Shown here in pieces: positions 1 to 37,563 of a DNA stretch of 37,563 nt. Each line of letters opens with the position of its first letter. Positions within the stretch are counted from its first letter, which is position 1. The notes beneath the pieces were generated by a model. The model had not been told where the DNA came from. It did not search any database and saw nothing but the letters and a program-made list of their open reading frames with translations. The position numbers and the translations under genes were made by a program. This DNA is from a virus. The stretch is from the IMG/VR virus record IMGVR_UViG_3300041955_000163, positions 1-37,563 of that record; one strand, 5' to 3'.

Positions 1-108
1 CGAGGGTCGGCTCTCCCGTAGCTCCTTGACGAGCATATCCTGTGCGATGTGATCCTCATGGCTTATCTTGGGTATCGGTCTCGGCGGCGGGGTGTAGAAT
101 TCCTTCAT
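1..108 (-). CDS. Hypothetical protein, 3' part beyond window edge
   Basis: An open frame starts at ATG (108) and runs off the left edge without a stop, giving 36 residues that begin MKEFYTPPPRPIPK. It lies 30 bp downstream of the 1187-aa gene in the same direction, so it is probably the next gene of the late operon. The N-terminus is proline-rich and then charged. The ribosome site is weak (GGTAATAGCCGG). No family is recognisable from so short a piece. Confidence 0.5.
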   Translation of the reverse strand, partial: MKEFYTPPPRPIPKISHEDHIAQDMLVKELRESRPS

Positions 109-134
109 ACCGGCTATTACCAAAGTAACTTGTG

Positions 135-153
135 GTTTTCAATCGTTTAGCCA
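135..153 (-). repeat. 19-bp inverted repeat, left copy
   Basis: The minus strand reads TGGCTAAACGATTGAAAAC across the stop codon of the 1187-aa gene. The same 19 bases occur on the plus strand at 31119-31137, so the two copies are inverted around the whole late operon. Confidence 0.85.
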
Positions 154-3100
154 GAAGTCCTCTATTTCTTCCTCCTCTGCCTTCCTTGACGTGCCTTCGA
201 GGAGCTTGGACCGGCTCTTCTCCGCTATGGACTTGACCTTGGCACGCTCCGCCGCCCGTGTAGCCTCACGTTCCTGCCAGCGGTTCCTGATGACCTGCTT
301 GAAGGGGCTTATCGCCATCTCGCTCTTGGACGGCTCATGGAGCAACTGGGCGGGAATCCTCGCCCCCTCCTTGGTCACCAAGGACTTGCCCTTCATCCCT
401 GCCGTGAACACCGCCACGACCTCGGGGTCGAACTGGATGCCCCTGCCGTCGTTGAGTGCCTTGATGGCCTTGTCCACGGTCATAGGCTGGTTGTATCCAC
501 GGGGATTGGTCATGGCATCGAAGCTGTCCACCACCGTGGCGATGCGCACCGAGAGCGGCATGTCCTTCGCCGCCCGCTTGAGCGGATAGCCGCCGCCTGC
601 GAACTTCTCGTGGTGACCGCCCACGATGTCAAAAAGCTGTTTGGTGGTGATGCCGTACTCCCAGAGCAGCTTTATGCCCTCGCCGGGGTGGGCGAAGATT
701 TCCTCTATCTGGGCGGGGGTCAGCTTGCCGGTAGCCTCCAGCGTTGCCTTGGAGACCCTGAGCTTGCCGATATCATGGAGCTTGGCGAAGATTTCCTCTA
801 TCTGGGCGGGGGTTAGCTTGCCGGTAGCCTCCAGCGTTGCCTTGGAGACCCTGAGCTTGCCGATATCATGGAGCTTCAGGTCCTCGCCAAGCTGCCGGGA
901 TGCCTTGGGGTCGAGACCCATCCATTCCCCCAGCCTTGCGCCGAGGTTGCCGGTGCGGATGGAGTGCTCGAAGGTGACCGTGTCGTGCTTCTTGATGTCC
1001 CCCAGCGCCTGGGAGCGTGCCTGCAAGTCCTGCACGTTATGCTCCGCCTCGGTCTTGCTGGCCTTGGTGAAGAAGTCCCTGACCTTGGTGAAGGCATCGG
1101 CTAGGAAGGGGGGCATGACGACGAAGCCCTTGTCGTTGAACTTGTCCCGGTCGAACTTCTCGTCGGGCGCAGCCTTGTAGTCGCCCTTGCCAAGGGGGAT
1201 GGGCGGCTGCTCGTTGGGACCGGCGTTGGGCTTCTGGTAAGCCTTTTGCTTCCAAGTCTTGCCGCCGTCCGTGCTGTATTCCAATTTGAGAAAATTTTTC
1301 TTGGCGAAGTTGAATGCCGTGCCGATGCCCTCGCCCTTGTCGATGGCATCCTGTAGGGCAGCAGCCCGCTCGGGGATGACACCGCTCCAACGGTAGATGG
1401 TCCCAGATTCGTTCCCCTTCTTGGGCATAGCCTCGATGACATCGCCGTTGACCCGGAAGCTATGACCCGCCGTGGACTCCACGAACGTCCCGCCGATGTG
1501 CGGGGGCTTGGTCAGGTCAACCTCGAAGCCCTCGCCGTGGATGTCGTGGGTGGTGGGCCTTACGTCGTAGCCCTCCTTCTTGAGGAAGTTCCACATGCCC
1601 TTGGCACCCGGCGTGATGCCGTTGGGGTCGGAGGTAATCTTGGTGACGCCCTCCGCCTTCGCCTTGGCGATGGTATCGAGATACATCTGCTTCCCGGCAC
1701 CCTTGCCCTGTTCCTCGGCGAACACGTGGGCTGCCTCGATATGGGCGGTCTTGTCGGGATGCACGTGGAGGTCAAGGCTCCCCACATTCTCGCCTGCGGC
1801 GTTCTTGGCGAGTATCTGGATGACGCCCTTGGGCTGCTCGTTGGCACGAGCCTTGGCTTCCTCGGGGGTCAGTGCTGGCTTGGGAGCCACGGGTGTGGTG
1901 GTCGGTTCCTTGCCTTCCAGTCCCGCTCCAACGACCTTGGGCTTGGGCTGGTACATGGGCTGCCTGTTTTTCTCCCCCGTCATCTGCGCCGTGACTTCCT
2001 TGCCTATCTGCGTCTTGAGCGTCCTGGCGGACGGCGTTGCCTTGGGTTCGGCGGGCGGGACGGGAGGGATGCCTCCCGTAGGTTCGGCGACCCTTATGGG
2101 TCGTTCTTCTGGTCCGGCAGGATATCCTGCCTGTTGTGACATCCTGAGTTTTTCCGTGGCCACGCCAAGCTGTTGGGTAGGGCTTCGCTTGAACGCTTCA
2201 TAGATGGGCTTTCCACGGTAGATGTCCCAAAGCAAGCCGCCGATTATCCCAAATGGACCTCCGAAATGTCCTGCCACGATGGCGGGTCCTATGGCCTCAG
2301 CCCCGGCCTTTGCCATTCCCCATCCCGTGCGGTCGATTCCTTCTTGGATTGCTTTCGCATTCTCGGGATTCTTCATCAAGTCCCGCAGGATTTGAATGCT
2401 GTTGCTGGCGTTATTGGCAAACCGCTCCATCGCTTCTATCCCTTCGGGGGACAGTATGACCTCCTTGCCTGCAAGGGCATCCCATTCTTCCTTGCTGTTG
2501 ACGCCCAACTGCTTCATTATGTTGCTGAGGATGTTTTCCTGTGTAGCGTCCAACAGCTTGTTGAAAGTCTCGCTGGTGAAATACTTCGGGTTGTAACGTT
2601 CAGGATGAAGGTGGAGTTCGTGCGAAATATAAGGTGCGCTGTCCACGAACGCCTTCTTGATGGCTTCCTGGTGAAGCGGTTCGGACTTTGCTTCGTCGAA
2701 AACTATCGTCCCTTCCCTAATCGTTCCATCGGGATTCCTTCCCGGTGCGTAATCGGGAAGCGGTTCGGACTTTGCTTCGTCGAAAACTATCGTCCCTTCC
2801 CTAATCGTTCCATCGGGATTCCTTCCCGGTGCGTAATCGGGAAGCGGAACGGTGCGATTCTTTTCCCTATTCCCTATTGCCTTGGCAAAATGTTCAGCAG
2901 CCTTGTTGACTGCGGCATCGGAGGTCTTGGTTACCGTTTCAACAGCCGAGCCACCCTTAGCTTTGTCGGTACGGGTAGTGTAGTCCGCTAACCCGTTTTT
3001 ACCCATACTTGCCTTGGCGGTCTCAACGCCAGCCCGTGGTGCTCCCTCAACTCCCTTGAACTCCTCGGTGGGAAGCTCCATACCACCCTTGGCACCCGCC

Positions 3101-3702
3101 TCCGCACCCACGCTGCCCGTGAAGGCGAAGCCCATGGTCGTAAGGAGATTCTGGAGGTTCTGCGGGGTGGGGTTAGCCTTGTAGGTCTTCCATGCATTGG
3201 GAACCTGAGCACCCGATGCCGAGGCGAATCCAGCCGCTTGGAAGGGGATGGACGTACCAGCCGTGGCGGCTGCGATAATCATATGGGAAAGACCTTCGGG
3301 ACTTGTGGCGAAGTCGGCGAGGTGGGCAACAAGCTGCCACGTGTCCTTGGCTCCCCCGGATACCCCGCCCTCGGTGTTCTTGCCGAAGTGCTCCTCGGCG
3401 TGCTCCGCCAGCGTCTTGCCCGTGAGCGTCTTGGATACCGGCTCGGTGAACTTCTCCCAGCCCGCAGCGAGACCACGGGTGAGAGGCTCCGACTGCCATT
3501 CCTCCTGCGAGAACAGGGGTGCGCCGTGGATTCCCCAGCCGGTCCTCTCGGGGGGCTTCTGTCCCCCCGTGGCTGGCGTGCCCATAGCCTGGTTGACGGC
3601 TTGGTCGAACACGTCCGGCTTTCCCTGCTGCACCTGCTGGGGCACAGGGACGGGAGCCTGCCCGGTGGCTTGCTGGATTGCGGTGTCGAATACGTCCGGC
3701 AT
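139..3702 (-). CDS. Large virion-module protein with GNAT-like and HD-GYP domains
   Basis: This is a 1187-aa protein, the largest of the late operon and near its end, where podoviruses often place internal or DNA-ejection proteins. I chose ATG at 3702 over GTG at 3723. GGAGGG lies about 8 bp upstream, and the ATG overlaps the previous stop as TAATG. The N-terminus carries two PDVFD-x-A-x-x-Q-A motifs. Two exact 28-residue repeats follow at about 287-342, and a glycine-rich hydrophobic stretch lies near 470. Residues about 625-715 look like a GNAT acetyltransferase fold (EEQGKGAGKQMY is the acetyl-CoA-loop-like segment). Residues about 900-1110 are a clear HD-GYP domain, with HSIRTGN, LHDIGK, HPGEG, HHEKFAGGGYP and VVDSFDAM, so the metal ligands are present. 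The usual DGxGYP reads AGGGYP. A 31-residue tandem duplication repeats LHDIGK. HD-GYP proteins usually hydrolyse cyclic-di-GMP. Activity here is inferred, and packaging in the virion is a guess from position. Confidence 0.8.
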   Translation of the reverse strand: MPDVFDTAIQQATGQAPVPVPQQVQQGKPDVFDQAVNQAMGTPATGGQKPPERTGWGIHGAPLFSQEEWQSEPLTRGLAAGWEKFTEPVSKTLTGKTLAEHAEEHFGKNTEGGVSGGAKDTWQLVAHLADFATSPEGLSHMIIAAATAGTSIPFQAAGFASASGAQVPNAWKTYKANPTPQNLQNLLTTMGFAFTGSVGAEAGAKGGMELPTEEFKGVEGAPRAGVETAKASMGKNGLADYTTRTDKAKGGSAVETVTKTSDAAVNKAAEHFAKAIGNREKNRTVPLPDYAPGRNPDGTIREGTIVFDEAKSEPLPDYAPGRNPDGTIREGTIVFDEAKSEPLHQEAIKKAFVDSAPYISHELHLHPERYNPKYFTSETFNKLLDATQENILSNIMKQLGVNSKEEWDALAGKEVILSPEGIEAMERFANNASNSIQILRDLMKNPENAKAIQEGIDRTGWGMAKAGAEAIGPAIVAGHFGGPFGIIGGLLWDIYRGKPIYEAFKRSPTQQLGVATEKLRMSQQAGYPAGPEERPIRVAEPTGGIPPVPPAEPKATPSARTLKTQIGKEVTAQMTGEKNRQPMYQPKPKVVGAGLEGKEPTTTPVAPKPALTPEEAKARANEQPKGVIQILAKNAAGENVGSLDLHVHPDKTAHIEAAHVFAEEQGKGAGKQMYLDTIAKAKAEGVTKITSDPNGITPGAKGMWNFLKKEGYDVRPTTHDIHGEGFEVDLTKPPHIGGTFVESTAGHSFRVNGDVIEAMPKKGNESGTIYRWSGVIPERAAALQDAIDKGEGIGTAFNFAKKNFLKLEYSTDGGKTWKQKAYQKPNAGPNEQPPIPLGKGDYKAAPDEKFDRDKFNDKGFVVMPPFLADAFTKVRDFFTKASKTEAEHNVQDLQARSQALGDIKKHDTVTFEHSIRTGNLGARLGEWMGLDPKASRQLGEDLKLHDIGKLRVSKATLEATGKLTPAQIEEIFAKLHDIGKLRVSKATLEATGKLTPAQIEEIFAHPGEGIKLLWEYGITTKQLFDIVGGHHEKFAGGGYPLKRAAKDMPLSVRIATVVDSFDAMTNPRGYNQPMTVDKAIKALNDGRGIQFDPEVVAVFTAGMKGKSLVTKEGARIPAQLLHEPSKSEMAISPFKQVIRNRWQEREATRAAERAKVKSIAEKSRSKLLEGTSRKAEEEEIEDFWLND
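691..876 (-). repeat. 93-bp in-frame tandem duplication inside HD-GYP domain
   Basis: Two 93-bp units (691-783 and 784-876) are identical except for one silent change (C at 721, T at 814). Each encodes 31 residues including LHDIGK and GKLTPAQIEEIF. The first copy has the normal upstream context of an HD-GYP domain and the second has the normal downstream context (HPGEG). One unit is therefore surplus. Confidence 0.95.
2673..2847 (-). repeat. 84-bp in-frame tandem duplication
   Basis: Two exact 84-bp units lie at 2673-2756 and 2757-2840, followed by 7 bp of a third. Each encodes 28 residues including PDYAPGRNPDGTI. The perfect identity suggests a recent duplication or an assembly effect. It lies in the same gene as the 93-bp duplication. 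Confidence 0.95.
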
Positions 3703-5858
3703 TACTGTGCCCTCCACCCGCACGCCGTGGCAGCATTGATGACCGCTGCCTTCAGCGCATTACGGTTGCCCATCAAGCTTGGGTTCTGGTGCATCACTAC
3801 AGCCGTGAACAGCGAGGCCGTCACGGGGTCTGCTACTTGCCCCCCGCCCTGCGGCAGGAAGTCGGCGGGCAATCCCTGCCTGTGCGCCTCGTCCACGATG
3901 TTGACGTAGGCGTCACGGTAGACCTCGGCGGCGATGGCAGTGTAAGCCTTCACCTGTCCCGGCGTGATGACGTCGCCGTCCTTGAGGCCAAGAATCTTCT
4001 GGTAAGCGGCGGAGCCTATTCCCCTTGCTCCAATGTGCTCCTGGATGGTGCTATTGTTGATGCGCATCCCCTTGCCCTGGAGCGGAGTGGCGCTGATGCC
4101 GATGGCGTTGAACAGGGCGACCACGGACTGTGCGCCGTTGAGGTTGGGGTCCCAGGCATTGTTCTTGAGGTTGTCGCTGATGTTGCGGAATTCCTGGTAA
4201 CTTCCCTGGAGTCCCAGCACCGTGCTGTACTGCTTGGATTTGGTGAAGGCGTCGTAGCGCTTGTTGTATTCCTTCACCGGGAGGCTGGTCGTGAAGCCGG
4301 TCGGGTCGGGCTTCCTGATGGCAGCTTCGGACTCGGCGTTCTCGTTGAGCGAGATGCTGAGGTGCTGCTGGCTGCGGGCGGCAGCGGCATCGGCACGGGC
4401 ATCCGCCATCTTCTTCTCCGCCTGCGCTTGGTTGTCCGTGGGCAATACCCTGTAGTTGTCAGGCTTCAGGTTGGTGCCACGGAGGACGCCGCCGATGCGG
4501 TTGTTGGCAAGCACGTCGGCGGTCGGGGCATCAGGGTTGTCCCTTGTCTCGCCCAGCGGCTTGAACTCGGGGTGCGCCTGGATAAGCTCGTTGCGAGCCT
4601 GCATCTGCTGCTCGGTCGGGTTGGCGAGGTTGTTGAGGTGACCGAACAGCTTCTCGTCGGCATCCTTGGTGTCCTTGTTGCGGAGGGCGATGTCGTCGGA
4701 GATAGCCTTGACGGCATCCGGTCCGCCGTATGCCTTGACGATGGGTCCCACGTTCCCGCCCGCCTTGCCGAAGGCTTCGAGCGCCTTCGTGGGGTCCTGG
4801 TCGCTCTGGTTGAGGTAGCGCCCGAACTTGGCGAAGGCAAGCTTGGTGTTGTCGTCAAGCTTGTCCACGTTGGTGGTGGGCAATCCCTGTGCCTTGAGTT
4901 GCTGCTGGATGACGTTCTGGGAGAGGTCGATGGAGTCGGATTCTACCTGCAAGTGATAAAGCTCGCTCATGCGCTTGGTCTGACCCTCCGCCAGCTTGCC
5001 CACGCCGGGGAGAGATGAATACTTCGCCGCAAGGTCCTTGGGGAGGCTGACATCACCGTCCCGGAACACCTTCCAGGTCTGCTCGTAGAGCGGGTTGCCG
5101 TGGGCGTCCGTCATCGGCTTGCCGCTGGGGTCGGAGATAGCCTGCACGCCCACGGGGATGCTGACCATCTCGCCGTGCTTGTGGTTGGGGTCCGCCTGCG
5201 TCCAGTCCGCCATCTTCTGGTTAAGCTCACGGGTGCCGATGCCGTTGTCGTTGCCTGCGGTCTTGTCCTCCAAGCCCTCGGTCTCTGCCGCTGCGAGGAA
5301 GCCCTTGTTCTCCGTGGCCATCTTCTGGAAGCCCTCGAAGTTCTTCCAAGCCAGGGTCTGTTGTTGTTCGGCACGGGTGAAGTGGTCACGGTAGACCTGG
5401 GCGTGGTGGAGGTAGGTCTGCTGGTTCTCGTTCCTTTCCTGCTCCTCCATCCCCAGGGCAGCCTTCATGCCCTGTGCGGCAGCCCTTCCCGTGTGGCCGG
5501 GTCCACGCTCGCCCGCCCCGGCAGCCATGCCTCCCGCCACGATGCTGAGGGCATTGACCGCCCGCTGACCGGGGGTGTAGTTCTTCTGGATAGGCTCGCC
5601 CGTGTTGGGGTCGATGTCCTCGTATCCCCGTGGTCCGCCGAAGGCGGAGCCGAGAGCCTTAATCATCCTGATGCCCAATGACGCGGGCTTCTTGCCCTGA
5701 CCCTGCGGCTGTCCCTGCGGCTGGGGCTGTCCCTGCGGCTGGGACACGAGGGGCTTGAAGGTGTCGGGGACCTCGGCTGCCGCCCCTGCCATGGGCGCTG
5801 CCTGCGGCTGGGCGGGCATCACGGCGTCGGTGTTCGGTGCTTGCATCGGTGTTTCCAT
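3702..5858 (-). CDS. Hypothetical late protein, candidate internal virion protein
   Basis: This is a 718-aa soluble, largely helical, Q/A/K-rich protein. The N-terminus is low-complexity, with alternating PQ and GQ around residues 40-55. A small hydrophobic alanine/glycine segment (VAGGMAAGAG) lies near residue 108. No catalytic motif or family is recognisable. The start ATG overlaps the stop of the upstream gene as TAATG, and its own stop overlaps the next ATG in the same way. The set of large helical proteins after the tail genes resembles the internal-virion or DNA-ejection modules of podoviruses, so that role is inferred from position and composition only. Confidence 0.75.
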   Translation of the reverse strand: METPMQAPNTDAVMPAQPQAAPMAGAAAEVPDTFKPLVSQPQGQPQPQGQPQGQGKKPASLGIRMIKALGSAFGGPRGYEDIDPNTGEPIQKNYTPGQRAVNALSIVAGGMAAGAGERGPGHTGRAAAQGMKAALGMEEQERNENQQTYLHHAQVYRDHFTRAEQQQTLAWKNFEGFQKMATENKGFLAAAETEGLEDKTAGNDNGIGTRELNQKMADWTQADPNHKHGEMVSIPVGVQAISDPSGKPMTDAHGNPLYEQTWKVFRDGDVSLPKDLAAKYSSLPGVGKLAEGQTKRMSELYHLQVESDSIDLSQNVIQQQLKAQGLPTTNVDKLDDNTKLAFAKFGRYLNQSDQDPTKALEAFGKAGGNVGPIVKAYGGPDAVKAISDDIALRNKDTKDADEKLFGHLNNLANPTEQQMQARNELIQAHPEFKPLGETRDNPDAPTADVLANNRIGGVLRGTNLKPDNYRVLPTDNQAQAEKKMADARADAAAARSQQHLSISLNENAESEAAIRKPDPTGFTTSLPVKEYNKRYDAFTKSKQYSTVLGLQGSYQEFRNISDNLKNNAWDPNLNGAQSVVALFNAIGISATPLQGKGMRINNSTIQEHIGARGIGSAAYQKILGLKDGDVITPGQVKAYTAIAAEVYRDAYVNIVDEAHRQGLPADFLPQGGGQVADPVTASLFTAVVMHQNPSLMGNRNALKAAVINAATACGWRAQ

Positions 5859-6169
5859 TAAATCGCTCCTATGGTGATGTCACGGGTGACCTCTTTCCCC
5901 GTCGCCCGTGATAGGTAATCCAGTACCAAGAGTTCCTTCTCCACGTTCCTGCCGCAGTAGCGGGTGACTCCCACGGTGATGGAGGCGTCCTTGTCAAGCC
6001 GCTCAATGCTCGCCATCAGGGCACGTAGTCCATCCACGATAGTGTTGAACTCCCGGACCTTGGTGCCCTCGGTAAGTAGACCAGGGTTCCTAAGTTCAAA
6101 AGCGGGTGTTCCCGGCTCTGTAGCCTCGTTCGCTGCTGCTATCGCTAAAGCAAGAATGTCTTTACCCAT
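5858..6169 (-). CDS. Hypothetical late protein, 103 aa
   Basis: The likely start is ATG at 6169 (MGKDILALAIAAANEA). It overlaps the preceding stop by 8 bp, whereas the longer frame up to 6238 has no better site. The protein is alanine-rich and helical at first. It then has a segment (VDGLRALMASIERLDKD) that could pack as a coiled coil, and ends in a small beta-like domain. No family is recognised. It is translationally coupled on both sides, lying between two candidate internal-virion proteins, and is probably a virion or assembly component. Confidence 0.65.
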   Translation of the reverse strand: MGKDILALAIAAANEATEPGTPAFELRNPGLLTEGTKVREFNTIVDGLRALMASIERLDKDASITVGVTRYCGRNVEKELLVLDYLSRATGKEVTRDITIGAI

Positions 6170-6884
6170 TGTTGCTGCTCTTTCCGCTCCCCCTGATACC
6201 GGCAGAGCCCAAGGTGGCGGCTGCGCCCAGCCCGGCACTCACGAGTCCCATCCACGAGCTTGACTCCTCGGCGATGTCGGTCTCGGTCTGGTTCGCCGCA
6301 CTGCCCGCCTGGTTGGTGGTGCCCGCCGTCGAGGTCGCAGCGCCGTAGGGGTTCATCGCCGTCTCCAGCCCTTGCGCCGCCAGTTCCCAGTTCTGGAAGC
6401 CTTGGTTGTATCCCGCCACGGTCTTGGCGGTCTCCTGCTGTGCCGCCTGCAAGGTGCCCGCCGTGTTGATGCCAGCGGTGAGGGCGGCATTGGCACCCTG
6501 AGGGGTATACCCGTTGCCCCCGCCCTCGCCTGCCTGCTGCGTCCGGGAAGCCATAATGGAGGCACGGGTCGCCGCTGCGGTCGTGTCGGTTATCTCCGTG
6601 GACAAAGCCACATCCTCCGCCTTCGAGTAGCCGTACTGGTTCGGACCAAGGGCGAAGATGGGGGAGAACTCCTGCTGAAGCTGCTGGCTTATGGCCTGTG
6701 CCTGCGCAAACTCCTGCGTGGACTGCTGGGTCATCTGGTTGTAGAAATTGGTCTGGGCAGTGGCCAGTGCCTGCTGACCTGCGGGGACGCCGCAGGCAAG
6801 CTCCACGGGTCCGTCCCATTCATAGAAATCGTGTTCCAGGACCCTGCCGTCCCAGCCGAGCACCAGCTTGGTTGTTACCCTCAT
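6162..6884 (-). CDS. Candidate internal virion protein, Q/A-rich
   Basis: This 240-aa protein starts at ATG 6884 with AAGGGAG five bases upstream. The ATG shares its A with the previous stop (TAATG). The middle is glutamine- and alanine-rich and predicted helical. Near the C-terminus (about 212-232) a glycine/alanine-rich hydrophobic run (GLVSAGLGAAATLGSAGI) could insert in a membrane. Podovirus ejection proteins of the T7 gp14 type have this kind of composition and size, but I see no sequence signature, so the role is inferred. Confidence 0.65.
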   Translation of the reverse strand: MRVTTKLVLGWDGRVLEHDFYEWDGPVELACGVPAGQQALATAQTNFYNQMTQQSTQEFAQAQAISQQLQQEFSPIFALGPNQYGYSKAEDVALSTEITDTTAAATRASIMASRTQQAGEGGGNGYTPQGANAALTAGINTAGTLQAAQQETAKTVAGYNQGFQNWELAAQGLETAMNPYGAATSTAGTTNQAGSAANQTETDIAEESSSWMGLVSAGLGAAATLGSAGIRGSGKSSNNG

Positions 6885-7264
6885 TACAACTCCCTTATAA
6901 AGAACTTCTTAGCCCTGAAACCGAGCATCCGAAAGAAGGCGATTAAGCGTTTGCATTCGCTCTCATAGATGATTCCAGAAGCTCCTGCCTTTTTCAGTCC
7001 GTCAGCGAAGCCGGGGAAGGCAGCGTTCACGACCTTCCTTACCCGGTCCTCCCCGACATCGCAGAACTGGATAGTGGTCAAAGCCAGGTTGCGGACGTTG
7101 ACGAAGAGCACGTCCCCGTCGTCGTCCCCGAAGAGCCAAGTGACGGTTCCCGGCTGGTAGAAGATGTCCGCCGAGAATCCCGGCTCGTCCTTATGGAACG
7201 GGTCTCGGGCTATCTGCTCGGCAATGGTCTTCCTGTCGTCCTCTGTAATCATCCGCATGAACAT
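6884..7264 (-). CDS. Small GNAT-like phage protein
   Basis: This 126-aa protein starts at ATG 7264 (MFMRMITEDD), with GGGGAG about 6 bases upstream. The much longer frame reaching 7876 is only an extension through another gene. The pattern of an N-terminal charged helix, a central beta-rich part (TVTWLFGDDDGDVLFVNV) and a C-terminal FFRMLGFRAKKFFIREL resembles the GNAT-like acetyltransferase folds often found among phage structural genes. The acetyl-CoA loop (Q/R-x-x-G-x-G/A) is not obvious. An acetyltransferase-like fold without confirmed activity is the most I would claim. Its stop overlaps the next start as TAATG. Confidence 0.65.
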   Translation of the reverse strand: MFMRMITEDDRKTIAEQIARDPFHKDEPGFSADIFYQPGTVTWLFGDDDGDVLFVNVRNLALTTIQFCDVGEDRVRKVVNAAFPGFADGLKKAGASGIIYESECKRLIAFFRMLGFRAKKFFIREL

Positions 7265-7266
7265 AG

Positions 7267-8436
7267 TTAGCTCCCCGTCGATATGTTGTCGCCTGCGACA
7301 ATGGCAAGGCCGCTGGACGCCGACACGCCCGTGGCACCGGCTAGGTCGTAGACATACGCCACGAGGTCGCCGCCGCCCGCACCGCTGGAGAACTTGAACG
7401 ACCAATCGGCGCCGTCTCCCGCCTGCACAATCCGATAGCCCATCCACGTGGTAGGACCAGTGCCATAGGAGGAAAGCTGGGTAAAACCGGGGTAGCCGAT
7501 GATGGGACCTACGCCCCCGTCCTGCGAGCAGCAGACGGCGAGCAAAGTGTCCCCCGGCGTGGGGGGATTCGAGAACGACACGGTGATGGTCTGGGTATAG
7601 TCCGTGGCCTGTGCAGTATGGGCTATCGACGGCGTCCCCGACACGAACGCCCTCGAATAGACGGGAGGGACGCCGGGGGAGGACACATAGGAAGCCGTCA
7701 CCGCCCCGCCGTAGATGGTCGCTATGAGGTCGGAAATCCAGCAGCTTCGGTTGGAATACCTCTGGGTGTAGCCCGCTGGCGTCCACGAGGTCGGCAGGAT
7801 GTAGGGCACCACGAGGTTGACGACGCTCATGTTGCCGAGGATGATGCCGCCCAAACCCCAAACGTTGAAGCACCACGCTTGGTCAACGTTGGCGTTGATG
7901 GCATAGGTAACCTTGAGCACGACATAGAACAGAGTGAAGTCACTGCCGATTCCCGGTGCCTGCGTGCAGGTGCATTTGATGCCCCAGCCGAAGTCAGGGT
8001 CATTGAGTTGGGCGGGCAGAATCTTGCTGCATCCCCACAGGTCGGTGGAGTTGCCGAGGGCGACGGTGCTGAGCGAGCCATACTGGGGCGAGCCGTAGCT
8101 GTCGTTCTTCGGCGTGGCGGGAGGACCGAGCAAGGTATAGGTCAAATAGGTAGCCGATGTGCCCCCCGTCTGCTGCCCCGTCACGTCCATCTCTATGCCG
8201 AGTATCTGCGCCTCGCTGGGGAACTTCCCCGTGCCCGATAGCAGGTTCCCGTGGCTGTCCAGCCAAGCGATGTTGGTGCCCTGCAACGTTTGGGTATAGT
8301 GGTTGGAGCCGGACGTATACATCACCGTCTGGGCACCAGTGCCCTCGGTGAAGACGTTGTCGATGTTGCTCCAGCCGACACCGCCCCCGTTGACGCTGGC
8401 GGCGGTAGGGAATGAGGGGTTTGTAATTAAAGACAT
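7267..8436 (-). CDS. Hypothetical surface or tail-appendage protein
   Basis: This 389-aa beta-rich protein is rich in G, S, T and Y and starts at ATG 8436 after AGAAAGAAG. The first half (about 1-190) holds aromatic and cysteine residues (CTCTQAPG). The second half (about 265-389) begins with ATDYTQTITVSF and PPTPGDTLLAVCC. It has the same layout as the 248-aa protein two genes upstream (RQGDLIVVAYGYW): a beta-sandwich that opens with a GD-L-hydrophobic strand. It lies among collagen-like fibres, so a host-recognition or decoration role is plausible. No enzyme motif is seen. Confidence 0.7.
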   Translation of the reverse strand: MSLITNPSFPTAASVNGGGVGWSNIDNVFTEGTGAQTVMYTSGSNHYTQTLQGTNIAWLDSHGNLLSGTGKFPSEAQILGIEMDVTGQQTGGTSATYLTYTLLGPPATPKNDSYGSPQYGSLSTVALGNSTDLWGCSKILPAQLNDPDFGWGIKCTCTQAPGIGSDFTLFYVVLKVTYAINANVDQAWCFNVWGLGGIILGNMSVVNLVVPYILPTSWTPAGYTQRYSNRSCWISDLIATIYGGAVTASYVSSPGVPPVYSRAFVSGTPSIAHTAQATDYTQTITVSFSNPPTPGDTLLAVCCSQDGGVGPIIGYPGFTQLSSYGTGPTTWMGYRIVQAGDGADWSFKFSSGAGGGDLVAYVYDLAGATGVSASSGLAIVAGDNISTGS

Positions 8437-8445
8437 AACTTCTTT

Positions 8446-9309
8446 CTATGGGATACTCACGAAAATCGAAAGGCACAGTCGGCTCACCACTGCCGCACTG
8501 ACCACGTTAAACTGCAACACGTTCCCGCCTGACAAGGAGGTCGTCCACATACTCACGGCGAAGTTGGCATTCTTCTGCGCCGAGCTAAGCGTCGGCTTGT
8601 CGGAGCCGCATATCGAGCTATTGGTCGGGAATCCCGTGAAGGAAGACTTGAGGACATCGACCACGGCAGAGCCGGTGGTGTCGCCGATGAGGCTCCATCC
8701 CGTCACGGTGCAGTTGGTCGGCACGTTGATGGTGCCACGCAAGCCCGTGGTGATGGCTACACCGCCGCCGTCGATGATGTAGAACAAGGCTCCCACGGGA
8801 GCACCCGTGGCTATGCCGGTAGCCCCGGTATAGCCCGTGTATCCGGTCGGTCCCTGTGCGCCGACCCCCGGTCCAGTGTAGCCGGTCGGTCCGGTGGGTC
8901 CGCCGCTCGGTCCAGCCGGTCCGGTGGGTCCGGGCAGGAGGATGGTGATGCCATTGCTGGTAACCTGGATGTTCTGCATCCCCGTGGTATCGACGGTGCT
9001 GCCCGCCCCCTGCGGGAAGCTCCACAGGATGACATCCCGGTTCGCCTTGATGCCCGTGGCGTCATAGGCATCCACGAAGTAGAAGGTAGAGGTGGGGCTA
9101 AGCTCGGCATTGCTCCAAATCTGGCACAGAGGGGAACTGACGAAGTTGCCGTAGCTGTTGAGGCTGAAGGTAATGGTCTCGTTCGCCGTCACCTGACCAT
9201 AAGGGGGACTGGCGACCACGGCATCCTGGCTGAGCCGCATCGCCACCGTGCCGCCCGCCAGCACCGTGCCGTTGGAATCCTGGAACGAACCGCCTGTAAG
9301 TGTAATCAT
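8446..9309 (-). CDS. Collagen-like tail fibre protein (short)
   Basis: This 287-aa protein starts at ATG 9309 with AGGAGAAC upstream. Residues about 1-120 form a beta-rich head that probably attaches to the virion (FQDSNGTVLAGGTVAMRLSQD is typical of the first domain of such fibres). A short collagen-like Gly-X-Y run follows at about 126-168 (GPTGPAGPSGG and [13 protein letters not shown]), then a C-terminal globular domain. That domain resembles the C-terminus of the larger collagen-like protein at 10111-11262: both have an IIDGxG strand, a TGWS motif and a DV or FDV strand. The collagen run should form a trimeric stalk. A receptor-binding or surface-adhesion role is inferred. Confidence 0.82.
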   Translation of the reverse strand: MITLTGGSFQDSNGTVLAGGTVAMRLSQDAVVASPPYGQVTANETITFSLNSYGNFVSSPLCQIWSNAELSPTSTFYFVDAYDATGIKANRDVILWSFPQGAGSTVDTTGMQNIQVTSNGITILLPGPTGPAGPSGGPTGPTGYTGPGVGAQGPTGYTGYTGATGIATGAPVGALFYIIDGGGVAITTGLRGTINVPTNCTVTGWSLIGDTTGSAVVDVLKSSFTGFPTNSSICGSDKPTLSSAQKNANFAVSMWTTSLSGGNVLQFNVVSAAVVSRLCLSIFVSIP

Positions 9310-9360
9310 CTGTTCTCCTAAGAAAGCTTTCCATAGCCCCTCGGCACCGCCGTGGAATCC

Positions 9361-10107
9361 TCACAGCACGAAGCAGTAGCCGACAGCCCCGGCTATGCCG
9401 GTCGGGGGAGTCAGGGCAATCAGGGGCAGGATGGTGACCACGGAATTGAGAATTGACCCGCTGGCAGACCAGGTAGTGCTCTTCGTCGAACCGTTGGTCA
9501 CGGTTGCCACGGTGTCAACATATCCGCCGCCGAGGGCAGTGCCCTCTACCGCCTCGGCTACCTGCGTGATGCCGGTCATGCCGCTGTTGGAGTAGGTGAC
9601 GTTGGTGGAGACGTCCCAGATGATGCTGACCAGCATGACCTCCGTGCCGACATTAAACGCCCCCTGCATGACCGGCATGGGTATCGGCTCGGACGTGACC
9701 GACACGATGCTGGTGTTGCCCTGCACGGCATTGAAGCCGAGGCTGGCTACATATTGCGGTATGCCGAACTCCATCGCCAGCATACAAGTGCTGACCTTTC
9801 CCGACCCGGCCACGGTAGCCTGGACAGTATTGGCACCGGAACCGGCACATACCCCCCACCACAGGCCAAGGTACGAGTCTGCCTGGATGGCACTGGCATA
9901 CAGGGGAAAGTAGCTGGTCCTCTGCGAGTCGGCAATGGCGCTCGGCAGGCTCTGGGTGCCATTGCTGAGCCAATAACCATAGGCTACAACGATGAGGTCG
10001 CCCTGGCGGGAGTTCGAGCCGAAGGCAGAGCACGCCGCCACGGGGGTGGTGCTCGCCCCGCCGTTGTGCCCCGTCGCTCCCTGGAAGAATGTAATCTGCG
10101 CAGCCAT
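9361..10107 (-). CDS. Hypothetical beta-rich appendage protein
   Basis: This 248-aa protein is rich in S, T, V and G and has few charged residues, consistent with an extracellular or virion-surface beta-sandwich. The start is ATG 10107 after CCAAGAG. It lies between the two collagen-like fibres and shares strand order with the second half of the 389-aa protein (GDLIVVAYG, then a long aromatic region, then a glycine-rich loop). No catalytic motif is visible. It is probably a fibre-associated or decoration protein. Confidence 0.7.
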   Translation of the reverse strand: MAAQITFFQGATGHNGGASTTPVAACSAFGSNSRQGDLIVVAYGYWLSNGTQSLPSAIADSQRTSYFPLYASAIQADSYLGLWWGVCAGSGANTVQATVAGSGKVSTCMLAMEFGIPQYVASLGFNAVQGNTSIVSVTSEPIPMPVMQGAFNVGTEVMLVSIIWDVSTNVTYSNSGMTGITQVAEAVEGTALGGGYVDTVATVTNGSTKSTTWSASGSILNSVVTILPLIALTPPTGIAGAVGYCFVL

Positions 10108-10110
10108 AGT

Positions 10111-11262
10111 TCAACTCTTGGTAATGTATATTTCCAGGCAGATGCGTGTCACCGTCGTGGCGCTCGTCAGCAGGAACTGGAACACCGTACCCGCCGCCAC
10201 GGTCGTCCCTGTCCCCGCCGTCCAGCCGCTCACGCCGCCCTCCGCCGACTGGTGGGTCGCACTCACTGCCGGTGGTCCGGTGGAGATAATTGTGGCGGTG
10301 CTGGGCGGGACTGCCCACGTGCCCGTCTGCACATCAAACTGGCACGCCCCTCCCTGGTCGCAGATGATGCTCCACCCGGTAATGGTCCCGGCATACGGGC
10401 ACTCCACGAACCCATAGGACTTGGAGGCAGAGGTAGGCACCGAGCCAGCACCGTCAATGATGATGCCTACCACGCCGTATGTCTGGTTGAGGGAGATGGC
10501 GGGACCCGTGTAGCCCGTGTAGCCGGTGTAGCCGGTGTAGCCGGGACCAGTGTATCCTGTGTATCCGCTATATCCGGTGTACCCGGTGAAGTTGCCCGAT
10601 CCCGTGTACCCGGTGTAGCCGGTGTAGCCGGTGTATCCGGTCGGTCCCGTGGTACCTACGCCTCCGCCCGGACCGGTGTAGCCGGTGTAGCCGGTGTATC
10701 CGGTCGGTCCCGTGGTACCTACGCCTCCGCCCGGACCGGTGTAGCCGGTGTAGCCGGTGTATCCGGTCCGACCGGTGTAGCCGGTGATGCTTGGACCGGT
10801 ATAGCCCGTGTAGCCGGTATAGCCTGTAGGACCAGTGGAGCCGGTGATGCTTGGACCGGTATAGCCAGTGTAGCCAGAATAGCCCGTGTAGCCGATAGGT
10901 CCGGTCGCCCCGTCAGTCCCCGGATTTCCGGGGTATCCCGTGTAGCCGGTGGGTCCGGTGGAGGCAGGTCCCGTGGGACCGGTGTAAAGTGGACCGGTCG
11001 GTCCCGTGTAACCCGTGTAGCCCGTGGAACCCGACCCGCCCGGACCGTTCGATGTCCCTGCCACGGGAGGGGGGATGAGCCGGTTCACGGGGATGTTCCC
11101 GTGGGCATACAGGTTGGCAAGGGCATCCGGGCTGACGGGGTTGACCGGGGTCAGCGGGGTGCGGACAAAGCTCGGCATGGTGGACGGGGGAGGTGCAGAC
11201 GGAGGAGCCGTCTGGGTCATGTCCACGGGCTCGTAGTCGGCGGGATTGATGTTGTTGGGCAT
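10111..11262 (-). CDS. Collagen-like tail fibre protein (long)
   Basis: This 383-aa protein starts at ATG 11262, overlapping the previous stop as TAATG. Residues 1-75 are proline-rich, ending in a conserved-looking [23 protein letters not shown] collagen-like stretch covers about 75-255, dominated by G-Y-T and G-P-T triplets. The C-terminal domain (about 256-383) matches in layout that of the shorter collagen-like protein ([18 protein letters not shown]). Such proteins form trimeric stalks. Tyr in the X position instead of Pro is unusual. The stalk contains internal DNA repeats with periods of 63 and 60 bp, suggesting growth by slippage. Host attachment is inferred. Confidence 0.85.
10501..11030 (-). 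repeat. Collagen triplet repeats with 63-bp tandem duplication
   Basis: The coding DNA is a run of 9-bp Gly-X-Thr triplet units. Within it, 10610-10768 repeats with period 63 bp (about 2.5 exact copies, encoding the block [16 protein letters not shown]). A 60-bp period joins the two copies of CCGGTGATGCTTGGACCGG at about 10781 and 10841. Confidence 0.9.
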
Positions 11263-14200
11263 TACCTACCCTGCTGGGCTATCCGCTCCTTGTGGATGGC
11301 GGCAAACGTGGTCAGGTACATAACCTCGGAGGCGGCATCCTCGGCTGCGAACTGGATGTTCAACTGGAAATGGCGGCACCAGCAAGGCTTGCCGTCCTGG
11401 TTGAAGTGGTAGCGGTTGGACCATAGGGTCTGGGACTCGGGGAGGCGGGGCACGTCGTGGACGAACTTGCTGATGTCCTGCCACGGGGGGCAGTTAGGCC
11501 ATCCGTAGACCTCGCCGAGCAATACCCCAATCTTCGGCGGGCTTCCTATCCGCTTGGCGTCCAGGGTGACGTAGGCAAGCTCCGCCATCTGCGACGAGTG
11601 GCAGAGCACGACGCTGCCTACCACGGCATTAGCCTGGTAAGGCACGCCGTTATCGAGGTTGGTGGTAAGGTCACGGGTGAGGATGGGACCGGTCGGGATG
11701 TAGGGCGGGCTGAGCGGCGGCGAGGTGGACGGGCTGCTCGCCTCGGGCGGTCCCAGCAATAGCTGCTTCACCCCCACCGTGGTCTCGATGGACTTCACGC
11801 AGGAACAGGGGATTGCCCGGAACGGCGACCACACGGAGCCGGTCTCCGGGGACGGAGTGTTCATCATATTGTAATAGCCCTGCCCGTTGGAGATGAAGAC
11901 CCGCTGGTCGGTGCCCATGACGTGCCAGGTTACATAGCTGCTCGTGGGGTCGAAGTCGGCTGCCAGCCGGTTCCCGATGGGGAACCCCACGGTAGCCCAG
12001 CCGGAACTGGGGTCAACCAGCACCATCTGGCGGTCGTAAGTGAAAGCGAAGGGCGTCCCGCCGTTGACGGTCAGGCAGTTCTTGGAGAGGATGCCGATGT
12101 TGACGACGTTGGAGACGTTGAACGGCGGAGCCGTCCCTGCCACAAGCTGGACCTGGTCCTCCAGCACGGCATACAGCCCGGCAGAGGTTGACCACGTGGT
12201 GATGCCGGTGACGGGGAACTCGATATAGTTGTTGGGCGGGAAAGCCTCGGGTCCGCCGAAGTCGTCGGCATAGATGGCGTCCGAGTAGTAGAGCAAGTTC
12301 GTCACGTAGCCGAAGACGGAGCTAAGATGGTAGCCACAGGGCTTGAAGCCCTTGGGCGGCGGCGAGTTTTCGCCGGTAAGGTCCGCCTCCAGGGCTATGT
12401 TCTGGGTGGAGTTGGTGAACCCGTTGTCCGGCGAGTAGTCGGCATAGGTCCACTGCGTCTTGCCCGGATTGTCAATCTGCCCAATCCACAGCGGGGTGGC
12501 ACCGCCCTGAGCCGTGCGGAAGACGAGGATGGTGTCGATGTGAGCATCGTCGGTGCCCTCGCCCACGACCTCCATGTAGGAATAGGGGGCAAGGATGATG
12601 GGGGAGGAAAGCTGGCTTGCCGTGCCCGTGAATCCCGTCAGGCTGTCCTGGTAGGCGTAGCAGTACATCCAAGATGCGGTGTTGCCGGAAGTGCCGCCCA
12701 CGGAGGGGTCGCCGCCCTGGTTGACCCAGGTGATGCCGTTGTCCGTGGTGTAGCTTCCCGAGGTCTGTCCCCAAGCCGGGGTAGAGGTGCCGCTGACGCC
12801 CGAGTAGATGACGTTCTCCACGGCTCCATAGCCGTCGATGACCATCCCCCCCGTGGAGACAAGCTGGCTGTTGCCGACCACGCCGGGAATCATATTGCCC
12901 TCGGACACGACCTGCGGGGATGAGCTTCCCGCCACAGGAGGGGAGGCGCTGCTTCCCCGCTGGACCTGGTAGCCTACGTTGGTCCACTGGACGCTGCCGT
13001 CAAGGATGCTGCTTCCCACCCCTGACGGCCACGAGATGTTGGAGTCATTGCTGTCGCTGGTGGTGCCTGCCTGCGTGCATTGGAAGAAGGCGGAATAGTA
13101 GGTGGTAACGACCACGGGTATGGTGCTTGAGATGCTCTGGTTGTTGAAGTCGTCGAACTCGTCGCTGAACTGGTTGTAGCTCGGGTTAGGCTCGTAGATG
13201 GTGCTGGAGACGCCCCAGGTCACGGCCACGACCGCACCGAGGGCATAGGGGGTCAGGAGACCACGGGTGCCGGTGCCCAAGGATGTCCACTTGGCGGAGC
13301 CGTCGCTGGTGATGGCACCATAGGTCTCGTCGAAGACCGGGACGGAGGTATCGGTGGTCCCTGCGGTGGTAAGCTGGTAGACGAACCCGCTGATGTCGAT
13401 AACGAGCGGGACGGGCATATAGTAGGTGTTCGCCGCCCACGTGGACACGGAGGAAGTGGCGTTCAGGGTGTTGGCGACCTGCGGGGCACTGGGGGGCTTC
13501 TGGATGCCCCACGGGCGCACGCACGGACCACGCATACTCCACAGGTTGGTGCCGTCGATGGTAACGTCGAACTGCCCCATCCCCCAGCCCGCAGGCTCGG
13601 TGCTGCCGAGGTTCCCGTTGGCGTTGGTGAGGCAGTAGCCGTTCTCGGGACCGGCTGACGAGTAGTTGGGGGCGTTCACGTTCGCCGTGAAGGTGGTGTC
13701 GGCGATGCTGGTGACGGTGACCGTCAGGTCATTGAGGAACGTGGCGTATTGCAGGTTGGTGAAGCTCACCGCTTGGGTCGTGCTCAGGCTGAGGGCACTC
13801 GACACCGTGGCGGTCAGCAGGCCGTTCACCACGGAGATGTTGGAGCACGCCAGGTACTCGCCGAGGGCAAGCTGGATGTTGTTGTTGGGGTCAACGATGA
13901 AAGCCCCTGCGGGGAAGCTGTAGCCTGCCTGCCACTCGTAGGAACTCTGGACATACTGCCAGTTGTCCACCCCGTCGCCGCAGTAGAGGAAGCTCCCGAT
14001 GCTCTGGAAGAAGGTCTGCCCCGCCCCTGCGGACTTGGCACGGATGAGAATCTGGTTGCCGGGCGGCGAGGCATCATAGACGCCGGTCGCCGTGTCGGCT
14101 AGGACAATGATGCGGTCCGGGCGGTTGGCACCGGGAATCTTGAAGGAATGGAAGTCAAGGATAGGCTCCCAGTCGTTGTAGTTGAAGACCGAGTGACCGG

Positions 14201-14426
14201 GCGCACGGATGAGGGTAAGGGATGGAGAAATCTCGGTGTTCTGACCGTCCCACAGGGATTCATACCTTGATGCGCCGTAGAATTTGCCATAGAGGTAAGG
14301 AACGGCGGCGTCACGCAAAGGCGAACGATTAGTCCAGATGCCCGTGAAGAACCTGTCGGTCGGGATTGGCGCAAAGTTGGACGGACCTTTCGGTGCCGCA
14401 CCTGCTTGTTCGAGCGGATTAGCCAC
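11262..14426 (-). CDS. Large tail protein, nozzle-like
   Basis: This 1054-aa protein has a GTG start (14426) with AAGGGGTG upstream, overlapping the HNH stop by 8 bp. The N-terminal region (about 20-85: [36 protein letters not shown], then LIRAPGH) looks like the opening of podovirus tail-nozzle proteins, which recount genes and end in an RPG-like motif. The rest is beta-rich. At least three copies of a module of the form DG-x-x-W-T-x-x-G occur ([30 protein letters not shown]), which may be small carbohydrate- or wall-binding folds. Size and position just after the HNH gene and before the fibres support a nozzle or hub role. The family call is tentative. Confidence 0.75.
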
Positions 14427-14898
14427 TAAACACCCCTTGTCTTACCTTCCCACCCTTGCTGCACGCCTCTACCGAAGGGTGGATACCTTTGAGCCTATTG
14501 GTCTGGCTGATTTGCTCTTTCTGTGCTTCAGAGATGACCTTACCCTTACCGCCTCTTCCATTAGTATTTCCAATCATCCGAGCACTTATCTGGGAGCATT
14601 TCCTACCCTTGTTCCAAACCATTCGAGGCTTCCGGTTGGAGAGTATTTTCTTGATGCGGTTGGGGTCGTTTGCCGTCCTGATACGATGGCAGTTCGCACA
14701 AACGAGGTCACACTTATCGGCTTCTACCATCAACTCAGCTATAGGAGCCGTCATCTTGTAAGAGATAGCGAAGGACTTCTCAAAGCAGTCACGATGGTCA
14801 AAATCAAAACAACACTGTGGGAACACACCACCACAATCGTGGCATTTACCACCCTTGTAAGCGACGAGTTGAGCTTTCTTCTCTGTGTAGATGATCAT
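14419..14898 (-). CDS. HNH homing endonuclease with NUMOD3-like tail
   Basis: This 159-aa protein starts at ATG 14898. The HNH nuclease core is visible: CHDC at 19-22, FDFDH at 31-35, then CANCHR at 67-72 (zinc ligands plus catalytic His). The C-terminal half (about 90-150: WNKGRK, SARMIGNTNG, SEAQKEQISQ) matches the NUMOD3 type of DNA-binding repeat found in homing endonucleases. It sits between two structural genes. Its stop overlaps the GTG start of the nozzle-like gene by 8 bp, so it appears inserted without breaking a gene. The ribosome site is poor, suggesting low expression. Homing activity is inferred. Confidence 0.85.
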   Translation of the reverse strand: MIIYTEKKAQLVAYKGGKCHDCGGVFPQCCFDFDHRDCFEKSFAISYKMTAPIAELMVEADKCDLVCANCHRIRTANDPNRIKKILSNRKPRMVWNKGRKCSQISARMIGNTNGRGGKGKVISEAQKEQISQTNRLKGIHPSVEACSKGGKVRQGVFSG

Positions 14899-14912
14899 AC
14901 TGCTTAATATCG

Positions 14913-15662
14913 TCACACGGCACGGGCTTGGACTCCCTGTTGTGCCCTGCCCGTGGCCGCAACCTGACCCTGCATCTGACCGAGGTAGGCGGCGGCGAAC
15001 AGGTTCTTGGCAGCCTCGTCCAGCCCTGTCTGGGTCCCCAGGAGGTGTGCCACGAAGCGCTGCGACATCTCCTGGAACCGGGAGTCGTTGTTGTAGAGGA
15101 ACGCCAAGCCGAGGAAGCCAAAATTTACCAAATGCCTCAATTTGTCCGGCATCGGCCATACCTGCGTGGCCGAGGTGAACTTGACTGCCGCCTTCTGGTA
15201 GGTCAGCCCGATGGGGTATTCCATATCGGGGCACATATGGAGGCGGAAGGTGATGTTCCCTGCGAGGTCGTCCTCGTGGACGGATATCTGCGTGGGACGG
15301 GAGAGGTCGGAGGACTGCTCCAGGTCCCGCTCGATGTTCAACTGGTAAATCTTGCCCGGCTCATTCTCAGCGGTATCGGGCACCGTGAGGGTTGCACACT
15401 CCAGGAAGCCGAAGTCGCTTATCTCCACGGTGGCGTCGGTCGAGAAGCCCTCGGGCGGGCTGAGCGGCGGGGACAATGCCTGAGTCACCGTGTAGCCGGT
15501 GTCCTTGCGGTTCCACTCCCACACGAACGGCGGCGACAGGATGGTGCAAAGGAGCGTCTGGGCAATCGAAGCCGCAGGCTCAATCGTGTCGCTGTAGAAC
15601 AACGGTAGATTGCTGACAAACGGCTCCGTGAATGTCACTACGTCTTTCAGGGTGAAGGACAT
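14913..15662 (-). CDS. Hypothetical structural protein, 249 aa
   Basis: It starts at ATG 15662 with GGGAGG seven bases upstream. The N-terminal 140 residues are beta-rich (FVWEWNRKDTGYTV and TVEISDFGFLECATL). The C-terminal part is helical and ends Q/A-rich (AAYLGQMQGQVAATGRAQQG). No enzyme signature is seen. Lying between the 347-aa tail protein and the nozzle-like protein, it may be an adaptor or tail-completion protein. It is flanked on both sides by HNH endonuclease genes. Confidence 0.7.
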   Translation of the reverse strand: MSFTLKDVVTFTEPFVSNLPLFYSDTIEPAASIAQTLLCTILSPPFVWEWNRKDTGYTVTQALSPPLSPPEGFSTDATVEISDFGFLECATLTVPDTAENEPGKIYQLNIERDLEQSSDLSRPTQISVHEDDLAGNITFRLHMCPDMEYPIGLTYQKAAVKFTSATQVWPMPDKLRHLVNFGFLGLAFLYNNDSRFQEMSQRFVAHLLGTQTGLDEAAKNLFAAAYLGQMQGQVAATGRAQQGVQARAV

Positions 15663-15666
15663 CTAA

Positions 15667-16212
15667 CTAGCCTCCCGATAGATATTCCTCGATTGCTGGC
15701 AAGAGATGCCTGTGCTTCTCATATATCCCCAGAAAGACGTTGCAGTCCCCGCACAGGATTCCCCGCACCGTCTTTCCCTTATGGTCTGTATGCCACTTTC
15801 CATTGTTGAGCATCCCCTTTGTCGATGTCGCCGACCCACAAATCTTGCACTTTCTCCCCTGTGCCTCGAACATCGCATTCCAGTCAGCCAAGGTGAACCC
15901 GTTATACTTGTGGCGAAGCCAATAATCGGGAAGCCGCATCTCCCAGCAAATCCGGCAAGTGCGCTGCACCTTTCCACGGTTGCTAAAGTAACGGGTTGAC
16001 TCCTCGGCGTAGAAGTCCCGCCCGTTCTGTAATCGGCATTCCCTGCAATGCCGCTTGTTGGTCTTAGGGTCAAAATAAGAATTCCCAGGGGTGAACTCGT
16101 GGGTCCACGGGTGCCCCCGCTTGCAGCATTTAGCTTTTCTCCACCGCTTGGGGGCTATTACTCTGCCATTCTTGCAATGGGTAATCTGGTTTTTGGCTTG
16201 TCTCATATGCAT
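15667..16212 (-). CDS. Endonuclease VII-like HNH endonuclease
   Basis: I start this 181-aa protein at ATG 16212. A TTG at 16230 is an alternative. The N-terminal part has two paired-cysteine units (CCKRGHPW and CRECR, about 29-59) of the kind that precede HNH cores in homing endonucleases. A further CRIC pair lies near 86. The nuclease core at 122-162 reads CKICG, then WHTDH, then TVRGILCGDCNVFLG, which is the endonuclease VII (His-Me finger) pattern. It is inserted between two structural genes, so it is more likely a mobile homing enzyme than the phage's own resolvase. Resolvase function cannot be excluded. Confidence 0.85.
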   Translation of the reverse strand: MHMRQAKNQITHCKNGRVIAPKRWRKAKCCKRGHPWTHEFTPGNSYFDPKTNKRHCRECRLQNGRDFYAEESTRYFSNRGKVQRTCRICWEMRLPDYWLRHKYNGFTLADWNAMFEAQGRKCKICGSATSTKGMLNNGKWHTDHKGKTVRGILCGDCNVFLGIYEKHRHLLPAIEEYLSGG

Positions 16213-16274
16213 CAATACCAAATCACCCAAGCTTTTTCCGTCGTTGACCCTGTTAATTAACTCCTTTCAAATCA

Positions 16275-17318
16275 TCAGTTGGGAGGACCCCAAGGAAAAG
16301 CAGGCGAGGGCACCCAGCTTCCGCCCGTCTGCATTATTGGGTCACTGGGGTACATGATGGCGGAGTCCCTTGTCCTGTCCCCCGAGTGCTTGGCATCGTT
16401 CAATGACTTCTCCCACTGGTTGATGGCGTCGATGTGCTTAATCCTGACCTTCGGGTCGGGATGCTGCTGCCAGAGCACGGCGACCAGCCCGTCGAAGAAG
16501 AGCGGCACGACATCGTCGGGGATAGGCTCAAGCACCTGCTGCATCGTGGTAAGCTGGATGGGACGGCACTGCCACACCGGCCATACCTGGTAGGCGATGC
16601 CGGTCATCGGAGGCATGGGAGACACACGGAACCCCTGTCCATTGGGGTTGACGGCGGTCCACTGGGCGGTACCATCGTCTACCACGGTGGGGACGATGCT
16701 GGGGTTTTTATAGGTCGGGTAGACCGGGCTGGTAGGCCACGTGGGCTGGCTGAGACCCAAGGTACCGAACTGGGTAAGCACCCATAGGTTGCCGTTCGGG
16801 TCACGGACCTGGAGGTTGGGGTTGGCGGGTGCCGACTGCTGACCGATGGGCTGGGTGATGGTCTGCCCCGGCTGCGGGTTGGTGAAGTTGCCCGTGCCCT
16901 GCCCCGTGGCTCCCCACGTGGCGTACTGGAGGTCCTTGTTGTAGAGGACGCAAAGCTGTCCGGGACGCCCGAACTGCTGGCTTGCCACGGGTAAGTTCTG
17001 GACCGCCTCAATAGGCCAAATAGGTCTTGGATTGCTGGTATTGTTAATATCTAAAAGTGTACTATCCTGAAGGAACCCGATGCTGAACAGGTTCAGGGCG
17101 TAGTCCTGCTGCCAGCTATTCGTGATGAAGACGCCGTATCCCCCGCCACGGTTCCAAGGCCACTTGAAGGCGGACGACAGCATCTTGGTCATCACCTGGT
17201 TGGTTACCTGGAGGACCTTCTTGACGGAATAACCGGCAATAGGAAGGACGGCGACCAGTTCTGGAAAGGACTGGAGATAGTCCACCGCATCTATGACACG
17301 TACCGTTGAGTTGCCCAA
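16275..17318 (-). CDS. Hypothetical tail protein, 347 aa
   Basis: It starts at TTG 17318. AGGGGGT six bases upstream lies in the last codons of the previous gene, and no ATG occurs for about 40 codons. The N-terminal 60 residues are helical with hydrophobic strands (AVLPIAGYSVKKVLQVTNQVM). The middle carries one DGTAQWTAVN segment like the W-T modules in the nozzle-like protein, and the C-terminus has VWPVWQC and a charged helix. It may be a head-tail adaptor or gatekeeper, judged only by position after the capsid block. No family is recognised. Confidence 0.7.
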   Translation of the reverse strand: MGNSTVRVIDAVDYLQSFPELVAVLPIAGYSVKKVLQVTNQVMTKMLSSAFKWPWNRGGGYGVFITNSWQQDYALNLFSIGFLQDSTLLDINNTSNPRPIWPIEAVQNLPVASQQFGRPGQLCVLYNKDLQYATWGATGQGTGNFTNPQPGQTITQPIGQQSAPANPNLQVRDPNGNLWVLTQFGTLGLSQPTWPTSPVYPTYKNPSIVPTVVDDGTAQWTAVNPNGQGFRVSPMPPMTGIAYQVWPVWQCRPIQLTTMQQVLEPIPDDVVPLFFDGLVAVLWQQHPDPKVRIKHIDAINQWEKSLNDAKHSGDRTRDSAIMYPSDPIMQTGGSWVPSPAFPWGPPN

Positions 17319-17321
17319 ATT

Positions 17322-17798
17322 CTACCCCCTGGCGAAGCGGAACTGGACCGGCTTGGGAGCTTCCAGTCCTTTGCGGGGGAGCCGGAAAATTTCGTCGAAG
17401 TCCTTCTCGCCCGGCTTAACAATCTTGTCACAGCGGATGCAACGGCACTGGGCTAGTCCGAAGTTGTTGTACTCGACCTGGTAGGTCGTGAACACGTCCC
17501 CGCCGTTGTACAGCCCGTCCAGGTTCTTGCCGCCCATCCGGTGGTTGCAGATGGCCTGCTTCCGGGCGGTCTCCTCCTTGGTCTGCTTCATCCGCACCGC
17601 TGCGTGCTTGCGGATGTTGCCGGTAGCCTCTTCCTTGGCTCGGGCGTCCTTGTTCTCACGCTTCAGGGCTTCAAGCTGTGCCCTCTGAAGCTCAAGCTGG
17701 TTAGCCGCCAGTTCCTTCTCGATGCGTGCCTTCTCAACGGCATCCCGTGCAGCCTGAAGCTGTAGTTCCGAAAGTTCCTGTTCCTGCGTCTTAGCCAT
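17322..17798 (-). CDS. Coiled-coil protein with C-terminal zinc site
   Basis: This 158-aa protein starts at ATG 17798 with AAGGAG upstream. Residues about 3-75 form a charged heptad-like coiled coil (ELSELQLQAARDAVEKARIEKEL). The C-terminal half holds CNHRM at about 84 and CRCIRC near 117-122, which could bind zinc. It is the first gene after the capsid terminator and overlaps the SD of the next gene. Function is unknown. Assembly or tail-completion roles are possible. Confidence 0.7.
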   Translation of the reverse strand: MAKTQEQELSELQLQAARDAVEKARIEKELAANQLELQRAQLEALKRENKDARAKEEATGNIRKHAAVRMKQTKEETARKQAICNHRMGGKNLDGLYNGGDVFTTYQVEYNNFGLAQCRCIRCDKIVKPGEKDFDEIFRLPRKGLEAPKPVQFRFARG

Positions 17799-17830
17799 AA
17801 GGCTCCTTGGTGCCCATTAGGGCGGCAATT

Positions 17831-17873
17831 GAAAAGCAAGGGGGCAGAGTGGCTTAAATCCACTCCACCCCCC
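17831..17873 (-). terminator. Rho-independent terminator after the capsid gene
   Basis: On the minus strand a 13-bp stem (17860-17872 with 17840-17852, two G-U wobbles) closes a 7-base loop (ATTTAAG). It is followed by a T-rich TTGCTTTTC. It starts 7 bp after the major capsid stop. It would cut down transcription of the tail genes relative to the capsid gene. Confidence 0.75.
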
Positions 17874-17878
17874 GCTGG

Positions 17879-18976
17879 TTAGGATAGGTTGCTGGTAGCG
17901 TCGATGAAGCGCAGACGCATGATGAGGTCCGGGGGCAGCGTGAAGACTAGCTTAACGTTGTAGCTGGTCCATCCGCCGATGACCCGAGTCGGGTCGGCTA
18001 CCGACGGTCCTTCCGGCTTCATTATCCATAACCTCATGTTACTCCACTCACCGTCGCCAATCTGGCTGTTTTCCTTGACTCCGAGCGATATTCCGATGAC
18101 CGCCTCATGACCGAATAGATACGTCCTATAGGCGGTCGCAATGCCAGACTGGTAGTCGGTGGTCTCGGTGACGAACGGGGTCTCGAAGAAGCGGAAGCCG
18201 CTGAATTCGAGAGCCTGCACCTCGTCGTCCTTGCCGTCCGCTCCGGGGAGTTCGAGCAGCCGGTCGAGTCCGACCAGGGTGTGCTTGTAGATGTCCACTA
18301 GGGAGTTGTTGGTCGTTGCCGTGAGGATGTCACCGACAGCGAGCGGGCTGATGCAGCCGACAAACTTGTTATCGGTGAAAGGCATCACGGATCGCTGACG
18401 CAACTCTTGGGTCGCCGAGATGGGGTCCTGGATGGTCAGGACGGTCCCGGTCGTCTTGGAAACGTCAACGCTGGGGTCCACGGTCTTGGAGCCATCCGCC
18501 TGCGAGCGAACCAGTGAAGAGATGGTTCCGGCAAGCCGGTATGCCATTTCCTTCTCAAGGTTCTCAAGGGCAGGGTCGATGGCTGTCTCAAGGGAGTAGT
18601 CGGACACGTTGACGTAATCGCAATACTGCCCGATGACCGCATAGTCGGTCAGCACGACGGGGATGAGACCCGTGCCCACGGTGCCTTCTGCCTGCTGGGA
18701 GGTGGTGAAGGCTACCTGTGCGGCGGGGAACTGCTCGCCGTTGCCGATGGTCAGGTCTGTGGGGACGCTACCCGGCGTCTGACCATAGCCTAGACCCGGA
18801 GCGTACATGTACAGCCTGTGGGTGTTGCCGCTCTGGGGCGGCAATTCCCGGCGCTCGCATACCCGGTAGTAGGGGAGCGTCATCTTGAGGTTGTCTACGA
18901 AGTTGCGGTCGTAGTAGACCGCTTGGGTCTGGGGCAGGTTAGTGCTCAGGCCGCTGGTGGGTGAATAGCCACTCAT
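17879..18976 (-). CDS. Major capsid protein, N4-gp56 family
   Basis: This 365-aa HK97-fold-type capsid subunit starts at ATG 18976. The N-terminal AVYYDRNFVDNLKMTLPYY and RRELPPQSGNTHRLYMY match the opening of the N4-gp56 family (YYDR-x-x-L-x-x-L, then G-x-T-x-x-x-R-x-Y). The C-terminal part also fits (YLFGHEAVIGISLG, near 280). It follows a candidate scaffold and portal, in the usual podovirus order, and is followed by a strong terminator. Length is normal for the family. The SD is weak (GGTGAC), and translation may benefit from coupling to the gene just upstream. Confidence 0.9.
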   Translation of the reverse strand: MSGYSPTSGLSTNLPQTQAVYYDRNFVDNLKMTLPYYRVCERRELPPQSGNTHRLYMYAPGLGYGQTPGSVPTDLTIGNGEQFPAAQVAFTTSQQAEGTVGTGLIPVVLTDYAVIGQYCDYVNVSDYSLETAIDPALENLEKEMAYRLAGTISSLVRSQADGSKTVDPSVDVSKTTGTVLTIQDPISATQELRQRSVMPFTDNKFVGCISPLAVGDILTATTNNSLVDIYKHTLVGLDRLLELPGADGKDDEVQALEFSGFRFFETPFVTETTDYQSGIATAYRTYLFGHEAVIGISLGVKENSQIGDGEWSNMRLWIMKPEGPSVADPTRVIGGWTSYNVKLVFTLPPDLIMRLRFIDATSNLS

Positions 18977-18990
18977 TTTATGTCACCAAA

Positions 18991-20043
18991 TCACCGCTTG
19001 ATGCTGTCAAGACGCTGCCGGAACTTGGGGTCCTGCTTGATCTTGAGGCGCAGGGCTGGGGTGCTCATCCTGCGCACTTCTGCGAGGAACTCATCGTCGC
19101 TTGACGGCTGGCTTCCGGCTCCCGAGGGGACGGAAGTGTGTCCAGGTGTCATGCTCGAATGCCTTTCCCCACGTGGTCTTGTTACCGTCCCCGTGTCTCC
19201 GGTATTGCCCGGAGCCTTGGCTTCGGCAGGAGTGGCGGCCACTGTCTCCTGTCGGGTTGGCGGGACGGGGGCTATTCGGCCGGTCTCGACCAACTCCTCA
19301 AAGATGAGTTCCAAATTGTGCGAAGTCCACTCCAGGGGAGCCTCGCCAACGGTTTCCCGCTCCTTGGACTTCGCCGAGAATGCCCCTTCCATCTCCTGCC
19401 GGGCTTCCGCCCCGATAGGAAACTCCGGGTGCTCGTCAAGGAAGGCTTGCGTCTCACGTGCCCCACGGGCTATGGAGGCGTTGAAGACCTCGTCCTTGAG
19501 CTTCTTCCGGTATTCCTCGGGAGATACACCGAGCCTTGCCTGCAAAAGCTGGTCAAGGGCGGCCTCCATCTTCTCGGGGTCGTTAAGCTCACGGTTGAGC
19601 CTCAGCCTTTCCGCAGCATCAAGCTGGATAGGCTCGAAGGTAGGACTGGGTTTGGACTCGTCGTAGCTCCTGAACTTCTTCTTCCATTCCGTCATCTTCC
19701 TGACGGCGGCGATATGGACTGCCTTGAGCTTCTCCCGGAGGTCCCGCTCGGCCTCTAGCTCGGTCTTGCCCCGGCCGATGACCTTGGTGGGCGTCCCGAT
19801 GGGCTTGCCCTCCTCGTCGGTGGCGTGGTACTCCTCGGTGACCTCTATAAGGAGTTCCGAAGACGCCTCGGGAGGCTTCGCCGAGGGCTTTACCACGGGG
19901 GTATCGGGCTTCTTCTCGTCCTTCGTGGGCAATACCGCCGCCCGTGGCGCTCCCGGCGTCCTTCCGGGGTCCTCCGGGGGCTTGTTTCCGATGTCTGGCG
20001 TCGGTGCCAGTCCTAGTGTTACGTCAAGTGGCGATGCTCCCAT
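18991..20043 (-). CDS. Candidate scaffolding protein
   Basis: This 350-aa highly charged, mostly helical protein starts at ATG 20043 after GGAAGGTGA. It has a proline-rich N-terminus (about 1-60), a long helical, charged middle (ELEAERDLREKLK, then EAALDQLLQARLG) and a disordered G/T/S linker. It ends in a basic helical tail (LRLKIKQDPKFRQRLDSIKR). A long coiled, charged protein directly before the capsid gene with a basic C-terminal helix is typical of capsid scaffolds, which bind the capsid shell through that tail. The function is inferred from position and composition. Confidence 0.75.
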   Translation of the reverse strand: MGASPLDVTLGLAPTPDIGNKPPEDPGRTPGAPRAAVLPTKDEKKPDTPVVKPSAKPPEASSELLIEVTEEYHATDEEGKPIGTPTKVIGRGKTELEAERDLREKLKAVHIAAVRKMTEWKKKFRSYDESKPSPTFEPIQLDAAERLRLNRELNDPEKMEAALDQLLQARLGVSPEEYRKKLKDEVFNASIARGARETQAFLDEHPEFPIGAEARQEMEGAFSAKSKERETVGEAPLEWTSHNLELIFEELVETGRIAPVPPTRQETVAATPAEAKAPGNTGDTGTVTRPRGERHSSMTPGHTSVPSGAGSQPSSDDEFLAEVRRMSTPALRLKIKQDPKFRQRLDSIKR

Positions 20044-20069
20044 TTAGGGTCACCTTCCTTTTTTGCAGG

Positions 20070-20168
20070 TTACTTCCAAATCCAGCCGCACAGGCACCGC
20101 AGCAAGTCCCAGGCATTGTGCTTCCTAAGCTGACAATGGCATTGCGGGCAGATGCGGATCCATTCCAC
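20070..20168 (-). CDS. 32-aa zinc-ribbon protein
   Basis: A short gene in the gap between the 148-aa gene and the scaffold gene. It starts at GTG 20168 with AGGAG five bases upstream, overlapping the previous stop region, and stops at TAA 20070-20072. The product has a CPQCHC knuckle near 7-12 and an RCLCGW knuckle near 24-29, the layout of a zinc ribbon, and ends in tryptophans. Four well-placed cysteines and a good SD argue that it is real. The function is unknown. Confidence 0.65.
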   Translation of the reverse strand: MEWIRICPQCHCQLRKHNAWDLLRCLCGWIWK

Positions 20169-20175
20169 GGCTCTC

Positions 20176-20622
20176 CTAAGTGATATCCATAACCTCCAGA
20201 GGGGTCGTAGCCTCCGGTATGTCCACCTTCGGTCTTCCCACGGGGAAGAAGTCCTCCCGCCCGAGTTCCTTTAGCCGCTGCTCTACCTGCCGCTGCTCGT
20301 CGAACGCCGCCTCCACGTGGGCGGCGACCTGTTCCCTTAAGGATTTCAAAAACAGCCAGCTACTCTGGGCGATGATGTGGGCGGAGAGAACAGCCTTCTC
20401 GTTGGCGGGGTCGGTGTTCAGAAGGGCGTCGGTGAAGCCTCGGCAGGTCCCCTGCACAATCTTCAGGAGGACCTTGTATCCCAGACTATCGACGATGCCC
20501 AGAAGGTCTTCCCGGTCCTTGTCGGTCAGGGTGATGGGAGATGTGAGGTCGAACGGGACCTTACTCCCCTTCCGTGGCGGCAAACTGACCGCCTGCTTCT
20601 CCGGTCTGCATTTCTGGCTCAA
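20176..20622 (-). CDS. Hypothetical head-module protein, 148 aa
   Basis: It starts at TTG 20622, preceded by GGAGAAGG, inside the last 62 bp of the portal gene. No ATG lies near the portal stop. The protein is helical (DREDLLGIVDSLGYKVLLKIVQG and FLKSLREQVAAHVEAAFDEQRQVEQRL) with a charged C-terminus. No motif is recognised. Its place between portal and capsid suggests a head assembly accessory protein. Confidence 0.65.
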   Translation of the reverse strand: MSQKCRPEKQAVSLPPRKGSKVPFDLTSPITLTDKDREDLLGIVDSLGYKVLLKIVQGTCRGFTDALLNTDPANEKAVLSAHIIAQSSWLFLKSLREQVAAHVEAAFDEQRQVEQRLKELGREDFFPVGRPKVDIPEATTPLEVMDIT

Positions 20623-22636
20623 TTGCCTTCTCCAGTGTATGTCTCAGGGCGATATCCACTGCCTTGGCGTCGTTCTGCTCGTAGTTGATATCGCTCTGGT
20701 TGCGTGCCTTGTTGTTGTCGATTGCCATCTGCTTCCCGGCAGCCTGCTGACCTGCCATCTGTGCCTGCTGCGTCATAAAGGCGAGTTCCTTCTGGTTGAG
20801 GTCACGGACCAGCGTGTAGCGGTTGGTGAACTCACTTACCTCAAGAAACATACTGACAAGCTCGATGACATCCACGGTCTTCCCTGCCTGGTGCATATTG
20901 GCGAGAAGCTGCTGGTTCTCAAAGATGGAACTGAGCAACGGCATCATCTGTGCCATCGCCTTCTTGGCAGCCAAGTGCTGTGTGGCAAGGACCTCGAACT
21001 TCGTCCTGCCGTTCAGGTAAGGCTCGGCATCGAAGGACTGGGCATAGGATTCACCAAGCTCCTCGCCGAGGATATCCTTCATTTGTTCTTCATCCATAGC
21101 CTCGTTGATTAGCTCATCCATCTCATAAATGAACGGGAGAAGGACGTTCTGGACGAAGATGCTGACCGGTCCCTGGATACGGTTGGCATTGGCGGAAGCG
21201 AGGAACGAGGCACCGGTAGCGGTGCGCCCTTGGGAAGTCCCGCCCGGACCACGTGTGCTCCCCTGGACATTGCGCAGGTCTGCGCCCGTGTTGTCCTCGG
21301 CTGTGGACTCGTTGTTGCCCAGCATCGTCCAAAGCTCGGGCGGCACACGGGGAAGCTCCAAAACCTTGAAGGCTTTTTCGACATCGTCCTCGACGCTGAT
21401 AATTCCACCCCGGCGTAGCCTAATGTTCTGACCGGGCTGGTTCAGGGTAGCCTTGCGGAGAATCGGCGGGTTGACCAGCATCGACAGCATGTTGAGGGCG
21501 GCGTTGCGTGCGCCCATATCCACCCGCTGCTCCTGCCCGGCAAGCTGCCCGACGCCCATCGACCAGAAGGAACTCGGAATTTTCCACCAGTGGCTTGAGA
21601 AGAAGGGTATCTTGCCGTAGGGGTTCTTCTGGTTGCAGAGGACCTTCTTGCCCTGCACGATGACGGTCTTGCGCTTCCTCGTCCAGTGCTCGATGACCTT
21701 CAAGGGCTGCATCAAGGGGTCGCCGCCCACGGGCAACTGGCGTGCCTGGGCGTGGATAAGCACCTGCGACTGCGTCATATGCGACTCGGGGGCGCTCGGT
21801 GCCTGCACCGGCTCCTTGGGCGTGTCGAACCAACTGCGTATTTCCGCCTCGGAGGGAACGGTCCATCCCTCTTCCCCACGGTGCTCCTCGCACATCTCAA
21901 TGAGGTCATAACCGGTCTGGTACTGGATGTGGGCGACGAACTTAGCCTTGCGGATGTCAGCTACCTCCAGCGACGGGTCAACGAGCACTTCCTCGTTGGG
22001 GATATGGAAGAACTCGGGCTGCCACCACTCCTTGGTGGTCTCGATGGCCTCGAAGGTCCGGCTGTCCTGCGTCTCCAGCTTCACCGAAGCATACTTGCCC
22101 GACACCACGGAGGGCTTGGCCTTGCGGCGATAGCGGACGGTGGTCTTGGTCTTGTTGCACTCGGACCACTTGTAGACGGCGGTGCCGAAGAGGATGGTAT
22201 ACATCCAGCCGTCCCAGCAGGTCTTCTCGAACTCCATCTCCCGGAACAAAGAACTGAAGATAACGGTCTTCTGGCGGGCAATCTCCTGCGTGCTGCCCGG
22301 CGTGGTGCGGAGGAAGAAGAAGGGGTCCTGGAAGAAGATGGTGTTCATCACGCTCGGCACGAGCGACTGGACGTGGCGGGCGACCAAAAATGACTGGACG
22401 TTCGACTCCGTGGTGGTCGAGCCTTCCCACAGGGAGAAGGAGCGGGGCGACTGGTACAGCCAGTCTACTTCCCTCCATCTTACCTGCCACTGTTTAGTAG
22501 TTAGGTATTCTTCAGCTAATCTACAGTCTTTTTCAACGATTGCCCTAGCTGTTTCCGTGGCTACGGTTCCGTCAGAGGCAACCTCCGACACAGGTATCAC
22601 GGGGGGAATGGGGGTGGGATTATCTATCAAAGCCAT
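20561..22636 (-). CDS. Portal protein
   Basis: This 691-aa protein starts at ATG 22636 within the 3' end of the HNH gene. The N-terminal half has the alpha/beta pattern of phage portals: WQVRWREVDWLYQSPR, then VQSFLVARHVQSLVPSVMNTIFFQDPFFFLRTTPG, and the WMYTILFGTAVYKW segment. It is followed by IPFFSSHWWKIPSSFWSMGVGQLAGQ, the region that usually forms the wing and stem, and a helical glutamine-rich C-terminal barrel. Position between the large terminase and the capsid genes supports it strongly. It would form the dodecameric ring through which DNA is packaged. Confidence 0.88.
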   Translation of the reverse strand: MALIDNPTPIPPVIPVSEVASDGTVATETARAIVEKDCRLAEEYLTTKQWQVRWREVDWLYQSPRSFSLWEGSTTTESNVQSFLVARHVQSLVPSVMNTIFFQDPFFFLRTTPGSTQEIARQKTVIFSSLFREMEFEKTCWDGWMYTILFGTAVYKWSECNKTKTTVRYRRKAKPSVVSGKYASVKLETQDSRTFEAIETTKEWWQPEFFHIPNEEVLVDPSLEVADIRKAKFVAHIQYQTGYDLIEMCEEHRGEEGWTVPSEAEIRSWFDTPKEPVQAPSAPESHMTQSQVLIHAQARQLPVGGDPLMQPLKVIEHWTRKRKTVIVQGKKVLCNQKNPYGKIPFFSSHWWKIPSSFWSMGVGQLAGQEQRVDMGARNAALNMLSMLVNPPILRKATLNQPGQNIRLRRGGIISVEDDVEKAFKVLELPRVPPELWTMLGNNESTAEDNTGADLRNVQGSTRGPGGTSQGRTATGASFLASANANRIQGPVSIFVQNVLLPFIYEMDELINEAMDEEQMKDILGEELGESYAQSFDAEPYLNGRTKFEVLATQHLAAKKAMAQMMPLLSSIFENQQLLANMHQAGKTVDVIELVSMFLEVSEFTNRYTLVRDLNQKELAFMTQQAQMAGQQAAGKQMAIDNNKARNQSDINYEQNDAKAVDIALRHTLEKAIEPEMQTGEAGGQFAATEGE

Positions 22637-23111
22637 CTGGAATTACCTTCTCGACCCTCCGTCTGAGGGTCTTGGCCGCAAGCCGCTCCGCCCAAGCAAA
22701 GAACTCCGATTGGGGCATATCCCGCTTGGCTCGGTTGCAAATCTTGCAGCAGGGGACACAGTTGTCGGCAGAATACCCTTTCGAGTTGTCCACCCTGTCT
22801 ATCCCGTTGTAAACAAAGTCGCCGTTTCCTCCTCTATTGGGGTGCCTCACCTGTGCAGACGAAACCCCGCAGTAAGTGCAGTTGGAAACAACCAACTTGC
22901 GAAACTCATCCTTCAATAAAGAGAACGGGAGCTTTCCTCTCTTGCACCTACACACATAATCGTTGTATAAGCAGTTGAAAGCTGCTTCTCCGGGGGGAAG
23001 GTTAAAATGCGTAACCCCCTTGATAAGCCCGTGCCGCACTCTCCAGTTATGGACAGTGGCATTCTTCGCCAGCCTTCTCTCTTCGTCCGTGAAATACTTC
23101 TTCGCAGGCAT
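22620..23111 (-). CDS. HNH endonuclease
   Basis: This 163-aa protein starts at ATG 23111 with GGAGGTGAGAG immediately upstream. The N-terminal half (about 44-75: FNCLYNDYVCRCKRGKLPFSL) is the helix pair that usually precedes this nuclease. The core reads CTYCG (78-82), NGIDRVDNSKGYSADN (102-117) and CCKICNRAK (121-129), a classic HNH with zinc ligands. It is inserted between large terminase and portal and overlaps the portal start by 17 bp, so it disturbs neither reading frame. Likely a homing endonuclease. HNH enzymes next to terminases can also assist packaging. Confidence 0.88.
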   Translation of the reverse strand: MPAKKYFTDEERRLAKNATVHNWRVRHGLIKGVTHFNLPPGEAAFNCLYNDYVCRCKRGKLPFSLLKDEFRKLVVSNCTYCGVSSAQVRHPNRGGNGDFVYNGIDRVDNSKGYSADNCVPCCKICNRAKRDMPQSEFFAWAERLAAKTLRRRVEKVIPDGFDR

Positions 23112-23154
23112 CTCTCACCTCCACTTACAGAATACAGAGGAGAAATGCCTTTTC

Positions 23155-24903
23155 TCAGGCATAGATATCCCCGAGGGGCAAGCCGGTATAGCTATCCACG
23201 AGTATCCCCGGTTCCTCCTTGGGAGGAAGGGGCGGCGGGGCATACTTGCCCTCCCCGAAGATTGTTCCCCAGAGCCTATCCTCCTGTTGAAGGCGCTCGT
23301 AGTTCGCCTCCCTTTCCTTTTGAGCATTTATGTCCTTCGACATCTCCCGGAACTCCAGGAGGCGGGACAGGGCATCGGCCATATCCCTGGCCTTCACCTG
23401 CTCGCAAAGCTGGTCGAAGAGCTTCTCAAGGTTCTCTATATTGCTGGCAAACTTGAGCCTTCCATCCGTAAGCAGAGGCAATAATCCCTTTATTCTGATA
23501 GCCTTGGAGTCTAGCGTATTGCCGCAGGTGACCCACGAGATAGGGGGCAGCGGGATGACTCCGAGCTTGAGCCCCCACATGCCAAGGTCCGTGGTGAGCC
23601 ACTGCGCCCCCTGCGAGTCCTCTATATGGACCCTTTCAGGGTTGTAAGCCTTCATCGTGGACACAATCTTGTAGCCGACCTCGTTGGAGGCGAACTTCCC
23701 CGCCACGAGGTCCTCAACGTAGAGGCAGTCCTCATACCATCTGCCCACGGCGAAGGCGGACTCGCAGGCGTTCTTCTTCTGGCCATAGCCGAGGTCGCCC
23801 GTCATGAAGACCCGTCCTACCTTGGGAATCTGGAAGGGGCTGATAGTGGCGGCGATGAGGTCGGTACGCTTGAACTCCTGCCGTGCCGCTATCCGTGGGT
23901 TGTTGAGGTACTGCCCGCCATGGACCTGCGGGTCGTCCTTCATGTCCGAGCGCATCGAGTCGTAGTCCCAGATGTCCTTGCAGAGGAACTCGCAGTCCTC
24001 CTCCCTCATCTCCAGGGTGGGCGGCCTGCACTCATACCTGCCCGCCTCGGGACCAGTCCCCCTGACCCACCATGCTGGCATAATCCAGCACTTGAAGCCC
24101 GGTCTGCCCTGGACCACGAAGCGCCCGTAGGGAACCTCCCCGAGGATGTTGTTGTCATGCAGCATCTTCCCGTAGACATCGCTGACCGAGTAGCGGGTGC
24201 CCACGGTCTGCCGGAATCCATACTTGGGCAGGAGCTTCCGGCTCATCGTGACCCTCTTGGAAATCTTCTCCAGCACGGCTGGGCTGTCCATGTTGGTCTC
24301 GTTGACCACGTCGTCGTTGAGCATCACGGAGCAGCGCCAGCCAGCGGAACTGCTCAGGATGGAAAGGCTGTAGAGGGATGGGTCCTTGATGTGGGTCTTT
24401 CTGGCTGGGCTGAAGTAGGTGTCGGCACGCCCCTTGCCTCCGCCGCTTACCGGGACGCAGAACTCGGGGAACAGCCGGTGGAACAAGGTGGGTCGGGCAT
24501 CGTCGTTCCAGATAGCCTCGCTCTCCTCGTTCCGCTTGCCGTCCCACCCGTCCACGGCGAAGTAGGACTTGACCAAGCCCACGATGGCGTCCGACAGGTC
24601 GCCGTCTCCCGTGTTTATCGCCACGGTGATGTCGGGGAAGGTTATGAGCCACTGGACGGCGTCACTGGCCTGAAGGGTGGTCTTCCAGGCGAACCGGGGA
24701 TAGAGCAGGAGCCTCTCCCGTATCTTCTCGGGCTGGGCAGCAAGGCTTTTACCTGGGTCTTTGCGAACAAAAAACTCGTCGCAGAGCGGCTTGTGTAGGG
24801 ATTCTATGAGCGGAACACCAAAGATTTCGGTGTTGAGGAACCATAGGTCGCTGCGACAACGATACCTTAAGTCAGTCCATTCTACCTTGGAGAGTTTCTT
24901 CAT
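23155..24903 (-). CDS. Terminase large subunit
   Basis: About 582 aa from ATG 24903; TTG at 24915 is an alternative and neither has a good ribosome site. Numbering from 24915, a Walker-A-like LYPRFAWKTT lies at 71-80 (the usual GK[ST] is replaced by WKTT). Walker B VMLNDD lies at 197-202. The RNase-H-like nuclease has its acidic residues in FMTGDLGYG (about 370-378), VHIEDSQG (about 429-436) and ARDMADAL (about 509-516). These give the ATPase and nuclease expected of a packaging motor. It precedes HNH and portal, as is usual. The frame stays open upstream to a TGA near 25000 without an ATG or GTG. Confidence 0.9.
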   Translation of the reverse strand: MKKLSKVEWTDLRYRCRSDLWFLNTEIFGVPLIESLHKPLCDEFFVRKDPGKSLAAQPEKIRERLLLYPRFAWKTTLQASDAVQWLITFPDITVAINTGDGDLSDAIVGLVKSYFAVDGWDGKRNEESEAIWNDDARPTLFHRLFPEFCVPVSGGGKGRADTYFSPARKTHIKDPSLYSLSILSSSAGWRCSVMLNDDVVNETNMDSPAVLEKISKRVTMSRKLLPKYGFRQTVGTRYSVSDVYGKMLHDNNILGEVPYGRFVVQGRPGFKCWIMPAWWVRGTGPEAGRYECRPPTLEMREEDCEFLCKDIWDYDSMRSDMKDDPQVHGGQYLNNPRIAARQEFKRTDLIAATISPFQIPKVGRVFMTGDLGYGQKKNACESAFAVGRWYEDCLYVEDLVAGKFASNEVGYKIVSTMKAYNPERVHIEDSQGAQWLTTDLGMWGLKLGVIPLPPISWVTCGNTLDSKAIRIKGLLPLLTDGRLKFASNIENLEKLFDQLCEQVKARDMADALSRLLEFREMSKDINAQKEREANYERLQQEDRLWGTIFGEGKYAPPPLPPKEEPGILVDSYTGLPLGDIYA

Positions 24904-25020
24904 AGGGAAAGCCAAGGCACCCGGAACCCCGGTCTTGGACGTGGACCACGGGAGGGGATAGGAGATATCTTTCGTAGGTATGGCAACCTCGCCACGTCAT
25001 CCCCCCGAGTGCCTCGGAGC

Positions 25021-25230
25021 TTATTTGCCCCACGACTTCATGTTCTCGGCGAGGGTCGCCATCGAGCGGACGTGGGGATTGCTGGAATTCTTTGCCTTCG
25101 CCAGCTTGTCGGCGGGGATAGGCTCGCCTTCCGGCACTCCTAGATGACGGTGCAACGCCCCTTTATGGAGGTGCGCCATGCTCCTGTTAAAGCTTTTCCT
25201 TTCCTTTGCGGGATATTCAGAATTGGACAT
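25021..25230 (-). CDS. Small basic phage protein, 69 aa
   Basis: It starts at ATG 25230 after GAGGAG, overlapping the end of the 34-aa gene by 14 bp. The sequence has the recurring phage pattern HKGALHRHLGVPEGEPIPADKLAKA, then SSNPHVRSMATLAENMK, which I recall from many phage genomes as a small basic protein of unknown role. It lies just upstream of the large terminase, where a small terminase would be expected, but it is too short for a typical one and has no recognisable helix-turn-helix. Confidence 0.7.
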   Translation of the reverse strand: MSNSEYPAKERKSFNRSMAHLHKGALHRHLGVPEGEPIPADKLAKAKNSSNPHVRSMATLAENMKSWGK

Positions 25231-25321
25231 TGTTGAACTCCTCGATATAAAGTGCTGCTGCCCTCAGTTTGGTGATGACTTTGCGTCTTCCGAAGACCCG
25301 ACCGGTCAAGTCCTCAGCCAT
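25217..25321 (-). CDS. Overlapping 34-aa protein
   Basis: Start ATG 25321 overlaps the preceding stop as TAATG, and the stop TGA lies at 25217-25219 inside the next gene's start. The sequence is basic and amphipathic (GRVFGRRKVITKLRAAALYIEEFNN). The start-stop coupling repeats the pattern of the rest of the operon, which is the main reason to call it. Function unknown. Confidence 0.5.
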   Translation of the reverse strand: MAEDLTGRVFGRRKVITKLRAAALYIEEFNNVQF

Positions 25322-25662
25322 TAGACCCCCGGCAACGACTTGCCATGGATAACTTCGGGACTGAGTTCTGATTCACCCTTGTTCGGACCACCCCATGCAT
25401 CTTCCAAATGACTATGTAGTCCATCCAAATCACCCTCGTGCTCGGCGGGGATGAGGTGCTCCTCGTGCTCCTCGCCGGGCAAAGCCTGCTCGTGGATGTG
25501 CTTGGCGATGAACCCGCCCTTGACGTGGCGGAGATGAATTTCCTTGGGACGACGACCGTGTCCCTTCTTTTCCTTCTTGACCTTCGGCTCCTTCTCCTCC
25601 TTGGGAGGCTTGGCCGCCTTGCCCTTGCCGAACTCCAGACCACGGGACTCAAAGTTTTCCAT
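25321..25662 (-). CDS. Hypothetical protein, His-rich C-terminus, 113 aa
   Basis: It starts at ATG 25662 (MENFESRGLEFGKG) after AGGAGCATT. It is lysine-rich at about 10-40 (KPPKEEKEPKVKKEKKGHGRR), followed by a histidine-rich segment (IHLRHVKGGFIAKHIHEQ and HEEHLIPAEHEGDLDGLHSHLEDAWGG). No family is recognised. Operon member upstream of the terminase block; nucleic-acid binding would be a guess. Confidence 0.65.
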   Translation of the reverse strand: MENFESRGLEFGKGKAAKPPKEEKEPKVKKEKKGHGRRPKEIHLRHVKGGFIAKHIHEQALPGEEHEEHLIPAEHEGDLDGLHSHLEDAWGGPNKGESELSPEVIHGKSLPGV

Positions 25663-25669
25663 AATGCTC

Positions 25670-25828
25670 CTATTTGCTGCGCTGACCACGGAGTCGTACG
25701 ACCTTCTTGGGCAGCCTCTTCCCCTTGGAAGCGGCGTCCCATTCGGCGACCTTGCTGGCTCCGCCCAATGCCTTCTCGCCTGCCGGGGTATGCGCCCAGC
25801 GTTCCTGCTGAATCGACCGATAAGGCAT
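25670..25828 (-). CDS. Small phage protein, 52 aa
   Basis: It starts at ATG 25828 with AGGGGGAACC just upstream and stops at TAG 25670. The start MPYRSIQQERWAHTPAGEKAL, then GGASKVAEWDAASKG and a basic end (KKVVRLRGQRSK), matches a small conserved phage protein I recall near terminases. Its role is unknown. Confidence 0.65.
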   Translation of the reverse strand: MPYRSIQQERWAHTPAGEKALGGASKVAEWDAASKGKRLPKKVVRLRGQRSK

Positions 25829-25840
25829 GGTTCCCCCTAC

Positions 25841-26122
25841 CTAAGCTTTCGGTATCTGCTTCCCGCCCTTCTCGGGCAGCTTGTCGAAGACGTAGTAGCC
25901 GTCGAGACCATACCGCTTGACCATCATCTCGCCCGTGCTCTCGTTGAGGATGACCACGGTGAGATCGGGTAGGCTCTGTGTATCCTTGACGAACTGCTTG
26001 GCTCCCTCGCCCCCCATCTGGAAGACGGTCTGCCGGATAAGCCCCAGCGGACATTCCATTATGGTGAATCCCACGGTGTGACCGGCGGGACCGACCCTCA
26101 CATATGTTCTTGGCTCGGACAT
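25841..26122 (-). CDS. Hypothetical protein, 93 aa
   Basis: The start is ATG 26122 (MSEPRTYVRV) with GGAGACGC directly upstream, just below a structured intergenic RNA. The longer frame to 26179 runs into that structure. The protein looks like a small alpha/beta fold (PAGHTVGFTIMECPLGLIRQTVFQ, then LTVVILNESTGEMMVKRYGLDGYYVFDKLP). No family is recognised. Translation may be controlled by the hairpin structure upstream. Confidence 0.65.
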   Translation of the reverse strand: MSEPRTYVRVGPAGHTVGFTIMECPLGLIRQTVFQMGGEGAKQFVKDTQSLPDLTVVILNESTGEMMVKRYGLDGYYVFDKLPEKGGKQIPKA

Positions 26123-26140
26123 GCGTCTCCTTCTCCTTGT

Positions 26141-26224
26141 CCCCTGCGCCGGGGGATTGTGTACCAGAGGCAGTCCCACCGCAGGACTATCGTCTCAGAG
26201 GTAGGAGAGAGACCCCGGCGCAGG
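26141..26224 (-). ncRNA. Candidate structured intergenic RNA
   Basis: On the minus strand a perfect 12-bp stem (CCTGCGCCGGGG pairing with CCCCGGCGCAGG; arms 26213-26224 and 26143-26154) encloses 58 bases. Inside are two hairpins: GTCTC/GAGAC with a 12-base loop and AGTCC/GGACT with a 7-base loop. The layout is cloverleaf-like, but tRNA signatures are missing (no GG in the D-like loop, no TTC arm, position 33 not T). It ends about 20 bases before the start of the 93-aa gene. Regulatory element or stability structure is inferred. Confidence 0.5.
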
Positions 26225-26231
26225 AAACTTG

Positions 26232-26396
26232 TTAGATTTTCGCCTTAATGACGGCAGCCAGCTTCTTGGCTTCGACAGAGAGGCTGGATTCCATCTTCTC
26301 CACGTCCGCCTTGATGGCCGTCAGCTTCACCTTGTAGTGGATTGCCAACCCGACCGCCACGACGACGATTACTACGACTGCGATGATTCCAATCAT
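26232..26396 (-). CDS. 54-aa single-span membrane protein, possible lysis accessory
   Basis: It starts at ATG 26396 with AGGAGG upstream and stops at TAA 26232. The N-terminus is a strong membrane span (IIAVVVIVVVAVGLAI, about 3-19). A charged helix follows (KVKLTAIKADVEKMESSLSVEAKKLAAVIKAKI). This layout (short N-terminal anchor plus helical periplasmic or cytoplasmic tail) occurs in small holins and in inner-membrane spanins. Position next to the wall-enzyme gene supports a lysis role, which is inferred. Confidence 0.65.
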   Translation of the reverse strand: MIGIIAVVVIVVVAVGLAIHYKVKLTAIKADVEKMESSLSVEAKKLAAVIKAKI

Positions 26397-26412
26397 TTGC
26401 CCATCCTCCTAT

Positions 26413-26664
26413 CTAAGAACTGAAAAGTATATCGTCCTCCCAGAGCACCACGATGGGGTTGCCATCGGCGTCCTCCGTGGAGAATCCGAGGTGCTTGGGG
26501 AAGTGGACGGTATCGCCCACGCTCCACATCGAGAATCCCCCGGCAGCGATGACGGTGCCTTGGTCGGGGCGCTCCCGGCTCCCGTCCGGGATGACCAGAC
26601 CGGCGTCCGATACCGAGGCTACCTCCTCGGGCTTCACGGCGATGCGCTTGGTCCCCAGCTTCAT
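26413..26664 (-). CDS. groES: Phage GroES-like co-chaperonin
   Basis: This 83-aa protein starts at ATG 26664 after GGAGG and overlaps the previous stop (ATGA). It follows the Cpn10 pattern: RIAVKPEE, then a short mobile-loop-like stretch (VSDAGLVIPDGSRERPDQG), then GTVIAAGG, VGDTVHFPKHLG and IVVLWEDDILF. E. coli GroES has about 97 residues, so this one is about 14 shorter. The mobile loop reads AGLVI where GroES has GGIVL. It would cap the phage GroEL encoded two genes upstream, or the host GroEL as T4 gp31 does. Symbol given by family similarity. Confidence 0.85.
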   Translation of the reverse strand: MKLGTKRIAVKPEEVASVSDAGLVIPDGSRERPDQGTVIAAGGFSMWSVGDTVHFPKHLGFSTEDADGNPIVVLWEDDILFSS

Positions 26665-27056
26665 CTCACAACCTCCAAGGTATGGTCAATCGATACATAC
26701 ATCCTGACCCTCGTCTCATAGGGCATCACGATGCATCCCTCGCTGGCATTGCCGGGAATAGCCGTGTCGGCATGGCACCAGAAGCCGCCCCGCCTCTCCG
26801 AGCCTGCCGGGGCATTGGGGGAGAGCCTCACCAGATGGAGCGGGAAGCAGTAGGGACCAAGCCTTGAACCCTTGACCACGAGGTCACCGAACCGGTAGGT
26901 GCCCTCGGGGATAGGACCCACATCGGGAATCCCCTCGTCGGCGGGATTGTCGATGGCGTCCTTGCGCTTGCCGCAGTCGCCGCCCGCATATCCCTTGCCC
27001 GCAAGGTTCCCCTCGGGGTCAGTCATCTCGCCGGTCGTGATCTTGAATGTCCACAT
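26661..27056 (-). CDS. L,D-transpeptidase-like (DUF2778/Tlde1 type) wall enzyme
   Basis: This 131-aa protein starts at ATG 27056 (MWTFKITTGEM) with AGGAGAC seven bases upstream. It has GPIPEGTYRFG (about 47-57) and WCHADTAIPGNASEGC (about 93-108). His-95 and Cys-108 are placed like the catalytic His and Cys of the L,D-transpeptidase fold (H-x-about 13-S-x-G-C). Proteins of this family cut or remodel peptidoglycan. No signal peptide is seen, so it may rely on the neighbouring membrane protein or act from the virion. In this phage it is the best lysis-enzyme candidate. Confidence 0.72.
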   Translation of the reverse strand: MWTFKITTGEMTDPEGNLAGKGYAGGDCGKRKDAIDNPADEGIPDVGPIPEGTYRFGDLVVKGSRLGPYCFPLHLVRLSPNAPAGSERRGGFWCHADTAIPGNASEGCIVMPYETRVRMYVSIDHTLEVVR

Positions 27057-27058
27057 AG

Positions 27059-27220
27059 CTAGTCTCCTGCCTCGTCTTCCCACTCCGTCTCGTCGGCGGC
27101 ACGTACCCGGAGGATCTTCACGTCCTCCTCCTTCTCGATGCCGATGACCTCCACGTGGGGAATCAAGGTCCCTTCGTCGTCCACGACGATGTCGATGATG
27201 TTCCCTTCCTTAACGACCAT
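27059..27220 (-). CDS. Acidic 53-aa protein
   Basis: It starts at ATG 27220, overlapping the GroEL stop by 11 bp, with GGAGG nine bases upstream in the GroEL coding end. The sequence is acidic (IIDIVVDDEGTLIPHVEVIGIEKEEDVKILRVRAADETEWEDEAGD). It lies between GroEL and the wall enzyme in the same operon. No family is recognised. Confidence 0.65.
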   Translation of the reverse strand: MVVKEGNIIDIVVDDEGTLIPHVEVIGIEKEEDVKILRVRAADETEWEDEAGD

Positions 27221-28694
27221 CCTTCAGTGCCTCCGAGACCGTGCCCTCGCAACTCAATACCAGGGTCGCAATCGAAGCAGCATTTCTGAGCGATGCCTTC
27301 ACCACTGCCACCGGGTCAAGGATGTCGGTAGTGACCTCCACATCGTGCCCGGCGTTCAGGCAAATCTGGTTGTAGGGAGCGCTGCACGCCTCCCTGACTA
27401 TGGAGTCGGCAGAGAGGGAACTTGCAGCGTCGGCGAGCCCCACGCCCGCCCCCACCACGACACCCTCCCGGACGGCGGCCATCGTGGCTCCCACGGCGTC
27501 CTCCACCCGGTCCTTCTTCTCGCTTTGCTCGGCGGCGGTGGTCCCGCCGACCTTGATGACGGCTACCTGCCCGGCAAGCAGGGCTATGCGCTCGGCAAGC
27601 TGCCCCTGCTCGTAGTCGGACTCCGATGCCTCCCGAGCCTTGCGCAGGGAGACGATTCTCTTCAGAAGATCCACGGGCTCCCCCTTGCCCCCGAGGATGG
27701 TCGTCGAGTTCCGGGTGACGATGGCGGAGTCGCAGGAGCCGAGGTGCTCCAGCCCGACCTTGTCCAGGGGGATGCCAAGCTCGTCGGTAAGGGCTACCCC
27801 CCCGCAGACGGCGGCGATGTCGCCGAGGAACGCCTTGCGCCGGTCCCCGTAATAGGGCACGACCACGCAGCAGCTTTTCAGTGCCGTGCGGTTGGCGACC
27901 ATAATCTGGAGGATGTCGAACTCGAAGTCCTCGCAGAGGAAGAGCAGGGGACGCCCGCTCTTGAACACGGTGTCCATCAGCTTCATGTAGGGGGGCAGCG
28001 CCGTCACCCGCCGCTCCAGCATCAGGAGGTAGGGATGGTCGAGCGTGCATACGCCGGTCGCCGGGTCGGTGACGAAGTTCTCGACCTTGTAGCCGCTGGC
28101 GAACTTGAGACCCGCCGTCGCCTCCACCCGGCTCTCGGCCGTCCGTGAGTTGTCGATGGAAATGCTGCCGTCCTCGCCCGCCGCAGTGATCGCCTGCGCC
28201 ACGAGGTGCCCGATCTCGGCGGATCCGTTGGCGGCGAGGGTCGCCACCAGCACCGCCCTGTCGCCCAGGGGCTCCGCAGCCCTTCCGAGGTTCTCCGCCA
28301 CGGTATCTACGTCGCAGGCTATCTCCCGCCGAAGGTCCACGAACGACCGGGGGGAAGCCATCGCAAGCTCCAGGATGCGGGTCCCGAGGAGGCACGTCGC
28401 CGTGGTGCCGTCGCCCACCTGGCTGACCGTCTTATTGGCAGCCTGCCTCAGGAGCGCAGCACCCATCTCTTCGTTTGAATCCCCGAGATGAATCGAGCGG
28501 GCACAGGTAACCCCATCCTTCGTGGTCTGAGGGTCATACCAGATGCGACCATCCTTGGTATCGACCGCACGCTCAATAACGCACGTCCTACCATAAGGTC
28601 CCATCGTGCTGGAAACTACCTCGTTGAGCTTCTTCATCCCCGATAGAAGCCTCTTCCGGGCTTCATCCCCGTGCAGCAGCAGCTTGCTCATCAT
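27210..28694 (-). CDS. groEL: Phage GroEL-like chaperonin, C-terminally shortened
   Basis: This 494-aa protein starts at ATG 28694 with AAGGAG just upstream, overlapping the previous stop. Hallmarks: TMGPYGR (30-36), TTKDGVT (57-63, Asp-60 matches Asp-52), GDGTTAT (94-100, Asp-95 matches Asp-87), then RVEDAVGATMAAVREG with Asp-399 matching the catalytic Asp-398, and VGAGVGL. It therefore has the ATPase residues. E. coli GroEL has 548. The shortage is C-terminal: between LNAGHDVEV and ILDP the usual loop carrying the GYNAATEEY segment is missing, and there is no GGM tail. Phage chaperonins usually help fold structural proteins. The pair with GroES in one operon supports a working chamber. Confidence 0.9.
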   Translation of the reverse strand: MMSKLLLHGDEARKRLLSGMKKLNEVVSSTMGPYGRTCVIERAVDTKDGRIWYDPQTTKDGVTCARSIHLGDSNEEMGAALLRQAANKTVSQVGDGTTATCLLGTRILELAMASPRSFVDLRREIACDVDTVAENLGRAAEPLGDRAVLVATLAANGSAEIGHLVAQAITAAGEDGSISIDNSRTAESRVEATAGLKFASGYKVENFVTDPATGVCTLDHPYLLMLERRVTALPPYMKLMDTVFKSGRPLLFLCEDFEFDILQIMVANRTALKSCCVVVPYYGDRRKAFLGDIAAVCGGVALTDELGIPLDKVGLEHLGSCDSAIVTRNSTTILGGKGEPVDLLKRIVSLRKAREASESDYEQGQLAERIALLAGQVAVIKVGGTTAAEQSEKKDRVEDAVGATMAAVREGVVVGAGVGLADAASSLSADSIVREACSAPYNQICLNAGHDVEVTTDILDPVAVVKASLRNAASIATLVLSCEGTVSEALKDGR

Positions 28695-29104
28695 TTCTCC
28701 TTGACCACCACCTCGGCGGGTATCTCATATTCCTTCACCAGGAAGCGCACAGCCGACCGCAGGGCTACCAGCTTCCGGGCGGTAGAGGTTGCCCTGCCCA
28801 GCCTGCTGAGAATCCGGCTCAGGGTATTCCTGACGACGTGACGGTCGCCGTTCTTCCCCGAAGCCTCGGCTATCCAGCTATAGGCGGAGCTTACGTTGAT
28901 GCCGTTCGCCTTCAGGTAAGAGCAGAAGGTCCCAAGGCGGGAACCACGGTAACCACCTGTGGAATTCCTCCTGCCGAAGCAGGCACGCAGCCTGATGAGG
29001 AGCTTCCCCGCCTTTATCCGCTCAGCCTTCAGCCTGCGGGTCCCGGCAGCGATGGAGCCTGCCAGCCGGACAATCTCCTTGGTAAGAGTCCCTATGCTGC
29101 TCAT
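28691..29104 (-). CDS. DUF3102-like helical protein
   Basis: This 137-aa basic protein starts at ATG 29104 (MSSIGTLTKE) with GGAGGTC seven bases upstream, its ATG sharing TGATG with the methyltransferase stop. The stretch KAGKLLIRLRACFG, then GTFCSYLKANGINVSSAYSWIAEASG resembles the DUF3102 pattern (G-x-x-L-x-x-x-K, then F-x-x-W/Y-L, then S-x-x-x-A). This may be a DNA-binding helix-turn-helix. The C-terminal part is basic and helical. Role is unknown. A transcription or partition-like function is only a guess. Confidence 0.65.
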   Translation of the reverse strand: MSSIGTLTKEIVRLAGSIAAGTRRLKAERIKAGKLLIRLRACFGRRNSTGGYRGSRLGTFCSYLKANGINVSSAYSWIAEASGKNGDRHVVRNTLSRILSRLGRATSTARKLVALRSAVRFLVKEYEIPAEVVVKEK

Positions 29105-30105
29105 CACTTGACCTCCATGAACGCCTTTATGAACTCCGCCGCGACCTGCGGGACTATGGCGTTGCCGTATCCCCTGAGGGCGTCCACCCTGCCGGGTAGC
29201 CTTGGAGCCACCGGGCATGTTCCGGGTTGAGCGGGTCTATAGACCCCGTCCCGGCACCAGAGCCACTCGCAGCCGTCCCAGAAGCCAGAAGAGCGTAGTC
29301 CCTCAGCTTGTAATGCCCCGCCGTCCCCGGCCGAACCTCCATCACTCCGCCCTCCCCGTCCGAGGCGTGGGGCGTCCTCCACGAGGCCATCAATGCCTGG
29401 TTCCCCAGGCTGGGGCTGAACCCCCTGGCAAGAGCCTGCTCCGCCGTGCCGTTCGGCTCCTGAGAGCGGGGCGTCTGCCATCCCGCCATCCTCGCTTGGT
29501 CCTTCAGGTCGCTCCAGTAGCTCCCCGGCATCCGTGGGTCCCGAGGCTGGTCGGGCTTGAGGCGCATCGGGCGTCCCTGCCCCGAGGCATCCGTCTCTGT
29601 GGGGGTCTTCCAATAACCTTGCCCCCCAGTAGATTCTGTGCCGCATGTGCGGTGCCCCGACGCCCGCAGCAGGCAGTACGGCAAGCCCAGTAACGTAGCC
29701 CTCTCGCTCCAGCGGTAGGAGAAGAGCCTCGACCCAGTGGTGCTTAATCGCCGCCTCAACCTGCTCCCCAAAGAGGAGCTTAGGACGCATAGAGCGGACG
29801 AGTCCGAGGAAGGGGTAGAGCAACTGGCCACGGGGGTCGTTGAACCCCCTTCCCTTGCCTGCGGTGCTGAAGCTTGGGCAGGGGAGGCTGGCGGTCCAGC
29901 ATCCAAGCTCGGGGCACCCGGCAAGCCGGAGGGCGTATGCCCACCCGCCGATGCCTGCGAACAGGTGGACCTGCGTGTATCCTTCAAGGTCTCCGGGGGT
30001 GATGTCCTCAATGCTGCGCTCGTCGATGGTTCCATCGGGTATAAGCTCCTTGTCGATGAGGTACCTGAGCCACCTGCCGGTGGCTATGTCGTTGTAGTAG
30101 GTCAT
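29104..30105 (-). CDS. DNA (cytosine-5) methyltransferase
   Basis: This 333-aa protein starts at ATG 30105. Motifs: I HLFAGIGGW (47-55), IV LPCPSFS (75-80, catalytic Cys-77), VI GEQVEA (113-118), VIII MRHRIYWG (154-161) and X GYGNAIVPQ (312-320). Between about 162 and 290 lies a low-complexity linker in which LEDP, MADAP and VEDAP recur. This is the phage-type Dcm layout. It likely protects phage DNA from host restriction or copies a host modification. It follows the glycosyltransferase gene by 4 bp. A second frame of the same DNA also looks coding and is described separately. Confidence 0.9.
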   Translation of the reverse strand: MTYYNDIATGRWLRYLIDKELIPDGTIDERSIEDITPGDLEGYTQVHLFAGIGGWAYALRLAGCPELGCWTASLPCPSFSTAGKGRGFNDPRGQLLYPFLGLVRSMRPKLLFGEQVEAAIKHHWVEALLLPLEREGYVTGLAVLPAAGVGAPHMRHRIYWGARLLEDPHRDGCLGAGTPDAPQARPASGPTDAGELLERPEGPSEDGGMADAPLSGAERHGGAGSCQGVQPQPGEPGIDGLVEDAPRLGRGGRSDGGSAGDGGALQAEGLRSSGFWDGCEWLWCRDGVYRPAQPGTCPVAPRLPGRVDALRGYGNAIVPQVAAEFIKAFMEVK

Positions 30106-30109
30106 CAGG

Positions 30110-30883
30110 CTATCCTCCTCCCCCCCTTCCTACCTTCCCGTGCGGTCTGACCTCGCCCGGTGGCAGCCTCTTGGTACCGCCCCTTCCTATGACATCCGGG
30201 CACTGCATGAGGACGTACTTTCCGGGTATGCCGGAACGCCGGTCCGTGTAGTAGCCCACGAGGTCGCTGTCCTCCGCCCTTATCCCGTGGTCCCACAGGA
30301 CCCTTCCCACCCAGCCGTCCTCGATGGTCCAGTCCTCGGGGTCCGCCTCCGCCATAACCTGCAACGACCTCCGGGATAGCCAGTAGGCTCCCCCGCTGCA
30401 ATAGGCACCGACGTGCCGGTGATGGTTGACGGCGCTCGAATACGCCCCGAGCACCCTGCCGCAGTAGTCCGACCCTGGTCTGGGAAGACCAGGGTAGACG
30501 ATGCTATCGTCGTCCACCTTCCACATCCCGCCGTAGCCGAGGACGTAGACGAGCCTGAAGACGGCGGACATCTTCTTGGGCAGCGACCTGTAGTCATCGG
30601 GCACCGCATAGCCTACCACGGAGGAGAGGTTTCTCCCGGTGGCCACGAAGATGTCGTACTCGCTGGCGAGATGGGGGAACCACGTCCTGAGCGCGACCTC
30701 CAGCCGGTGCTGGTACCGGGGTTGGTCGCAGGTGATGAGGGCGATGGCAGCATCGGATGCGGGCTGTGCATCGGATACGACCACGGAGGGGAGGGGAGGA
30801 GAAAAGGGGTCCCAGGCGTAGGAGCGGTAAGGGTCGGCGCTGCCCTCGGGATAGGGGGTCGTTGAGAATGGGGACGTGGCCAT
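30110..30883 (-). CDS. GT31-like (Fringe-type) glycosyltransferase
   Basis: This 257-aa protein starts at ATG 30883. KVDDDSIVYPG (122-132) holds the DDD metal site. CSGGAYWLSRRSL (162-174) and EDWTIEDGWVGRVL (183-196) match the later motifs of GT31 galactosyl/Fringe enzymes (GGAY-x-L-S, then ED-V-x-x-G). There is no signal peptide or membrane span, so it acts in the cytoplasm. The acceptor could be phage or host surface sugar, a virion protein or modified DNA. The adjacent methyltransferase makes DNA worth considering, but no hydroxylase gene is present. It is the first gene of the late operon. Confidence 0.78.
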   Translation of the reverse strand: MATSPFSTTPYPEGSADPYRSYAWDPFSPPLPSVVVSDAQPASDAAIALITCDQPRYQHRLEVALRTWFPHLASEYDIFVATGRNLSSVVGYAVPDDYRSLPKKMSAVFRLVYVLGYGGMWKVDDDSIVYPGLPRPGSDYCGRVLGAYSSAVNHHRHVGAYCSGGAYWLSRRSLQVMAEADPEDWTIEDGWVGRVLWDHGIRAEDSDLVGYYTDRRSGIPGKYVLMQCPDVIGRGGTKRLPPGEVRPHGKVGRGGGG

Positions 30884-31118
30884 TAGGCGGTATCTCCAAG
30901 GGATAATACTAAGGGAACAGGAAGTCGGTGACGATTAGTCGGCAGCAAGGGGGCGGGATACACGGGGGACCCAAGAAAAGGGGGGTGAATGGCTAAGTTG
31001 CACAAAACAAAGAAGAAAGAAGGGGTCCCGCCAGGCGGGCGGCTTGGGCGAAAGGGGGTGCCGGGACTCCCCGGCACCGGGGGGGCGACCGTTTTGCCGG
31101 AAGGTTCCTTATGCTATA

Positions 31119-31137
31119 TGGCTAAACGATTGAAAAC
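31119..31137 (+). repeat. 19-bp inverted repeat, right copy
   Basis: The plus strand reads TGGCTAAACGATTGAAAAC, the same as the minus strand at 135-153. It lies about 240 bp upstream of the first late gene. Confidence 0.85.
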
Positions 31138-31143
31138 AAAATG

Positions 31144-31149
31144 ATTATA
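31144..31149 (-). promoter_or_regulatory. Possible late promoter -10 box
   Basis: The minus strand has TATAAT here in an AT-rich stretch, 260 bp upstream of the first late gene. I see no good -35 hexamer at 16-18 bp, so an activator or phage-modified polymerase might be needed. A weaker TATTAT lies at 30903-30908, close to the glycosyltransferase start. Confidence 0.25.
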
Positions 31150-31403
31150 TATGATTGTGATGGGGATACACCGTTGCAGCCTTGGATATGGGCTTAGCGT
31201 CCCGGCTCCAAGTATTTATCATTCAGTTACTCAAGAAGGCTCAGTGTCATAGATACCGCTAAAGTATGCCTGTAAGTCATTGATAATGCTCATAATGCAT
31301 CGGATTGTTAATCCTGCGGCTGGCTGACTTTCGCCTTTTGTTCGCCTGCCTGTACTTTCGCTTTATTTTCGCCTGGTGTCGTCACCACGGGTTACACGGT
31401 TGG

Positions 31404-31664
31404 TTATGCCGTTATTTCGGCATCGGCTCTGGCTCTTTTGAACGTGTCCCTCCACTTGTCAAGGGCATCGTACAGCCGCTCGTTCTCCTCCTCGTCGTGG
31501 GTCACGCAATGGTCCTCCAGCTTGTGCCAGGTGAGCGGTCTGTCCGTGAACCTTGCCCCGCATCCGGGGCAGCACAGGTCTAGCCTCTTGAAGTGTATCC
31601 CAAGCTCGCACTCCATGAAGACCTTGAGCGGTGCCCGCATCTGGTGCGCTCGTGTATCTCTCAT
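31404..31664 (-). CDS. Zinc-finger-like small protein, 86 aa
   Basis: It starts at ATG 31664 (MRDTRAHQMRAP) with GAGGAGG seven bases upstream. The longer frame to 31748 merely reads through the GTTGTCA repeats. CCPGCG (31-36) and HKLEDHCVTH (47-56) could form a zinc site. The C-terminus is a charged helix (EEENERLYDALDKWRDTFKRARA). It lies directly downstream of the GTTGTCA repeats, so it could be an early regulator. No family is recognised. Confidence 0.65.
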   Translation of the reverse strand: MRDTRAHQMRAPLKVFMECELGIHFKRLDLCCPGCGARFTDRPLTWHKLEDHCVTHDEEENERLYDALDKWRDTFKRARADAEITA

Positions 31665-31693
31665 CGTGTATCCTCCTCGCCGGTCCAGAAGTG

Positions 31694-31765
31694 GTTGTCG
31701 CTTTCCCATTCGGTTGTCACACGGGTTGTCACACGGGTTGTCAAACATTCTAAAGGCGGTTGTCA
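31694..31765 (+). repeat. GTTGTCA direct repeats (candidate iterons)
   Basis: GTTGTCA occurs at 31713, 31725, 31737 and 31759, and GTTGTCG at 31694. The three middle copies are spaced 12 bp apart (CACACGG between them). They lie 30-100 bp upstream of the 86-aa gene. Three more copies, in the opposite orientation, lie at 31885-31912. They may bind an initiator or repressor. Confidence 0.7.
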
Positions 31766-31803
31766 GGTTTCCTTATATCCCCGAAGAAGAAAATAGGAAT
31801 ATG

Positions 31804-31839
31804 ATATATATATATCACACACACACACACACACACACA
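31804..31839. repeat. (AT)6(CA)12 microsatellite
   Basis: Six AT dinucleotides are followed without a break by twelve CA dinucleotides. Such tracts are rare in phage genomes and melt or form Z-like DNA easily. It sits between the two oppositely oriented GTTGTCA clusters. Confidence 0.95.
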
Positions 31840-31876
31840 TACACTGTAACTGACACCCTTATACATTCCAAACCAC

Positions 31877-34147
31877 TTAGCTGCTGACAACCGTTGACAA
31901 CTGGGTGACAACCGGCTTTTCCTTGTCAATCATCAACCTTCCTGTCCTTGAACCCCTGCCACTCTCGTCGTATTCCATCTCCTCCGTGGTGATGCCGCCC
32001 TTGGACAAGGCGTCTCGGGTGGAGGTAAGCACCCTTGCCCCGAACTTGCGATACCAGTTCTTCTTGAGGGCAAGCTCCTTCCACCTGAACCACTCGCCCT
32101 TGCTCTTGCTCAGGGCATTGATGATGGCATTGGTTGCCAGGGCATCCACTCCCTCGCCTACCCCTGCGACGAACTTCTCCCTCACCTTGACCTGCCAGTC
32201 GGCAAATACGAGTGCCGCTTGGATACACGGAACAGTGATAACCTTGTCGTGGTTTGCACTGGCCGAGATATAGGCAATCCTCATAGCCAATTCGCCGAGA
32301 CGGGCGTGTAGCTTGTCGTTGCTGGCCACCCATTCGTCGCACATCCGTTCTGCCTCGGGTGTCACCACGGCGAGACCGGGACCACGGAAGTCAGGCTCGG
32401 CTGGCCGCTGCATCCACTTGCCATACTTCCAATCCTTGTCCCCGATGCAGAACAAAAACCTGTCGTATAGGCCGCCTGTGGTGCGCTTCCCGAACACCTC
32501 GGTGAAGTCCTCGGGGTCGTCACACTTCAATGCCCCGAGGATGCTGAGCTTCATCAGGGCGATGTGCTCCCCGGTCTTGTCGGAAGCGCCTGCCTCGTCC
32601 TTGTAGAACAACGAGCAGAGCGTGGCGGGAAGGCTGCTGTTCTGGATACACGCCTTGGACAGGGTATTGGCAAGCTCGTCCTGCACCAGTAGCCTGGGCT
32701 TCGCCGTCTGGAGATGCACGGGCACGGCATTGGGGTCGTTCTTCTTGTCGCCTTTTGCCTTGCCGCCGAAGATGTTGATGAGCCCCCGGTCGGAGCCGGG
32801 CACCGTCCGCTTGGCTGTATTCTCCTCGGGATACCTGATGATGGCTAAAGCCCGGTCGATGGTCTCGCTCTTGCCGCAATGGGGCGGTCCGAGCAGCGCC
32901 GTGTAGAGCGTCCCCCGGATTTCCTTGGCGTAGGTCCTGATGCACGGTGCGAACGCCGTCAGCATCGCCGGGTAGGCAAACCCCAAGGGTGTCTCCAACC
33001 GCCTTGCCCATTCCCCGCACCAGCCGTAGAGGGCGGCCTCGGGGAACACCAGGACCTCGTGGATGCCCTTGGGCTTCCCGGCCGCTGGCTGTTCGGCCAC
33101 GGCTGCGACCGGCTCGGGCGCTGGCTGAGCCAGCATATCCTCGATGATCGCCCGGCTCTGCTGCGCCCCCGTCTCCGTGTAGGGCTTGTTGCCCGCCGTG
33201 AGCGTGGCCACCACCTTGCCCGTGTCCACCCGTGGCTCCGGTGCCTCCACCAGCGGGTCCATCCACTCGACGCCAAGCTCGCCCTCGGTCATCTCTTCGT
33301 CGGTGAGGCGCTCGCTGATGATGCGCCGTGCGCCCTCCAGTGCCTTTCTCAGCGTGGGAACCCTATAGTGGTCCTCGTTGAACTTGGGGCGCATCATAGC
33401 ACTTGCCTCGAACTCCCCTATGACCGCATTGAGGGTGGCATCCTCGTCCTCGTCCACCCAGTGCTTTATGGCAAGCTTCGTGAGCGCCGAGAGGTCTGCC
33501 TCGCTCTGCGAGTTGAACCATTGACCCCAGTTGCCCGCCAGCATCTCGTCCAAATCAGCATTGGCGGATACGCCCTCGGCGACCTTCTTCTCCTCGGGCT
33601 TGACGGGGTCCAGCAAGCCTATGCGGGAATGGAGGCTGGCAAGGTCAACCTCCCGAATCTCATTGGGCAGGGTGGCGAGCTTGCGGCCGGTCACCGTGAA
33701 GTAGCGTGCCTCGTTATACATTTCTATGCGGCCGCACCTCCTTGTCCCCTCGGGCAGCGTGCCCTTGCACCAGATGTGGAAGCCGGTGCCTGATGGGCTA
33801 AGCTCGGTATAGCTGTTCACTTCCTCGATGATGGCTGCCGCCCAGTCCTCCGTGTCCCCCGTGGTCGCATCCCTGACCTTGTCGAGGTCGATGGCTACAT
33901 AGGGCGCAGCAATAATGCAGCCGATACCCCGGTAGAGGTCCGTCTCCTCCAGGGCGCACAGGACGACCTCGAACGTCCACCACGTGTCCGGGTCGGTCGA
34001 GCTTGCCTTGTTCTTCTTGATGGGATCGTACAGGACCTTGGTACGGCGCTTGCCCCGCTGCTCATAGCGCCAGCACACCCAACGCTTGAGATTGCGTAGC
34101 TCGGCGGGCACCTGCATCAGGCGCAGGCGGTCTGGCTCGCTAATCAT
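31877..34147 (-). CDS. Primase-helicase (PrimPol-like plus DUF3987-type ATPase)
   Basis: This 756-aa protein starts at ATG 34147 with AAAGGAG six bases upstream. The N-terminal primase-polymerase domain shows KRWVCWRYE (21-29), AIDLDK (85-90, metal aspartates), SPSGTGFHIW (117-126) and RYFTVTG (148-154), as in NrS-1-type phage primases. The linker (about 300-365) is proline/alanine-rich. The helicase half has Walker A LLGPPHCGKSE (418-428) and Walker B LLVQDE (486-491), like DUF3987 proteins. It would prime and unwind phage DNA. No separate DNA polymerase or helicase is in the window, so it is the main replication gene seen here. The C-terminal codons carry GTTGTCA repeats. Confidence 0.85.
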   Translation of the reverse strand: MISEPDRLRLMQVPAELRNLKRWVCWRYEQRGKRRTKVLYDPIKKNKASSTDPDTWWTFEVVLCALEETDLYRGIGCIIAAPYVAIDLDKVRDATTGDTEDWAAAIIEEVNSYTELSPSGTGFHIWCKGTLPEGTRRCGRIEMYNEARYFTVTGRKLATLPNEIREVDLASLHSRIGLLDPVKPEEKKVAEGVSANADLDEMLAGNWGQWFNSQSEADLSALTKLAIKHWVDEDEDATLNAVIGEFEASAMMRPKFNEDHYRVPTLRKALEGARRIISERLTDEEMTEGELGVEWMDPLVEAPEPRVDTGKVVATLTAGNKPYTETGAQQSRAIIEDMLAQPAPEPVAAVAEQPAAGKPKGIHEVLVFPEAALYGWCGEWARRLETPLGFAYPAMLTAFAPCIRTYAKEIRGTLYTALLGPPHCGKSETIDRALAIIRYPEENTAKRTVPGSDRGLINIFGGKAKGDKKNDPNAVPVHLQTAKPRLLVQDELANTLSKACIQNSSLPATLCSLFYKDEAGASDKTGEHIALMKLSILGALKCDDPEDFTEVFGKRTTGGLYDRFLFCIGDKDWKYGKWMQRPAEPDFRGPGLAVVTPEAERMCDEWVASNDKLHARLGELAMRIAYISASANHDKVITVPCIQAALVFADWQVKVREKFVAGVGEGVDALATNAIINALSKSKGEWFRWKELALKKNWYRKFGARVLTSTRDALSKGGITTEEMEYDESGRGSRTGRLMIDKEKPVVTQLSTVVSS
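31885..31912 (-). repeat. GTTGTCA repeats, inverted cluster
   Basis: TGACAAC at 31885, 31895 and 31906 on the plus strand (GTTGTCA on the minus strand), spaced 10-11 bp. They lie in the last codons of the primase-helicase gene and encode its VVTQLSTVV end. Confidence 0.7.
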
Positions 34148-34166
34148 AGGTCTCCTTTAAGTGCAA

Positions 34167-34192
34167 CGGGACCGGCTGCCGCACCGGTCCCG
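34167..34192 (-). other. 9-bp perfect hairpin upstream of the primase-helicase
   Basis: CGGGACCGG (34167-34175) pairs with CCGGTCCCG (34184-34192) around an 8-base loop. On the minus strand the tail is GTTGCACTT, not a real T-run. It lies between the 60-aa gene and the ribosome site of the primase-helicase. It may be a weak terminator or a translation-control hairpin. Confidence 0.5.
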
Positions 34193-34204
34193 CCCAATCC
34201 ACAG

Positions 34205-34387
34205 CTAAGTCATCTCGGGAGTTCTAGGTTGAGGATTGATTGAAAGGATACATCTTGCGAGATACATCACGTTTCGCAGGTGGTCAATATTTGGAAGGTT
34301 AGAAAGGGGAATCAACCGTGGCTGGAGACCATCAGGTTCATCCCGCAGGATGCTGTGGCGTGGGGCACTAGGCTGGTTCGTGGCCAT
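34205..34387 (-). CDS. Hypothetical protein, 60 aa
   Basis: The likely start is ATG 34387 (MATNQPSAPRHS), since AGGAG lies 8 bases upstream; ATG 34396 is too close to it. The sequence has a polar N-terminus and an LRNVMYLARCILSI stretch. It lies between the regulator and the primase-helicase in the same direction. Function unknown. Confidence 0.5.
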   Translation of the reverse strand: MATNQPSAPRHSILRDEPDGLQPRLIPLSNLPNIDHLRNVMYLARCILSINPQPRTPEMT

Positions 34388-34426
34388 CTTGGTCATCTCC
34401 TATCCTTAATACCAATAGTCCAGGAC

Positions 34427-35227
34427 TTAGTTCTCCCAGTTCGCCTTGGAGGGGAACATCCGGTCGAAGTTCGGGCTGGTGATGTTGATGGTGGACTTGC
34501 CGAGGCAGTTGGGGTCCTTGATCCTGAGCCGCGGCCTGTCCTTCTCCTTCCTGCCCTCCTCGTTCTTGCGCGCCCCGGAGGGACGGCGGAGAAGAAGGTG
34601 AAGGTAGGCAGCCATTGCAAGTACTTCCTGGTCGGTCGATGCCTCCCAGAGGTGGAGAAGCTCGGTGAGCCTGCGCCTTACCTCCGCCTTGGGCTGCGCC
34701 TCGGGGTTGGCGAGAGGGAAGTCCCCTAGCTCCACGGAGGTCCAGTAGAAGCTCGACGTGCGCTCGAAGACCCGGATGGCCTCCTCTATCCTGCCGCCCA
34801 TCATCCTTGCGGTCCCGGTCTTCTCCAGGATGCGGCCGACCTGGCTGAGCGGGTCGCCCCACAGCACATAGGCCGCGGCCGCTCTCATCGCCTTACGGAG
34901 CTTCTGGCTCATCACCGTCTGGGTGACGCCGAACAGCCTGCCCAAGGTGGTCTGCTCGACGCCTACGAGGTAGTAGCAGAGGAGGATGTCTTGCTCCCGT
35001 GGGGGAACACGGGAGACGAATCGGAGGAAGTCCCCGAAGTGCTCCCGGATGAAGCTGTAGATGCCTCCGCCCTCCAGTTCCCGCCTTGTCTCGACCGAGG
35101 ACAGGCCGCCGCCCCGCATCATCCGGTCGGGATTGGTCCGCCAAAGGTCCAGGACCCGTCCTTCCGAGATGCCGTCGAAGTAGCGGGTCTCCGAGTAGTT
35201 GGTCTCCGAGTGGTAATCGTGGGGCAT
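34427..35227 (-). CDS. Sigma-region-4-like regulator
   Basis: I start this 266-aa protein at ATG 35227; an upstream TTG at 35299 would run through the divergent promoter. Residues 74-117 (VPPREQDILLCYYLVGVEQTTLGRLFGVTQTVMSQKLRKA) look like sigma-70 region 4: a P-x-x-E-x-x-x-L-x-x-Y-Y lead-in and a helix-turn-helix. No region 2 is visible, so it is not a full sigma factor. The C-terminal half is helical and charged. It is divergent from the plus-strand genes. It may control early or late transcription, which is inferred. Confidence 0.7.
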   Translation of the reverse strand: MPHDYHSETNYSETRYFDGISEGRVLDLWRTNPDRMMRGGGLSSVETRRELEGGGIYSFIREHFGDFLRFVSRVPPREQDILLCYYLVGVEQTTLGRLFGVTQTVMSQKLRKAMRAAAAYVLWGDPLSQVGRILEKTGTARMMGGRIEEAIRVFERTSSFYWTSVELGDFPLANPEAQPKAEVRRRLTELLHLWEASTDQEVLAMAAYLHLLLRRPSGARKNEEGRKEKDRPRLRIKDPNCLGKSTINITSPNFDRMFPSKANWEN

Positions 35228-35240
35228 ACTAATAAATACC

Positions 35241-35269
35241 CTGAAATTTTCCTGCGGGCGCTGTATTCT
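35241..35269 (+). promoter_or_regulatory. Possible promoter for the plus-strand genes
   Basis: CTGAAA (35241-35246) and TATTCT (35264-35269) are 17 bp apart, each 4 of 6 against the sigma-70 consensus. The same box reads CTATAGAATAC in reverse, so it may also serve the divergent regulator. A tandem GAGAAAGC (35276-35291) and a small GTGGG/CCCAC hairpin (35292-35306) follow, possible operator or leader structures. Confidence 0.35.
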
Positions 35270-35319
35270 ATAGGTGAGAAAGCGAGAAAGCGTGGGCAAC
35301 CCCCACAGAGGAGACTAAA

Positions 35320-35601
35320 ATGGCACAGATGAGCCAGGCAGAAATCAAACAGCTAGTCAGACAGGGAAAAGAGAACAAGGGTCTGCGACGTTGGGTGGTG
35401 CTGGAGACGCACGGGCTTTCCACGCTTCGCCGCCTGTATGTCGGGGACCAAGAGATAGGATACGACTGTGTATCGCTTTCTCCTGCCACGGAGGGTCAGG
35501 CAACGGTCCGTCAGGTCATTGGTGCCTTTGACCGTCCCGTCGCTTACGGCACTGCCCGAAAGTTTATGATGGCTGACAAAACCAAGGTTGCGGCCGCCTA
35601 G
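35320..35601 (+). CDS. Hypothetical early protein, 93 aa
   Basis: It starts at ATG 35320 with GAGGAGA just upstream. The protein is small and mixed alpha/beta (QAEIKQLVRQGKENKGLRRWVVLETHG, then LYVGDQEIGYDCVSLSP). No family is recognised. It is the first gene of the plus-strand cluster, divergent from the regulator, where an excisionase or repressor might be expected, but no helix-turn-helix is clear. Confidence 0.65.
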   Translation: MAQMSQAEIKQLVRQGKENKGLRRWVVLETHGLSTLRRLYVGDQEIGYDCVSLSPATEGQATVRQVIGAFDRPVAYGTARKFMMADKTKVAAA

Positions 35602-35623
35602 AATGCCGCAGAGGAGGCACACC

Positions 35624-35965
35624 GTGGAAAGGAACATCACGCAGGTGGAGAGGACTATCATAGGGTTCATCGACGGGATACAGCGTCTTATGTTCCGTTC
35701 CCTGGACGCCAACGACGAGGAACTGCCCACCCTGGCGAGGGAGTTCCATACAGCGCTTGCAGAGCAGCGGGCGAACTACACGTACCTCCAGTCCCTCGTT
35801 GACAAGGACGAGAGGGAGAAGAAGGCACCGGAGAAGCCCATACCCGGCGAGATGACGTGGGAGCGGGCGGAGAAGATGGTTAGCGGCTTTGCCAGCGAAC
35901 TGATTGACTTCCGTGAGTACGACCCGAAGCAGCCCGATGAACGCAACACCAAGCTCCCCGAGTAG
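35624..35965 (+). CDS. Helical protein, 113 aa
   Basis: I start at GTG 35624, because GAGGAGG lies seven bases upstream. ATG 35603 in the same frame has no ribosome site. The N-terminal part is helical (VERTIIGFIDGIQRLMFRSL, then LAREFHTALAEQRANYTYLQSLVDKDEREKK). The C-terminus is charged. No family is recognised. It lies 23 bp after the 93-aa gene and 81 bp before the integrase. Confidence 0.65.
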   Translation: MERNITQVERTIIGFIDGIQRLMFRSLDANDEELPTLAREFHTALAEQRANYTYLQSLVDKDEREKKAPEKPIPGEMTWERAEKMVSGFASELIDFREYDPKQPDERNTKLPE

Positions 35966-36020
35966 GGGTAGCACCTGTAGACCACGGGAATAATCCCCCG
36001 GAAAATCCGATGCACTGGTG

Positions 36021-36026
36021 TATACT
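36021..36026 (+). promoter_or_regulatory. Possible -10 box of integrase
   Basis: TATACT sits 20 bp before the integrase ATG. The 17-bp-upstream hexamer (CGGAAA) is poor. This may be a weak separate promoter for the integrase, or chance. Confidence 0.25.
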
Positions 36027-36046
36027 GCTGGTGGAGGGAGACTCAA

Positions 36047-37144
36047 ATGGCAAAGCACATCCGGGGAACGGGCACGGTCTATCCGCTGAAGGGCACCAGG
36101 AACCTGTGGTGCCAGTTCTTCGTGAACGGCAGGCGCTTTAACGAGTCCACGGGGACGGACAACCCCCGGCTGGCGGCTTCCTACCTGCGCCAGCGGCTCG
36201 CCGACGCCGACAGCGGCTCGCTCGTCCCCAATGCAAGCTCCGTTACCGTGGCTACCATCGTGGAGGCAAAGCTTACCTCCGACCGGGTCAACGGCAGCGA
36301 CTCCTACGACACCACCAAGGGTCGTTGGGAGCTTCACCTGAAGCCCATTCTCGGGCACCTGAAGGCAGCCGTCGTCACCACCGACATCCTGATGAGGTAT
36401 GCCGAGGGACGCCAAGCCGAGGGCGCTGGCAATGCCAGCATCAACCGTGAGCTTGCCCTGCTCAAGACCAGCTACAAGCTCGCTATGAAGTCGGGGACCT
36501 TGAAGTTTATGCCGTGGTTCCAGATGTTGCAGGAACCTCCCGCCCGGTCCGGCTTCCTCAAGGACGACGAGTACCAGAAGCTCGCTGCTGCCTGTGCCAA
36601 GGAGGGAACCTACCTTGCGGCGATGTTCGAGGTTGCCCACTCGTTCGGCTGGAGGAGCGAGAGCGTCAGAACGATGAAGGTAAGGCAGGCTGACTTCTTC
36701 TCCAACACCATCCGGCTGGACGACTCCAAGAACGGCACCCCCGTGGTCGCCCCCTTGACCAAGAAGCTTCATGAATTGCTGGCGATGTGCGCCACGGGGA
36801 AGCCGCAGGACGCCCCGCTGTTCACCTATCCTGACGGGACCGCCGTGAAGGACTTCCGCAAGGCTTGGTGGAGGGCGACCGAAGCCGCTGGCGTGCCCGA
36901 CCTCATCTTCCACGACCTGTGCCGCACGGCTATGCGCAACATGCGCCGTCTACACATCAGCACCAACGTGGCGAAGCGGGTCGCCGGTCGCAAGACCGAC
37001 TCGATCTTCAATCGCTATAACATCGTGGATGATGCCGACCTTGCTGAGGTCGCCACGAGGATTGACCAGAAGTGCTATAGTAGCACTAAAGCCGAGCCTG
37101 AAAAGCAGGAAGAAATGGCGATGGTTGCAGGACAAGATTTTTAG
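36047..37144 (+). CDS. Tyrosine integrase lacking two catalytic residues
   Basis: This 365-aa phage integrase starts at ATG 36047 with GGAGGGAG seven bases upstream. The N-terminal part (about 5-50: RGTGTVYPLKGTRNLWCQFFVNGRRFNESTG) is the arm-binding type common in this family, followed by a core-binding domain (about 68-160). The catalytic domain has Arg-203 (GWRSE), Lys-228 (DSKNG), His-289 and Tyr-324 (FNRYNIV). The HxxR motif, usually HDLR, reads HDLCRTA, so Arg is Cys-292 (TGC, 36920-36922). The later His/Trp position reads AGRKT (Arg-315). Both are essential or important in the family, so recombination may be weak or lost, unless Arg-293 substitutes. Confidence 0.9.
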   Translation: MAKHIRGTGTVYPLKGTRNLWCQFFVNGRRFNESTGTDNPRLAASYLRQRLADADSGSLVPNASSVTVATIVEAKLTSDRVNGSDSYDTTKGRWELHLKPILGHLKAAVVTTDILMRYAEGRQAEGAGNASINRELALLKTSYKLAMKSGTLKFMPWFQMLQEPPARSGFLKDDEYQKLAAACAKEGTYLAAMFEVAHSFGWRSESVRTMKVRQADFFSNTIRLDDSKNGTPVVAPLTKKLHELLAMCATGKPQDAPLFTYPDGTAVKDFRKAWWRATEAAGVPDLIFHDLCRTAMRNMRRLHISTNVAKRVAGRKTDSIFNRYNIVDDADLAEVATRIDQKCYSSTKAEPEKQEEMAMVAGQDF

Positions 37145-37153
37145 GAGGAAACA

Positions 37154-37563
37154 ATGATAGAGCCACGGACCGTCAAGCAAGCGGAAACTGAATGCCGGAC
37201 AGCCTGGGAAGCCCACCCGGAAGCTATTCATGGCTGGTGTGTACACCATGATACAGAAATGGAAGCCCTGAGCGAACCCATTGTCAATCGCATCCGTTAT
37301 ATCGTTGAAAACAAGGATGAAGACGAGAGGGTAGTCCGCTTGGATAACTTGCGCCCGGTTTTGTCTATCAAAGCCGTAGCGGCATGGAAGGCTTACGAGA
37401 AAGCCATAGCCACGGCACAGAAGGCTTATGAGGAAGCCATAGACCCGGTATGGGAGGCTTATGATGAAGCCAGGACCACGGCACGGGAGGCTTACGAAAA
37501 AGCCAAAGCCCCGGCATGGAAGGCTTACGAAAAAGCCACAGCCCCGGCATGGAAGGCTTACGA
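37154..37563 (+). CDS. Hendecad-repeat protein, 3' part beyond window edge
   Basis: It starts at ATG 37154 with AGGAGG just upstream, 9 bp after the integrase stop, and stays open to the right edge (136 codons). The first 75 residues are unremarkable, with some cysteine and tryptophan (AIHGWCVHHDTEME). From about 78 on there are tandem 11-residue repeats with consensus A-P-A-W-K-A-Y-E-K-A-x (at least five). Eleven-residue repeats usually form long right-handed coiled coils. At DNA level the unit is 33 bp and the last copies are nearly identical. Function unknown. Confidence 0.7.
   Translation, partial: MIEPRTVKQAETECRTAWEAHPEAIHGWCVHHDTEMEALSEPIVNRIRYIVENKDEDERVVRLDNLRPVLSIKAVAAWKAYEKAIATAQKAYEEAIDPVWEAYDEARTTAREAYEKAKAPAWKAYEKATAPAWKAY

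Follow-up and report, generated by a model that had tools for sequence, protein, structure and literature searches.

A methyltransferase gene on the minus strand of the virus record IMGVR_UViG_3300041955_000163 (37,563 nt of DNA, analyzed as a whole and here called the window) can be read in two overlapping frames, which raises the question of how the two readings are used. A sequence-only reading of the locus had noticed that frame 0 gives a LEDP/MADAP/VEDAP linker and GYGNAIVPQ, that the frame one base later (+1) gives YWKTP, GWQTP and SWRTP followed by LNPEHARWLQGYPAGW, and that a run of six G is located at the junction; inspection of the sequence confirmed all three. It had suggested that the two C-termini are frameshift relatives, switched by the loss of one G, or that the gene uses both ends. 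Our analysis strongly favors a reading in which the locus encodes a single C5-cytosine methyltransferase as two polypeptides, alpha (frame 0) and beta (+1), which are made from one DNA stretch and associate into the active enzyme.

The alpha product is a C5-cytosine methyltransferase by sequence match and predicted structure, with a catalytic core that contains the PC motif and adopts the M.HhaI fold in the model. The alpha ORF matched PF00145 in the Pfam search (2.4e-20), and frame 0 matched the PHROGs family phrog_363, named 'DNA methyltransferase' (1.3e-59). Alpha also gave a sequence match to HhaI (1.6e-11), and its predicted model matched the M.HhaI/M.HaeIII fold in Foldseek (1.9e-9). The features of the alpha frame are:

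30114-30119, minus strand: AGGAGG Shine-Dalgarno site, visible in the sequence 8 nt before the alpha ATG (30105)
29104-30105, minus strand: alpha ORF, 333 aa, C5-cytosine methyltransferase with motifs I-VIII and X
29620-30105, minus strand: alpha catalytic core, motifs I-VIII, residues 1-162, with pLDDT mostly 80-97 and variation at frame-0 third positions
29287-29583, minus strand: alpha reading of the recognition region, residues 175-273, a predicted disordered linker with little constraint as protein
29113-29193, minus strand: motif X, GRVDALRGYGNAIVPQVAAEFIKAFME, in the alpha frame; in frame 0 in 216 of 218 loci

In the structure model, the linker had pLDDT values mostly below 50, and residues 181-266 were predicted to be disordered. 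Regular expressions run over all loci did not find motif IX in frame 0. Motif X seemed to be missing from 52 genes, but nearly all of these carry variants such as GNAIN.

The features of the +1 frame and of the junction are:

30046-30051, minus strand: AAGGAG Shine-Dalgarno site, 10 nt before the beta ATG (30035)
29154-30035, minus strand: beta ORF, 293 aa, nested in alpha in the +1 frame, matching phrog_1008 (5e-16), open in relatives and with constraint in the +1 frame
29658-29804, minus strand: predicted beta helix-hairpin domain, beta residues 78-126, sharing its DNA with the final part of the alpha core
29622-29627, minus strand: G6 run near the core/recognition junction, unconserved and probably incidental
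29381-29612, minus strand: three W-x-T-P modules in beta, beginning at the W codons 29612, 29480 and 29381
29184-29231, minus strand: motif IX, LNPEHARWLQGYPAGW, in the beta frame

Beta consists of an N-terminal leader, the helix-hairpin domain (pLDDT 74-91 in the predicted model), the W-x-T-P recognition modules, which were modeled with low confidence (pLDDT about 40-70), and motif IX. The beta stop falls within the DNA of alpha motif X; in the window it is reached shortly past motif IX, which is earlier than in most relatives. The second-frame C-terminus that had been noticed is real and corresponds to the second half of beta; its extent had been drawn too short, since the ORF starts at the ATG at 30035 and not at the G6 run. 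The whole +1 ORF matched phrog_31772 (1.6e-8) in addition to the phrog_1008 match of the +1 frame, and the different PHROGs families matched by the alpha and beta frames are all named 'DNA methyltransferase'. Both readings represent real sequence families, and the gene appears to use both. Searches with beta against Pfam, NCBIfam and PDB sequences gave no match, and neither did a fold search with the low-confidence beta model.

The start of beta was analyzed in 183 genes. An ATG in the +1 frame before codon 60 was present in 174 of these, mostly at alpha codons 23-39, and absent from 9. A Shine-Dalgarno match of at least 4 nt was observed in 139 of the 174 relatives, as compared to 24% for background ATGs inside the core, a figure that is somewhat inflated by the selection of the best ATG per gene. 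The association with AGG is independent of that choice: in many genes the Shine-Dalgarno site is formed by an AGG codon for the conserved Arg in D-x-R-S-I, this Arg is encoded by AGG in 33% of cases versus 8.7% elsewhere in the same genes, and a +1 ATG follows within 22 nt in each of the 68 AGG cases. With a Shine-Dalgarno site and an ATG of its own, beta is a second gene nested in alpha.

Phage records and a +1-tail search supplied 54 related loci, an alpha profile run on viral contigs and bacterial genomes another 160, and a beta profile 80. In the first set of 54 loci, the +1 tail match was in frame core+1 wherever both hits were present, and one locus, L024, has a frame disruption. For the window gene, the +1 ORF stayed open in 0.02% of 5000 synonymous-codon shuffles of alpha (mean 6.3 stops), at least three W-x-T-P motifs were obtained in 0.06% of the 5000 shuffles, and the motif IX pattern in none. 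Between the core and motif X, no +1 stops were present in any of the 133 alpha-selected genes, whereas shuffling predicted about 30 open genes and 1.64 stops per gene. The third frame of the same 133 genes contained 6.4 stops per gene versus 6.1 expected, and the observed/expected ratio of stops in 438 other ORFs of the same loci, serving as the control, was 0.97. When counted in 20-codon bins, the +1 stops in the 200 codons centered on the core end (-100 to +100) amounted to 2, as compared to about 475 expected; they were near expectation upstream of the beta start and recovered past the beta end. The openness of the +1 frame reaches about 80 codons upstream of the core/recognition junction.

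For the reverse test, the beta protein was kept, its codons were shuffled and frame-0 stops were counted in the recognition region. All 75 beta-selected genes were open, with 0 stops versus 211 expected, while the third frame in this set displayed 458 stops versus 461 expected. Since both frames are open beyond expectation, each is likely to be translated without interruption into one polypeptide, a result that speaks against a fusion by frameshifting. More than 200 related genes, from phages and prophages, preserve the nested layout. Viral contigs searched with the window alpha alone gave no match, although alignment searches did retrieve relatives. The searches returned no relative close to the window gene itself, so that its place in the family is based on the family pattern and the shuffle test.

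Substitutions in 61 disjoint pairs were counted by frame-0 codon position. In the core, the differences at positions 1/2/3 numbered 1140/843/2642; the corresponding counts were 1397/514/446 for the recognition region, 165/62/67 for motif IX and 130/89/409 for motif X. Of the 61 pairs, 59 showed the switch in the recognition region, and the amino-acid identity in this region was 0.69 in frame 0 versus 0.86 in +1. Constraint is not confined to one frame: the counts indicate that frame 0 is the constrained one across motifs I-VIII, gives way to +1 for the recognition region and motif IX, and takes over again at motif X. Finer bins showed that frame-0 third-position change decreases from 0.40 at the core start to 0.15 near the core end. 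By this measure, both frames are partly constrained in the last approximately 60 core codons, coinciding with the predicted helix-hairpin domain of beta. The GC content of the window gene at codon positions 1/2/3 shifts from 0.64/0.47/0.76 in the core to 0.80/0.64/0.62 in the recognition region, which implies that the high-GC third positions belong to the +1 frame in the recognition region.

The return of the coding frame before motif X, following the switch after motif VIII, could also be explained by programmed frameshifting near the core end, for example at the G6 run present at the window junction, which would join the core and the +1 recognition domain in one polypeptide; a second shift might then restore frame 0 for motif X. 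However, among 231 distinct relatives, a homopolymer of at least five lies within 30 nt of the junction in only 20, a frequency similar to that in core control windows, and no conserved slippery site was found at the frame junction in this set. Furthermore, such a fusion needs neither an open +1 frame upstream of the junction nor an open frame 0 downstream (0 stops, 211 expected), and beta has its own Shine-Dalgarno site and ATG. Slippage at the G6 run, as suggested by the sequence-only reading, was rejected because the run is not conserved and both openness tests contradict it, and we consider a fusion by frameshifting very unlikely. That the frame-0 protein alone is real, and the +1 ORF a passive by-product of frame-0 motif conservation in GC-rich DNA, is extremely unlikely. 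Frame 0 does carry the catalytic motifs and motif X, many annotators list this frame alone, and some of the +1 conservation necessarily mirrors frame-0 motifs. Yet it is the +1 frame that is conserved in the recognition region and motif IX, where frame-0 residues 181-266 are predicted to be disordered, and a shadow ORF driven by composition was rejected based on the synonymous shuffles, the control ORFs and the third frame.

Beta could instead be an overlapping protein that functions separately, such as a regulator or an anti-restriction factor, rather than a methyltransferase subunit, since sequence evidence is what ties it to alpha here. We regard this as a slim prospect: beta carries motif IX, the sole C5-methyltransferase motif missing from alpha, modules of its kind share the core frame in actinophage monomers, and motif IX sits on the smaller polypeptide in M.EcoHK31I (PMC3404938).

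According to the preferred reading of one enzyme in two parts, alpha would be the AdoMet-binding, catalytic subunit, in which motifs I-VIII and X are joined by a long disordered linker. Translation of beta would start independently inside the alpha gene, at the ATG at 30035 preceded by AAGGAG, and beta would supply motif IX and the target-recognition modules in the form of W-x-T-P repeats. The two subunits would associate into an active enzyme, which probably protects the phage genome from restriction. Support at the sequence level comes from the maintenance of both ORFs, the switch of the constrained frame, the start signal of beta and the division of motifs IX and X between beta and alpha, respectively.

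The best reading is that the locus encodes a C5 methyltransferase that is naturally split in the way M.EcoHK31I is, a likeness at the level of subunit and motif layout. M.EcoHK31I has the specificity YGGCCR, and the ORF for its small subunit is located inside that of the large subunit in another frame. The large subunit carries motifs I-VIII and X, the small subunit carries motif IX, and the predicted recognition domain was placed in the large subunit (PMC3404938). Similarly, the window alpha has motifs I-VIII and X without motif IX, which is found on a second, putatively translated ORF. The layout is also alike, with beta (29154-30035) inside alpha (29104-30105) in the +1 frame. The window family differs in that its recognition region evolves as +1-coding while the alpha reading is predicted to be disordered, and the window beta has 293 codons and a modular array, as compared to 176 aa for the small subunit of M.EcoHK31I.

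M.AquI has the specificity CYCGRG. Its catalytic motifs are on one polypeptide and its recognition and motif IX parts on another (PMC3404938). Motif X goes with the small subunit in M.AquI, whereas the window family has motif X in alpha. The motif distribution of M.AquI is shared by Arthrobacter phage Andrew (gp43/gp44), with a 239-nt +1 overlap. The pair 'C-specific methylase' and 'Mte8-like protein' of Kagunavirus K1G and K1ind2, both enterobacterial phages, belongs to the same family as the window gene and has the same nested +1 layout; the alpha core is about 54% identical to that of the window. The K1ind2 and K1G records annotate both nested CDSs, and beta was called 'Mte8-like' by the record authors, MTE8 presumably being the UniProt entry name of M.EcoHK31I. 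The multispecific C5 methyltransferases of Bacillus SPR and phi3T have tandem recognition modules of about 40 aa on a single polypeptide. Tandem modules are also present here, although divided from the core in a proposed two-polypeptide enzyme for which multispecificity is putative.

In most betas, W-x-T-P-like modules number two to four and are spaced by about 25-45 residues. The last module of the window is W-R-T-P-x-x-S-D-G-E-G-G-V-M-E. The S-D-G-E-G-G-V-M-E module is the first, second or third depending on the gene, and is 70-90% identical across loci with cores that are about 30-45% identical. The W-x-T-P modules appear to be swappable recognition modules, and we infer that they read DNA because they are placed between motifs VIII and IX. 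The beta frame would probably hold the part that sets the DNA specificity. Motif IX was in frame core+1 in 261 of the 262 loci with this motif; the exception is L024, in which the whole tail is shifted.

Other frame arrangements were observed in actinophages. In Cornucopia gp70 and prophiGD91-2 gp27, the core, L-x-T-P modules, motif IX (of the type L-x-x-x-F-x-E-W-M-M-G-x-P) and motif X are all in one frame and on one polypeptide. A profile comparison of the beta tails with the actinophage monomers gave a match at motif IX alone (18 columns, E 5.7e-6, probability 85%). The notion of frameshift relatives holds in the sense that modules and motif IX are in the core frame in the monomers and in +1 here, but not as a switch at the G6 run. 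Arthrobacter phage Andrew (L309, 285-1434) has motifs I-VIII in one ORF and the modules, IX and X in a +1 gene. The loci L305, L306, L307 and L308 are also two-gene C5 methyltransferases, with L-x-T-P modules in the second frame, and the second ORF was seen to contain motifs IX and X in L305, L306, L307 and L309. Abidatro, RedFox and Orcanus probably share the arrangement of Andrew, as their second gene is annotated from a later start but its frame is open upstream.

In Arthrobacter phage MidnightRain (L299, 850-2301), the core, IX and X are in frame 0, and seven L/W-x-T-P motifs are located in a 311-codon open +1 stretch, with none in frame 0. The same modules may here be arranged in yet another frame pattern, a lead from one genome in which openness by itself is not significant (P 0.09). 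Gordonia phage Lton (L302) has two L/W-x-T-P motifs in frame 0 and three in +1, and Propionibacterium phage PFR2 (L300) one in frame 0 and three in +1, which suggests sets of modules in two frames. Phage C5 methyltransferases may form a frame-switching family in which the swappable modules share the core frame (monomers), lie in +1 together with IX and X as an overlapping second gene (Arthrobacter phages), are nested in +1 along with motif IX (more than 200 relatives and the window) or occupy +1 while IX and X stay in frame 0 (MidnightRain). The overlap would couple the subunits, and specificity would evolve by module swapping into multispecific enzymes with an often unannotated beta; we consider the case for this broader reading evenly balanced.

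The principle of a split and overlapping enzyme is already known from M.EcoHK31I and from the K1 phage records, in which both genes are annotated. No paper on this overlap in phages, and no description of its breadth, the selection evidence or the modular array, was found in the literature searched. The breadth in phages and prophages, the selection on the beta frame in the recognition region, the modularity and the actinophage frame arrangements look underappreciated. The overlap is long (about 290 codons), fully nested on the same strand and conserved in phages and prophages from Proteobacteria as well as other phyla, and the handover of selection from frame to frame is visible within one gene. 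In many cases, genes of this type are annotated in one frame, so that the probable specificity part is absent from databases or is named instead of the enzyme. Predictions of specificity from the alpha protein would then rely on a disordered linker, and a codon-optimized alpha expressed alone in a heterologous host would destroy beta, resulting in a dead enzyme if the model is true. The genes offer a testable system for the division of labor in overlapping genes and for module-based, possibly multispecific, methylation.

In Cronobacter phage JC01 (L003, 633-1713), the beta ORF (739-1713) is annotated and the alpha ORF (633-1667) has no CDS, so the catalytic frame is missing from the annotation. 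The ORFs flanking the window gene (30110-30883 and 28691-29107, both minus strand) had no PHROGs match. Two genes downstream of the methyltransferase, the window encodes a GroEL-type chaperonin (27210-28694, minus strand; phrog_5725, 3.8e-97).
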